A DNA stretch of 64,000 nucleotides, from NCBI GenBank assembly GCA_964036045.1, contig OZ038380.1, positions 64,836,591 through 64,900,590 of the forward strand, in the 5' to 3' direction. The position numbers and the translations under genes were made by a program. This DNA comes from Eutreptiella sp. 'Long Island Sound 2002' (taxonomy: Eukaryota; Euglenozoa; Euglenophyceae; Eutreptiales; Eutreptiaceae). Each line of letters starts with the position of its first letter. Position 1 is the stretch's first letter. The notes under the pieces were generated by a model. That model was not told the DNA's origin. It searched no databases and saw only the letters and a program-made list of their open reading frames with translations. This document shows, piece after piece, positions 1 to 64,000 of the stretch.

Positions 1-1751
1 CAACAGGGCCATCTCTTCGCTCTGCAGGCACAACACTACCTAGAGAAGAAGTCTCTCGACGAGTGGGGATGCCACGATGCCGCGGAGGCACTAACCAGGC
101 CGCCGACCCCCGGCCTACAGCGGGTGTGGCTATATTCCGATGGCTCCTCCGGTGAGTCCGGCCATGCGGCCGCCATCACGGCCTTTCTACCTGACGGTAC
201 AACCAGAGTCCTGTGCCTATCCTCACCGCATCCCTCCTCTCTGGGTTCGGAGTTCTGGGGGGCGGTAGCAGCCATTCGCTGGATCCACAGGGAACTTTCC
301 CAATACGAAGTATGTTTGTTGATTGACAACGAACAGGTGGTGTCCACCCTCCAGAAATGCCAAGTCCGTGAGCCCAGCCCGTTCCAAGACAACACATGGA
401 CCGTCGCCGTACACAGCGCCCTACGTCTCATTACCAACCCCCTCCACATCATGTGGATTAAAGGTCACGCCAGTTTTATTGGCAACGAAATCTGCGACCA
501 TTTTTCTAAATGGGCAGCTCACAGCCTGATTCTTACCCCGGACCTCCTCCCCCCCCCCCACTGGGCTCAGTGGCAGTACACCACCACCCTGTCCTCCACA
601 AGTTTAAGGTACAGCAATTCCGCCACCTATTGCCGCGGCATTCCCATAACAACATAGCGGTCGGCCCCAGCTTCAGCCTGTACAACAAAACTTCCTGGTT
701 TTCGTCCCTGTTTTTCAAACTGGCGTCCGGGTGCTACAATGTGCACGGGTACTAGTGGAGCAATATGCTCCACGACTACCACTGTTCCAGGTGCGGACAG
801 CACCATCCTTTCGACCCTTTATCTTGCCTGGCCTTCTGCAGAGCGTTGGACCAGCACGTCCAGGCATACGTCTCCTCCTGGGGAACCCTTTTCAGCCCCA
901 TTGTCCTGCACTGGTGGCTCTCTGGACCCTCAAAGGCTGACCGCAGGAACTTCATGAGAACTCTGGTACCAAAGTCCCTATGGTCCTGCCTCTCCAAGCC
1001 GATCCCGGGCTCCACCCGCGCCGAGCACAGAGCCATGCTTGGCCTAGCCCTGGAGGAACGCGTAAAGCACCTGGACAAGGCTGTCCACCAAGCACATGAT
1101 TGGCTGTGTTCCAATCCTCTCCCTTGGGACCCAATACTTTGGGCGCACCCCTCCGACCCTCTCAACCCCTTCTCGGTTTCGCACGGTGCGTTCAGTACCT
1201 CCGTCCACATGCCCCCTCGGACCCCCCCTGTATACCAGCACCCCCCATCTATCCCCAAACACGCCTTAAGAAAACCGTCCAAGCCAGCGTCAGCCAAAGC
1301 ACAACCAACCACGCGCCGCGCGCCGAAAAATTACAAACGCCCGTTCAGCCGCGCATCCGCACCACGCCCCCCCCCCCCCCCCTCGGCCATTCCCCGCCCT
1401 CCTCAGCACTCACGCCCACGGCCACCACAAAAACGCCATCGATCACCACAAACCCACCAGGCCACAATCGTTTGGGCGCCCCCAAAGCGCGCCAAGACCG
1501 CTCTCCCCCTCCCACCCCCAAGCTCCAAGGCACGCTACCGTCAAACACGCCTAGCTCTCCCCTCAAGGCCCACCCTTACTAGGTGCCCAGGCCCGTCTGC
1601 CTCTGACCCCCCCACTCCAACGCCTCCCGGGACATCCGGAATTTTTTCCGCCCATCCAGCGATTTTCTGTCTCCTCCTCTCGACCCCTTCAGCCCTCCGC
1701 CCCTTCCAAAACCCCCCCCCCTCCCCACAGGGTAAATCAGCGTTCATCTAA
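1..1751 (+). pseudogene. LINE-like retrotransposon 3' end: RNase H, zinc knuckle, Pro-rich tail
   Basis: The reading frame is already open at base 1, so the gene begins left of the window. An RNase H domain is visible: YSDGSSGE near base 130, SEFWGAV near 245, LLIDNEQ near 320 and GHASFIGNEICDHF near 465, which supply the usual acidic residues and the GH/GN..D block. The frame shifts at a C-run near 548-560. It continues as a conserved LHKFKVQQFRHLLPR segment, passes an in-frame TAG at 753-755, and reaches a Cys/His cluster (CSRCGQHH...C, about 782-835). The last 500 bases encode a Pro/Arg-rich tail. The same domain order occurs on the minus strand at 49386-51206. RNase H downstream of RT followed by a zinc knuckle is typical of some non-LTR retrotransposons; the RT itself is outside the window. 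Confidence 0.75.
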
Positions 1752-1858
1752 CCAAACCATCAGAGCAGCCGTGTACATATCTTTATATGTTGATGTAAAT
1801 ACTTTCATTGGGGGACGTCAGCCCCAGAACAAGTTGATGCGGTTAATAACATTCAAAA
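1752..1858. other. Junction between LINE-like tail and element A gag
   Basis: About 107 bases without a gene. No complete LTR for element A is recognisable here. A 38-base AT-rich stretch from 1771 resembles 18156-18193, just upstream of the element E gag, so this may be the end of an LTR or leader. Confidence 0.35.
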
Positions 1859-4436
1859 ATGGACTTCGGCATCACGAAGAAGCGCCCATCCTCGGACCCA
1901 CCGAGGCGACCCGGCGGAGACCCACCGGGACCCCCTGGCGGAGGACCATCAGGACCCCCTGGAGGACGCCCACCAAGTGGACCCCCTGGAGGCGGACCAC
2001 CGGGCGGGGGAGGACCCCCTGGACCGGGCGGACCCGGCAGAGGCCCTCCTGGAGGACCCCCTGGGTACCCCGACGACCAACCAAGGGAACGGCGACCTGG
2101 ATACCACCTGGCGGTGGATTGTCTACCTCCGCAGGAGGGTCCAGTTCTTCGAGCGCGAGGTAGACACGGGCAAGGGCGAGATGACTCGCATCTCCGAGGT
2201 CGCCGCGCGCGCGCAGAGAGAGCTGGACATCCCCAGGGCCGAGACCAGGCAGCTGAACACGGTCATCAGCGGCCTGCAGCAGAGGCTGGACGCGCTGGAG
2301 GCCCGTGGGAGCGTCAGCAGCGACCACCCACCCCTGGAGTCTGGCTCGTCGGACGACGGCTGGGGACCCGGACCAGGTCCAGGCAGACCCCACGCCCCCG
2401 GCGGAGCCCCCAGGAGTCGCCACAGCGCCAGTGCCCCCTCTCTCACCGCCCCCTCTCACCACAGCGCGGGCCGCCGCAACGAGCGCGTGCCACCCGGCAG
2501 TGGCAGTGAGGATTGGCGTGATGAGTGGCTCAGCGCGGAGCACCGCAACCGCTGGGCTCCACCGCGGACACCGGTACGCCCCTGTCGCCCCGCACCAGCC
2601 CCGGAGGCAATCCCAATGGCTGGTGGACGTTATGGTGGACTCAGGGATGAGGTCCCCAGAGGAGACGTGGAGTGGGATGTCGGCGAAGGTGAGGACCTGG
2701 ACCTGGACCTGGAGGAGTTCGACATCAGCCTGCCGCGTGGTGTACGACGGGAGGCCGCTGAACGCAGCTGCCGGCGCCGTGATGAGGAGGCATACATGGA
2801 AGGGGTACGGCGTGAACATCTGGGTTCTTCGTACCTGGAGGAACCGCGGCGTAGCCACAGGGATTCCATGGAGGAGATGGACACGGCGGACGCCGGAGTC
2901 CGTGGGAGAGGCCGATGGGAACCTCGGTCGACCTCGCGGCCGGCGTTCATGGTCTCTAAGGCCGCGGATGCCGCCGTGTGGAAAGACTTGAAGGACATAA
3001 AGCCCCCCATGTACGACGGCAACCCCCTCAACCTCGACCGCTTCTTGGAGAAGCTGGACGATTGGGGGGTAACCGTTACTGAGGACTTGCATCCCGCTGA
3101 TGCGGAGAAGTATGTCTTCAGACGGTTCAGGTACCGCCTGCCGGAAGTGCTCGGAGAGCTATACTTCGTGGCGACCAAGGAGGGGAAAATCAAGACCCTC
3201 AAGGAAGCCAAGAAGTGGCTCAACGAGCAGGAGCGGGTGGACGCTCCGCAGGTGGCTGCCAAGCGGTGGAAGTCCATCAAGCTTGAGCATGATGGACAGG
3301 AGATCCGCCTACGGGACTGGCGTGACTTCCGAGGGAAATACACCCTCTTCCGCCGCAACGTGGAGGATTGGAACGAAGGTGACAAGCAAGCTCGCCTGCT
3401 CTCCATGCTGCCGGAAGCATGGATCAAGAGGGTCACCAAGGAGGAATCCAAGAGGGCCAAGTCCAACCACACGGTCAAGATGATGCTCCCCAAGGAGTAT
3501 CATACGAACGTGGTGGCTTGGACGAGGAAGAACATGGCCCGGGATGTCAAACGGCACTCCCTGCGGAACGCTCTCCTCATCACCGTCTCGGGCGATCGCG
3601 AGAAGACCGCGATGTGGCGCCTTGACGAGTGCGAGTTGAGCGGCCAGACCATCCGTCTGCAGGCCATCCCGGCGCGGATGAGCTGCGACGAGATCCTGGA
3701 GTGCGTTGGCGAGGAAGTACTCAAGGAGTACCGAAACCTCCACCACACCCGCGGGTTGAGGCCCGGCGACCGTGACGTCAACTACGTTGGCGAGGGACCT
3801 GGCGGGGAAGCTGCCATGGACCCAGCGGGAGCCGACGGCGATGAGACTCTCTCTCTCGATAACGACGACGATGAGCCCGCCGAGGTGGCCGTTTGTGCCT
3901 TCGTGGCCAAAAACCTGAGCGCGGGGAGCAAACCGGGAAACTGGAAGCCCCTGCAGCAGGGTTGGAGGAAGCAGGAGAAGAGGGACCCTCGCCGCATTGA
4001 CGACCCTCCGCTGTCCTTTGGGGAGTTCATACGAGCTCACCCTCAGGGCTGTTTCGTGTGTTATGGGAGGAAGAAAGGCTTCAACCATGACCACCGAACA
4101 TGCCCCACCCACAAGGCCGACACGGAGGCTTACAAGAAGGTGCACAGGTCGAAGAAGCGTGCGCCCGCGGGTATCCGGGAAGCCAAAGTGGAGGTCGACA
4201 AGGACGAGCTGGCCAAGCTGATGTCGTCGGTGGGGACCGAGTTGGCCAAGGAGATCCAGGAGATCAAGCGGAACTGGGTCCCCAGGTCGGACAACAAGAA
4301 CAAGGAGAACAACCAGAACGACCAGAACAAGGACAAGAACAAGACGACTAGAAAGGAAAGAAGGGAAAGGAAGAAGGGCGTCAACGAGGTTGATGCCGAG
4401 GACACTTCCCCTACTTTCACAACCGACGCCCCCTAG
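1859..4436 (+). pseudogene. Gypsy element A gag
   Basis: The likely start is ATG 1859, followed by a Pro/Gly-rich low-complexity region to about 2075. A frameshift near 2060 moves the frame to the long ORF ending at TAG 4434-4436. After the shift comes a coiled-coil stretch (about 2150-2310), an acidic/basic linker, and a capsid-like region from about 3000 (PPMYDGNPLNLDRFLEKLDDW, a common Gypsy gag opening). A nucleocapsid zinc knuckle lies near 4050 (CFVCYGRKKGFNHDHRTC, spacing C-x2-C, then His and Cys). A Lys/Asn-rich tail follows. The protein would package the element RNA into particles. The following pol ORF is in the same frame. Confidence 0.8.
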
Positions 4437-4487
4437 CGGAGCCCCTGCAGCCAAGGGCCCCAGCTAGGGCGGTCGCAGGATGGTGAC

Positions 4488-7478
4488 GTGGGAAGCGCCG
4501 AACCATCCCAGCCGGGAGTCGATAAGCACAAGGGGACTGCCGCGGGCGGAAGGCCTGGTCCGGCACCCAGTCGCGGAGGCGGGGTGAGGGCAAGTGAAGG
4601 CACGAACCCTTGCACCCGTCCGTCCTTCGCGACCAAGAATGTGTTTGACGTACTTCAAGATCTATCCGAGAGTATCGGAGGATCACCCGGACTGCAGCTG
4701 GATGCTGCAGATGGGCAGCCTGAGCCCATTGTCCACGACCTGCACCAGTCGCTTGTTGAGCTTCTGGAACGGCCAGAGATCCTGAGTTTGCACGCCGTGC
4801 GCCGTGTCGGTCGCGAGCGGCAGTTGCATCTTAAGGTCCGTGCCCTATGCGGGGAAGTGGAAAAGACTTTCGACGTGTTGGTTGACACGGGCGCTCAGGT
4901 CAGCTTGGTCAAGGCTTGCCTACTTCCGCCAGAGTGTCTGACCGACAGTCGGAAACCTGTCAGGCTGAAGGTGGCGACTGGCCAGTACATGGTGGGAGGC
5001 ACGAAGGAAGCGGCCATCGGGCTGCAGTTCGTGAACCATCGTGAGCTGAGCCGCCCAGACCTCGGCAAGAAAATCCTCCTGCACGGTCGCTTCTACGAGG
5101 CCGAGATGGACTGGGACATGATCGTCGGGTACGACTTCATGATGGACAGGGATTCCGGCGTCCTCCCGGCCCAGGCCTCCATGACCCTGTACCAGGACGA
5201 CCAACTCTCGTGGCTTTCGTCACCTGAGCACCATGTGGAATGCCAATGGATCCACCCCGAACGCAATCAGCTCGAAGTGGCCGCACTGGACACTGAGCCA
5301 ACTGGTCCTGCAAACCAGGAGTACAGCGTAAGGCCGGAAGTGGCGAGCCGAGTTGTCGCGGACTTGGGAGCTTCGGATGTGGCCCTGGATGCGTTCTCAT
5401 CAGGAACCTCTGCCCATCTTCGGGTGTGTGAGAAGTACTGGAGCGCACAGGACTCCGCCTGGAAGAAACACTGGGGTCCGCATCAGGGCTTGATGTGGAT
5501 CCATTGCCCCCGTTGGGACATTCCAAGAGCGATAGCGAAGATTCGCAAGGACCGCTCCAAGGCAGTGCTGGTTGTTCCTATGGGATGCACCGAGAAGGAA
5601 AGTACCCGACATTGGGTAGCCTCATTGACCAACATGACCTTAAACAAGGTCGTCCTACCGGCTGGAGAGAGTGTCTATCAGGACGCTAAGGGACAGCCCA
5701 TGCCACCCCAGAGATGGCCAACGGAATTCCACTATGTGGATGGGGGCCTTGATCAGGCCGACACCACGGACTTCGTGTGTGTCAACCGCATCATAGCAGA
5801 GCCCTGGCGGCAATGCTTTGCGGTTCCCCCTGTTGACATCGAAGAATCGGAATCGGAAGACCCCCTCACTGAAGAGGAGTTGGATCTGGTTCGGGGGTAT
5901 ATGGATCAGCCCTTTCACGACTGGGGAACCCAGCGTGAGGGCAAAGGCCAGGACAAAGCCTGGTGGGAAGTGGACTCGATCGTCTCTGGTTCCTATGACG
6001 GGAACACCTTCGTGCAGAGGGTGCTGGACCACCTATCCAGCCAGGACGAGCCAATCGGGGGTAACCCACCCACCTACGGCGATCTATTCCGAGGCAAGAC
6101 CAGAGATGGCCCTTTGGGCTACCTGGGAAGACCACCTGAGCCGAAAGCGAGCGGAGTAGCTACCCCTCAAGTAAGCTCCGTGGTCCAGGTGCCCGGAAAA
6201 GCCAAGGCGGAGTCCGATGATTGCCCCAAGATTCAGGCATTGAGGGCCAGGCTGAAGCAGAAGTATGGTGATACCTTCTTCAGCGGTAAGCCTCTGTTTC
6301 CCCCACCGGTGCGTGGACCGTATGGCGAGGCCAAGATACGACTGAAGCAGGACCCCCGTGTGTACCGGCACCGGGAGTTTGCCTTGAGGGGCGAGAGGAA
6401 GGAGGCCATGGAGAAGATCCTCCGTCACTTCATCCAGAGGGGTTGGCTCGAGCCGTGCCACTCCGAATGGGCCTCCCCGTGCTGGGTCGTCTACAAGAAG
6501 GTGGCCGGTGAGTGGCGGCTCGTGGTCGACTACCGCGGCCTGAACGCCCAAACGCAGCACGACAGCTATACGCTGCCCCTCATTGAGGACATGCTGCAAA
6601 AGCAACACCGGCGGAGGATCTTCACGGTGATTGACCTGAAACACGGTTATCATCAGATGCCTCTCGCCGAGGAGTCCCGTTCCTGCACAGCCATGAGCAC
6701 CCCACTTGGACCTCTCCAGTGGAAGGTGATGCCCATGGGCGTTACCAACGGCAATGCGGCTTTTCAGCGGATGCTGGAGAACCTGCTTGAGCCGGTGCGT
6801 GACTGTGCGGACCCCTTCGTGGACGACGTGATCATCGCGTCCGGGGACCCCAGTATGAGCTACGAGGAGCTCCTGGAGGCACATGAAAGGGACGTCACTC
6901 GAGTGCTGGACCTTCTGGTTCGGCACAAACTCACGGGCAGCAGTGACAAGGCCACCATTGCGGTAAGCGAGGTGGTCTTCGCTGGCCACGTAGTCGGGAA
7001 CGGGCAGCGAAAGCCCATACCTGGCAAGGTGGCTGCGATTGAGCACTGGGAAAAGCCCAAGACGGTCTCTGAGCTACGGGCGTATCTGGGGTTCTGCAAC
7101 TACTACTCGGGGTATATCAAAATGTATGCCGAGTATGCAGCCACCATCACGACCATGCTCAAGGGCAACCAAGAGGAGACCAAGAAGGGGTCCAAGAAGG
7201 CTCTGGTCTGGACAGCTGAGTCCGACCGTGCCTTTGAGGGGATGAAGCAGGCGCTGCTATCCGCAGTGGGTCTGCACCTCGTGGATCCCGACCGAGGGTT
7301 CGTCCTGCGCACCGACGCTTCCGACTACGCCATTGGCGCTGTCTTGGAGCAAGTGCTTGACGACGGGAGGCACGTACCCGTGGCCTTCTGGAGCCGAGTC
7401 CTGGCGGAAGGCCAGAGACGGACGTGGACGCTCCGTGAAAAGGAGGCGTATGCCATCGTCATGGCTCTCAGGAAATAG
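4488..7478 (+). pseudogene. Gypsy element A pol, part 1: protease, RT, RNase H start
   Basis: Same frame as gag, separated by one TAG (4434-4436). Aspartic protease motif VLVDTGAQVSL near 4876. A long linker precedes reverse transcriptase: YRGLNAQTQHDSYTLPLIED near 6535, IDLKHGYHQMPLAEE near 6630, and the catalytic box FVDDVII near 6816. RNase H begins with FVLRTDASDYAIGAVLEQ near 7300. The ORF ends at TAG 7476-7478 inside the RNase H domain, where related elements usually carry Trp, so a TGG to TAG change is likely. The catalytic residues of protease and RT are present. Confidence 0.85.
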
Positions 7479-9420
7479 GCTGGGTACATAGCCCTCCATC
7501 CCGTCACCGTCTGCACCGACCATCAGAGTCTGCAGTCGTGGCACAAGGAGCACGTGGACACCCCCTCAGGTTCCGCCTCAAGACGGGCAAGATGGCATGA
7601 GACCTTGGCCAAGTTCGACCTCACGGTTGTGTATATTCCTGGAAAGAATAACACCGTGGCGGACTGTCTCAGTAGGTGGGCCTATCCCGCCGGCAAGGGC
7701 ATGACGGATATCTCTGCCCGTGGGGATGAGGCTGAGACCGCTGAAGCAAAGAGGATCATCGAAATGGAGCGCCTGATGGAGGAGGAGGGTGCTAAATGCT
7801 TCGTCGTCATGGCTGCGGATGCCCCCCTCGCGTCGAGGGTGAGCAGAGCGGTCAGAGTACTCGCCCCTGAGGGAGCTGAGTCCGATAAGCACCTCTTCCC
7901 GGAGTCTTGCCTCCAGGACGACTGGACCGACGATTACGCCAAGTCTGAGGCCTTTGCCGCCGAGTATAGAGCTGTGACCGACCCTGACGACGGGCAGAAG
8001 TGGCCAAAGGGGCTGACCGAGGAAGATGGCAAGCTCTACCGGAATGGTAAGCTGCTAGTACCGGACTCCCGGGTGCTCGAGCTTTGTGAAGCTTGGCACC
8101 ACCACATGCTGCACCCAGGGGTCAAGAAGCAACCTCTTGACATGCAGCGTCGGTTCGAGATCGACCATATCGTTCTCTACACCGCAATCAAGAAAGTCAG
8201 GAAGGGTTGCTCGGTCTGCCAGGCCTGCAATCCTGATAACCGGAACGTCAAGGGGGAAGCCCAATGGACCCTGGTTCCTGACCAGCCCATGGAGAGCGTG
8301 GCCATGGACGTCTTCTCCATGCCCGAAGTGCACATTGGCAAGGAGACCTTTGACTGTGTGGTTCTCTGTGTGGACCGCCACAGCGGCTACGTTGTAGCCG
8401 TTCCAGCACACAAAAAGGGGTTGCTTGCCAAGGAAGTGGCAGTCATGATGATTCGTCATTGGCTGACCGTCTTTGACATCCCCCGCACCATTTGCAGTGA
8501 CCGAGGGCCCCAGTTTACTGGTGGCTGGTTCAAGGCTATGTGTTCCCTCATGGGAATACATCATGCCAAGAGCGTCGCCTATCTCAGCCGGTCTAACGGC
8601 CGTGCCGAAGTGGCTGGACGGCAGCTGTTCGAGAAGCTGCGCAAGATCCACATCACCAATCCACCTCGGAACTGGTTTGAGGAGATGTGGCCTGCTCTGG
8701 AGGCCCATCATGACACCCCCACACCGGGTGGTTTGTCCCCTCACCAGATTCTGTTCGGCAGGGACCCCCTGGGTAGGGGACTTCTCTTGTCTGGTGATGG
8801 TATGGCCATGGACGCCAAAGAGTTCTTCGCGCGGCAAGAGCAAACGGCGCGGGACATCCGCCAGCAGCTCGAGAAGCAGCATGCTGAGCGTCAAAGGTCT
8901 GCCCCGAGCTCGACAGCGCAGAAGTTCAGGGTGCGAGACCCGGTGTGGGTGATCAGACCCCGCCCCATGGGCACTCACCGCACCAAGACCTGGTTCACAC
9001 CCAGCGAGGTGGTCTGCAGGATTGGTGAGGACACCTACCGCATCAAGGTGGGTCACGGACAGTTCCGGGAGCGCCACGAGAGTCAGCTCCGTGTGCGGGA
9101 ACCCGACCTCCGTGGCCAACATGTGTCCCTGAACTACGCCGCACATGAGGCTGACTCGGACGACGATTATGCGGAGCAGGACGACTAGACAGTCGAGAAG
9201 ATCCTGGCTCAGCGTCCGAAAGCCTCGGCACCCGGAGGTCTGGAGTTCATGGGTTCGTTGGCGAGGCTCTGGGCCGTCCCACGACACCTGGGAACCCGTC
9301 TCCTCGTTCGTGCCGCGGGTCAATACTCCCTTCATGGCGTACATCCGCAAGCACAAGACCAAGATCCACGTTTCGGACTTGGCAGCACTCACGCGGGCGA
9401 TTGCAGCCAGGGGTGCCTGA
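7479..9420 (+). pseudogene. Gypsy element A pol, part 2: RNase H end, integrase, chromodomain
   Basis: Continues in the frame of part 1 after the TAG. RNase H ends with CTDHQSLQSW. An H2C2 integrase zinc finger ends in CSVCQACN near 8215. The integrase core follows with VAMDVFSM near 8300, ICSDRGPQFTG near 8490 and NGRAEVAG near 8595 (D, D, E). The ORF stops at TAG 9186-9188. The frame then reads TVEKILAQRP and shifts near 9250 into VRWRGSGPSHDTWEPVSSF, a chromodomain ending at 9420. Chromodomain-bearing Gypsy elements (chromoviruses) use this module to target chromatin. This copy needs at least two stop bypasses and one frameshift, so it is non-autonomous. Confidence 0.85.
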
Positions 9421-9536
9421 TCAGCGCCCTGAGCTCTCCCCTGATGTGTTTTCAGCGCTTGTGAGGTCGACGGATCGTCCCTTACTTGCTTGCTCTCTTA
9501 CATCTTCCGGTGACCTGCCATCAGAGTGGCCATATA
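9421..9536. other. 3' flank of element A before the DIRS insertion
   Basis: Non-coding sequence following the chromodomain. It is probably the 3' UTR or LTR of element A, interrupted by the DIRS-like insertion and perhaps resuming after 14127. No polypurine tract or LTR boundary could be placed. Confidence 0.3.
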
Positions 9537-9549
9537 CCCCCCCCTGCTG
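9537..9549 (+). repeat. 13-bp direct repeat, left flank of DIRS element
   Basis: CCCCCCCCTGCTG, identical to 14115-14127. It may be a target duplication or part of a split direct repeat used by the recombinase. Confidence 0.55.
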
Positions 9550-9587
9550 CTGGCTCAGCTAGCAATACACAATCCCCATATATGGGC
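9549..9587 (+). repeat. Left terminal repeat of DIRS element
   Basis: 39 bases beginning GCTGGCTCAGCTAGCA and ending in CCCCATATATGGGC. The reverse complement is found at 13957-13995 with one mismatch. Confidence 0.75.
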
Positions 9588-9722
9588 CAACTCCTTAAAA
9601 CCGGTTTGTTTTCTCTGTATTCTGCTCTTTTGGTGCCCTCTTGCTACCTTTCATTGAAACGGGCACCCTCAAAATATACACAAAAATGGTATTATACATG
9701 AAAAATGAAATTTTTGACCTCA

Positions 9723-9796
9723 AATACCCCCTCCATGGGGTTTGAACCCACGCTCTACCAACCTTAGAGTTGTGTTTTTCCTCTAAGCTACGACCT
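9723..9796 (-). other. tRNA-like sequence in the DIRS leader
   Basis: On the minus strand a box A-like TAGCTTAGAGG and a T-arm-like GTGGGTTCAAACCCCAT (five-pair stem, seven-base loop) can be read. No acceptor stem pairs well and the spacing is abnormal, so this is at most a tRNA-derived relic. It might act as a pol III promoter or primer source, but that is speculation. Confidence 0.25.
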
Positions 9797-10000
9797 GTCG
9801 TCGACGATCTCAGAGAAAACCGTAGTATAAGAAAAAATTTGGAAAATCAGTACTCCTTACATGCTCCAACCACTATTAACCTCCCATGCTCTTAAAACCG
9901 GTCACGCGCTCACTGAGTTGTTCAACTAGTGATTTGCTGTACCCAGAGCTTTGATTTCTGATGCAATCCAAAATGTTTTAAGGATATAAATTTTAACAAA

Positions 10001-10987
10001 ATGACAGAAGGAAATGAGACACTGGATTTTCACGAGTTCGTGCTGAAATTGCCGGATTCGGCGTGGAACCTGAGTTCTGAGTCGTTGGAACATGCAGCAC
10101 AGTTGGCAAAGGAAGGCGCAATGAGTGGTCTCAGTCCTTGGCAGGCAGCGTCACTGTATTCCAAACTTACAGGAAAGAAAACACTGGCCACTGTCAAAGA
10201 CACGATGGCCTTGGTTCGTGATGCCTTACTCACCTTAAAGGGCGACGACATTGGCAGAACAGGAACGTCGTCGCATCGCGAAGACGTCTTCTTGGCATGC
10301 GAAATTTTGAGCGGTCCCAAGGACCACGCTGGCCCCGCGTCGGACAAGGAGTCCACGTTCGTGTGGCGCGATGAGGTTCTGTCGCTTCCTTCACGCTTGT
10401 CTGCACTCCTGGAAGAGCGAAAGGTTTTGCAAGACGAGTTTCGCAGAAAAAAGATGTTGAAGCACCTTCCAGTGTTCGACGAGTTCCATAGGGCAGCTGT
10501 TAATAACGCGCCAACGCACAAACATCCAGCGGACGCAGAGAAGCGTCGTTGGGAACAACAGGTAAAAGACGCCATGCGAGTCCTGGGAGTAGTCTTAGCA
10601 CGCGAAGAGGACACGACGGTGGCTCCGGAAGCACCTGTTTCATTGGTACTATGTGAACATTTGTTTGCAATGTTGGGTGCGTTGGACTACAGCATCCAAA
10701 GCTCCCGGCGAGTGGCAGTAGATAAACGGTTTGAACAACCTGCGATTGCACCAGAGTTACTCTCGAAGGATGACATGTCACTACTTCAGTCGCGCAACAA
10801 ATTACAAAAAGACCTGAGAGGCACGCGTTTCTCCCCTTACTCGCATCGTAGTTCTTTCCGTTCGTTTTCAACACGAGGTCGTTTTGATCCACGGAGATCT
10901 GGCAAAGGAGGCAAAGGCAAAGGTAAGGGTTTCACCCAAAGATTTGTGCCACGTAACGACAAGTTAGATGAACGACCACAGCAGTAG
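10001..10987 (+). CDS. DIRS ORF1, gag-like protein
   Basis: 328 codons from ATG 10001 to TAG 10987, no internal stop. It shows no recognised enzymatic motif. The C-terminus is basic and Gly/Lys-rich (GGKGKGKGF near 10905) after an Arg/Ser/Phe stretch, as expected for RNA binding. In DIRS elements the first ORF is a gag-like protein, so function is assigned mainly from position. It is followed after about 110 bases by the RT ORF. Confidence 0.7.
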   Translation: MTEGNETLDFHEFVLKLPDSAWNLSSESLEHAAQLAKEGAMSGLSPWQAASLYSKLTGKKTLATVKDTMALVRDALLTLKGDDIGRTGTSSHREDVFLACEILSGPKDHAGPASDKESTFVWRDEVLSLPSRLSALLEERKVLQDEFRRKKMLKHLPVFDEFHRAAVNNAPTHKHPADAEKRRWEQQVKDAMRVLGVVLAREEDTTVAPEAPVSLVLCEHLFAMLGALDYSIQSSRRVAVDKRFEQPAIAPELLSKDDMSLLQSRNKLQKDLRGTRFSPYSHRSSFRSFSTRGRFDPRRSGKGGKGKGKGFTQRFVPRNDKLDERPQQ

Positions 10988-11096
10988 CTTGACTGTAGAG
11001 CTTTTATTGGCGCCAGCCGTGTGCGTGCCACTGCCGATCCATCCCCACATGCCACTCTATTTGCGCTGTCGTGCACAATTGCATGAATGAGAAGCG

Positions 11097-13001
11097 TTGA
11101 AGGACACATACGCGGCGTCAGTGATTCGCAATGGGCTGCAGCTTGATTGGGTTGACGATTTTGATCCGGATCGGCCAGCCGACGACTTCCGTCCTCGTTC
11201 TTCCCACGCAGAGGTAACCGACCCTGAATTGGTAAAACCCGTGTTGGATGCAGTGCAACAGGGTTGCATGGAACGCGTCGAGCGAAAAGACATTAAGTGT
11301 TGTGCAAGTATGTTCGCAGTGGACAAAGCGTCAGACGAGGCACATCCTGAGGGAGGCCGTCGACCTATCACCAATTTGAAGAACGTGAACCAGTTTGTAC
11401 AGACCACCTATTTTCGTTTGGTCACTCTGTGGGGCATTTTACCGTTCTTGAGACCCGGTCAGTATGCTTGCAAAATTGACTTGAAAAGTGCTTATTTTCA
11501 CATGGGTATCAATCCGCGGGATCGACCTTATTTGGGGGTCTACGTCGACGGTGAAATTTACAGGTGGTGCGTTTTGCCGTTTGGATTAAACGTTGCACCA
11601 CGGGAATGGCAACGCTTCATGCAACCAATTTTAAATGCCGTGCGCGAACGCGGAGCACTCGTTTGGGTCTACTTGGACGATTGGCTCATCATTGGCAATA
11701 CTTACCGTGAATGTCTGGAACACACACGTTTTTTGGTACAACTTTTGCATCGGTTGGGTATATTGGTCAATGTCCCAAAATCGTGTTTGGAGCTGTCTCA
11801 AGAAATTATAATGCTTGGTTTTATGCTAAACTTCAGGGAAGGATTCGTCGCGGTACCTCCAAAGCGCCTACAAGCAATTTTTCGGGACGTGAACAGACTG
11901 GCACACAGTCACACACCATCAGTGAGGCGATGCGCCTCCGTTCTTGCAAGAATCCGTTCCTTGTCGTTCGCCATGCCCCATATCCGACTCCTCAGCGACG
12001 CCCTGGCAGTGCACGTGGCGGTGGCAGTCCAGGCTGGCTGGGAGGCAGACGTGGCGCTCCCGGAGCGCGTGTCACGTCAGTTGATGGATCTGGCGGACGA
12101 GTTACACCAGTGGAAGGGACGCACCTTCGTAGTTTCCATGGGTCACGTCAGGGACATGTACTCGGACGCGTCAGATCTGGCGTGGGGCGGAGTCCTTCAA
12201 GGGAATGCCCGAGCAGCGTTCGGTTGGTTCCTGAATCGAGAGGAACACATAAACGTCAAAGAGTTCAGGGGAGCCCTACTGACTATTCAAGCGTATGCGC
12301 TGAGGGACACCACGCTGCGATTTTTCACCGACTCAATGGTCCTTTACTGGTATCTCTGCAAGTGGGGAGGTCGCAAGCCGCGGTTCAACGCATTGATTCT
12401 CCAACTGTGGAATTTTACACAAGCCAATCGCATCGAGATTCAGCCGTTTTACGTGCACACCTCGATGAATCCGGCGGACATTTGGTCTCGGCTTCGTTGG
12501 ACACCGTCGGAGGCTACCTTCCCGTCGGACGTGTTGACTTGGATCCTGGAGGAGTTCACCAGTTGGATTCAGCCAGAAATCGATTGGATGTCAAGGAGTT
12601 CCAATGCGGTGTGCAGCAAGTTCGTCAGTCCGTGTCCTCAGCCGGGGGCTTACGCCATCGATGTCTTCTCCCAGAATCTAACTTTACTTTCACCGGGGTG
12701 GGTCTTCCCGCCGTTCAAGCACATACCTCAGTTGGTCAACAAAGTGTTGGAGTCACCAGGGGTGAAGGTTCTCATGGCTCTGCCGTACAGGCCGCGCGAG
12801 GTTTGGTGGAACCTATTGATGAAACACGTGAAGTTCGCAGTGAACACGTCGGAGTTCCGTTTGCAAATGCCAGACGGCACGGAGACACAACCACGTTTCG
12901 TGTTGACCTTGGCGTATGTTTGCGTGAATACTATCAATTGCGAGGAGCTACCAACGAAGAGGCGACGCTTATCATCAATGAAATCGGGAAGGACACCTTG
13001 A
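11097..13001 (+). CDS. DIRS ORF2: reverse transcriptase and RNase H
   Basis: An open frame of 634 codons. The frame opens after TGA 11088-11090 and has no ATG until the CMERV segment near 11270. Translation may therefore use a non-ATG start, reinitiation after ORF1 or an unseen intron. RT motifs: ACKIDLKSAYFHMGI near 11465, LPFGLNVAPREWQRF near 11575 and catalytic VYLDDWLIIG near 11670. RNase H follows with MYSDASDLAWGGVL near 12160, FTDSMVLYW near 12325 and HTSMNPADIWSR near 12460. A C-terminal domain (about 12640-12960) seen in DIRS-type pols comes last. The 3' end overlaps the recombinase frame. Confidence 0.85.
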   Translation: MKDTYAASVIRNGLQLDWVDDFDPDRPADDFRPRSSHAEVTDPELVKPVLDAVQQGCMERVERKDIKCCASMFAVDKASDEAHPEGGRRPITNLKNVNQFVQTTYFRLVTLWGILPFLRPGQYACKIDLKSAYFHMGINPRDRPYLGVYVDGEIYRWCVLPFGLNVAPREWQRFMQPILNAVRERGALVWVYLDDWLIIGNTYRECLEHTRFLVQLLHRLGILVNVPKSCLELSQEIIMLGFMLNFREGFVAVPPKRLQAIFRDVNRLAHSHTPSVRRCASVLARIRSLSFAMPHIRLLSDALAVHVAVAVQAGWEADVALPERVSRQLMDLADELHQWKGRTFVVSMGHVRDMYSDASDLAWGGVLQGNARAAFGWFLNREEHINVKEFRGALLTIQAYALRDTTLRFFTDSMVLYWYLCKWGGRKPRFNALILQLWNFTQANRIEIQPFYVHTSMNPADIWSRLRWTPSEATFPSDVLTWILEEFTSWIQPEIDWMSRSSNAVCSKFVSPCPQPGAYAIDVFSQNLTLLSPGWVFPPFKHIPQLVNKVLESPGVKVLMALPYRPREVWWNLLMKHVKFAVNTSEFRLQMPDGTETQPRFVLTLAYVCVNTINCEELPTKRRRLSSMKSGRTP

Positions 13002-13909
13002 AACGTTACAGTTCTGCGTGGCACATGTTTGGTACGTTCTTGTTACAAGACGCGGCGCTTGCTCCACTGTTAAAGGTGGAGCGCTTTGGTCAAATCCCAC
13101 TGATGACGGTGGCGGTGCAACTTTTAAAGTTTTCACGCACGCATTCTTTAAGTGCTGGGCGTATGGCGTATTCAGCAGTGTGTTTATTCCCGTGCTTTTC
13201 GCAACTACGTTTCGAGGGTATGCTACGCAACTTGAAACGTGACTGGTTCGTCAGTGTTCCTCATTATCATCGTTTCTATGATGTACGGCGTCTTATACAA
13301 GTCATGCATCAGCAACCTGTGGAGACGGAAGCTCAGCTGCGCTTGCAAGCCATTTTGTCCTTGAGATTCTTTGCCTTGTTCCGAGGCGTTGATCTGGCGC
13401 GATCACGTAGGGATATCCAACGCGCTGCTCAGCCTTGGTTCATTTCTGCTAAGCGCAAAGGGAGGAGATACTATGCACGTTATCCTATTCACAATGTTAC
13501 GCCACCGTCAATTGATCCGCAGCGCTGCTTAGCGCGTTATTTGGGGGCTACTGGTGATTACGAGGATTCTGAGATTTTTGTGTCCCTACGAAAGCCACGG
13601 AAGCCTTTATCATCTGATACCATCAACGGTCTCACTACTCGCTGGTTAAGGAAACACCTACTGGAATTGGGGGAACTGGAGACGGATTCGTTTTCCGCGC
13701 ATTCTACACGAGGAGCAGCAGCAACTGCACTAATCTATCTTGGCGTGGATCCGCATGTGGTAGCAGCATTGGGTGATTGGTCCTGTTACGATACATTCAG
13801 AAAGTTTTACGACAGGACCAGAGCTCTGTTGCGCATTGCGCAAGTTCTGGTCCCTCCTGATCTGGCGACTGGAGAAGCGGCGCGCGCTTCGCGCCTGGCG
13901 ATTAATTAA
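12899..13909 (+). CDS. DIRS ORF3: tyrosine recombinase
   Basis: The frame is open from 11711, but its first part is out-of-phase shadow of the RT gene. The recombinase proper begins near 12899 (approximate, no clear ATG). It replaces an integrase by joining a circular DNA intermediate to the target. Tyrosine-recombinase landmarks: an Arg in the FRGVDLARSRRD segment near 13380, HSTRGAAATAL near 13705 (His-x-x-Arg), and the tail GDWSCYDTFRKFYDR near 13770, with a Trp and the nucleophile Tyr. The ORF ends at TAA 13907-13909. All expected catalytic residues are present, so this could be a functional enzyme. Confidence 0.85.
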   Translation, partial: RVDLGVCLREYYQLRGATNEEATLIINEIGKDTLKRYSSAWHMFGTFLLQDAALAPLLKVERFGQIPLMTVAVQLLKFSRTHSLSAGRMAYSAVCLFPCFSQLRFEGMLRNLKRDWFVSVPHYHRFYDVRRLIQVMHQQPVETEAQLRLQAILSLRFFALFRGVDLARSRRDIQRAAQPWFISAKRKGRRYYARYPIHNVTPPSIDPQRCLARYLGATGDYEDSEIFVSLRKPRKPLSSDTINGLTTRWLRKHLLELGELETDSFSAHSTRGAAATALIYLGVDPHVVAALGDWSCYDTFRKFYDRTRALLRIAQVLVPPDLATGEAARASRLAIN

Positions 13910-13956
13910 TTCTTATGAAGGGTTCAGTTCACGGGAGCTCAGTCTTCCGTTCTGTT

Positions 13957-13995
13957 GCCCATATATGGGGATTGTGTAGTGCTAGCTGAGCCAGC
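13957..13995 (-). repeat. Inverted copy of the DIRS left terminal repeat
   Basis: Inverted repeat of 9549-9587 (38/39), lying 48 bases after the recombinase stop and about 120 bases inside the right end. The position fits either a right inverted repeat or an internal complementary region of DIRS elements. Confidence 0.7.
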
Positions 13996-14044
13996 TCGGA
14001 TTTACCCGAATAGGTGAGGAGGAAAGAAGAGATGGCGAAGCAAT

Positions 14045-14070
14045 AGCACTACACAAGACACATATATGCC
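14045..14070 (+). repeat. Diverged direct copy of the DIRS terminal repeat
   Basis: AGCACTACACAAGACACATATATGCC-type sequence resembles the left repeat in direct orientation (AGCA.TACACAA..C.CATATATG), giving a plus/minus/plus arrangement of one motif. Confidence 0.5.
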
Positions 14071-14114
14071 CACCCTGTCCCTCTCATGGCCCCTCTCTTC
14101 TTCTATTCGTCACT

Positions 14115-14127
14115 CCCCCCCCTGCTG
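14115..14127 (+). repeat. 13-bp direct repeat, right flank of DIRS element
   Basis: CCCCCCCCTGCTG, identical to 9537-9549. Confidence 0.55.
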
Positions 14128-15420
14128 AATCCTTGGGAAACCAGGTAGGGCGACTGACCTTCATTTTTCTGAGCTCTTGGGGCCTTGAAGCCCATACGAC
14201 GTTGCGCAACGGATGCCGCTGTCATCGGCATTGCGATTTTTGGTGTGTGGTCTGGTTCCATGGCACTTGCGGAATCCAGACCAGTCGACGTGTGTCTGCA
14301 GACTATATATGGCCTGAACTCAGGCGTTTTCCTGTCCACCCTCCTGCATATGCCTTATCCTAACCGGGGCGTGGTTTGGCACTCTGTCCAGAGTGTGTTT
14401 ACACGCCTGTTACCCCATTTATTGCTTTTTTTTCTGCCCCTCCAGGATATGTGCATCTGTATGTTAGCCCATCACTGAGTGTGGACTGTTTTTCACGGAA
14501 TCGGATACGAAGGCGCCCTGAGTCGCCGTTTACATGCTATTACGTGAGGTCCAGCCTGGACTAGTACCTACATACAGTTTCTTCTGTTTGAGGGCCTGTG
14601 ATACCGTGTTGCCCTATTCGCTGTGATGTGGAGATCCTGATGGCGCCAGGCGGGGGTCCCAGTTGCCTGACTACACTCCCAGCGGTCCGCCACTGTCAGT
14701 CCCAGTGTGAGCCTACCGACTCGCAGACGCACTTGCAGTCGGATGGCGGCCTCCGGTGCTCCTGACCTCGGTCAGTCTGCCTGGGAAACTAGTGGTTTGA
14801 GGAGTCGACGCCTCCGCCCACACTGCATGAGGACTCCCTCATGTATGGCCTTCGTGGTAATAGGGCGAGAGAAAAGACGGCCTTGATGCCCGATCCCTTA
14901 AGGAGGAGCTCGTTCGTCTGTAACACTCTGGACTCGCGTCGTATGGATATGGACATGGTGCGCCCGAGGAAGGACCCGTGGGGACTCTCCCCAGTCGGCG
15001 GGCCTTCGGAAGCTTGGGGTAGCCTGATGGATCTTTGTGGTCGCTCTCGACCAGTGGGACCACCTCGGTCGTCGTGTGACGCCTATGTTGGCTGTGTATG
15101 CCACTGCCACTGTGGTGGTGACCGTAGCAGCCGGCACCCGGTGCGCCTGGTATGGGTTAACGGGTCTTTTGGATGCCGAACAATCGCCGCCAGGACCCGG
15201 GACTTGATACTTGATACTTTACTTGCATTCACTAACAGCTACAGCACTGTACATATGTTACTGTGGTATTTGGGCAGCCTGAAGTGAGGTGTGGCACACC
15301 CCCCTTCAGGAAATGGTCCTGGGTACCCGCTGCCATGCGTGGGTGTTATCGAGCCCCCCCCAGGGTTTGCTCTAAGGAGGGGGGTGAAGCGGTACCCAGA
15401 ACCCCATGGCTAGGGTAGGG
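14128..15420. other. Unassigned repeat-like sequence
   Basis: No convincing gene. It may be the displaced 3' UTR or LTR of element A. Near its end CTGGGTACCCGCT (15319) and AGCGGTACCCAG (15388) form a short inverted repeat around a C/G-rich loop. Confidence 0.3.
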
Positions 15421-15429
15421 TATACAACG

Positions 15430-15502
15430 GGTCTCCGGTCCACTAACCCCATGTACGGAAGGGAAGACCGGTCTCCGGTCCACTAACCCCATGTACGGAA
15501 GG
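15430..15502 (+). repeat. Direct duplication, 40-bp period
   Basis: A 33-base sequence beginning GGTCTCCGGTCCACTAACCC occurs at 15430-15462 and again identically at 15470-15502. Confidence 0.85.
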
Positions 15503-16188
15503 TGCCCGTTGACGCCCGGTGCGAGCCCGGCGGGAGCGTGTTCCGTGCCGTAAAGCCCCGCAGCGGCAACCGATGCACCGCCAGCGGAGATTTATATATC
15601 AGAACATCAGGAATCAACAGGGTTTTCTTTTCATATTGTTTCTGTCAATTTTTACGCTTCCGTTCGGATATTCACTGTTTTGGCAGCTGGCAGTTAGCTC
15701 GCGACTTTACTGTAACCGCCAGTTTAACTGTAATTAATGGAAATTTTAGCGCTATCCGTGACGAAGGCTCTAAAGTTTTCAGGAACTGCATTGATGCTTC
15801 CGCAATTTTCACATTCTACACTCGCAACCTTAATCCGAATTTTTCAGGATGTCGAAATCGAATTTTCGACTTCGACATCCCCGCACCTGATTTGACCTCT
15901 TTCGAGTGGACCTACGTGCTTCCCTATGCACGAATCAACCTTCCTTTTATCTTGCCCTCCATTTGTCTTAGAGATATGGGCAAAACAAAGTTGATTTGTG
16001 AGGCCACTTGTGAGGGTCATATCTCGTACCGCTTGCGAGCAATGACAATAAGAAAACGTGGGATGTATTCACAATACTCCCGACGTAATTTAGGAGGCAT
16101 TATACGCCCTGCGTTCCCACACGTGCGCGCTAGTGTAATGGATCATGGTCAAGAGGGTAGAGTTTGCGTTATAACTCTTGGGCCATGA
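15502..16188 (+). other. Open frame of 228 codons, unrecognised
   Basis: The frame is open for 228 codons but shows no family motif, signal peptide or low-complexity signature I recognise. Many Phe, Ile and Arg residues and no supporting neighbours make a chance ORF likely. Confidence 0.15.
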
Positions 16189-18376
16189 TATTGCGTGCGT
16201 TAAGATAACTCTCGAGTGTAGCGCGCGAGTGTTGGTGTTGCATAGAGACTCTTCTTGAGTTCCTATGAGCGATTGACACAAAGTTATGCCCTTGGAGGGG
16301 CATGACATATCGTGGGGGGAGCTACCTTTTTGGGCAATATGTGGTATGTGCCACGTGTTGTGTTGCGTGCCCATTTGGTGGGTCCATCGCTTCAAGCCAA
16401 ACCCGCCAATGCACCTCATATTGTGCAAGCTCCTTCCCTCTACGCCCCACGATCAATTGCAAGCCTAACCTTCGTGGAGGGAAGTTTGTGTGGCGATCCC
16501 AAAGCGATGCGTTGGGAGCAAGGTTTGTGTTTTGCAATTTTCCATATTTTCATGTGCCCACTTGGGAAGTAGCGCGCGTAACCTTTCAAGGCGCCCCAAG
16601 TTGAGCACATATGTGGAATCGGAGGTCATTGGTGTCAAGTCATTCTGTTTAGAAGGATTAGTTGATTGCACGATCCAAGCCGAAGATACTATAATATAAT
16701 TGTGTAGCTTTCAAGGCACTTTTGTGTGTCTTTTCGCCAATTTTGCCATTTTTGGCTCGTCATGATGTCAAGTGGCGACCATGTATCTCAACGTTGCGCT
16801 CAATTGACATCATGACCCAGTATGTTATGGAGGTACATACTTTGGTGCCCAACATATCTTGGACCCAGCGAATAACTCCTTATGGGCTTGGCGTACCGTG
16901 GCCGCCATGTTGGCCATTTGGGACTATTCGGAATCATGGGCTCACTTGGCGACCCTGCCATTCCCAAAACCGGAGGAGTTGGGCGACGCCCAAAAGATAT
17001 GTTGGACACATATGACTTGATACCAATCCTATGGCACACTCCGGTCCAAGTCGGGCATGTGCCTCATTTGCCTCAACCATGAGTGTGCGCATTTTTGGCC
17101 ATTTTGAGCAATTTTCCACTCTTGCTGCCCGCCGTGCACTATGTTGAGCCCGGCCGTGCACGCCGGACGCATGGACCAATGGATCATATATGACATGCGT
17201 GTTATGCATATTGGTCTTCATGGTTCACACACCACGTGGGCGAAGCGGAGCAACCTTCGTTAAGGCGCTAGCCCAAAGTGAGTGTGGGCAATTCTGCCAT
17301 TTTGGCATTTGTGGACCCAATTGGGATCACCACCACGCCTAGTGGCATTGAGACCTTCGGGGGCCAAGCGCATGGGAGTCTACGTTTGACTCCTGGTGGA
17401 TGGTGTATGGAATGGCGGATCCGATCCCCAAGCCGGCGTGGGGATATACTATTGGGAGCACCCCAAATTTTGGCTCATTTCGAGCAGCCAAAATGACCCC
17501 ACTTTGGGACCCGAATTTCCCCCTTCCGTGTGGTCAATTGGCGGCCCCATTTCTCTAAGCCCACAGAGAGCCCGGACCTAACTTTGTGTTGTACACTCAG
17601 ATATGAGTCCTAGGTCCTGCCTCCTACCCTGTGAGCCATTGGCCTTGCCCTGGCTGGGCGAGCCAAGCGTGGAAATGAGGCCAATTTTGGTGAGTTTTGG
17701 GTGAGGGCTCCAGGGAAATCGTACTCGAAGGACATAGGGTCAGTTGCCTCGTCCCTACCTCTGGCAGGTCCGGACAAGGGGTCAATTGTGGAGATTTTGG
17801 AGCTAATTTCAGTTTGGGCTGAAACAGCCCATTTTCAGCTACCAACTCCTGAGAGATAATGGCGGGGCCATATCTCTCGCTCAGAGAGGAGTTCGGACCT
17901 GCCGTTAGGGGAGCATGCGGGACTACTGTTGGTCAGCCCTGGAGCCACTTGGTTCCCAGGAACTCGCCTGTGGCTGGGCGGGACACCTCCCCTATAGGCA
18001 GGGTTTCAGGGTCCGGACTGAGCAGGGCATGGGTTGTGTTTGAGGCCCCGCCCCCGTGAGCCAGTAAAAGGGTCGGACCTGGGATTGGGATACGAGTTAG
18101 GACTGAGTGTGTATTGTCCTGTGATGCCCTTACCCCAGTCCAGTCTTAACCCCATGTGTACATATCCTGATGTGTTGCTGTACATACTTTCGTTCCCTTG
18201 TTGCAGAGTGGCAAGGATCCTGAAACGCTTTGTCACATGACACGAGCGTATTGATGCCCTTGTGAGCGTAGTGCTTTGCCTGCCTGCTCACCTGTGCGTG
18301 TCACCGCAGCGTCCCGTGGCCGGCCCCCCACGGGAACGCGTCACCAGGGCCGCCCGAAGGATTTGACCGAAATGCC
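16189..18376. other. Gene-free region upstream of element E gag
   Basis: About 2.2 kb without a convincing gene. It contains several GCCATTTTGGC-like words (around 16740, 17095 and 17290) and an LTR-like AT-rich stretch at 18156-18193 resembling 1771-1810. It may include the 5' LTR and leader of element E, but no boundary could be fixed. Confidence 0.35.
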
Positions 18377-18561
18377 GTGGCACATCTGGAAGGAGAGCTA
18401 CTGCAGGTCAAGCCGTATTTCGAGGGGCAAATAGGGACGCTCAGGCAAAATATGGCTGCCCTGATGGCCCAACTGCAAGAGGAACACGTCAGGGCCAGGA
18501 GAGTTAACCCGATGGACCGAGATTATTACCCTGACAGAGCCGAACCGGCCCCACGAGAACC

Positions 18562-20300
18562 TTTTGGGGGATATGTCCCCGAACCCCCACGGGTGTCTGA
18601 GGCAGGGCCAAGCTACCTGTTCTTGTATCCACAACAGGACAGGCATGATGGTCTCCATTATGAGACGCCTCGATGTGATGGAGTCTCAGACCATCGGGTA
18701 CCAACCCAGGATGGCATGCCACGGTGGGGAAACTGACACGCCCATGCCGATTTCAGGCATAGTCGGGGAAATGATCTCAGGCTTTCTGATGACGAGGGTA
18801 AGTTTGAACCCGGGGCAATTGAACATTTCCTCCAGGGCGAAAAACTGCCAAAGATTAAACCCATTATGGGTCCCTTGAGAGGCCCTGCGATTTCAGAGGC
18901 GCCTATGCCCTCAGGGCCATCACTAACCCCCACTCCTGTGGATGTGTATCCCGGTGGAGGTGGAATCCCATGGTATGGCCCGGGGATGTACAGCACCATG
19001 GCCCCGCCCCTATTGGACCCCCGTGCCCTAATGGATGCACAAGTCCGGGACGTCGTCCCCCCTTGGGACGGCGACGGGGTAAAGGCACAGGACTGGGTTC
19101 TGTCCTATGCCAGGTGGGAGCGAGACGTGGGGGTCATGCTTGGTGAAGGAAAGCTTATCAAAACGCTCTTGGGAGCAATCCCGAAAGACGTTACGGACCC
19201 GATGGGCAAGAGGGTGATCCGTAGAAACCTGACTTATGCCCAAGTGAAAGAGGGCGGTTTGTGGGAAGTCAAACGCCGCGTGAACAGAAATGTCCCCGAC
19301 AATGTTTTCCATGGGCTAACCGTTCCTAAGAACTGTTTGGTAGTTCAGTTCTCCAACTTCATGGAGGATTTCATTTACTGGGGCAGTCAAGTACGAGAGG
19401 GGGTTACATTTCGTCAGGCCGCAGGAGGACGTTTTGGGGGATATGTCCCCGAACCCTCACGGGTGTCCAAGGCAGGACTGAGCAACCCTCTCTTGTATCC
19501 ACAACAGAACAGGCCAGATGGTCTCCATTAGGTGCTGCCCCGATCTCAGACCATCCAGTACCAACCCATGATGGCATGCCACGGTGGGGAAACTGACACG
19601 CCCATGCCGATTTCAGGCATTGTCGGGGTAATGATCTCAGGCTTTTTAATGACGAGGGTAAGTTTGAACCCGTGGCAATTGAACATTTCCTCCACGGCGG
19701 AAAACTGCCCAAGATTAAACCCATTATGGGTCCCTTGAGAGGCCCTGCAATTTCAGAGGCGCCTATGCCCTGGGGGCCACCACTAACCGCCACTCCTGTG
19801 GATGTGTATCCCGGTGGAGGTGGAATCCCATAGTATGGCCCGGGGGTGTATAGCAGCATGGCCCCGCCCCTACTGGACCCCCGTGCCCTGAAGGATGTAC
19901 AAGTCGGGGACGTCGTCCCCACTTGGGACGGCGACGCGGTGAAGGCACAGGACTGGGTTTGTTCCTATGCCAGGTGAGAGCGAGACTTGGGGTCGCGCTC
20001 GGTGAAGGAAAGCTTATCAAAACGCTTTTAGGAGCAATCCCGAAAGACGTCGTGGACCCGATCAACAAGAGGGTGATTTGTAGGAACCTGAATTATGCCC
20101 AAGTGAAAGAGAACATTTTGCGGGAAGTCAAACGCCGGGTGAAAAGAAATGTCCCCGGCCATGTTTTCCATGGGCTAACCGTTCCCAATAACTGTTTGGT
20201 AAGTCAGTTCTCCAACTTCATGGATGATTTCATTTACTGGGGCAGTCAGGTACGAGAGGGGGTTACATTTCGTCAGGCCCGACAGAGGTTCTTGGACGCT
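18562..20300 (+). repeat. 870-bp tandem duplication in element E gag
   Basis: TTTTGGGGGATATGTCCCC occurs at 18562 and 19432, and the sequence after each runs parallel to the TTACATTTCGTCAGGCC segment (about 19405 and 20266). The repeat unit is about 870 bp, diverged by point changes and small indels. Confidence 0.85.
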
Positions 20301-20331
20301 TTGGTCAACCATGACAGCCTCAGTTATAAAG

Positions 20332-20337
20332 CTTATA
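20332..20337 (+). repeat. Target site duplication, left, of element B/D
   Basis: CTTATA immediately before the 5' LTR. The right counterpart at 42774-42779 is TTTATA (5/6). Confidence 0.7.
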
Positions 20338-21123
20338 AGTAAGAAAAAGTGCTTTTCCAATGCTTTGAGGCATACTCTATTTGTATTAGAGATGCACTGA
20401 GCACACAGGCATTTCTATCTTAGTATTGGCCTAACCAAAAGTGGTGATAACACATTTTGACCTATGGAACCAAACACCAATTCAGGATATGGAGTGGACC
20501 CCTTAATCCCCTATCAATGTGGGGCAATTCATCTTTTCCCGAGTCGACTGAGAACTGACATATCCAGGGCAGAGCCTATGAATTTATCTATGTTTTCTCA
20601 TGAATTCCTAGCTGTCCTAGTGGTATGCACCCTAGGGGGCTGGGCACCTCTTTTTGAGAGGTCCTGGGTTCAATTCCCGGTCAGCCTAGCTAAGTAGGAA
20701 GATCCCATGTGACATGGCAGTGATCTCATCGCCACATGCTCTGCCACCTCAGCACATATGGGACCCAAAACAAAGAGTGCACATCTCCTGAGATGGCACT
20801 ATGAAGATTGAGTGACCATGGGGCAGTTTTCTAACTCTTTTTCCAAAGCATGTCAGCTATCTTTGTGAATATGCAATCAGATGTGCCTTGAGGTGCAGTT
20901 TCTGTGAATAGTTCTTCATCTTTCACTGTTTACACTGCAGCCCTTCATGCTTTGATCCTGATTCTCTCCTACGTGCTTATCTCTGGCTTGGGCTATCCTG
21001 GATTGGTTGTATTTCAGTAAATAAAACATTTTACTCATCAAAAACAAGCAGCAGGAAGCCCTACACCAGCAGCAAGCAGCGGGAGAGGCACAAACACAGT
21101 GTTGAAATCACTATAAAGCTTTC
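20338..21123 (+). repeat. 5' LTR of element B/D
   Basis: Begins AGTAAGAAAAAGTGC and ends ACTATAAAGCTTTC, directly before the primer-binding site. It pairs with the 3' LTR at 41987-42773. The ends are not TG...CA. A tRNA-like module sits at 20611-20687. Confidence 0.88.
20611..20687 (+). other. tRNA-like module inside the LTR (Lys-UUU type anticodon arm)
   Basis: 77 bases with box A-like TAGTGGTATGC, an anticodon-like stem ACCTC/GAGGT enclosing a seven-base TTTTTGA loop (anticodon UUU), and a T-arm CTGGG-TTCAATT-CCCGG. The acceptor halves (TAGCTGTCC / GGTCAGCCTA) pair with one bulge. The D-arm region is too long for a normal tRNA. It recurs in every LTR copy, so it is an inherited part of the LTR. 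Confidence 0.5.
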
Positions 21124-21135
21124 TGGTAGCAGAGG
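21124..21135 (+). promoter_or_regulatory. Primer-binding site, initiator tRNA-Met type
   Basis: TGGTAGCAGAGG follows the LTR directly. It is complementary to the 3' end of common eukaryotic initiator tRNA-Met (CCUCUGCUACCA), the usual primer for many Gypsy elements. Confidence 0.75.
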
Positions 21136-21223
21136 CAGACTGTCTCTGCGTACCGGCAGCAACCCCGTGCCGTACATCCAGTGCGCCGAGATCAGTCATA
21201 TATAAGCAGAAGGGCGAGCAAAG

Positions 21224-23349
21224 ATGGACGCAAAGAAAGTTGACACCGACGTGAAGACAGTGCCTGAGGCACCAGCAATGCCAGCACCTGGTGAACCTGG
21301 ACCTGGACCTAGCGCTGTACCTTCGGAGCCCCTACATGGGCCAGTGGACGTGGCGGAGGATTCGTTGGAAGGACTTCAGTCAGCCTTCCGGGCCCTCTCA
21401 GTCGAGGAGGTGGACACTCAACCTGTGAAGAGAAAGAGAGAGAGGGAGAAGGATGCTGGAGACGAAGCAGACGAAGGAGTAGACCAAGGGCACGACCCGA
21501 TGAATGATCCTACCTTCGAAGGTGCACCAAGCGCTTCTGGCCTTCACGCATCAGCCTCTCCAATAACCACCACACCCCCAATTCCAGACCCAGCCGCTGC
21601 AACATCCACACCCATAACCAACCCGCCTATGGCTGAGGGCATAGGCTTTACTGGTATGCCTACCTACCCTGCGTATGGCATGGGCCCACCTACCACTGCG
21701 TTCCCTGGGCAACTACTGCCAGTGAGCCGGTGACCTCCAGTTCTGCGCCGTGATGGTATGCGGCTGACTATCACCATCTCCTACCCGCTACAGGAGCCTA
21801 TGTGGATGGTCCTGGGTATGCAACCTTGAGTGGGTTGAGGAGAGGACCTGAGTCTCTTGGAGGAAGAAGTAGAGGATCGGGGAGATCCTCCAACAGGTTT
21901 CTGACGCGGTCGGAGATCAACGAGGTGCTCCAAGGAGCCACCTCTAAAATTGTTGGCCACCTCACTCAAGAGATTCGTGAGAAACTGGAGCCCCTGATGA
22001 TACCGCCCCAAGCGTCACCTACCACGGTGGAAGTGTCACCCCATCGAGTACAGGCCAGCCACTTGGTGGCAGGGCTGACAAACACCCTGGGGAGCCTGAG
22101 GAGCCGACCGATGCCGACGCCTGCAGCGATACCGAGAAGCCCTTTCGTACCAAGAACGGCCCAGCCGCCCTACAGCCACGTGACAAATTCTACGGGAGCC
22201 GAGCTGGACCGGCTGGGGCTGACAGCCTTGAGGGCAACGGTTGACGTGGAGCCCTGTGGCTCTAGTGATCTAGGCGGAGACCCCTCTGATGATGAGCCGC
22301 CATCTATGACTTCTGCTTCGCCCTCGGAGGACGACGACCCCGAGGACCCCGAGAACCCAAGTGGGAAGAAGAAGAAGAAGAACAGGAAGACCCGACGCCC
22401 TGAGGGACGCAGGTCTCAGGAGGCTAAGGCTATTGCCACCTCCAAAATCGTGGTGAACCTGCCTGAGTTCACAGGCAAGGACCTCAGCGAGTTCACTGAG
22501 AATTTTGGCCGGTTTCTCCGATTGACTGGCCAAACCCACGCTAGTGGACGGGTCAAGTGCGATCTGCTCCTGCAGTGCTGCAAGACCAAGTACCTGCAGA
22601 AGCAGGTCAGACAGATCGTGACTAACTCCGCCACCTTTGCCGATGTGTTGGTTGCCTTCGAGAGGCAGTACCCGACCTATGTGACCGACCTCTCCATCAG
22701 GCCCGAGATCCAGAACCTGCCTGTGCTGCCAAACAACCCCAAACCTGGCAGGGTATCCGAGCTGTTGGCTGACCTGGATCACTGGGCTGGACGATTGACG
22801 CCCGGTTCCTACAGCAGCGATGACCTGCTTTTCTGGTTGGTGGCTAAGCTCCCTCGAGAGCTGTCGGACGAGTGCCGTTCGATGGCAGAGCGCAAGGCTG
22901 GATCCCTCTGCTACGAGGATCTATGCGTGCTACTCCTGGAGCTGGCGCTGGAGAAAGAAAGCGACCAGCACCTGAACAACTACCGTCCTCGAGGAGGGGG
23001 CTCTGGAATCCATGGCAAAGGGTACCAAGGATCCAGACCTGGGCAGGGGACTACCCCCAAACACGCCCACGCCCGTATCATGGAGAACGTCAAGGAGCTC
23101 TTCTGGTGTGATGCCAGAGACGAGCAGGGCCACCTGCAGCATGCCCCTGACTGCGAGCAGCGAGACTGCTTCGTAGTCCAGGGGAAGCAACAGGAGAAGA
23201 ACACCGGCGCCAAAGCGAAGCTGCCGGATCATTACAGGTGCACCATCACGTGTGCTTTTTGTGGGAAGAGGAAGCACTACAAGGATGAGTGCTACCACAA
23301 GCAGCGCCTATCGGCGAAGCTGAAGGGTGAAGATCCTGGCAAAGGCTGA
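21224..23349 (+). pseudogene. Element B gag
   Basis: Starts at ATG 21224 with a Pro/Ala-rich and acidic N-terminus. A one-base deletion near 21712 shifts the frame, and a CGA to TGA change follows near 21748, judged by the sister copy C. The frame from 21802 continues through a Lys-rich patch, a capsid-like region (LPEFTGKDLSEFTENFGRFL near 22455) and a CCHC zinc knuckle CAFCGKRKHYKDEC near 23252. It stops at TGA 23347-23349 where C has a sense codon. This is a decayed nucleocapsid/capsid gene. Confidence 0.8.
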
Positions 23350-25464
23350 GGCAAAGGTGGAGGCAAAGGCAAAGGCAACGATTCCGGCAAGGGCAAGTCG
23401 AAAGGACGTGGACAAGGGCAAGACAAGAGTCAAGGTGGACAAGGAGGAGGCGCTAACAGCCAGCCAGAAAAGGACAACAAGAAAACGGACAAGAAAGGAA
23501 GCAACCCCAACCCTAATCCAGGGGGGAACTCCGAGCCCTCTGGCGGGCAGTCTGGTCCTACCACACACTCGCAGACGCAGGCGCAGAAAGAACAAGGGGC
23601 CAAGCGGGAGCACGAAGGTGGTGATGACGACAATGCTAAGAAGAGAAGCCGTTTCATGAGGATGGCCCGCAAATTGCGGAACAAGGGGTTCGAGGTGACC
23701 TGTCCCGCGGAGTTTAGACAGGGACGCTCCGGTGGCACCCAAGACCTGGTGTTTTGGGTACGTATCGGACTAGGGGGACTTGAATACCTGGGGGTATTGG
23801 ATACTGGGGCCACCATATCTATAGCGGACAAGATATTTTTACCTTGTGGGAGCCTGCAGAACATAATGACCAGCGCGGCTATACGAATGGGGGATGGACA
23901 TGTGAGCACAGCTGCAGGGACTGTGAAGTGGAGGTACCTATGGGCTCCCGGACTATCGCCCATCGGTTCTATGTCATGGACACTGAGGCCTTCGACTTTG
24001 TATTGGAACTGACTTCTTCGTGCAGCACTCCCAGATACAATCCCTGACGCTGCAAGCGCCCTACCTCCTCTACGTGGACCACGGCAGTGGCAGAGAGTCT
24101 GTGCCACTGGAGCAGTCAGAATATACCTCGAGTTACCTTAGGCTATCGAAGGAGGAGCCCTGGAACATGATGGCGGCCTCCAAAACTGAGGACTATGAAC
24201 TATTGGGGGAAGTCCTAGACCAAGGTCTGAAGGAGTTAGGTTACTCTAGAGAAGACCTGAGTGTGGAGTTGTTCGCCAGCGACAAGCAGCATGTACTGGA
24301 CCTTTACTGCAGCAAGGGGAAGAGCTGCAGCTACAAATTTTACTGGTCCTCTTTCAGGATGGCCTACGGGAACCCCAGGTTCGGTGAACTGGGGAAGGTC
24401 CTGACCAAGGTGGCCTTGGAACGTTTCCGTATGGTCCTTTGCTCCCCCGATTGGGGGGCCCATGGGGGCAACGAGTACTGGCGAAACCCCCTTGACAGGC
24501 TGACTATCAGCTCTGTTCGGTTACCTGATGAGGCCATCTACGTGCCTCGGGGGCGTAAGACACCTATTGGGAAACGCAGATGGGGGAGTATGCTCAGCGT
24601 GGTGGACGAAGGTCTTACCTCAATCCCCTGGGAGGATCTGGACCCAACTCTGGTCCAGGATATACAATAAGAAAGCGATGGATTCGCCTTGGGTGACTTG
24701 AAGGATCGACTACGACCTCAAGATGCTATTGAAACTATATCCGGAGGAGATGAGTACGTCGTGACTGACACCAATGCCCCAAACACTCCCTGCCATGTAC
24801 CTGTTCCTGATGGAGTCTCTGAGTGTGGACTATCCGAGCTACCTAGCTCTCTCCACTCAGATGAGAAACTGAGCACGATGCCTTCTTCGTGCAGACCTGT
24901 GTGGAGGGAGTGGAAAACGCCGAGTACGTCGCCCCACTGAAACCCCTACTCTCCATGAGGGTGTGAGACCCCGTGGACGCAGAGCTTGACCCTCGATCCA
25001 GGCTAAGCGAGTATGTGGACTCCAAGAGGAAGTTGGTGGCGAAAGAGCCATGCTACGCTAAGCCTAACGGCAGCTCATGGCCACTGAAGCAAGGACGTAT
25101 GGGAGATCTATCCCAATTGATGGAGGACCTCGAACAGAAGATCACCACCTGGCAAAGGGAGGTAGATCTTAAGCTCATGAAGAGCGTGTGGGGCGCCCAT
25201 GTGAGGACCCCAGAGGAGGACGACCTCTCGGAGGAATGTGTATGTGAACCCCCTCGAGCGAGCCTATGTTGCCATCGTCCACCGGAGATGGTTGAACAAG
25301 ACCTTCTACATGCCTACCAAGGTTTGGAGGACACTACCAAGGGCGAAGAGTCGGTGGAGGATCACCTCCCGACGTCTATTACTCAGGGGGCAAGCAACTT
25401 ACACTCTGACGAGGACATGGAGGACAAGATCAAGCTATTGGACCCGCGGGTGCAGAAGCTTATA
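23350..25464 (+). pseudogene. Element B protease and pol linker, truncated by X
   Basis: Continues after the gag stop through a Gly/Lys-rich region. A retropepsin motif GVLDTGATISIAD lies near 23790, still with the catalytic DTG that copy C lacks. Frameshifts occur near 23935 and between 24020 and 24973, with a TAA at 24668-24670. The coding sequence ends at VQKLI (25464), where X is inserted. The missing RT resumes at 36633. Confidence 0.75.
25459..25464 (+). repeat. Target site duplication, left, of insertion X
   Basis: CTTATA, identical to 36627-36632. Joining across it restores the VQKLI-RTYLE sequence seen uninterrupted in copy C (near 30000). Confidence 0.85.
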
Positions 25465-25618
25465 GAAAAGTTTATAGTGTTTTCAGCACTGTGTTTTTGC
25501 TTCTCCTGCTGCTTGCTGTAGGTGTAGGGTTTCCTGCTGCTTGTTTTGGAAGATGAAAACCGTTGTTTTGCAGAAATAGAGTCAATCCAGGATAACCCAA
25601 GCCAGAAGTGTGCAAAGA
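25465..25618 (-). repeat. LTR 3' end fragment of X, minus orientation
   Basis: Reverse complement of the last 154 or so bases of the X-type LTR, matching 35841-35995. Confidence 0.85.
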
Positions 25619-25660
25619 GGAGAAGCAAAAACACAGTGCTGAAAACACTATAAACTTTTC
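25619..25660 (+). repeat. LTR 3' end fragment of C, plus orientation
   Basis: The last 42 bases of the LTR in plus orientation, directly before the primer-binding site. With 25465-25508 it forms an inverted repeat of about 43 bp. Confidence 0.85.
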
Positions 25661-25673
25661 TGGTAGCAAGAGG
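25661..25673 (+). promoter_or_regulatory. Primer-binding site of element C
   Basis: TGGTAGCAAGAGG, the B-type site with one inserted A. Confidence 0.65.
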
Positions 25674-25761
25674 CAGCCTGTCTCTGCGCACCGGCAGCAA
25701 CCCCGTGCCGTACATCCAGTGCGCCGAGTACGGGCAAATACAAGCTGAAGGGTGAGAGAAG

Positions 25762-26914
25762 ATGGATCCGAGAAAGGAGGACGCCAACTTGAAGACAGCG
25801 CCAGCGCCTGAGGCACCGGCAAGGCCAGCGCCGGGCGCTGTACCTTCGGCGGAGCCCTTACATGGGCCAGTGGATGCGGCTGAGGAGTCCCTGGATGAGC
25901 TTCAGACGGCCTTCGGGGCCCTGTCTGTCGAAGATGTGGTCTCTCAGCCTCAGCCTGTGAAGAGGAAGAGAGAGAACAAGAGCGAGAAGGATGCTGGAGA
26001 AGGAGCAGACGAAGGAGAGGAGCAAGGGCAAGACCTGGCGAATGTCCCTACCTTCGAAGGCGCACCAAGCGCTTCTGGCCTCCACGCATCACCCTCCCCT
26101 TTAACCACCACACTCCCAGCCGCTGCAACATCCACTTGCACAACCAACCCGCCTATGGCAGAGGGCACAGGCTTTACTGGCATGCCTCACTACCCCGCCT
26201 ATGGTATGGGCCCACCTACCACTGCGCTCCATGAGGCAACTACTGCCAGTGAGCCGGTGGCTTCCAGCTCTGCGCCGCGATGGTATGCGGCTGACTATCC
26301 CCATCCACTACACGCTACTGGAACCTATATGGATGTTTCTGGGTATGCTCCTGGGTATGCACTTGGGTATGCACCCTTGAGTGGGTTGAGGAGAGGACCA
26401 GAGTCTCTTGGAGGCAGGAGTAGAGGATCGGGGAGATCCTCCAACAGGTCCCTGACGCGGTTGGAGATCAATGAGGTGCTCCGAGTAGCCACTTCAAAAA
26501 TCGTGGGCGACCTCACGCAAGAGATCAGGGAGAAACTGGAGCCCCTGATGATTCCGCCCCATGCGTCACCTACTACGGTGGGAATGTCACTCCACCGAGT
26601 ACAGGCTAACCACCTGGCGTCAGGGTTGACAAATACCCTGGGGAGCCTGAGGAGCCGACCGATGCCGAATCCTGCAGCCATACCGAGAAGTCCATTCGTC
26701 CCGAGAACGGCCCAGCCGCCCTACAGCCACGTGACGAACTCGACGAGGGCCGAGCTGGACCGGCTGGGGCTGACAGCCTTGAGGGCTATGGTGGACGTAG
26801 AGCCTTATGGCTCTAGTGATCTTGGCGGAGACCCCTCCGATGATGAACCGCCGTCGATGGATTCTTCTTCGCCCTCAGATGACGATAACCCTGAGGACCC
26901 CGAGGACCGGAAGG

Positions 26915-26946
<32 letters not shown>

Positions 26947-28266
26947 ACCCGACGCCCTTAAGGACGCCGAACTCAGGAGGTGAAGGCTATTGCCACCTCC
27001 AAAATCGTGGTGAACCTGCCTGAGTTCACAGGCAAGGACCTCAGCAAGTTCGCTGAGAACTTTGGTCGGTTCCTACGATTGAGCGGCCAAACCCACGCTA
27101 GTGGGCGAGTGAAGTGCGATCTGCTCCTGCAGTGCTGCAAGAGCAAGTACCTGGAGAAGCAGGTCAGGTAGATCGTGACTAACTCCGCCACCTTTGCCGA
27201 TGTGTTGGTTGCCCTGGAGAGGCAGTACCCGACCTACGAAACCGACCTCTCCATCAGGGTCGAGATCCAGAACCTGCCCGTGCTGCCCAACAACCCCAAA
27301 CCTGGCAGGGTATCCGAGCTGTTGGCTGATCTGGATCACTGGGCTGGACGACTGGCGCCCGGTTCCTACAGCAGCGACGACCTGCTGTTCTGGTTGGTGG
27401 CCAAGCTCCCTCGAGAGCTATGGGACGAGTGCCGTTTGATGGCGGAGCGCAAGTCCAGATCCCTCCACTACAAGGATCTGTGCGTGCTACTCCTGGAGCT
27501 GGCGCTGGAGAAGGAGAGCGACCAGCACTTGAACAAGTACCGTCCTGGTGGTGGAGGTTCTGGAGGCAAAGGGTACCAAGGGTCCCGACCTGGGCAGGGG
27601 ACTACCCCCAAACACGCCCACGCCCGTACCATGGAGAACGTGAAGGAGCTATTCTGGTGTGATGCCAGAGACGAGCAGGGCCACCTGCAGCACGCCTCTG
27701 ACTGCGAGCAGCGAGACTGCTTCGTAGTTCAGGGGAAGCAGCAGGAAAAGGACACCGGCGCTAAAACGAAGCTGCCGGATCATTACCGGTGCACCATCAC
27801 GTGTGCATTCTGCGGTAAGCGGAAGCACTACGAGGATGAGTGCTACCATAAGCAACGCCTATCGGCGAAGCTTAAAGGGGAAGATCCTGGCAAAGCCTCA
27901 AGCAAAGGTGGAGGCAAAGGCAAAGGCAACGACTCCGGCAAGGGCAAGTCGAAAGGACGTGGTCAAGGTGGTCAAGACAAGGGTCAAGGTGGACGAAGAG
28001 GAGGCGCTAACCGCCAGCCCGACAACAAGAACAAGGACAAGAACGGAGGCAACCCCAACCCTAATCCAGGGGGGAACTCCGAGCCCTCTGGAGGGCAGTC
28101 TGGTCCTACCACACGCTCACAAACGCAGGCCCAGCAAGAACAAGGAGCCAAGCGTGAGCATGAAGGTGGTGATGAGGGCAACGCTAAGAAGAGGAGCCAT
28201 TTCATGAGGATGGCCCGCGAATTGCGGAACAAGGGGTTCGAGGTGACCTGTCCCGCGGAGTTCTGA
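25762..28266 (+). pseudogene. Element C gag
   Basis: Starts at ATG 25762, parallel to B gag without B's early frameshift. In-frame stops are TAA 26959-26961 (GAG in B), TAG 27169-27171 (CAG in B) and TGA 28264-28266 (AGA in B). It shows an acidic/Lys-rich middle with a Lys run near 26915, a capsid-like region from 27000, a CCHC knuckle CAFCGKRKHYEDEC near 27808, and a Gly/Lys/Arg-rich tail. The tandem parallels with B identify which changes are lesions. Confidence 0.82.
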
Positions 28267-31200
28267 CAGGGACGCTCTGGTGGCACCCAAGACCTGGTGT
28301 TTTGGGTACGTATCCGACTAGGGGGACGCGAATACCTGGGGGTATTGGGCGCCACCATATCTATAGTGGCCAAGAAAATTTTACCTTGTGGGAGCCTGAA
28401 GAACACCATGACCACCGCCGCTATACGCATGGGGGTTGGACATGTGGTGCACAGCTGCGGGGACTGTGAAGTGGAGGTACCTATGGGCTCCCGGACTATC
28501 GCCCATCGGTTCTATGTGATGGACACTGAGGCCTTCGACTTTGTACTGGGTACTGACTTCTTCGTACAGCACTCCCAGATACAATCCCTGACGCTGCAAG
28601 CGCCCTACCTCCTCTACGTGGACCACGGCAGTGGCAGAGAGTCTGTGCCACTGGAGCAGTCGGAACATACCTCGAGTTACCTGAGACTATCGAAGGAGGA
28701 GCCCTCGAACATGATGGCGGCCTCCAGAACTGAGGACTATCAACTATTGGGGGAAGTCCTAGACCAAGGTCTGGAGGAGTTGGGTTACTCTCGAGAAGAC
28801 CTAGGTGTGGAGCTGTTCGCCAGCGACAAGCAGCATGTACTGGACCTATACTGCAGCAAGGGGAAGAACTGCAGCTACAAATTTTACTGCCATCTTTCGG
28901 GATGGCCTACGGGAACCCCAGATTCAGCGAACTGGGGAAGGTGCTGACCAAGGTGGCCTTGGAATGTTCCCGTATGGTCCTGTGTTCTCCCGATTGGGGA
29001 GCCCATGGGGGCAACGAGTACTGGCGAAACTTCCTGGACAGGCTGACTATCAGCTCTGTTCGCTTGCTTGATGAGGCCATCTACGTGCCTCTGGGACGCA
29101 AGACGCCTATTGGGAAGCCCGGATGGGGGAGTATGCTCAGCGTGGTGGACGGAAGTCTTACCACCATCCCCTGGGAGGACCTGGACCCGAGTCTAGTCCA
29201 GGCTATACAACGAGAAAGCGATAGACTCGCCTTGGGTGACTTGAAGGATCGCCTATGACCTCAAGATGCTGTTGAGACTACACCCGGAGGAGATGAGTAC
29301 GTCGTGACTGACACCAACGCCCCCAACTCTCCCTGTCATGTACCTGTTCCTGATGGAGTCTCTGAGTGTGGACTATCTGAGCTACCTAGCTCTATCCACT
29401 CAGATGACGAAACTGAGCACGACGCCTTCTTCGCGCAGACCTGTGTGGAGGAAGTGGAGAACGCCGAGTACGTCGCCCCACTAAAACCCCTACTCTCCAA
29501 GAGGGTGGAAGACCCCGTGGATGAGGAGCTGGACCCTCGATCCAGGCTCAGGGAGTATGTGGATTCCAAGAGGAAGTTGGTGGCGAAAAAGCTATGCTAC
29601 GCAAAGCCTACCCGCAGCTCATGGCCACTGAAGCAAGGACGTATGGGAGACCTATCCCAATTGAAGGAGGACCTCGAACAGAAGATCACCACCTGGCAAG
29701 GGGAGGTAGATCTTAAGCTCATGAAAAGCGTGTGGGGCGCCCATGTGAGGACCCCAGAGGAGGACCACCTCTCGGAGGAATGTGTATGTGAACCCCCTCG
29801 AGCGTGCCTATGTTGCCATCGTCCATCGGGGATGGTTGAACAAGACTTTCGATATGCCTACCAAGGGCTGAAGGATACTACCACGGGTGAAGAGTCGGTG
29901 GAGGACCACCTCCCGACGTCTATTCAGGGGGCAAGCAACTTACACTCTGACGAGGACATGGGGGACAAGATCAAGGTATTGGACCCGCGGGTACAGAAGC
30001 TTATAAGGACCTATCTGGAGGTGTTCGGAGAACTACCCCCTCCAGCCTCATGTGAGAAGCTGGTACAGATGGACCTCAAGCTGAAACCCGAGTTCGTGGG
30101 TCACAAGATCCGGAGGAGACCCTATCCAGCTCCTAAAGAGCAGGCCGACGAGATCGAGCGACAGATACAAGAATGTATCGACGCTGGCCTAGTCCTGGAG
30201 TACAAGGACGGGGACTACCCCCTACACTGCAGCCCCTGTTTCCTGGTGGCTAAACCTGGGTCTACAGCCAAACGGCTGGTAGTGGACTACGGAGAGCTGA
30301 ACAAGAAGACGCTGAACCACTCAGGGTCCATTCCCAATATGGAGTCTACCCTGGAGAAGATAGCCTCCTGCCGCTACAAGACCAAGATGGACAAGCGAAG
30401 CAGATTCTGGCAAGTGGACCTGACGCCCAACGCACAGGAACTACTGGCCTTCATCACCCCTCAGGGGAGGGTGTTCAAGTGGAAGGTCATGCCGTTTGGC
30501 GTGGCTAACGCACCCGCTCTTTTCCAAGAGCTGATGAACAAGATCTTGTCCATCCTACGAAGGAGACCTAAGGTGCAGGAGCTCATATCCCGTCGTGCCC
30601 AGATGGAGGCTCACATCGACGATGTATGCCTCGGGACCAATACCCAGGAGGATCAGCTAATCCTCTTGGGTGAGTTCTTTGCGGTCTGCCAGGAGAACCA
30701 CACACGACTCAAGCTGGAGAAGTGTGAGTTCATGCAGAAGACCATGCAGTACCTGGGGTTTGACGTTGGCTATGGGTGGTGGACCCCAGCGGCCTCTAAG
30801 GCCAAACCCCTGATGGATGCCAAGGTACGACACGAAGACCCCAAGAAAGGACTTCATTATGTACGCAGTTTCATTGGGGCGTGCAACTTCTATCGCCGCC
30901 ACATCAAGAACTTCACCTATACCAGCGCCGTACTGACGGACTTGATCAAGAAGAGTACTACTTGGCGCTGGGGCCCACAAGAGCAACAAGCGTTTGACGA
31001 GCTCAAAGACAAGGTAGCCAACGCTAAGTGCTTGGGCGTGCCTAGGGCACAAGGGGAGATTATCCTGGTGACCGACGCCAGCAATGTGGGCGGTGGTGGA
31101 ACGTTGTTCCAATGGCAAGCACTAGAGAAGGAGGAGTTCGACTCGGCCATTTCCCAATGGGGGACAGAAGGTCTCAACCGAGATGGAACCCGGAAGCACA

Positions 31201-31745
31201 GCTACCCTGACGACAAGTGGGTCCTAGTACCTCTGGGCCACTGGAACTGGAAGTGGAACCAGGCCAGGGGGAACTACTCCACCTATGAGCAGGAATTACT
31301 CGCGGGTATGCTGGTGCTATCCTCACAAGCAAGACTGTTGGGGAGTAACCCTGTGGTCTGGCTATGCGACCAAGAACCGGTCCGCAGTTTCCAGAAGGGT
31401 CCCCCACCTGAGAAGGCCAAGCTACGGCGCTGGTGGACCTACCTCAGTCAACTACGGCTGACGGTACACCATATCCAGGGAGTGAAGAACGAGTGTGCCG
31501 ACTACATCAGCCGAATCAACTTCGACGCCCTGATTGGTGCCCGGTCTGAGGCGCTGGCTAAGGAGGCGTTCAGCCGTATGGACGTCCAGTTGGACCTCAA
31601 CATGACGATGATACGCCCCCTGGATGGACTCCAACAATCTGAGTACCTGAAGGAGTTCGGGGATATCTACAAGCGCCTGGAGAAACGCCTTGAACCCCTC
31701 CTGGTCAACCAAGACCAGTGGAAGAGGGACAAGAGCTACCTATGA
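28267..31745 (+). pseudogene. Element C protease, RT and RNase H
   Basis: The protease has a 6-base deletion removing Asp-Thr from the DTG triad (reads GVLGATISIV near 28340; B reads GVLDTGATISI). An indel near 28890 shifts the frame, and TGA 29256-29258 follows. From 29304 the frame is open for 813 codons. RT motifs: RRPYPAPKEQADEIERQI near 30115, FWQVDLTPNAQELLAF near 30405, MPFGVANAPALFQELM near 30490 and catalytic HIDDVCLGT near 30615. RNase H has LVTDASNVGGGGTLF near 31065. The ORF ends at TGA 31743-31745, where D has TGG. Confidence 0.85.
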
Positions 31746-33188
31746 CACGAGGACCGTATCGTGGTGCTTAGTGACCGAGTCCCAGCGCTGCTGAAGTGGA
31801 CCCATGAGTCCAGTGGTCATGTGGGTGCTGACCGCACCCTGAGGCTGTTCAAGCAGTGGTTCCACACTACGTGGACTGACGACCAACTGCGGAAAACCCT
31901 CCAGCCTATCGTGGACAAGTGCCCGTGCAGGTCCTGTAAACGGGGGGATATCAGGGACAGAGGTCTCTACTCGACCCTGCCCATCCCTCACTGTGCTAAC
32001 AGTGTTCTATACGTGGACTACACGGAGATGCCGAAGTTCGGGGGCTATGACTTCGCCCTCGTGGTAACCTGTGGGTTGACCAGGTTTACCAGGGTGTTCC
32101 CATGTACCAAGCACATTACCGGGGAGGAGACTATCAAGATACTCCTGGAGGAGTGGTTTTGTGTCTATGGGGCGCCCAAGGAGATCAACTCCGATGAGGA
32201 CGTACGAGTACGCTCAGATACTGGCTGGTACAAGAGGGTCCTGAGATCCCTGGATGTCCAGGTGTCTACGGGGATTCCCTACTCTCACACGAGCAACCCC
32301 CTATGTGAGCGACAGATCCCTGTCCTGAAGGAGAACGTACGGATATGGTGTAAGACTGAACGCACCAGGGACTGGGTGAGACTACTCCCCGTCATATCCT
32401 TGATGATTAACTCCCAAGAGAGTTCAGCTACGGGCTACTCGCCCCATGAGCTATTCCTAGGGCGCCCGGCATGGTTCCTACACGCCCCCTATCCAGAGGA
32501 CACCCATTCTTCTGTGGGTGAATGGGTCCAAGAGCAACAAGCGAAGGTGCACAAGGCCAAGGCTATGCTCCAGAGAGTGAGGGAGCGTCAGTGGAACAAG
32601 AAGAACAAGCACCGAGTACCGGCTTCCTACCAAGAGGGGGACTGGGTGCTGGTGCACCACAGTCGACTACCCGCCTGGCCAGGCTCTACCAGCAATGACC
32701 CATACTTCGGGCCGTACAAGATCCTATCAGTGGATGGACACCGTATCCCCATGCGGTGTTCTCCCCGTCTAGGGGGGACCCTGGTGTGCGCTGCTCAACA
32801 CCTGAAGCATTATCATGATCCTGAAGACCTCTGTGGGGAGGAGTGGGAGCTGAACGACGAGGAAATCGTCGCTCTGGACCTACAAGGGGCTGCCAGCCCT
32901 ATGGCAGTTGAAGGTGAGCTCCCCGACATGAACGCCGAGGAGATGGCTAAGGAGGGCTTCTACCTGGTGAAGTCTGTCCTACCCCACCGCTATCGCCAGG
33001 GTTGGCGCTTCCTCACCCTCTTGGAAGGGTTTGGAGTCGAAGAGGCCACCTGGGAGCCCTTCTCTGCATTTGTTCTACCTGAGGGACGCCTAAACTCAGT
33101 TCTGGTTGACTACTTGTCCCAGAACAACCTTGGTGAGTTGCTGAGGCTCGCTGAGACGCTTGCCTCCAAGACTAAAGCTAGGGACTGA
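31746..33188 (+). pseudogene. Element C integrase and chromodomain-like tail
   Basis: Same frame as the RT part. A zinc finger HESSGHVGAD...CPCRSC is at 31803-31940. The DDE core shows YVDYTEMP near 32010, INSDEDV near 32185 and NPLCERQI near 32295. A C-terminal module (about 32945-33110) with FYLVKSVLPHRYRQGWRFL and EEATWEPFSAF resembles a chromodomain. It ends at TGA 33186-33188. The integrase is open here, but the upstream lesions prevent expression of an intact polyprotein. Confidence 0.85.
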
Positions 33189-35422
33189 ACCTTACCCTTA
33201 CCTGCCAAAGCGTATGTGTGAGTGTGCTATTCCTAAGGTCCTGAGAGCAAGCCGCAGAAGTGGTGTCCTAATTATACCGGGGTCTGCGCCCTTGCTAAAC
33301 CTGGAGGGTTTGCTTATTGATGCCACGGGGTACGCCCCGGGTCCCCCTCCCCTAAGCGCCCAATTTCTGTGCTGGCGCAAAACCTTTGGGGAATACCCAG
33401 CGTACTAATCCAGGTATTGTTTTCCCTACCTATCTGTCTACTACAGGGAGGGGTGGCCAAAAGCTATGAAGGCATGAAAACGCCGTTTTGCTATGTGGCC
33501 AAAACACTGACCCAACCACTGCCACAGCCCACCAACCCTGCTAAAATTGCAGGAAACAGGTGGGACAGTGACACACGCACTACAGGTCCTACACACCCTA
33601 CAGTGGCACCATCCTGGTGGGCGAGCACTGGGGCAACTGGCTCAAGCCCCCACTCAGGACTACCACTCCTACACGCACACTCTACTGGGTGTCGTGGGTC
33701 CTAGCGACCCTCCTGTGAAATGACAAGAGAACACAGCGCTGCTAAGCAACTGTGGCCTAACAGGGGACGCCACAACGCGTTTCCCCTGCTAGGGCTTGGA
33801 GGGAAGGAGTGCTCCCGCGTGCAAGGCGCAGATGTCGATGAAATCGGACTCCCTGCTCTGCCACAGGCGGAGCGGAGTTACTTGTTTGTGTGATCTGCGC
33901 CCTTGTTTAGCAGGGCATAAGAAAAAAAAGGGCTGCTGCACCAATCACCCTACCTGCCCACCTGTAAAACAAAGGCAAATGAAAGGGCGTTTGCGGCGGA
34001 GGAACCAAGCCACACTCCAGGTATTATACCCTTCTCAGTGTGACCTATAATACACTGTCCGCAAACACGCTGGAGGACCAGCTACCCTTGTCAAGCAAGC
34101 AAGCTATAAGGGACTCCTCAGGTTCTCTTAAAGAACGTACCGAGGACCCCCTGGGTAGCCTAAACAAGGTTTACCGTGCGCACTTCGCGTGGCCTACCCT
34201 TTAATGCGTGTGTGCATGCGCGAGTATGCACGATCTTTTTGGGCACACCTGCCCATCTGAGCACCAATCTCGGACTCCACCAGGGGGTGGCCCCGCCTGG
34301 GCTTACTCACCTTACCCACCGCTGGAGAGAGAGAGAGAGTAAGGGGCGCACGCGAAGAACGTTGCTATGCACTTGTGTGTATGTCTAATCACCCTGATCT
34401 GACCGCTAATCATCTGCAATCTTTCTAATCAATCCCTCTATCGCGTTCTATTGTTGTTAGCGCTGCTACAAGACTCGTTCACGGAGACACGAGACGAGCA
34501 ATGTGTCTATGCGGCATGCGAGACGAGCATACCTGTAGTTTATACCTGATTCATTGAAGTCTTTTTGATTGGTTTTCGAATTCTTGAATTTTTGAAGCTT
34601 CCATTAGTGTGGGTGGAATCTGTATGTTTATTTATTAATGTTTGTCTCGTCATTTTCAAGACTACGTGAGACATACGTTTATAATTCCATTATTTCTCCA
34701 TTTTCCGGCGCTTCGCTAGGAGCCGCTCCTGCGCGCCGCCATCTTATGCGTGTGAATTTCTGGATTTGAAAAATGCAGAGATGACTATAATTTCTATAAA
34801 AATGTGCTTCTGATGCACAATTGGATTCTGCTCAGGTGTGTTGTTTCAGAAACATTCTACGCCGTCATTTGACGGATTTTGGTGTCGTCGCTTCGTTTTT
34901 GCGTGGATTCGTCCATAATTCTCCCATTCCTGCCTCTGCAGATACCCACGCGCAGCCTCGCTGAGTAGGCCGTGTTCGGGCCGAAACGCAGGTGCCTGGA
35001 GAGACTGAGCAGAACCAAGACCCCACCAAGGGGCAATTTGTCTTTCTTTCGACTCCGTTCGCCCTAAGACAGGTCACAGGTCGCCAGTAGGTTTACGAGA
35101 ACCCATGCGAGTGTGTATATTGTGTCTTGCGTTGGGTTTGTGTCGACGCTGCGTCTTGGAGGGAGGGATGCATATGCATATGTTTGGCATGCTCCCATAC
35201 TGACCCAACCAAGCCACAGGAGCCCCGGCAGCGCCATGGGCGCTGAGTCTTCTGTAGGACATGTTACATACAGAGCAGCAAAAGAGCGCCAGCCATGGTG
35301 AGCGCTCATTTTTCAGTGTGAGGGAAACTATAGGTATTTCAAAGTAGATGTGGAAACCAAGGAAAGGCCAAGAAAAATTCCCTTCTTCCTAAAATGCGAC
35401 GGTGGTGGCCACCACAGCAGAA
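33189..35422. other. Long 3' untranslated region of element C
   Basis: About 2.2 kb without a convincing gene, alignable with 40027-41980 of element D. Both copies contain a CACCAATCACCCTACCTGCC block and a GCTTCGCTAGGAGCCGCTCCTG hairpin-like block. No envelope-like ORF was seen. Confidence 0.6.
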
Positions 35423-35428
35423 GGGGGG
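35423..35428 (+). promoter_or_regulatory. Polypurine tract of element C
   Basis: AAGGGGGG directly before the LTR start AGTAAG; it would prime plus-strand synthesis. Confidence 0.6.
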
Positions 35429-35835
35429 AGTAAGAAAAAGTGCTTTTCCATTGTTTTGAGGCATACTCTAGTTGTATTAGAGATGCACTGAGCATCCATG
35501 CATTTTTATATTAGTATTGGTCCAACCAAAAGTGGTGATAACACATTTTGACCTATGGAACCAGACACCTAATCAGGATATGGAGTGGACCCCTTAATCC
35601 CCTCTCAATGTGAAGTAAAACATCTTTTCCTGAGTTGACTGAGAACTGACATATCCAAAGTAGAGCCTATGAATTTATCTATGTTTTTCCATGAATTCTT
35701 AGCTATCCTAGTGGTATGCACCCTAGGGGGCTGGGCACCTCTTTTTGAGAGGTCCTGGGTTCAATTCCTGGTCAGCCTAGCTAAGTAGGAAGATCCCATG
35801 TGACATGGCAGTGACCTCATCGCCACATGCTCTGC
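35429..35835 (+). repeat. Truncated 3' LTR of C, plus orientation
   Basis: The first 407 bases of the LTR in plus orientation. It ends at CTCTGC, where the sequence switches to the minus-strand primer-binding site and LTR. A tRNA-like module is at 35702-35778. Confidence 0.85.
35702..35778 (+). other. tRNA-like module in truncated LTR
   Basis: Second copy of the 77-base module described at 20611-20687. Confidence 0.5.
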
Positions 35836-35840
35836 TACCA
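35829..35840 (-). promoter_or_regulatory. Primer-binding site of X, minus orientation
   Basis: On the minus strand TGGTAGCAGAGC follows the LTR end, matching TGGTAGCAGAGG at 11 of 12. Confidence 0.7.
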
Positions 35841-36626
35841 GAAAAGTTTATAGTGTTTTCAGCACTGTGTTTTTGCTTCTCCTGCTGCTTGCTGTAGGTG
35901 TAGGGTTTCCTGCTGCTTGTTTTGGAAGATGAAAACCTTTGTTTTGCAGAAATAGAGTCAATCCAGGATAACCCAAGCCAGAAGTGTGCAAAGATGAGAA
36001 GATCAGGATCAAAGCATGAAGGGCTGCAGTGTAAACAGTGAAAGATGATTGGATATTCACAGAAACTGCAACTCAGGTCACAAATGAATGCATATTCACA
36101 AAGATAGCTGAAATGGTTTTGGAAAAGAGTTAGAAAACTGCCCCATGGTCACTCTCTCTCCATAGTGCCATCTCAGGAGATGTGCACTCTTTGTTTTGGG
36201 TCCCATATGTGCTGAGGTGGCAGGGCATGTGGCGATGAGGTCACTGCCATGTCACATGGGATCTTCCTACTTAGCTAGGCTGACCAGGAATTGAACCCAG
36301 GACCTCTCAAAAAGAGGTGCCCAGCCCCCTAGGGTGCATACCACTAGGATAGCTAAGAATTCATGCAAAAACATAGATAAATTCATAGGCTCTACTTTGG
36401 ATATGTCAGTTCTCAGTCAACTCAGGAAAAGATGTTTTACTTCACATTGAAAGGGGATTAAGGGGTCCACTCCATATCCTGATTGGGTGTTTGGTTCCAT
36501 AGGTCAAAATGTGTTATCACCACCTTTGGTTGGACCAATACTAAGATAAAAATGCATGGATGCTCAGTGCATCTCTAATACAACTAGAGTATGCCTCAAA
36601 ACAATGGAAAAGCACTTTTTCTTACT
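35841..36626 (-). repeat. Complete LTR of X, minus orientation
   Basis: 786 bases; on the minus strand it begins AGTAAGAAAAAGTGC and ends ACTATAAACTTTTC, followed by a primer-binding site. With 35429-35835 it forms a large inverted repeat. Confidence 0.88.
36277..36353 (-). other. tRNA-like module in minus-strand LTR
   Basis: Third copy of the 77-base module, on the minus strand. Confidence 0.5.
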
Positions 36627-36632
36627 CTTATA
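36627..36632 (+). repeat. Target site duplication, right, of insertion X
   Basis: CTTATA, identical to 25459-25464. Confidence 0.85.
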
Positions 36633-39600
36633 AGGACCTATCTGGAGGTGTTCGGAGAACTACCCCCTCCAGCCTCATGTGAGAAGCTGGTACAGATGGC
36701 TCTCAAGCTGAAACCCGAGTTCGTGGGTCACAAGATCCGGAGGAGACCCTATCCAGCTCCTAAAGAGCAGGCCGACAAGATTGAGCGACAGATACAAGAA
36801 TGTATCGACGCTGGCCTAGTCCTGGAGTACAAGGACGGGGACTACCCCCTACACTGCAGCCCCTGTTTCCTGGTGGCTAAACCTTGGTCTACAGCCAAAC
36901 GGCTGGTAGTGGACTAGGGAGAGCTGAACAAGAAAACGTTGAACCACTCAGGGTCCATTCCCAATATGGAGTCTACCCTGGAGAAGATAGCCTCCTGTTG
37001 CTACAAGACCAAGATTGACAAGAGGAGCGGATTCTGGCAAGTGGACCTGACGCCCAACGCTCAGGAGCTACTGGCCTTCATCACCCCTCAGGGGAGGGTG
37101 TTCAAGTGGAAGGTCATGCCATTTGGCGTGGCCAACGCACCTGCTCTATTCCAAGAGCTGATGAAGGAGATCTTGTCCATCCTACGAAGGAGACCTAAGG
37201 TGCAGGAACTTATATCCCGTGGGGCCCAGATGGAAGCTCACATGAAAGATGTATGCCTCGGGACCAATACCCAGGATGACCACCTAATCCTCTTGGGTGA
37301 GGTCTTTGCGGTCTGCCAGGAGAACCAAACACGACTCAAGCTGGAGAAGTGTGAGTTCATGCAGGAGACCATGCAGTACCTGGGGTTTGACGTTGGCTAT
37401 GGCTGGTGGACTCCAGCGGCCTCTAAGGCCAAACCCCTGATGGATGCCAAGGTACGACACGAAGACCCCAAGAAAGGACTTCATGATGTACGCAGTTTCA
37501 TTGGCGCGTGCAACTTCTGTCGCCGTCATATCAAAAAACGTCACCTACACCAGCGCCATTCTGACAGACTTGATCAAGAAGAGTACTACTTGGCGCTGCG
37601 GCCCACAAGAGCAACAAACGTTTGACGAGCTCAAAGACAAGGTGGCCAACGCTAAGGGCTTGGGCGTGCCTAGGGCACAGGGGGAGATTATCCTGGTGAC
37701 CGACGCCGGCAATGTGGGCAGTGGTGGAACGTTGTTCCAATGGCAAGCACTAGAGAAGGAGGAGTTCGACTCGGCCATTTCCCAATGGGGGACGGAAGGT
37801 TTTAACCGAGATGGAACCCTCAAGCACAGCTACCCTGACGACAAGTGGGTCCTAGTACCTCTGGGCCACTGGAACTGGAAATGGAACCAGGCCAGGGGGA
37901 ACTACTCCACTTATGAGCAGGAATTGCTCGCGGGTATGCTAGTGCTATTCTCACAAGCACGACTGTTGGGGAGTAACCCTGTGGACTGGCTGTGCGACCA
38001 AGAACCGGTCTGCATTTTCGAGAAGGGCCCCCCACCTGAGAAGGCCAAGCTACGGCGCTGGTGGACCTACCTCAGTCAACTACGGCTGACGGTACACCAT
38101 ATCCAGGGAGTGAAGAAAGAGTGTGCAGACTACATCACCCGCAACAACTTCGACGCCCTGATTGGTGCCCGGTCTGAAGCGCTGGCTAAGGAGGCGTTCA
38201 GCCGTATGGACGTCCGCTTGGACCTCAACATGATACGCCCCCTGGATGGACTCCAACAATCTGAGTGTCTGAAGGAGTTTAGGGATATCTACAAGCGCCT
38301 GGAGAAACGCCTTGAACCCGTCCTGGTCAACCAAAATCAGTGGAAGAGGGACAAGAGCTACCTCTGGCACGAGGACCGCATCGTGGTGCCTAGTGACAGA
38401 GTCCCAGCGCTGCTGAAGTGGACCCATGAGTCCAGCGGTCATGTGGGTGCTGACAGTACCCTGAGGCTGTTCAAGCAGTGGTTCCACACTACTTGGACTG
38501 ACGACCAACTGCGGAAAACCCTCCAGTCTTTTGTGGACAAGTGCCCGTGCAGGTCCTGCAAACCAGCAGATATCAGGGACGGAGGTCTCTACTCGACCCT
38601 GCCCATCCCTCACTGTGCTAACAGTGTTCTATACGTGGACTACACGGAGGTGCTGAACTTCGGGGGCTATGACTTCGCCCTCGTGGTAACCTGTGGGTTG
38701 ACCAGGTTTACCAGGTTGTTCCCATGTACCAAGCACATTACCGGGGAGGAGACTATCAAGATACTCCCTGAGGAGTGGTTTTGTGTCTATGGGGCGCCCA
38801 AGGAGATCAACTCCGATGAGGACGTACGAGTACGCTCAGATACCGGTTGGTACAAGAGGGTCCTGAGATCCCTCAATGTCCAGGTGTCTACGGGGATCCC
38901 CTACTCGCACAGGAGCAACCCTCTATGTGAACGACAGATCCGTGTCCTCAAGGAGAATGTAAAGATATGGTGCAAAACTGAACGCACCAGAGACTGGGTG
39001 AGACTACTCCCCGTCATATCCTTGATGATGAACTCTCAAGAGAGTTCAGCTACTGGCTACTCGCCCCATGAGCTATTCCTAGGGCGCCCGGCATGGTTCC
39101 TACATGCCCCCTATCCAGAGGACACCCATTCCTCTGTGGCTGAATGGGTCCAAGAGCAACAAGCGAAGGTGCACAAGGCCAAGGCTATGCTCCAGAGAGT
39201 GAGGGAGCGTCAGTGGAACAAGAAGAACAAGCACCGAGTACCGGCCACCTACCAAGAGGGGGACTGGGTGCTGGTGCACCACAGTCGACTACCCGCCTGG
39301 CCACGCTCTAACAGCGATGACCCATACTTCGGGCTGCACAAGATTCTATCAGTGGATGGACACCGTATCACCGTGCGGTGTTCTCCACGTCTAGGGGGGA
39401 CCCTGGTGTGCGCTGCTCAACACCTGAAGCGCTACTATGATCCTGAAGACCTCTGTGGGGAGGAAACGGAGCTGAACGACGAGGAAATCGCCGCCCTAGA
39501 CTTACAAGGGGCTGCCAGCCCTATGGAAGTTGAAGGGGAACTCCCCGACATGAACGCCGAGGAGATGGCTAAGGAGGGCTTCTACCTGGTGAAGTATGTC

Positions 39601-39810
39601 CTACGCCACCGCTATTGCCAGGGTTGGCGCTTCCTCACCCTCTGGGAAGGGTTTGGAGTCAAAGAGGCCACCTGGGAGCCCTTCTCTGCGTTTGTTCTAC
39701 CTGAGGGACGCCTAAAATCAGTTCTGGCTGACTACTTGTCCCAGAACAATCTTGGTGAGGGCCTGAGGCTCGCTGAGACGCTTGCCTCCAAGACTAAAGC
39801 TAGGGACGGA
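36633..39810 (+). pseudogene. Element D pol: RT, RNase H, integrase, chromodomain-like tail
   Basis: Resumes the B reading at RTYLEVFGELPP. A TAG at 36915-36917 replaces the Tyr of VVDYGELN. The RT catalytic box is HMKDVCLGT near 37240, so the first Asp of the DD pair is lost. A frameshift near 37535 disrupts NFYRRHIKNFT. RNase H has LVTDAGNVGSGG near 37695. Integrase is open: zinc finger ending CPCRSC near 38550, YVDYTEV near 38635, NSDEDV near 38810 and NPLCERQI near 38920. The chromodomain-like tail follows. C's stop TGA is GGA here, so the frame runs on to 40026. Confidence 0.85.
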
Positions 39811-41980
39811 ACCTTACCCCTAAGTGTGCTACGTATGTCTGTGTGTGTCTCACTTCTCTCCCGGGCGTGGCTCCCGGAGACCGGGCTTCGCCCCCGTCGG
39901 ACCGAAGGTCCTAGTCAGGTACTGGTACCACTCCTATGGCGCCCAATTTCTGTGCTGGCGCCTATCCTTGGGGGAAGACGGCAAAAGCCCTACCTACCAG
40001 AGGGGAGGGGTGGCCAAGTGTGCTAAGGGCATACAAAACGCCCATTTTTGGTAAAGGCCAAAAGCTAACGCACTCCCCTGCCCACGAGGAAAAGCACGCG
40101 GGACAAGAGAAACCACACACTACACACCCTACCTACAGTGGCACCATCCTGGCCGGCGAGCACTTCTGCAACTGGCTCAAGCCCCCACTCAGGATTACCA
40201 CTCCTACACTCACGCTCTACTGGGTGTTGTTGGAGGTCAAGTCGTGAGTCCTAATGACCCTCCTGTGAAGATGACAAGAGAATACAGCGCTGCTAAGCAA
40301 CTGTGGCCTAACAGGGGACGCCACAACGCGTTTCCCCTGCTAGGGCTTGGGGGGAAGAGGTGCTCTTGATGCGTGCACAGCGTGGATGTCAATGGAGTCG
40401 AGCGGCCCTCGCCACTCCTGGACCAGGTGCAGTCAATTGTTTGTGTGATCAGCGCCCTTGTTTAGCAGGGCTAGAAAAAAATGGTATGCTGCTGCACCAA
40501 TCACCCTACCTGCCCACCTGTAAAGCAAAGGCCAATGAAGAAGTGTTTGTGGCTGAGGAACCAAGCCACACTCCACGTATTATACGCTTTTCAGTGTGAC
40601 GTATAATACACTGTCCTCAAACACGCCCTGTCAAGCAGCAAGCGTTAAGAGACTCCTCAGGTTCTCTTAGAGCACGTACCGAGGAGCCCCTGGGTAACCT
40701 AAACAAGGTTTACCGTGCGCATTTTGGGTGGCCTACCCTTTAATGCGTGTGTGAATGCACGAGCATGCACGAGTTTGTGAACAACCTGAGCTAATCTCGC
40801 TCTTTCTGCCTAATGTTACCCACAATCACGGACTCTACCAGGGGGTCGCCCCACCTGGGCTTACCTACCTTACCTAGCGCTGGAGAGAGAGAGCAAGTGG
40901 GAACGTGAAACAAGGCGCAAGCGAAAAACGTCGCTATGCACTTGTGTGTATGTCTAATCACCCTGATCTGACCTCTAATCATCTGAAACCTTCTAATCTA
41001 GCCCTCTATCGTTTGTTAGCGCAGCTACAAGACTCGTTCACGGAGACACGAGACGAGCAATGTGCATGCTGCATACGAGACGAGCACACCTGTAGTTTAT
41101 ACCTGATTCATTGAAGTCTTCTCGTTGATTTTCGAATTCCTGGATTTCCGACTCTTACTGTCAGTGTGGGTGGAATCTGTATGTTTATTTCTTAATGTGT
41201 GTCTTGTCATTTTCCAGTCTACGTGAGACATACGTTTATAATCTCATTATTTCTGTATTTTCGAGCGCTTCGCTAGGAGCCGCTCCTGCCGCCTTCTCAT
41301 GCGTAGGAATTTCTTGATTTAGAAAATCGAGAGATGACTATAATTTTTATAAAAATGTGCTTCTGATGCACAATTAGATTCTGCTCAGGTGTGTTGTCTT
41401 AGAAAAATTCTAGGCCGTCATTTGACGGATTTAGGTGTTGTCGCTTCGCGTTTGCGTGGATTCGTCCATAATTCTCCCATTCCTGTCTGTACAGATACCC
41501 ACGCGCAGCCTCGCTGAGTAGGCCGTGGTCCGGCCGAAACGCAGCAGGCCTGGAGAGACTGAGCAGAACCCAAGACCCCATCAAGGGGCAATTTAATTTT
41601 TTTAACGACTCCCTTCGTTCTAAGACAGGTCACAGGGCGCCAGCAGGTTTACGAGAACCCATGCGAATGTGTATATTGTGTCTTACGTTGGGTTTATGTC
41701 GCGCTGCGTCTTGGAGGGAGGGATGCACATGCACATGTTTTGGCATGCTCCCAAACTAACCCAACCAAGCCACAGGAACCCCGGCAGCGCCATGAGCGCT
41801 GAGCTTTCTGTAGGAAATGTCACAAACAAGACAGCAAAAAGGCACCAGCCATGGTGAGCGTCCATTTTTCTGTGTGAGGGAAACTATAGGTGTTTGAAAG
41901 TAGATGTGGAAACCAAGGAAAGGCCAAGAAAAAATCCCTTTTTTCTTGAAAGTGCGACAGTGGTGGCCACCACAGCACAG
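39811..41980. other. 3' untranslated region of element D
   Basis: About 2 kb parallel to the C 3' region, with the same conserved blocks and small indels. No gene seen. Confidence 0.6.
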
Positions 41981-41986
41981 GGGGGG
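41976..41986 (+). promoter_or_regulatory. Polypurine tract of element B/D
   Basis: GCACAGGGGGGG-type purine run ending directly before the 3' LTR start. Confidence 0.6.
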
Positions 41987-42773
41987 AGTAAGAAAAGGGG
42001 CTTTTCCAATGCTTTGAGGCATACTCTAGTTGTATGAGAGATGCACCCAGCACACAGGCATTTCTATCTTAGTATTGGCCCAACCAAAAGTGGTGATAAC
42101 ACATTCTGACCTATGGAACCAAACACCAAATCAGGATATGGAGTGGACCCCTTAATCCCCTATCAATGTGACGCAATTCATCTATTCCTGAGGCGGCTGA
42201 GAACTGACATATCCAGCGCAGAGCCTATGAAATTCTCTATGTTTTCTCATGAATTCCTAGCTGTCCTAGTGGTATGCACCCTAGGGGGCTGGGCACCTCT
42301 TTTTGAGAGGTCCTGGGTTCAATTTCCGGTCAGCCTAGCAAAGTAGGAAGATCCCATGTGACATGGCAGTGACCTCATTGCCACTTGCTCTGCCACCTCA
42401 GCACATATGGGACCCAAAACAAAGAGTGCACATCTCCTGAGATGGCACTATGGAGATTGAGTGACCATGGGGCAGTTTTCCAACTCTTTTTCCAAAACAT
42501 TTCAGCTATCTTTGTGAATATGCAATCAGATGTGCCTTGAGTTGCAGCTTCTGTGAATACTCTTTCATCTTTCACTGTTTACACTGCAGCCCTTCATGCC
42601 TTGATCCTGATTCTCTTCTACTTGCTTATCTCTGGCTTGGGCTATCCTGGATTGGTTGTATTTCAGCAAATAAAACATTTTACTCATCAAAAACAAGCAG
42701 CAGGAAACACTAAACCAGCAGCAAGCAGCAGGAGAGGCACAAACACAGTGTTGAAATCACTATAAAAAATTTC
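41987..42773 (+). repeat. 3' LTR of element B/D
   Basis: Begins AGTAAGAAAAGGGGC and ends ACTATAAAAAATTTC; parallel to 20338-21123 throughout, with scattered substitutions. Confidence 0.88.
42260..42336 (+). other. tRNA-like module in 3' LTR
   Basis: Fourth copy of the 77-base module. Confidence 0.5.
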
Positions 42774-42779
42774 TTTATA
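42774..42779 (+). repeat. Target site duplication, right, of element B/D
   Basis: TTTATA immediately after the 3' LTR, matching CTTATA at 20332-20337 at five of six bases. E gag resumes in frame right after it. Confidence 0.7.
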
Positions 42780-43318
42780 ATGAGGAGAGCAAGTCGGGAG
42801 GACTTGAATTCACCTACCTCACCTTGTACCTTTTCTGCCAAGTGGAAGTCAGACAGAAAGACGCTGTCAAGCGTCATCAGGATCACCAGAAATGGCGATC
42901 GTTTCCCTTGGATAAGCGCCCCAATGTGGCGTCTTTGAATTTCATGGGTGCCGAGCCCATGGAGGAACAGGTGAATGCAATTGGGGAGTCCGAGGCCCCA
43001 CTCAACACGAATGATGCCCAGGTTTCTGAACCACCTGACGAGTGGGATGAATGGTGTGTGAATGCCATAGGACAACCAGTCCCCAAGAAAGGGCCCGAAA
43101 ATTGTCTTTGTGGTTTCACAGGGCATACGGAGGATAAGTGTTGGAAAGACCAACCCACACCTCCGAAAGCCGTTGATTTTCAAATCCGGCAAGCCCAAGT
43201 CAGGAACAGGACGGGGAAACCCGACGCCCAAGGGCAGAGGTTTGCCCAAGGAACGCCTTCATTGCAAAATCAACGGCCACGTGGTGGATCAGTGCTGGAA
43301 GAAGCACCCCCACCTTAA
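42780..43318 (+). pseudogene. Element E gag, 3' part, zinc knuckles
   Basis: With the left part it reads SLSYKAY-NEESKSGG in one frame across the 22.4-kb insertion. It contains a zinc-knuckle-like CLCGFTGHTEDKCW near 43108. A second CKINGHVVDQCW is readable in another frame near 43265, so a frameshift lies between. It ends at TAA 43316-43318. This is the nucleocapsid end of gag. Confidence 0.7.
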
Positions 43319-43385
43319 GGCTGAATAGGAAGCAAAGTGAGCGGCGAAAGGGACCAAGTCCTAGGCCCGTCAGCGGCTTGGTAAG

Positions 43386-43886
43386 GTGACGCCAGGGTCG
43401 CATGTTAGGAAGCCACTTTTGAAGGTTGACTTTGTGTTGGGTCTGAAACGAGCCCGCCTTTGTACCGTGGAACTCACCGATGGTGAAGCGGTTCGGCTGA
43501 GGGAGCCCCGGCAAGGCAATCCCAAGAGGCCGCAGAAGGGACTAATACTTTCAGGTGCATATACTTTAGATAATAGACCTGAAAACGTCCTCCGTGATAT
43601 CGCAACCCTCATAGATTTGGGATGCGAGGTATTGGCCGTTGCAGGGTGGGAAATTTCTGATGCAATGCACTATACGAAAGGTGAGTTTCCCATCTGCTTG
43701 GCTGGCGCCGGGAAGAACAGGATGGCTGGTGGGAGCCAAGTAGTGATATGTAGTGTGTCATTGCCGGTTTGGCACGACGGGAGGTATGCGACAGTGAAGT
43801 GTGTGCACGTCACTGTCCATTTGGCCCCCATTGGGCCCAGAGGGACTCTGCATGCCCTTTTCTTGCCTGTTATGGCCTTACACTGA
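43386..43886 (+). pseudogene. Element E protease-like region
   Basis: A segment IATLIDLGCEVLAVAGWE near 43600 has the shape of a retropepsin active site, but the catalytic DTG/DSG is DLG (TTG, one change from TCG). The position between the gag knuckles and RT supports protease. Ends at TGA 43886. Confidence 0.5.
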
Positions 43887-45411
43887 GTCCTGCAAGAGGT
43901 TTTCTTCGTGCTTGATGACGTCCTGCACGAGGAGCACATACCAGATGAGCCCCTAGCGGATGTTGAGGAGCAGCACTCAGGTCTGGAGCCTGAAGTGCAG
44001 AACCTGATGGATCAGGATCAGTTGGCTGATTCCAATTCCATTTCTCAGGTCCAGGATCAGGATCAGTTGATTGAATCAAGCCCCATTTTTCAGGTCCATG
44101 AGCTGTCAAATACACCCCATTTACAGAGTCAGGATCTGGATATGAACAGTGATGATGCGGACCAGAGTGGGCCACACCCGAAGAGGGATCCACACATGAC
44201 GCAATCATAGTATCACCCCAGAGCAAACAGGGTACGTGCCCTGAGCCGGCTGAATGTAAACCATTGGTGAGCCCAGAGCCAAGTACCCGTGGAGGGGGAA
44301 GAAAAAGCTTGTGATTACTACATAGACATAGCCGCAGTGCTGGACTATCCAGAGGAACATCAGGCCAAGACAGAAGATGGCGATGATCCCTCTTCAGATG
44401 GATCCAGCAACAAAGGGTTGTTGGAGTTTGACGCACCCCTAGGATTTATGGGAAGCTTCGGCTATTTGTGTGATTCTGACTGCCATATGGAGATGTCCGT
44501 TGATTATGTGGGTCCAGACCCACTAAACCGCCACTGGCATGTACCTCAAGAGCATCCCCCGGATGTGGAGGTGGATACGGGGGATGAATCCAAGGACCTA
44601 ACCGATGACACCCTCCTTCGGTCACCAGCTTTTGACGGTGGTGAAAAATTGAACATCCAGGGCAATCAAGCCCATATTGTTTCCAGGAAACCAGCCGGAT
44701 GTGCTAAGGGAATGGTCCTGAGGATTCGCAACCGCAAGGGCAGATCCAGATATGTGAGATCCACCAGGGGAATCCTGTATCCTATCCCCTGAGTGGAAGA
44801 AAATGGTCTGCGATTGGGCCAGGGAAAAGTTTTGGCTGGAGCTTAACCCCTTGCCCAAGTTTCAGGGAGACCATGCTTCCGAACCGAATCCGTCATCGAC
44901 CTTCAGTAGGTGACAGCAGAAAAAACGTACGTCAATGCTGACCCATGACCAAAACGGTCGCCCCATGGGTTCTTTTGTACCTTGGAATGACCACACCTTT
45001 TTTCTGCATCCCAAGGAGCCCGAGACTGCCAGCATAGTCACAAAATGCTGATGGGATGGCGCGAGGCGAGTACTATTTGTCCCGGTCAGAACAAGGGAAA
45101 CTTGGTTCTGGTCATTAGGGGAAGTTACCGTCCATTTGTGGGACCTTCCCCGGCATGAACCAATTTTTCAGGATGTCCATGGGGGACGACATATGCAGGA
45201 GCCTGATACTCAGCACCGGGCCATAGCCTTCGACTGATTGGCTGACCAACAGGAAGGCGTGAATCGTACCGACTGGAAGCGCCATCCGAGGTAGAATCTT
45301 GACTTTCCGGGAGGATTCGATGAATTATTTGCGACCCCGACGTCCCACAAAGGGCAGAATATTCATTCTCCACTGCAACATAATAACCTGTTTTGGAAAG
45401 GCCCCAGGGGT
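43887..45411 (+). pseudogene. Element E protease-RT linker, decayed
   Basis: Two open pieces (43908-44210 and 44289-44792) rich in Asp, Glu and Gln without a recognised domain, then about 600 bases with frequent stops. By position this is the linker between protease and RT. Confidence 0.4.
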
Positions 45412-46875
45412 ATGGACCGCAAACGGTGGAGGCCCAAGTGCCAACAGTTGGCACTCCTCGGACAGGGCCCTGTGGGTACACAAGACCCTGAGTTGTCCGA
45501 GGAGAGTCGCCCCCTAATGCCGGAACTCTTGGTCCAGCTCCAAGTTGGAGAGATGAATACCCGCTATAAAATCAGTGAGTTGCACCTAGCTCAGACCAAG
45601 GCCCTGGACCAGTTTCAGAAGGCCTCAGCCAAACTAACCGGAATCTGCTCCACTGATGGTCAGGATGTGGTTCCCGACAAGGGTACACCCACAGGACCAG
45701 ACATCAAGCCGAAAACTGATCCACCTGCTTGGATGGTTGGCTCATCCGCCGAGGTGACCAAGCATGGCCCGTTGCTTGATAAGCACGAACGTTCATGCGA
45801 AAGGGTTTCACAGTTGCGCACCAAGGTGCATCCCATACTCAGGGAGCCCATACTGCTCATGGGATCCGACTTGGCGCCCCGTAACACCATGTTTCAGGAC
45901 AGAGAACGTAGTGCGAGGTCAGGGATCGAAGCTGATGGTGGGCCTCTTGGTAAGTTGGCCACCGAGCTTCGCAACTGCATATATGAGGACTTCGCAGATT
46001 CGGTGTTTGACCCTGCGGGGAAGGAATACGCAAAAGTCGAGGCCAATGCCTTGAAGCGAGGTCCAAAGGATCTGAGTTTCTGCATATTGGAGTTGAAGCC
46101 TGGCTCTCAACCCCGGACATACAACCCCATACGGGGTGGTGGAATCAAGGAAGAGGAGATGACCAAAAAAATCAACGGATTCCTTCATAAAGGATGGATT
46201 GTCCAATCCCACAGTGCCTGGGTTGCAAGAGGGTTCCTGGTTCCAAAACCAGGAACTGACAAATGGAGATTGGTCATCGATTACCGGTACCTGAACTCGT
46301 GTCTCGAATGACAGGAGTCCCCACTACCGGTGGTCGAAGACCTTCTCCAAGAGCAGGCTGGAAACCATCTCTGGACCCTTCTGGATCTCGAAGATGGCTT
46401 CCACCAGATGCCCCTGTGGGAGCGAATGCAGGCACTCAACCGCCTTTTGCAGCCCCGCAGGGACATTTGAGTGGAAGGTACTGCCTATGGGGGTTCAAAT
46501 TGGGCCACAGGCTTTTCAGCGCCTTGTGAGCTGGTGTGTTGGCCACCTTAAACCCCATATCAGAGCCTACATAGATGACATTCTCGTAGGTACGCCACCG
46601 ACTTGCAGTGGCAAGGGAAACTCCTTGATTCGCAGGCCATAATGGAACATTACAAACTCGAGCGCGAATTGTTCTAGGCATTGAGAGAGTGCTGCTTGCA
46701 AGTTAGAAAGGAAAAATGTTTCCTTTTCAACACTCAGGTGAAGTACGTTGGCCACATCTTGCATGAAGGCCAACGCTCTCCGGCACTTGGGAACGTCGGC
46801 GCGGTGTGCGAGTTGTCCGAGGATATGATTCGGAGGCCAGAAACAGCTGAAGAGTTTCCTCGGCATCTGCAATTG
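45412..46875 (+). pseudogene. Element E reverse transcriptase
   Basis: Open to TGA 46309-46311 through WRLVIDYRYLNSCLE, where the RT fingers begin. It continues across several stops: TLLDLEDGFHQMPL near 46380 and the catalytic AYIDDILVG near 46567, still intact. Downstream is a KCFLFNTQVKYVGHILHEG connection segment near 46715. At least five stops or shifts make it non-functional. Confidence 0.75.
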
Positions 46876-47557
46876 GTATTTGATTTATATCCCGAACTAC
46901 GCGTCACTGGCGGCGCCGCTCATTGATTCACTTGCCGGAAAGTATAAGTACGATCCTGAAAAACGCACCAGTAAAGTCCCAGCGCATAAGCAAACCATTA
47001 GTTGGACTGATCCGATGCTTGAGAACTTCAAGAAGATAGGAACAGCGCTGTGTAAGGCTTGTAGCCTATATATACCAAGTGACCAAGGCGAGTTCGTCAT
47101 CCATACGGATGCTTCATAACACGGCATTGGCGCTGTCCTGGAACAGAAGGACGACCAGGGGAAGTGGCGTCCCTGTGCTTTTTTCAGTCAAAAACTCCAG
47201 GGCAGCGTCAAATACGACGCGGACGAAACCGTCCTGGGGTTTATGGGCCAGAGTGCATGGTCAGTGAGGGAAAAGGAGATTTACGCCCTTGTGTTCTGTC
47301 TTTTGAAGTTCAAAAGCCTGATATCAGGGCGCCAGGTCACTGTTTTCAGTGACCATAAGTGCATGGAGTCATGGTACAAAGAAGAGCTTTGTACCAGGGC
47401 TGGTCCATTGGGACTTCGCGGCCGGTGGCACGGATTCCTCTCCCGGTATAAGGTTGTAGTTGTCTACAAACCAGGAGTGGCAAACGATGCCGCCGACGGA
47501 ATGTCCCACTGGGCCTATCCTGCAAGATTGGCGGATGACACGGACTTTCATGGTTAG
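46876..47557 (+). pseudogene. Element E RNase H
   Basis: EFVIHTDAS then TAA (47117-47119) then HGIGAVLEQ marks the first RNase H block. VREKEIYALVFCLLKFK near 47260 and VTVFSDHKCMESW near 47335 mark the next two, and ANDAADGMSHWAYP is near 47480. Confidence 0.75.
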
Positions 47558-47699
47558 GACGCCGATCTGGAAGGGGTAACCCGGTGGGAGGCCTCTGAGC
47601 GCGAAGAGGAGCAAGAGCCCATCGCAGCAAACCAGTATCCCCGCAAAATTCTAGAGGTGAGAGCCCCTAAGGGACGTCCCTCATCACTGGACATGCAGG

Positions 47700-48850
47700 A
47701 ACAGCGGGAGCGTGATTATTTGCTGCTAGGTGGTCAACAGGGTGCATAAGAGTTTACGTTATGACAGCAGTTCGCTCCCGGACGAATCCGCAGTGGATGC
47801 TGTCCAGAGCGTGTCTGACCACTGTGAACACTGTTGCCCCTTTCCGTCTTGCTTCAGTCAGGTGAGTATAAGCCTCGATGAGGGGTCCTTGTCCGAAGCA
47901 GAATTCAGTGTAGGCCCTGATGAGGCCATCTGGAATGTGCTCGATGAGACGGAGGATGCGTTGCCACTGTGCTACAGTGGGGGAGATCCTACCTGGGTTG
48001 CCGCTAGCCTCTTTCAGAACCTCACTGGCGTCAAAGTGCCGCCTTAAACCAAAATACTGTACGAGGACTGGATGCCCCACTACAGGGCGGACAGAATGCA
48101 CAAACGACTCCTGGATAGGGGTCTGGAGAATCAGGTTTCCATGGATGGATACCTCCAGGCCAAGAGACCACAGTGGAGTCATCCCCATATTCGTCGTGAC
48201 GGTAGAATTTGTGTCCTGTAGTCCATTGTGTCTCAGGTCATCCGGGCGGTACGTGCATGTGCCTACATGGGTCAGGCAAACACCCTGGAGCTGTTTCTAT
48301 GGCGTTTTCACGGTGACATGCCCTCTGCCCGGCTGCGGGAAACAGTGAATAAGGCATTGTAGGACTGTTCGGTTTGCGGACAAGCGAAAGCTAGACGCGG
48401 CCCACATCCTGACTCCTGCAAACCGTTTCCCGTACCCTCGTTTTCTTTCAGCTGCGTGGCCATTGACTTCGTGGTCTTACCTGAGGTCCGTAACCAGTCA
48501 ACCAAGAACGAAGTTTTGGCCAACTACACCATGGTCATAGTTTGTCGGTTGACAGGATATGTGATGGCCGTACCCTGCTGTAATTAGGGGCTCACCAGTG
48601 GTAAGGCTGCTGAGCTCTTCCTGCATAGGTGTGGAATTTTCATGAGCTTACGCAGAGAAATTCAAGCTGACAATCAGTCGATCATCAGCAGGGCCTTTTT
48701 CAATGCGCTGTGCAATCTTGCCGGCATTGAGCAGGACAAATTATATATAGACCTAAGTTCAATGGCAGGGCTGAGAGAGCTGTACAGAGTACCATCAATA
48801 CTCTGCGGCAGTACCTCCTCAGCAGGAAGGTGAGTTGGCTGGAGGCGTTG
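47700..48850 (+). pseudogene. Element E integrase, decayed
   Basis: Across several stops: a finger-like CSVCGQAKA near 48365, the core block SCVAIDFVVLPEV near 48450, and the second acidic block IQADNQSIISRAFF near 48665. A clear third Glu block could not be placed. Confidence 0.6.
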
Positions 48851-49385
48851 CCACTGACCTCCCTGGGGCAGTGGCACCCTAGTCGCCCTGCTGATGTTTG
48901 TGCGCGACTCCATAGGGGTGGGCGACCTACGCACCGTTCTGGACAGTGAGGGCTGCGAGGACGCCACGCAGGTTTTTCAGAGGGTGGCTTTTTTTGCACT
49001 GAACCGAGCCTTTTGTGGCTTGCCAGGCCAGGGGGAAAGGCTCTTGCGCGCCAAGCTTTTTCAGGGAGGGGCGGAAGCCCGAAAACCAAGTTCAATCGCG
49101 GGCTGAGTACCGCTGCAGGTTGCTGTTCTCCTCTGCCATATCTCAATGAGACTTGGCAGCCCCGTTATAGTCAACCGCAGAGCCCGGGTCGCTGCCTGAT
49201 TTCTGAAGGCGGTACGTTTTCGGCTTGGGGGTCAGAGCATGACGGCTCGAGACGGGGGTGGCTTGGGGGACTCCAGGACTCATATGCAGAAGTGACTAGT
49301 GAGATCCAGTGTGGGATTGCTGGTTGCTTGCGCTGTGTTGGGTCTGTCCATGGTTGGCGCGGAGAGGCGTGTAAGTGTGGCTTTT
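48851..49385. other. Junction between element E and minus-strand LINE copy
   Basis: No convincing gene. The 3' LTR of E was not found here. Confidence 0.3.
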
Positions 49386-51206
49386 TCAAGGAGATGACAT
49401 GTGGGATGAAGGTGAGGACGATTGACAGTTTGTGCTCGCGGGGGAGGGGGGGGCTGGTGCAAAGTACCTTGGTATGCGGGGAGAAGGGGTAGGAGCGGGG
49501 GCAGAGGTGGCGAGTGGGGGGGCTGGTTGAGGGGGGGGGGGGAGGTTGAGCATGCCTCGGATTGTGAGCTGCCTTTTGGGGGGCGGGGGCTCAAGCTGAG
49601 GTCGGCTCGCGGCAGTGCGTGTCAGCGATAGAGGCCGGACTGGCTTAGGGGGCTGGCGGGCGTGTTTTCGAGCCTTGGCGTGTGCCGCCGGGGAAGGGGG
49701 GCGGGGGCGCTTTGAAGGCTTGTGTGCAACCTTGTCTGGGAGGGGGGACGGAGGGTGGTAGTTCGCAGGGGGGCACTGTTGGGCGGTGTGTGACATGCTG
49801 CAAGGCAACCAGGGGCGCCCTCATGGGTTTGGGCCGATTGGGGGGGTGAGGGGGGCTGGGGGGGGGGGGGTCGTTAAGCCATTCCAGCGTGCGGTACAGA
49901 GCATCGAGGAGCAGGGGAACACGAGCCATCAGGGCAACTTTTAGGTCATGACAGTGTGCTGGTTTTCTTCGGCCGGAGGGGGGGGTTGTGAGTTTCGTGT
50001 ACAGGGACATAGGGATCAGCCCCCGGACGAAATTGCGCCTCTCCCCGACGTGTGTGGTCGCGGACCACCATTGGGACACCACTGTGGCAAAGGGGGTGCG
50101 CCAGCATTGGATGTAGGTCTGCACCAGGTGTTCGCATGTCGGGCAGTGTGAGACGAAAGAGACACCATCCATTGAGTGTGGGTCGGGGTAAGCATGGCAA
50201 TGGCGAAGGCGCAAGTCGTCGTGGAAAGCAAACCGCGCCATGTTGAAGTTTCCGGAGGACCACTTGAAAGGGACGCCTTTGAACCATGAAGTGGGGTTGT
50301 AAAAATGGAAGCTGTATGGCACGTGGATGTTTTCGTGTTTCTGGCGAGGGAGAAGGTGCTTGATTGAGGAGGTAGTTAGTTTGTGTATGACGGGGAAGGG
50401 GCCTCTGGATATGCACCCTATTGGGGGCTGGATGGATTGAAGAGAGTATTCCCACGTGCCAGCTGGTGAGCGCGATGGGAGGCCTGGGGGGCTGCTCGGA
50501 GAGAGGACAGTGAGGACGTGGAGGTTGTCCCCTAGTACGGCAAAGGTGAGGTGTGGGTGAGACGCAAGGGCCGGTCGTAGGAACATAATAGCCGCCCAGA
50601 ACTCTGATCTCTCTGAGGACTGGGACGGGGACGTTTGGCACAGGACCCATCCCGAGCCGTTCGGGAAAAACAGGGTGGCTGCAGACCCGTAGCTCAAGTC
50701 GCCCGCCCAGCCATCCAGGTACACCCAGGTCGTGTCGGGGGACGATGTGTGGAGGAGGGCAAGGGCTGCATCACAACCTCACTCTTTGAGCTCATCGGAG
50801 TCAAGGGAGTGAGGTTCATCTGGGAGCTGGTATAGCTCGCCATGCAGTGACGAACAAAGTAGAACTCCGCCGTGTGGCCCAGGATAGGGGGGGGTTGAAG
50901 ATGTACTCTTGGGGGTGGAGAAGGGGGGGGTAAGCAGTTTGTGGCGTCCTGCCAGTTTGGGGCGAACAGAAATGGCTGGGTTTTGAAAGGTGTACTCTTT
51001 TTCGTTGCGGTGTAGGCCAGGGTCTTTGATGGTGTGGGTGGTGCCATCCAAGAACTGGAGTGTGGCCGATCCTGTGTGTACTCCCGTGACTGTTGCTAGG
51101 TGGGATCCTAGGTCTTGGGGTGTTTCTTTTGGCCGGTTGCCAAATTTGCTGTATTGTGGTGCTGGTTTGGTGGCTAGGAACCGGACCTGGACTTTTTCTT
51201 TCGTGG
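49386..51206 (-). pseudogene. Second LINE-like copy: RNase H, zinc knuckle, Pro-rich tail
   Basis: Read from 51206 down. A pre-RNase H region has GRHKL and ends in HGELYQLPDEPHS. After a frameshift near 50780, an RNase H start reads YLDGWAGDLSYGSAATLFF near 50715, then SERSEFWAAIMFL and FAVLGDNLHVLTVL. The GH/GN block is missing, so the domain is shortened. Next come IHKLTTSSIKHLLPR (compare LHKFKVQQFRHLLPR in the first copy), a CPTC...C cluster near 50130, and a Pro-rich tail. Domain order matches 1-1751. It appears to be interrupted upstream by element T. Confidence 0.7.
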
Positions 51207-51210
51207 GGAA
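51207..51210 (+). repeat. Possible 4-bp target duplication, left, of element T
   Basis: GGAA, also found at 57707-57710 after the right terminus. Too short to be decisive. Confidence 0.35.
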
Positions 51211-51239
51211 CTTAGGCGGCTCAAGTTGCATGGCCAAAA
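51211..51239 (+). repeat. Left terminal inverted repeat of element T
   Basis: Begins CTTAGGCGGCTCAAGTTGCA; the reverse complement of 57677-57705 with two transitions. Confidence 0.65.
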
Positions 51240-51560
51240 TGCGTGCAAAACTGCCTCTCCACGACACTGCGAAAAAATAGTCCTTTCGGGGGGGACCTAA
51301 AACACAAGTACCAAAGGTCCTGTGAAAAGCAATTAACTGGTCCATTTTCCTTTATTTTCAAAAAAACCGACTGCCCAGGAAAATGATTTTTTTCCACCGA
51401 AATGAAGGTCTTTGTTTGGGAAAACCACGACTTTTTGTTTCCTATACCACTTATGCTTTGCAAAAAAAACACCCATGAGCTTTCAATCTTTTGAAAAACC
51501 AGTTTTCGAAAACCATGTTGCACGCTGCACAACAGGAAGCATTTTTTGGCACCCCTTCTT

Positions 51561-51578
51561 TGCGAAAGGCCTCGCGCA
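51561..51578 (+). repeat. Palindrome copy 1
   Basis: TGCGAAAGGCCTCGCGCA; two differences from the consensus TGCGCGAGGCCTCGCGCA. Confidence 0.7.
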
Positions 51579-51668
51579 AACACCAAGACAACAGCGCAAT
51601 AAAATGCATCACAGAGAAAAATGTGCTGCACAAGGTGACAGCATAAAGGTCGTCAAAAAGGAATGCAT

Positions 51669-51686
51669 AGCGCGAGCCCTCGCGCA
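51669..51686 (+). repeat. Palindrome copy 2, just after the ParB-like gene stop
   Basis: AGCGCGAGCCCTCGCGCA; 26 bases downstream of the gene's TAA. Confidence 0.75.
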
Positions 51687-51815
51687 TAATATATCAGAAC
51701 AAGCGAAGGAATTACTTTTTCTTCGGAACAGTTTGCATCTTAGAACCCAATGCCTTAGCAACAGACGTCTTACCATTAGGGGGTGGCTTTGCGGGCTCGC
51801 TTCTTGGTTGGGACT

Positions 51816-51905
51816 GACAGGCTGCCTGCTTGAATGGAGCTCGGGCCCCGGTTTCCTCGGACCTCGGCTTCGCTGCCACTTTCTTCGCTGCCTTGCCCTG
51901 GGAGA
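51816..51905 (+). repeat. Hairpin arm 1 in the ParB-like gene
   Basis: 90 bases, reverse complement of 52048-52137 with one mismatch. In the gene frame this arm encodes the Lys/Ala-rich tail. Confidence 0.9.
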
Positions 51906-52047
51906 CCTGCGCTTCCTCCTCCTCTTCTTCCTCGCTCTCCTCCTCTTCATTCCAATCGCTCTCGTCGGATTCTGCACCGGTAACCGACTTCGCTGCCTGA
52001 GGCTTGGAGGCAGTCTCTTTCTCCTTGGGGGCTGGTTTTTTGAATGT

Positions 52048-52137
52048 TCTCCCAGGGCAAGGCAGCGAAGAAAGTGGCAGCGAAGCCGAGGTCCGAGGAA
52101 ACCGGGGCCCGAGCTCCATTCAAGCAGCCAGCCTGTC
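52048..52137 (-). repeat. Hairpin arm 2 in the ParB-like gene
   Basis: Inverted copy of 51816-51905 separated by a 142-base loop. It interrupts the coding frame. Confidence 0.9.
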
Positions 52138-52636
52138 CCTTGGGAGATGGTTCCCCACCAGTAGACTTCCGCTTTGCAGGGGCCAGTGCTTCTGCAGCTT
52201 GACCTTTCTCAACAGTCTGTTCCTCCTTCAGCAACAACGCATCAGAACCCACCTTGTCATCGCAAGCCCAAAGGGGAATACCACGGTTTGACCAGTTGGC
52301 CTGCTGGTCTCAATCACCAGACGCGTCCAGTTTCGACCCTTGTGTCAATACGTGGTTCAACTGAGTCTGCACTCTGTTGACCCAATCAGAGAGATTCTCA
52401 GAGGTAACACCAAGAAGGTACATGCGAGAATCCAGCTCGATGGACGCGATCTTGCACACCAGATCCGGCTGATGATCAATGAACAGCAATGCAGGCTTGA
52501 AGCTCTTATCCTGCTTCAGGTAAAAGAGGTGAGTGTCGAAATACCACATAACCGTCGTTATCGGAAGGTGACCGCCAAATTCAACAGGATCCATCTTCCC
52601 TACTTGGGTAGGTCCAAACGTCAGATATTTCGCAAT

Positions 52637-52703
52637 CTGCAATGAGGGAGAAGTTATTGCGCGAGGCCCCGCGCAAAGAGCGGACGTAATGAGGGAATTA
52701 TAC
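52637..52703 (-). other. Intron 4 of the ParB-like gene (67 bp)
   Basis: GTATAA donor and ATTGCAG acceptor; phase 0. Carries palindrome copy 3 ending 21 bases before the acceptor. Confidence 0.75.
52658..52675 (+). repeat. Palindrome copy 3, inside intron 4
   Basis: TGCGCGAGGCCCCGCGCA; one difference from consensus. Confidence 0.8.
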
Positions 52704-53404
52704 CTTTCTCGACCAGCTATCCGGTGACGAAATCAGCAACTAGCGAACGTCAAAAGTTGTAGGATCCCCTGCAGGCTTCGGTTTGACTGGCCAACTGAAG
52801 ATGGGAACACGAAACATGTTAGCCATGCGCGGCACGTTGAAATCATCGTTGAGACGCCTATCTGTTTCCGTCTCCAGCACCTCGAACATGTTGTCAACAA
52901 CAGTTTGAGAGCCGCAGATAAGGGTATCGGCACGCGCCATCTCTTCATACAGCCAGGCTGGGCACATCATCTCAGGAGCAAGATGTTCAAATATGTCGCC
53001 GTTGATGACAATCAGGTTCTTGTCAATCTCAATAAACCGCGTCGGGGGATCGTGGGCCAACGCTGCAGTTCGGGTCGCCTTAATTGTGATAGTTTGACTT
53101 GACAGTAATGGATGCTGCTGTTCCACTGTCTTGAAGTCACCAGTAACGCCAGCAGCTCGGGGGACCACACGGCTCTTGGTAGGCTCTTGACCCAGGAGTT
53201 TTTGGACGTTGAGGATTTTCAGGGGGGCGGGTTTGCCTTTCTCTGCCACCTGCCACAGTGGTGCGCGAATCATGGATTTCCATGCCGGCCATGGACCGCG
53301 ACTTTTGCCTTCAGGTTCCCGCCAATAGCTCCATGTACCAAGAGTCACCTTCAGGGCAGGCCTTCCAAGTGCAGCAACCTCTTTGCGGGTCCGCATGTCT
53401 TTGG

Positions 53405-53478
53405 CTAAAGAACAGAAATGGAGAAAGTGCGGTGCACCAATGCAGAAGCGGAACCCACGTCGCGTCGATGGTACACAC
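53405..53478 (-). other. Intron 3 of the ParB-like gene (74 bp)
   Basis: GTGTGT donor and CTTTAG acceptor; phase 1. No palindrome. Confidence 0.75.
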
Positions 53479-53776
53479 CTTTCTCAGATTGAACGTACTG
53501 GCCGTTGTGCGGGTGGTTCAGATGCATTGAGACCCACTGGTCAAGGATGATGTCGTCAATCGAATTCGGCAAGGATTTAAGGGTTGTTTTTTCTTCCTGC
53601 ATCACTTCTGCCACTTTCTTGTAGAACTCCGGCAACAGGATCCCGTCCAGTTTCTTCAGCGCATTCTTCGTGACTTTCTCCCCTTTGTCGTGGAACTTCT
53701 GCAGACCTTTCACAGCTTCCGGACCAGCATAGTAGGCAAACGTCATAAAACCTTTCCACAATTTATACCTTTTGTC

Positions 53777-53847
53777 CTGAAAGTGACAACGTTATGCGCG
53801 AGGCCTCGCGCAACGAACAGCATCGAAACAACGATTAATGAACATAC
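53777..53847 (-). other. Intron 2 of the ParB-like gene (71 bp)
   Basis: GTATGTT donor and TTTCAG acceptor; phase 0. Carries palindrome copy 4 ending about 18 bases before the acceptor. Confidence 0.8.
53795..53812 (+). repeat. Palindrome copy 4, inside intron 2
   Basis: TGCGCGAGGCCTCGCGCA; a perfect 18-bp palindrome. Confidence 0.85.
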
Positions 53848-54209
53848 AAATTGACCAGGCTGCTTCAGTTCAGCGGTTGGAACCAGGGCACTCATCTGCA
53901 CAGCATCCACAATGGCGATCTTGAGATTGCTGTACGTGTCAGCCAGGCCTCGCCGCCGCTGATCTTCAACACATCGAATGAGGTTATCTGCTGCCTCATA
54001 CAGCGGTATTGGCTCAACGTCCTGGGCGCTTCCTTGTGCTTGTCCCGCGAGCTTTGCACGGAAGACCCACGGTGTCGTAGGCTTCAGAATATCGGCGATG
54101 CATGTAGTATGCCACTACTGCAGATCCAGACACGCTGTGCGTCGCTTCTCCCAAATCTTCGCAATCGCTTCCACGCTGTGCTGTCCAGAAACACACCAAT
54201 AATCGCCAT

Positions 54210-54282
54210 CTGCAAATATGAGACACATCTATGCACGAGGGCTCGCGCAACGAGAAGAGCGAACAGTCGGTTGGCAACATAC
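54210..54282 (-). other. Intron 1 of the ParB-like gene (73 bp)
   Basis: GTATGTT donor and TTGCAG acceptor; phase 1. Splicing joins WEDN to GDYWCVSGQH. Carries palindrome copy 5. Confidence 0.8.
54232..54249 (+). repeat. Palindrome copy 5, inside intron 1
   Basis: TGCACGAGGGCTCGCGCA; two differences from consensus. Confidence 0.8.
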
Positions 54283-54775
54283 TATTATCTTCCCAGAGAA
54301 CGACGTGTAATGGGCCTGTTGGCGGTGCTGCTTCGAGTGACTCAATACGCTTCTGCAGTAACTTGGTATCTTTCCGTCTAATCTGCCCCTTTGTCTTCTC
54401 CTGGTCAATTCTCACGTTGTCCAGCTCAACCTCCACCTGCCTCCCATCTGGTTTCAGGTGGTCCTCGATGTCAGTACCCAAGGTTAAGCCAGGATCTGGT
54501 TTATCCTTCTTCTTACGCCCCTTCTTTGGTGTTCCAGCCTCCGATCCTGAGGTCCCAGGGTCGTAGTGGGTATCTTCTTGTTCCTCGGCTGTTTTTTTGG
54601 CGGGGCTTGCCATTCTACGATTAGGAGAAAGCCTGTATTGAAGGAAACATAACATTGAAAGGGGTTAAAATTGTCGTCGATAATGCATATGTGAGGTGCT
54701 CTCAGCGAATACGAGTACAGTATGGTTGAGAATGCAAAACTGAAGGGGCTCGGCACTGTTTTTGACTGTCAACCT

Positions 54776-54793
54776 TGCGCGAGGCCTCACGCA
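54776..54793 (+). repeat. Palindrome copy 6, between the two element T genes
   Basis: TGCGCGAGGCCTCACGCA; one difference. Confidence 0.8.
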
Positions 54794-54830
54794 AGAGAGA
54801 GGGTGTACTAACCTGTTGTTTCATGCTGTT

Positions 54831-54848
54831 TGCGCGAGGCCTTGCGCA
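54831..54848 (+). repeat. Palindrome copy 7, between the two element T genes
   Basis: TGCGCGAGGCCTTGCGCA; one difference. Lies just downstream of a coding-like extension (EEQREADTLRNVRRRLENMQ) of the upstream gene. Confidence 0.8.
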
Positions 54849-54935
54849 TCACTGCATGTTCTCTAATCTTCTTCGAACGTTTCGCAGCGTGTCGGCCTCT
54901 CTCTGTTCCTCCAACACACTGCGTTGGGGGATCAG

Positions 54936-56798
54936 CTACGACAGTTTTCGCTTAAAACCAGCCTTAAGCGACCCCTGCTGCGTTAGCACCAGCAACACAG
55001 ACACAAGGACTTGTTTGTAGTGGTTAGAACCCTTTGGAATTACAAGAGACGGTGGAAAGTTAGGTACACCCCTGCGTGGCCAATGCGCCTGAATTGTACA
55101 AGTAGGCTCAGCACACCACCTAACCCAAGGCACATATACACGCTCTGCGTTCAAGTAAGCAGTTAGCCGCTGACGCACGGAATGGACAAAGGAATTGGGG
55201 TTTTTGCAGACGTTCACCCTGTGACCTACTTTGCGGATAGTGATGAGATGATACCGATCGTCAACATCTTCAATGGTTACTGCACCTCTGTTTTGGCCCT
55301 TCTTTGTCACAAGGCTGGAAAGCAGACTTTCACAAAACTCCTCGGCAAAAGCCTGTCCAGGCATGGCTGTGTGCCATGCAGTGTGGCAAAATAGCGCAGT
55401 TGCAACAGTGCGTTCGTATTTCAAAAGTGTGTTCCCCATGTTCAAACAGTCTAACAAACACATAACAATCTGCAATCCCTCAGAAGCAAAAACACCCGTG
55501 GTGGCCGTCTCCCCGGCCCAATTGCACTGTCTAACGAGGTGACCTAGATATAGTAACATAGGACAGTATTGTGTCAACAGAACCTGTATGGCCTTACACA
55601 CAGCGTAACGGAGGCGTCCTCGCCAATTTACAGGACGTGCCAGCCCAGGGGAATGACATTTTCTGTTAAGGCGCCGTATGTGGGGGCCCATACCCAACAG
55701 CAGTGCGCCAACAGTTATCTCCATTGTGATCAGCTTGGGAAAACAGGGGACTGTGTCACCGCTGCGCAACAAACCTTTACGGAAGAAAGTCACGACCGGC
55801 CAAAATGAGCGAAATGTTTGTGTAACGCAAAACTTGTACGCGTGCCGGAAACCATACAATGTAGGGTGTGACGGCAAGAAAAGCCGGACATTCCAGCCCG
55901 TTGTTTTTTCACTGTACATCATCTTACAAATGCGGTAATGGATGTTCTCATCACATAAAACAGGCACGACTGGTCGAGTGTGCTGCGCCAAGTCCCTAGT
56001 GAATTGCAATAGATTAAGCAGCGAGACGTTGCCGCTCACCTTTTACTTACTTGGACAAAGGGGTCGCCAATGTGGTCTCCTGGCAGGTACAGGGCGAATA
56101 ATGTCAAGCGGCGCCCTAATGTTTCGAACAACAGGTCGCGTGCTTGCAAATCCTAGATCACGCAGGATACGTGCAAATGTTCCCTCAGTGTTCCCGAGCA
56201 TGCGTGCAACAACATAAACACGCCGTTCAAGCTCTTCCAGGCTAGGATGACCATGCCAGTAGCGCGGTGCATCCTTCAGTAGCAACACAGTCAACGCTGT
56301 TGCATTCAGGCTTTTGTCCTTCTTGTCAGGATTTGTGGTAAACTGTTTGTTGTACCAGTTGTCCATCCACAACACAACCCACTGTTGGTTTTTTTTGTTC
56401 CATGTAGTCTGTAACCTGACTGCGGCCTTCTCCTTCAGCGAAGGTGCGCTGTATCGCGCCAGACCTGACCTTGCTAAAATGCGACGCTGCGCCCTACTTC
56501 CCTCTACCGCAACAACTGACTTTGGTCTTCCCTGGTATCGAACTGCGCGGTGGCGCATCAGCAAATAAAGGCGCCAGGCCTCCTCTATCAAAACACCAAC
56601 CAATCTCTTGCCTTCTGCCAAAATCGCCTTTTCAACGCTGCAATGCGTCCGTTCATTTTTGCGCAGACGCGAAAAAAACACAAACAACAATTGCGCGCCC
56701 TCGTCCCCCTGTTTTAGCCCTTCCCACAGTTCTTCTGCCGTGTGGTACGGCGGTTCCTCTGAGCAGACATCGCGGAAACCTCCAGATGCTGCGGCCAC
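54936..56798 (-). pseudogene. Element T DDE-like protein, candidate transposase
   Basis: One frame of about 620 codons broken by a single TAA (56045-56043, reads RPLCPSK-stop-KVSGNV). The start is uncertain: the frame opens upstream near 56840, close to an AG that may be a splice acceptor. Conserved-looking blocks: VVLWMDNWYNK near residue 146, VVPVLCDENIHYRICKMMY near 283, HPTLYGFRHAYKF, LVRQCNWAG and QAFAEEFCESLL near 488. The two Asp blocks and the late Glu block could supply a DDE catalytic triad; this is inference. Beyond the stop TAG 54938-54936, a coiled-coil-like stretch continues in frame to about 54855. I cannot name the family with confidence. Confidence 0.5.
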
Positions 56799-57205
56799 TG
56801 TCTTTTCGCAGGGGCACTGTTGCTGTGAAGAATAATTGCGTAACTGTATCTACGTAAAGATCGCTGTTTAAAAAACTTTCTTGATTTGAAACATCAACCT
56901 GTCACACAGTTTTTGCGCAACCAATTATTATGTGATTCGCTTGTCGCATGCAGCATTTTCGGTTAACTGTAACAGTCTGGTGATCCCACATTTTACTAGT
57001 TAATCCTGATTGCGGTAGCCAGTTGCGGCGCGCTACCATCGCTGTTTGGCAGTGAAGCCAGCGGTGACCACAGTATGAAAACTGGAGATGCCGGCAGGAC
57101 CTATATGGGCGCCCATGCAGCAGCGCCGCATCAGGGGAATGCACATGCTGTGTAGTTGGTGGATCTGTTCCATTTTTGGTTTCTATGAGCGCTTATGACC
57201 TCCAT

Positions 57206-57223
57206 TGCGCGAGGCCTCGCGCA
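57206..57223 (+). repeat. Palindrome copy 8
   Basis: TGCGCGAGGCCTCGCGCA; perfect. Confidence 0.85.
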
Positions 57224-57263
57224 ATGATCACCGAAACTGTAATGTTTCTCATGCGCCGTTCCA

Positions 57264-57281
57264 TGCGCGAGGCCTCGCGCT
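57264..57281 (+). repeat. Palindrome copy 9
   Basis: TGCGCGAGGCCTCGCGCT; one end base differs. Confidence 0.85.
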
Positions 57282-57491
57282 TGAAACTGCAGTTTGTTCC
57301 AGAACGTTCATACTTTCCAAGATTCTTGGGTACACCATTATTGCAGTTTATTCGCTAATAGATCCATCTCTATCAAGCAAGCCTGATAATGGTACTAAGT
57401 TATGTGTATAAATACGACAGGGTTCCATTTTTCGACAACCTGCCTAATGCGCCGTGCTGTAGCACATTAACCTGACACAAATGAACGTCTT

Positions 57492-57509
57492 TGCGCGAGG
57501 CCCCGCGCA
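57492..57509 (+). repeat. Palindrome copy 10
   Basis: TGCGCGAGGCCCCGCGCA; one difference. Confidence 0.85.
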
Positions 57510-57676
57510 AGGAATGGTCACCAAACAATACTTTTCCCTGTCTCGCCCATGGGACACGTCATTCTTATAGAAATATTTATTCCGCCATACTTGTTTGCGA
57601 CGGTTCTAAAATATCCATCAAAACAACTTTTTTTGATGCCTTTGGAAACCTGTCATTTTCCTACCTTTTCCTTCGT

Positions 57677-57705
57677 TTTTGACCATGCAACTTGAGCCAC
57701 CTAAG
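57677..57705 (-). repeat. Right terminal inverted repeat of element T
   Basis: On the minus strand begins CTTAGGTGGCTCAAGTTGCA; 27 of 29 bases match the left terminus. Confidence 0.65.
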
Positions 57706-57706
57706 A

Positions 57707-57710
57707 GGAA
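57707..57710 (+). repeat. Possible 4-bp target duplication, right, of element T
   Basis: GGAA, same as 51207-51210. Confidence 0.35.
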
Positions 57711-57752
57711 GAGGGAGGGGGGGCAGGAGGCCCTGAGGCCGGTGATGTGGTA

Positions 57753-58136
57753 TCAGAGGCCTCTGGTGTGGGACGCGTCCATGACGGTGTGGTGGATTGG
57801 ATTGCGTGTGGTGGAGAGCATTGCTTCGGAAAAAGCCTCGTTTGTTGAGGCCGGGCCGTCCCTGTTGAGGTACCTGACTGCGGTGTTCACCAGGGCCATG
57901 CAAAGGGAAAAAGTGAAGTGGCGGAGTCCCAAGCCTCCCTCGTGGCGGGGGGTGTAGCGGGCCTTAGCAGAGACGAGTCGGGGAATCCTGTTGGCTTTCT
58001 TCGGGGAGGGGTGGTGCGCAATATTGGGCCAGATCATGGCCTGGAGGACTCCGAACTCGTTCAGGGCCAGGTGGTGTGCCATGAGGCGGTAGGAGAGAAT
58101 AGAAATGAGTCCGACGTTTGGAGGAAGAACGAGCAA
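57753..58136 (-). pseudogene. LINE-like reverse transcriptase C-terminal fragment
   Basis: Read from 58136 down: ILSYRLMAHHLALNEFGVLQ, then ARYTPRHEGGLGLRHFTFSL. The EGGLGL motif is characteristic of the region just after the RT domain of non-LTR elements. It ends at a TGA (57753). On the minus strand it precedes the RNase H part at 49386-51206, with element T between, so the two are probably one LINE copy. No RT catalytic box was found upstream. Confidence 0.5.
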
Positions 58137-60301
58137 AGCTCGGTAGAGTATGGCAGGGACCCGCTGAGATCATTGACAACAACTCTGACTCCCTGGGGTG
58201 GAGCAGGACCTATCGGTCGAACGGCTGAAGCCCTTCGTGAAGCTCCGTGACAGAGGTCAGCCCCCACTGCACTACTATGCCGATCGTTGTGAAGTTCACG
58301 ACGATTCGTACGTGGTGGAGGTGGTGGACAAGCATGAAAGGCGTGGAAACGGGGCCATTCGCCGCGAAAAACGCGCCCGCCAACCTTTTCCCGCTGACAA
58401 GCCTTAGTGGTATGTTAACTTTCGAGATCATGCCCGCCTGGAATGGCACCGCCCCCCAGGTCTTCTCCACGACATCAACAGTACGTGGATGAAATATAAT
58501 ATGCACCATGGACTCCACGTGGGCTTCAGTCACTCTAATGTGCAAAGCGTCCAAGTGGATGATTTTCCATTTCAATGGCGACTGGTGGGTCAACCTTCCT
58601 TGCTCTCGGCCGCCTGAGCCTGACCCTGAGCCTGAGCATTGAGCCTGAGCCTGAGCCTGTGCCTCAGCACAAGCCTTAGGGGGGGTCTTTGGTTGATACC
58701 CTCTGGAATGGGTGGAATGGAGGAACCTCCCAAGGGAATGGTGAACCAGTTCGGACTGCAAATGGTGGTGCATCGCCCTTCCTGTCCCTGTACGCGGACA
58801 CGATCCTGATGTATTAATGAGTTCACCGGACCCAAGATTGTGCCTACTTCTGCTGACGATGTTTGGTCCCTACTTGCAGACCGACTGATCTGAACCCCAA
58901 TGCTTTTTTCTATTTTTTCCCCCCCTGTTGCACATGGGCTCTCCCGGGATCGGGGAGTGGTAAGCACCTTTTTGTACAGCGTTTCGGGTCAGTGGTCATC
59001 AGGTTTCTCATCATTGTGGTTAGTATGTTATGTCGGTGAGCCGTTGCAACCGGCCAAAACCACAGTTTGCCTGTTGCCTAGGAGACAAGTCTGGCCAAGA
59101 TGGTTCCTCGTGCAGCAGATGCGCCTGAAATGAGCAGCCGCAATGACGCCAAGGTGCAGACGGTATTTGCCCTTGGAAGAACGTGCAGCTGCGAGCAGGG
59201 TAAGGACGTGGCGTCGAAACTCCGTTCCTGTTTCTACGTCGACTCACATCCTGCTGGACATTCTAGAGGGCAGTACAGTTGCCGAGTCCAGGAGTGCACG
59301 CAGAGACACACATTGTCGAACAGCTGAGAGGTGGTCTGCGACTCGCTGTCTCACAATGGCTTAGTTCCTAATCGGCCTAGTAGACGGGCGTGATGTGCAC
59401 AGGCCACCCGGATTGTATGCCCCCGGCACTCCCTGTTCTAGCTATGACAGCCTATGACGCTCCGAGGTGCCTCGGCATGGAGAGAGTGTTGATGTGCACC
59501 TCTTCCAGTGCTGTGCAACCAGACGTGGATCCGTGCATGTGTCTCTTTGTTGTGTTGTTTGGTTACTCCCCGCCCTTCCTCGCTTGTCTCTCCAATTTTC
59601 TTGGCGTCTCGCCCCGTTGACACACCGTTGAGCCGGCATTGACTGTTTGCCCTCCTCAGGAGTGACCGTCGCAGCCAGCAGTGGATGTGAGTTGTGTTTT
59701 TTGCAGTGACAGGGAGATTGCACATTGCGAAATGCTGTTACAGCGAGTCCTGAGGTTCCCTGAGTGTCGAATCTGAGTTGTGTGGGTGCGGTTACAGGAA
59801 CTCAAATCCTGAACTCAGGTGCCTCTAGGAGAATTATACAGACCTAACACACATTGTACGTGGGCGTCAACCTTATTCCTGGCGCACAATTATGGGTTAA
59901 AAGGCACCTGAAAAAAGGCAATGGCCAATTAGTGCAGGTAAGGCAGTTGCCAAGGCTGGAGGAAGGTACCTGATGCCACAGATGTGTGCAACCTGTGTGA
60001 TCACACCCTGGTAACCTCGAGCGCCAGAAGGTCCCCTACAGGGGGGCAATAACCAAGCTGCGGCACCCTCTGGGCTGAATCCCAGCCGTTGAGTTTTGTT
60101 TCCAGGTTACCAGCCTGTTTTTGGGGTCTACCCCCAAGTGATATGTAGGTAATTTCTGTTGCGGCTACTGTAGTCACTGCTGTGTGCATTGCTGAGTGCC
60201 ATACGGGGGGGTCACCTGCAATGGTGTCATGTTTCTCCTGTTTGTGTGCAGACCACATGTCTGGGCTGGCGAGGGAGAAGCGCAGCACAGCAGGGAACAC
60301 A
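58137..60301. other. Unassigned region
   Basis: No convincing gene on either strand. Open frames (for example 58210-58773 minus) show no family motif. A CTGAGC-type hexanucleotide repeat is at 58613-58667. Confidence 0.35.
58613..58667 (+). repeat. Hexanucleotide repeat
   Basis: About nine imperfect copies of CTGAGC; read on the other strand it would encode an Ala/Gln stretch. Confidence 0.8.
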
Positions 60302-60671
60302 GTGTAATAGGTCAGGGCCATGTGCCTCTTGTGTGGCCCTTGGCCTTAACAAGAGAGGGCTGGCGCGAGCGACCATCAGCGCAGCTAACAGTAACGATCA
60401 GAGTGAGAGAAGACAGAACAGTGAGAGAAGAGATTTTGTAGGAAAATCAAGTTTTCTAAGATTGTTCTGTGGGAGTTCTTTATTATTTAATTCATAGGAT
60501 TTGGTCAGCGCACTCACGGTGTAAATACTCTTTTGTACCCTAGGTGTATGTTTCTGTGCGGGGGTGGCAAAGTCCCCCATGGGCCGCGATCAACGCCGCC
60601 CACAATCGCTCAGCCAACCAAGGAACCACGGACAATAAGGGGAAAGACACCAGAGTGAAGGAGTTGTATTC

Positions 60672-60884
60672 ATGCATGCACTGTTGAGGGAGGAGGACCA
60701 AGGAGGCAACTGGGTGTATTTTGATTTTGATAAAGGTTTTTCGCACAGTCGGAGAGCAAAAAACGTCGTGGAGGAATCTAGTTCAGTTGTACGTGAGATA
60801 GTACAGATTTTGCGAAGGCACAAAAGAATCAGCGGCATTGGCAGTCTTGGAGACAAGGAAAATTATGAGCCCAAAAGGCTATGA
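60672..60884 (+). other. Possible upstream exon in unit 1
   Basis: Encodes HALLREEDQGGNWVYFDFDK and ends KENYEPKRL. In unit 2 a one-base loss near 62580 changes the frame after FDEGF, so which unit keeps the original frame is unclear. Confidence 0.35.
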
Positions 60885-60949
60885 AAACTCATAGTCTAAA
60901 ACATGGTAGATTCAAAAGAGTTCTGATCCTGTGTGTTTTTTCGACAGCT

Positions 60950-61438
60950 ATGGGAGCCAAGCGCCGCAAGGAGAGAGTGCAGCGCGACGCTGCCAAGAAG
61001 GTTTTACATCGAGCGCCGGCTGAGCAACAGGAGGATGAAGAGACAGATGATGAGCGACGCCGTCGTTACCACCGCGAGCAAGATGAGCTTAGCGACGAAG
61101 TGCAAGAGCTGAGAAGGAAGCTGGCGAAGGTTTCCAAGGCGAACAGATATTGGCGGCGACGCGCGGCAAGAAGAGAGAGACGAGTTGAGGACCTGGAGCA
61201 CGAAGTGAACGCGCTACGCGAGACTTGTGAGTTGCAGAAGACAACCGGGATGTCACGAAGTTTACGAGTTGTGTCAACACTTACTGGTGGGCCAGTGTTG
61301 GCGAGCATGATGCCACAAGTTCAAACAGGGAGAGGTGGCAAAAGGGGGTACCGGGCAAGATATGGGAGACGCAAGTCAAGTTCGGAGGGTGGATTTAGTG
61401 CACAGGAGCAACAATCAGTGACAATGAATTGCCGTTAA
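60950..61438 (+). CDS. Basic coiled-coil protein, array unit 1
   Basis: ATG 60950 follows a strong splice-acceptor-like TTTTTTCGACAG, so this may be the second exon of a longer gene. Protein of 162 codons: Lys/Arg-rich N-terminus (GAKRRKERVQRDAAKK), an acidic patch, then a charged coiled coil (DELSDEVQELRRKLAKVSKA, RRVEDLEHEVNALRETCELQ). It ends in a Gly/Arg/Ser-rich tail and TAA at 61438. The arrangement recalls basic-zipper or nucleic-acid-binding gag-like proteins, but no family is recognised. Strong conservation with unit 2 may reflect recent duplication only. Confidence 0.5.
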   Translation: MGAKRRKERVQRDAAKKVLHRAPAEQQEDEETDDERRRRYHREQDELSDEVQELRRKLAKVSKANRYWRRRAARRERRVEDLEHEVNALRETCELQKTTGMSRSLRVVSTLTGGPVLASMMPQVQTGRGGKRGYRARYGRRKSSSEGGFSAQEQQSVTMNCR

Positions 61439-62011
61439 CGAACGCCGACGCCACGGCCGCGCTGGACAGGTCTTCGCAGACTTGAACGATTGCCAGCGGG
61501 ACCTCGACGACACTAGTGCCCTAAAGTGTGGTACTGTACGAATGTACTGCAGGGAGCAGCTTCAGTAAGTTTTTGATCCTTCAGAGAAGAGCCCTGGTAC
61601 GGGCTTGTGAGGTATATATGCTTAAGCTTGTGCAAGTGCCCTGACACGTCATGAGTGCCCTTGGTGGCACCTTCAGGGCCATTTTTTGGTGGCGTGCACC
61701 CTGACGGCCATTCTTTGGTGGCGTGTGATGAGGCAGCAGTGTTAGGCGAGTGAACAGTGGTTTGTTTTTGTTTGCTGTTGGCAGTGTGACGCACGGCAGG
61801 TTTGGCTAGATGAAAGTGGCTGTTGGTTGGTTGCGGTTGTGTAAGAATGTGCAAAATGATTCATGCATCCAAAATGACTTTTGTGCCATTGTATTGGGAG
61901 GTCCTGAAAGCTACCTGAGCGGTGCTGGGTTGTTGCATATATATGCAGCTTTGCTCTGTTTTTCCTCCTTTTTGCTGGGGGATCTGTATTTGTCAGCGGA
62001 GTAGTGCTACT
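61439..62011. other. Non-coding tail of array unit 1
   Basis: No gene seen. It contains two imperfect copies of a GGCCATTYTTTGGTGGCGTG word near 61678 and 61708. Confidence 0.5.
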
Positions 62012-62074
62012 CTGTGAAGGGAGAGCGCTGCTCTGTGAAGGGAGAGCGTTGCCCTGTGAAGGGAGAGCGCAAGC
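62012..62074 (+). repeat. 21-bp minisatellite, unit 1
   Basis: Three copies of CTGTGAAGGGAGAGCG-containing 21-mers; the same triplet recurs in unit 2 near 63855-63915. Confidence 0.85.
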
Positions 62075-62406
62075 CGCGCTGTTAGGTCTTATCCAGGCGC
62101 CCCACTCCGTCTTGCGGAGTCGTGGTGCTGGGATAGTGAAGGGAGTGTAATAGGTCAGGGCCATGTGCCTCTTGTGTGGCCCTTGGCCTTGACAAGTAAG
62201 GGCTCGCGCGAGCGACCATCAGCGCAGCTAACAGTAACAATCAGAGTGAGAGAAGGCAGAACAGTGAGAGAAGAGACTTTGTAGGAAAATCAAGTTTTCT
62301 AAGATTGTTCTGTGGGAGTTATTTATTATTTAATTTATAGGATTTGGTCAGCGCACTCACAGTGTAAATACGCTTTTGTACTCTAGGTGTATGTTTCCGT
62401 GCGGGG

Positions 62407-63279
62407 GTGGCAAAGTCCCCCAAGGGCCGCAATCAACGCCGCCCACAATCGCTCAGCCAACCAAGGAACCACAGACAACAAGGGGAAAGACACCAGAGTG
62501 AAGGAGTTGTTTTCATGCATGCACTGTTGAGGGAGGAGGACCAAGGAGGCAACTGGGTGTATTTTGATTTTGATGAAGGTTTTGGCAGAGTCGGAGAGCA
62601 AAAAACGTCGTGGAGGAATCGAGTTCAGTTGTACGCGAGAGAGTACAGATGTTGCGAAGGCACAAAAGAATCAGCGGCATTGGCAGTCTTGGAGACAAGG
62701 AAAATTATGAGCCCAAAGGCTATGAAAACTCATAGTCTAAAACATGGTAGCTTCGCAAGAGTTCTGATCCTGTGTGTTTTTTCGACAGCTTTGGGAGCCA
62801 AGCGCCGCAAGGAGAGAGTGCAGCGCAACGCTGCCAAGAAGGTTTTACATGGAGCGCCGGCTGAGCAACAGGAGGATGAAGAGACAGATGATGAGCGACG
62901 CTGTCGTTACCACCGCGAGCAAGATGAGCTTCGCGACGAAGTGCAAGAGCTGAGAAGGAAGCTGGCGAAGGTTTCCAAGGCGAACAGGTATTGGCGGCGA
63001 CGCGCGGCAAGAAGAGAGAGACGAGTTGAGGACCTAGAGCACGAAGTGAACGCGCTACGCGAGACTTGTGAGTTGCAGAAGACAACTGAGATGTCACGAA
63101 GTTTACGAGTTGTGTCAACACTTACTGGTGGGCCAGTGTTGGCAAGCATGATGCCACGAGTTCAAACAAGGAGAGGTGGCAAAAGAGGGTACCGCGCAAG
63201 ATATGGGAGACGCAAGTCAAGTTCGGAGGGTGGATTTAGTGCACAGGAGCAACAATCAGTGACAATGAATTGCCGTTAA
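62407..63279 (+). CDS. Basic coiled-coil protein, array unit 2
   Basis: Counterpart of 60950-61438. Here one frame stays open for 290 codons from 62407 because of small indels, and the ATG of unit 1 is TTG (near 62793). An upstream Met in MKTHSLKHG (near 62722) also exists, followed by a hydrophobic RVLILCVFSTALGA that could be mistaken for a signal peptide but overlaps the putative splice acceptor. The coiled coil and basic tail are the same with a few substitutions. Confidence 0.45.
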   Translation: MAKSPKGRNQRRPQSLSQPRNHRQQGERHQSEGVVFMHALLREEDQGGNWVYFDFDEGFGRVGEQKTSWRNRVQLYAREYRCCEGTKESAALAVLETRKIMSPKAMKTHSLKHGSFARVLILCVFSTALGAKRRKERVQRNAAKKVLHGAPAEQQEDEETDDERRCRYHREQDELRDEVQELRRKLAKVSKANRYWRRRAARRERRVEDLEHEVNALRETCELQKTTEMSRSLRVVSTLTGGPVLASMMPRVQTRRGGKRGYRARYGRRKSSSEGGFSAQEQQSVTMNCR

Positions 63280-64000
63280 CGAACGCCGACGCCACGGCCG
63301 CGCTGGGCAGGTCTTTGCAGACTTGAACGATTGTCAGCGGCACCGCGAGGACACTAGTGCCCTAAAGTGTGGCACTGTACGAATGTACTGCAGGGAGCAG
63401 CTTCACTAAGTTCTTGATCTTTCGGAGAAGAGCCCTGGTACGGGCTTGTGAGGTATATATGCTTAAGCTTGTGCAAGTCTCCTGACACGTCATGAGTGCC
63501 CTTGGTGGCACCTTCAGGGCCATTTTTTGTTGGCGTGCACCCTGACGGCTATTTTTTGGTGGCGTGTGATGAGGCAGCAGTGTTAGGCGAGTGAACAGTG
63601 GTTTGTTTTTGTTTGCTGTTGGCAGTGTGAGGCACGGCAGGTTTAGCTGGATGAAAGTGGCTGTTGGTTGGTTGCGGTTGTGTAAGAATGTGCAAAATGA
63701 TTCAAGCATCCAAAATGACTTTTGTGCCATTGTATTGAGAGGTCCTGAAAACTACCTGAGCGGTGTTGGGTTGTTGCATATATATGCAGCTTTGCTCTGT
63801 TTTTCCTCCTTTTTGCCGGGGGATCTGTATTTGTCAGCGGAGTAGTGCTAATCTGCGAAGGGAGAGCGCTGCTCTGTGAAGGGAGAGCGTTGCCCTGTGA
63901 AGGGAGAGCGCAAGTCGCGCTGTTAGGTCTTATCCAGGCGCCCCACTCCGTCTTGCGGAGTCGTGGTGCTGGGGTAGTGAAAAGAGTGTAATAGGTCAGG

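Follow-up and report, generated by a model that had tools for sequence, protein, structure and literature searches.

The segment at 51211..57705 of the window (the whole 64,000-nucleotide stretch of Eutreptiella sp. 'Long Island Sound 2002' DNA that we analysed) is a degenerate copy of a cut-and-paste-type DNA transposon with a 5-bp target duplication, and within it lies a dispersed array of an 18-bp palindrome, TGCGCGAGGCCTCGCGCA, that a sequence-only reading of this DNA, made by a model, had missed. Taking genes and palindromes together, we cautiously favor a two-gene transposon in which gene 1 encodes the transposase and gene 2 a partner that would dock on the palindromes. The limits and ends of the window copy are as follows.

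51206..51210, no strand: left target-site duplication, GGGAA
51211..57705, minus strand (genes on minus): family 1 transposon copy, 6495 bp, broken, with an insertion relative to copy L024
51211..51239, plus strand: terminal inverted repeat, element 3' end as transcribed
52038..52152, no strand: 115-bp insertion relative to L024, containing a 90-bp inverted copy of 51816-51905
57677..57705, minus strand: terminal inverted repeat, element 5' end as transcribed
57706..57710, no strand: right target-site duplication, AGGAA

The sequence-only reading had proposed 29-bp inverted repeats, identical at 27 of 29 positions, bounding two genes that face one way. We find the repeats at 51211-51239 and 57677-57705 with that identity, and both genes lie inside them on the minus strand; of the limits then given, 51211..57706, the start is correct and the element stops at 57705. 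In copy L024 all 29 inverted-repeat positions match and both genes are open, while both are broken in the window copy. The GGAA noted at both sides proves to be part of a 5-bp target duplication, GGGAA/AGGAA, that agrees at four of five positions. The left duplication copy probably carries one substitution, since L051, a flanking-repeat copy that lacks the element, has AGGAA once.

The transposon interpretation itself is supported by many other copies with the same termini, by target duplications and by empty sites. Dispersed copies have terminal inverted repeats in common, as seen in family 1, in a second family and in gene-less derivatives, and all 40 scored element-end matches, the window's own included, begin at query base 1 or 2. 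Where both flanks were read, 14 of 15 distinct insertions have a perfect 5-bp target duplication, comprising all 11 of the further family 1 copies read at both ends (10 distinct insertions, as copies L014 and L015 have common flanks and count as one), the sole family 2 copy with both ends, and three of three gene-less derivatives. The joined flanks of the window copy were compared with the flanking repeat elsewhere in the genome (603 candidates, 40 scored), and all 40 scored matches cross the junction uninterrupted and so are empty sites, the spans being equal in 37 and 2 bases shorter in 3. A chance inverted repeat is ruled out by the further copies, duplications and empty sites, and termini that are part of the flanking repeat are ruled out by the scored copies of that repeat, which lack the element.

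The coding features of the window copy are as follows.

54849..56817, minus strand: gene 1, putative transposase, broken in the window (661 aa open in L024)
54283..54613, minus strand: gene 2 exon 1 (modelled), GT-AG sites kept
53848..54209, minus strand: gene 2 exon 2 (modelled), carrying the ParB/Srx-like GQH motif
53479..53776, minus strand: gene 2 exon 3 (modelled)
52704..53404, minus strand: gene 2 exon 4 (modelled)
51709..52636, minus strand: gene 2 exon 5 (modelled), acidic/basic C-terminal tail

Gene 1 of L024 is a single exon. The Asp, Asp-Glu-Asn and late Glu blocks described in the sequence-only reading are found as LWxDN, LxxDENIH and a later Glu, and across 21 aligned sequences D158 and D295 are invariant and E372, E499 and E502 are conserved in at least 90%. 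We infer that gene 1 encodes the transposase, the label "DDE" coming from these conserved acidic blocks. Up to E 10, a search in which HMMER filters discard most weak matches, no Pfam transposase model was listed for P0001, P0077, P0086, P0122, P0155, P0158 or P0161. The Gypsy-integrase-like transposase of Ginger2/TDD elements is expected to match Pfam integrase models, and gene 1 gave no match to those models.

Gene 2 of L024 is open over 833 aa in five exons, predicted from GT-AG sites and reading frame. The resemblance to a ParB/sulfiredoxin-like domain proposed for it comes down to a GQH motif (SGQHSVEA in family 1, NGQHGTET in family 2), and Pfam and hhalign gave it no statistical support. 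ParB and ParB-Srx proteins have a GxxRxxA-type motif after a strand. Pfam ParB models do not match gene 2 of either family, and hhalign against four bacterial ParBs, a comparison of weak power with two query sequences only, gave a probability of 0.5%, away from the motif. The strongest other Pfam match is Myc_N, which lies in the charged tail and, at E 0.0054, falls short of its cut-off. "ParB-like" here thus denotes only a motif, and no homologue of known function was detected for gene 2 in Pfam, PHROGs, PDB sequences or by hhalign against ParBs. We also considered a methyltransferase, which was ruled out on the absence of a Pfam methyltransferase match.

Neither protein has a Pfam match above the curated cut-off, a match in PHROGs, or a convincing PDB sequence match. 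Because neither protein matches these libraries, it is plausible that the group lies outside them. The searches for related proteins scored the roughly 8000 candidates with most words in common. Among viral contigs, where records near the source genome may be absent, three stretches matched by pattern and none was confirmed as a relative by tblastn.

The window contains ten palindromes with at most 2 mismatches (0.02 expected), two of them exact, and all ten lie inside the element.

57492..57509, no strand: site 1, 5' region, 1 mismatch
57264..57281, no strand: site 2, 5' region, 1 mismatch
57206..57223, no strand: site 3, 5' region, exact
54831..54848, no strand: site 4, between genes, 1 mismatch
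54776..54793, no strand: site 5, between genes, 1 mismatch
54232..54249, no strand: site 6, gene 2 intron 1, 2 mismatches
53795..53812, no strand: site 7, gene 2 intron 2, exact
52658..52675, no strand: site 8, gene 2 intron 4, 1 mismatch
51669..51686, no strand: site 9, 3' region, 2 mismatches
51561..51578, no strand: site 10, 3' region, 2 mismatches

In L024 six of the ten sites are exact. A short palindrome that recurs on the same DNA as gene 2 is a parS-like trait, and it is present in the full family 1 copies (n = 10; 9-10 palindromes each) and in the complete family 2 copy A, which has 10, nine of them exact. Family 2 copy B, for which the far end was not located, has 8. The modelled exons of both families contain none, for which the chance is 5.7e-6 and 1.5e-5 if sites are independent. 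Within family 1, minor alleles amount to 2.1% in palindromes, 1.4% in other noncoding DNA and 0.2% in terminal repeats, and C-to-T or G-to-A changes account for just 23 of 72 palindrome mismatches. Conservation within family 1 is not supported as a sign of selection by these figures (2.1% vs 1.4%), and the argument therefore relies on comparisons between families and with the derivatives.

The two families are 46% identical in gene 1 protein and 38% in gene 2 protein, and have in common the two genes, the modelled intron positions and CTTAG termini. Palindromes lie in introns 1, 2 and 4 in family 1 and in introns 2, 3 and 4 in family 2, and every between-family noncoding BLAST match up to E 0.13 includes a palindrome. 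The derivatives L037, L046 and L047, in which neither gene was found by tblastn, retain the termini, 3-4 palindromes and little else; apart from one 34-bp stretch in L047, their matches to either full element (E 1e-3) fall on termini or palindromes. A palindrome without function, whether left over neutrally or carried along as a hitchhiking repeat, would fit the variation within family 1, which at least equals that of other noncoding DNA, but it is highly improbable given a core kept in two families with such diverged proteins and included in all their noncoding matches, a choice of introns that differs between them, and derivatives that retain palindromes in otherwise unrelated interiors.

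Genome-wide there are 10,135 exact palindrome cores and none of the reversed control. The core is flanked by T..A in 3,979 cases and by G..C in 3,608, and the dyad is therefore extended symmetrically in two ways. A host-wide palindrome was rejected, as four of the 50 sites listed were single and each of these four falls in an element of this kind.

From these comparisons the palindrome is probably a cis-acting binding site, and because gene-less derivatives retain the sites, they would act for the DNA in cis and not solely for expression of the element's own genes. At the RNA level the palindrome forms a hairpin whose loop is GGCC (-11.5 and -14.8 kcal/mol) and six of the eight modelled introns of the two families hold one, so it might instead work as an RNA or single-strand hairpin, a splicing, transcript or strand signal. 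We consider this very unlikely, since there are sites close to both ends and in gene-less derivatives too, and two of the eight introns have none.

Our first choice for the predicted binder is the gene 2 protein, a candidate sequence-specific DNA-binding partner that would dock on the palindromes as a dimer. Lying about 200 bp from the 5' end and 345-377 bp from the 3' end, the outermost sites may help to bring the ends together or make them competent for the transposase; through the internal sites the protein may cover or tag the element along its length, for instance to bridge the ends or to keep the element open against silencing. The gene 1 product might be the binder instead, the palindromes being subterminal transposase-binding sites and gene 2 having another role. 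The distance of the outermost sites from the termini is kept in both families and the three derivatives, as for a synaptic complex, but sites also occur mid-element, between genes and in introns, where no transposase need is known, and we judge this alternative unlikely.

Sola elements have a 4-bp target duplication (5 bp here) and VANDALs are Mutator-like. CACTA elements, with a 3-bp duplication, encode two proteins, one of which (TNPA) binds repeated motifs near the ends; two proteins are also found here, whereas termini, duplication length and motif placement differ. According to the parts of PMC2836005 drawn on here, the Ginger2 elements TDD-4 and TDD-5 have terminal inverted repeats and 5-bp duplications, as here, and further Ginger2 elements have repeats of about 50-180 bp and 4-bp duplications, unlike the 23-29 bp and 5 bp of the present families.

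VANC21 of an Arabidopsis VANDAL is found at noncoding regions of the family it belongs to, and the motifs used differ among related VANCs (sections of PMC10398659 and PMC5735166). An element-encoded partner acting on noncoding motifs of its own family is shown there and would be the case here. The gene 2 protein could accordingly be VANC-like, binding such motifs and removing repressive marks; this would be one way for the favored gene 2 docking to work, and the likelihoods of the two overlap. The noncoding placement is the same as for VANC21 motifs, and the palindrome has four CpGs and two common flank types. We rate anti-silencing as somewhat unlikely, as VANC motifs, in those sections, come as tandem repeats and vary from one related family to another, in contrast to the dispersed palindromes here, whose 18-bp core is common to both families.

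Algal transposons with a ParB-like partner have been published before: in the part of PMC12477816 consulted, the accessory gene of Sola1-1_Ec32 of Ectocarpus combines a ParB-like region with a DNA methyltransferase, and its authors raise the possibility that proteins of this sort bind the transposon that encodes them. Both systems pair a transposase with a partner protein, but Sola1-1_Ec32 is 21.5 kb with the partner on the opposite strand and a methyltransferase domain in it (PMC12477816), and the present elements are 6.4-6.9 kb, with both genes on one strand, a ParB-like motif only and no Pfam methyltransferase match. The sequence-only reading, which recognised no named superfamily with a ParB-like partner, was right that this is a transposon, and gene 1 matches no Pfam transposase model; the ParB assignment, however, amounts to a motif, and a ParB-like partner gene has a precedent. 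The group is apparently undescribed among the literature searched. It is possible, though we hold it doubtful, that this is a superfamily-level eukaryotic transposon group with its own centromere-like system, in which a protein with a ParB/Srx-like motif would load on about 10 dispersed parS-like palindromes per element, spread and bridge for joint end recognition or escape from silencing, and gene-less derivatives would need the sites for mobilisation.

Given the 10,135 exact palindromes counted in this genome and the absence of a Pfam or PDB match for the group, we estimate that insertions missed by domain-based annotation probably number well over a thousand. The two genes, one palindrome, short inverted repeats and gene-less derivatives make a compact natural system for testing transposon-encoded DNA-binding partners, and if the palindromes are loading sites for the gene 2 protein, they would link transposon biology with partition-type or anti-silencing systems.

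The window segment (51211..57705, genes on the minus strand), which the sequence-only reading had taken for a transposon, measures 6495 bp, its 29-bp inverted repeats included, in a eukaryotic assembly of 2.28 Gb. That these repeats are element bounds was borne out by a genome search with the first 1001 bases, which returned 1247 candidates; all 40 that were scored, the window's own copy among them, begin at query base 1 or 2. Twenty copies of this family (family 1) were fetched for comparison, of which ten are nearly end-to-end (including L019, which carries extra sequence), one (L011) keeps both ends with a deletion inside, and nine are cut, interrupted or rearranged. Apart from the window copy, both ends could be placed in 11 copies, and exact 5-bp direct repeats surround the element in all 11, representing 10 distinct insertions since L014 and L015 have common flanks; one end only was read in the other nine fetched copies. 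The flanks of the window copy read GGGAA/AGGAA.

To look for empty sites, we took the flanks of the window copy, removed one duplication, joined them and searched the genome, obtaining 603 candidates. The joined flanks are continuous in all 40 scored matches, which cross the junction at 90-93% identity with query and genome spans equal in 37 and the genome span 2 bases shorter in three. In L051, a copy of the flanking repeat, AGGAA is present once; in a second such copy, L050, the insertion site was not found by text pattern. Because the scored matches cross the junction and the L051 site has a single AGGAA, we conclude that the segment inserted into a repeat, a putative LINE according to the sequence-only reading.

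Individual copies show rearrangements of their own. Relative to L024, the window copy carries a 115-bp insertion, part of it formed by a 90-bp inverted copy; this inverted duplication (window 51816-52152) lies within gene 2 exon 5, and 39 of 39 other scored copies break at that place in the query. L017 is split by the left part of another family 1 copy, apparently a self-insertion, and L014 and L015 (C21, ~210 kb apart) have identical 25-bp flanks on each side, apparently reflecting a duplicated segment.

Both genes are open in L024, a family 1 copy. Gene 1, the putative transposase (P0001), is a single exon of 661 aa. It had no matches in Pfam or PHROGs, and only weak matches (E 0.32 or more) among PDB sequences. 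Across an alignment of 21 sequences, D158 and D295 never vary, and conservation reaches at least 90% at E372, E499 and E502. Of the earlier DDE-like description the conserved acidic residues stand, and they suit a DDE enzyme, short of proof. Protein search found 83 proteins; a profile search yielded 132 and listed 120 of them. Some of the proteins found, 25-38% identical to P0001, sit on few-kb ENA, LOGAN and JGI contigs, which suggests that the transposase group probably extends beyond the Eutreptiella genome. Those on such contigs are P0122, P0124, P0125, P0136 and P0155-P0167 (25-38% identity where aligned to P0001).

Gene 2, the partner gene, was modelled from reading frame and GT-AG sites as five exons encoding 833 aa, with predicted introns of 67-74 bases. 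Protein search found only two relatives, both partial. The ParB likeness earlier assigned to it is a motif only, and ParB homology was unsupported by Pfam or hhalign; the top Pfam line, Myc_N (E 0.0054, under its cut-off), falls in a charged tail.

The same gene pair occurs in a second family, whose gene 1 protein P0086 is 46% identical to P0001. A genome search with P0086 gave 8465 candidates, and 65 of the 68 scored are free of internal stops. Copy A, the one copy in which both ends of this family were read, is 6861 bp with terminal repeats matching at 23/23 bases and the duplication ATTTT/ATTTT; the far end of copy B was not located. Both families start with CTTAG, their gene 2 proteins are 38% identical across 819 positions, and the four modelled gene 2 introns correspond in place and in phase (phases by arithmetic). 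Four family 2 transposase genes at G000:C5:3788880-3827804 form two pairs ~6.27 kb apart, suggesting tandem elements.

The two families share an array of the palindrome TGCGCGAGGCCTCGCGCA. Allowing up to 3 mismatches, the window has 10 sites (0.02 expected), every one inside the element and two exact. Ten full family 1 copies, the window copy included, carry 9-10 at corresponding places; copy A carries 10 and copy B 8.

Palindrome starts in one copy of each family
L024 (family 1, 6397 bp): 198, 426, 484, 2876, 2931, 3475, 3912, 5049, 5923, 6031; six of 10 exact
Copy A (family 2, 6861 bp): 199, 425, 610, 3110, 3167, 4146, 4519, 5298, 6341, 6499; nine of 10 exact

None lies inside a modelled exon of either copy; gene 2 introns 1, 2 and 4 contain a palindrome in family 1, and introns 2, 3 and 4 in family 2. 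When whole L024 was compared with whole copy A by BLAST, the coding stretches matched, and each non-exon match to E 0.13 includes a palindrome. Within family 1 (nine copies, columns with gaps dropped) the palindromes are more variable than other noncoding DNA, 2.1% vs 1.4%, which tells against the docking-site reading given below. Exact cores number 10,135 genome-wide, against 0 for the reversed control, with adjoining bases T..A in 3,979 and G..C in 3,608 (together 75%). Fifty listed sites form 16 clusters, each at most 6.3 kb, and four of these hold a single site; two such sites belong to family 1 ends, one to the end of a family 2 element and one to L037, which lacks the genes.

Four short clusters were fetched from the other 12. 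Two of them, L046 and L047, represent a single 1.7-kb element whose termini match those of family 1 (0 mismatches) and whose 5-bp duplications are perfect (TCAAA, ACTTA); L049 is the end of a family 2 element. L048 (C1:8126500-8129300), ~80% identical to family 1, internally deleted and carrying five palindrome sites, represents a further subfamily. L037 spans 1.2 kb; its termini are those of family 2, with 0 and 1 mismatch, and its duplication is AAGGA/AAGGA. In these three derivatives read at both ends (L037, L046, L047), tblastn found neither gene 1 nor gene 2, and matches to L024 or copy A (E 1e-3) fall on palindromes or termini, except for 34 bp in L047; they nevertheless keep three, four and four palindrome sites, respectively. 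In all three, as in L024 and copy A, the first outermost palindrome begins 198-208 bp from one end and the opposite one ends 345-377 bp from the other (by arithmetic).

In the literature searched we did not find this transposase group, a palindrome array common to two transposon families, or retention of such an array by gene-less derivatives. A ParB-like partner with a methyltransferase has been published for an algal Sola1 transposon, with its authors suggesting that such partners may bind their own transposon (PMC12477816).

Because the array persists where the remainder does not, also in gene-less elements, its most likely role is that of a docking site working in cis. Its dyad symmetry suggests a dimer as the binder. 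We favour the gene 2 protein as the candidate, since it is the partner gene and sites this distant from the ends would be unexpected for a transposase. For such a putative palindrome-binding partner the best functional analogy is with the VANC proteins of Arabidopsis (PMC10398659, PMC5735166), and binding may serve end-pairing or anti-silencing.
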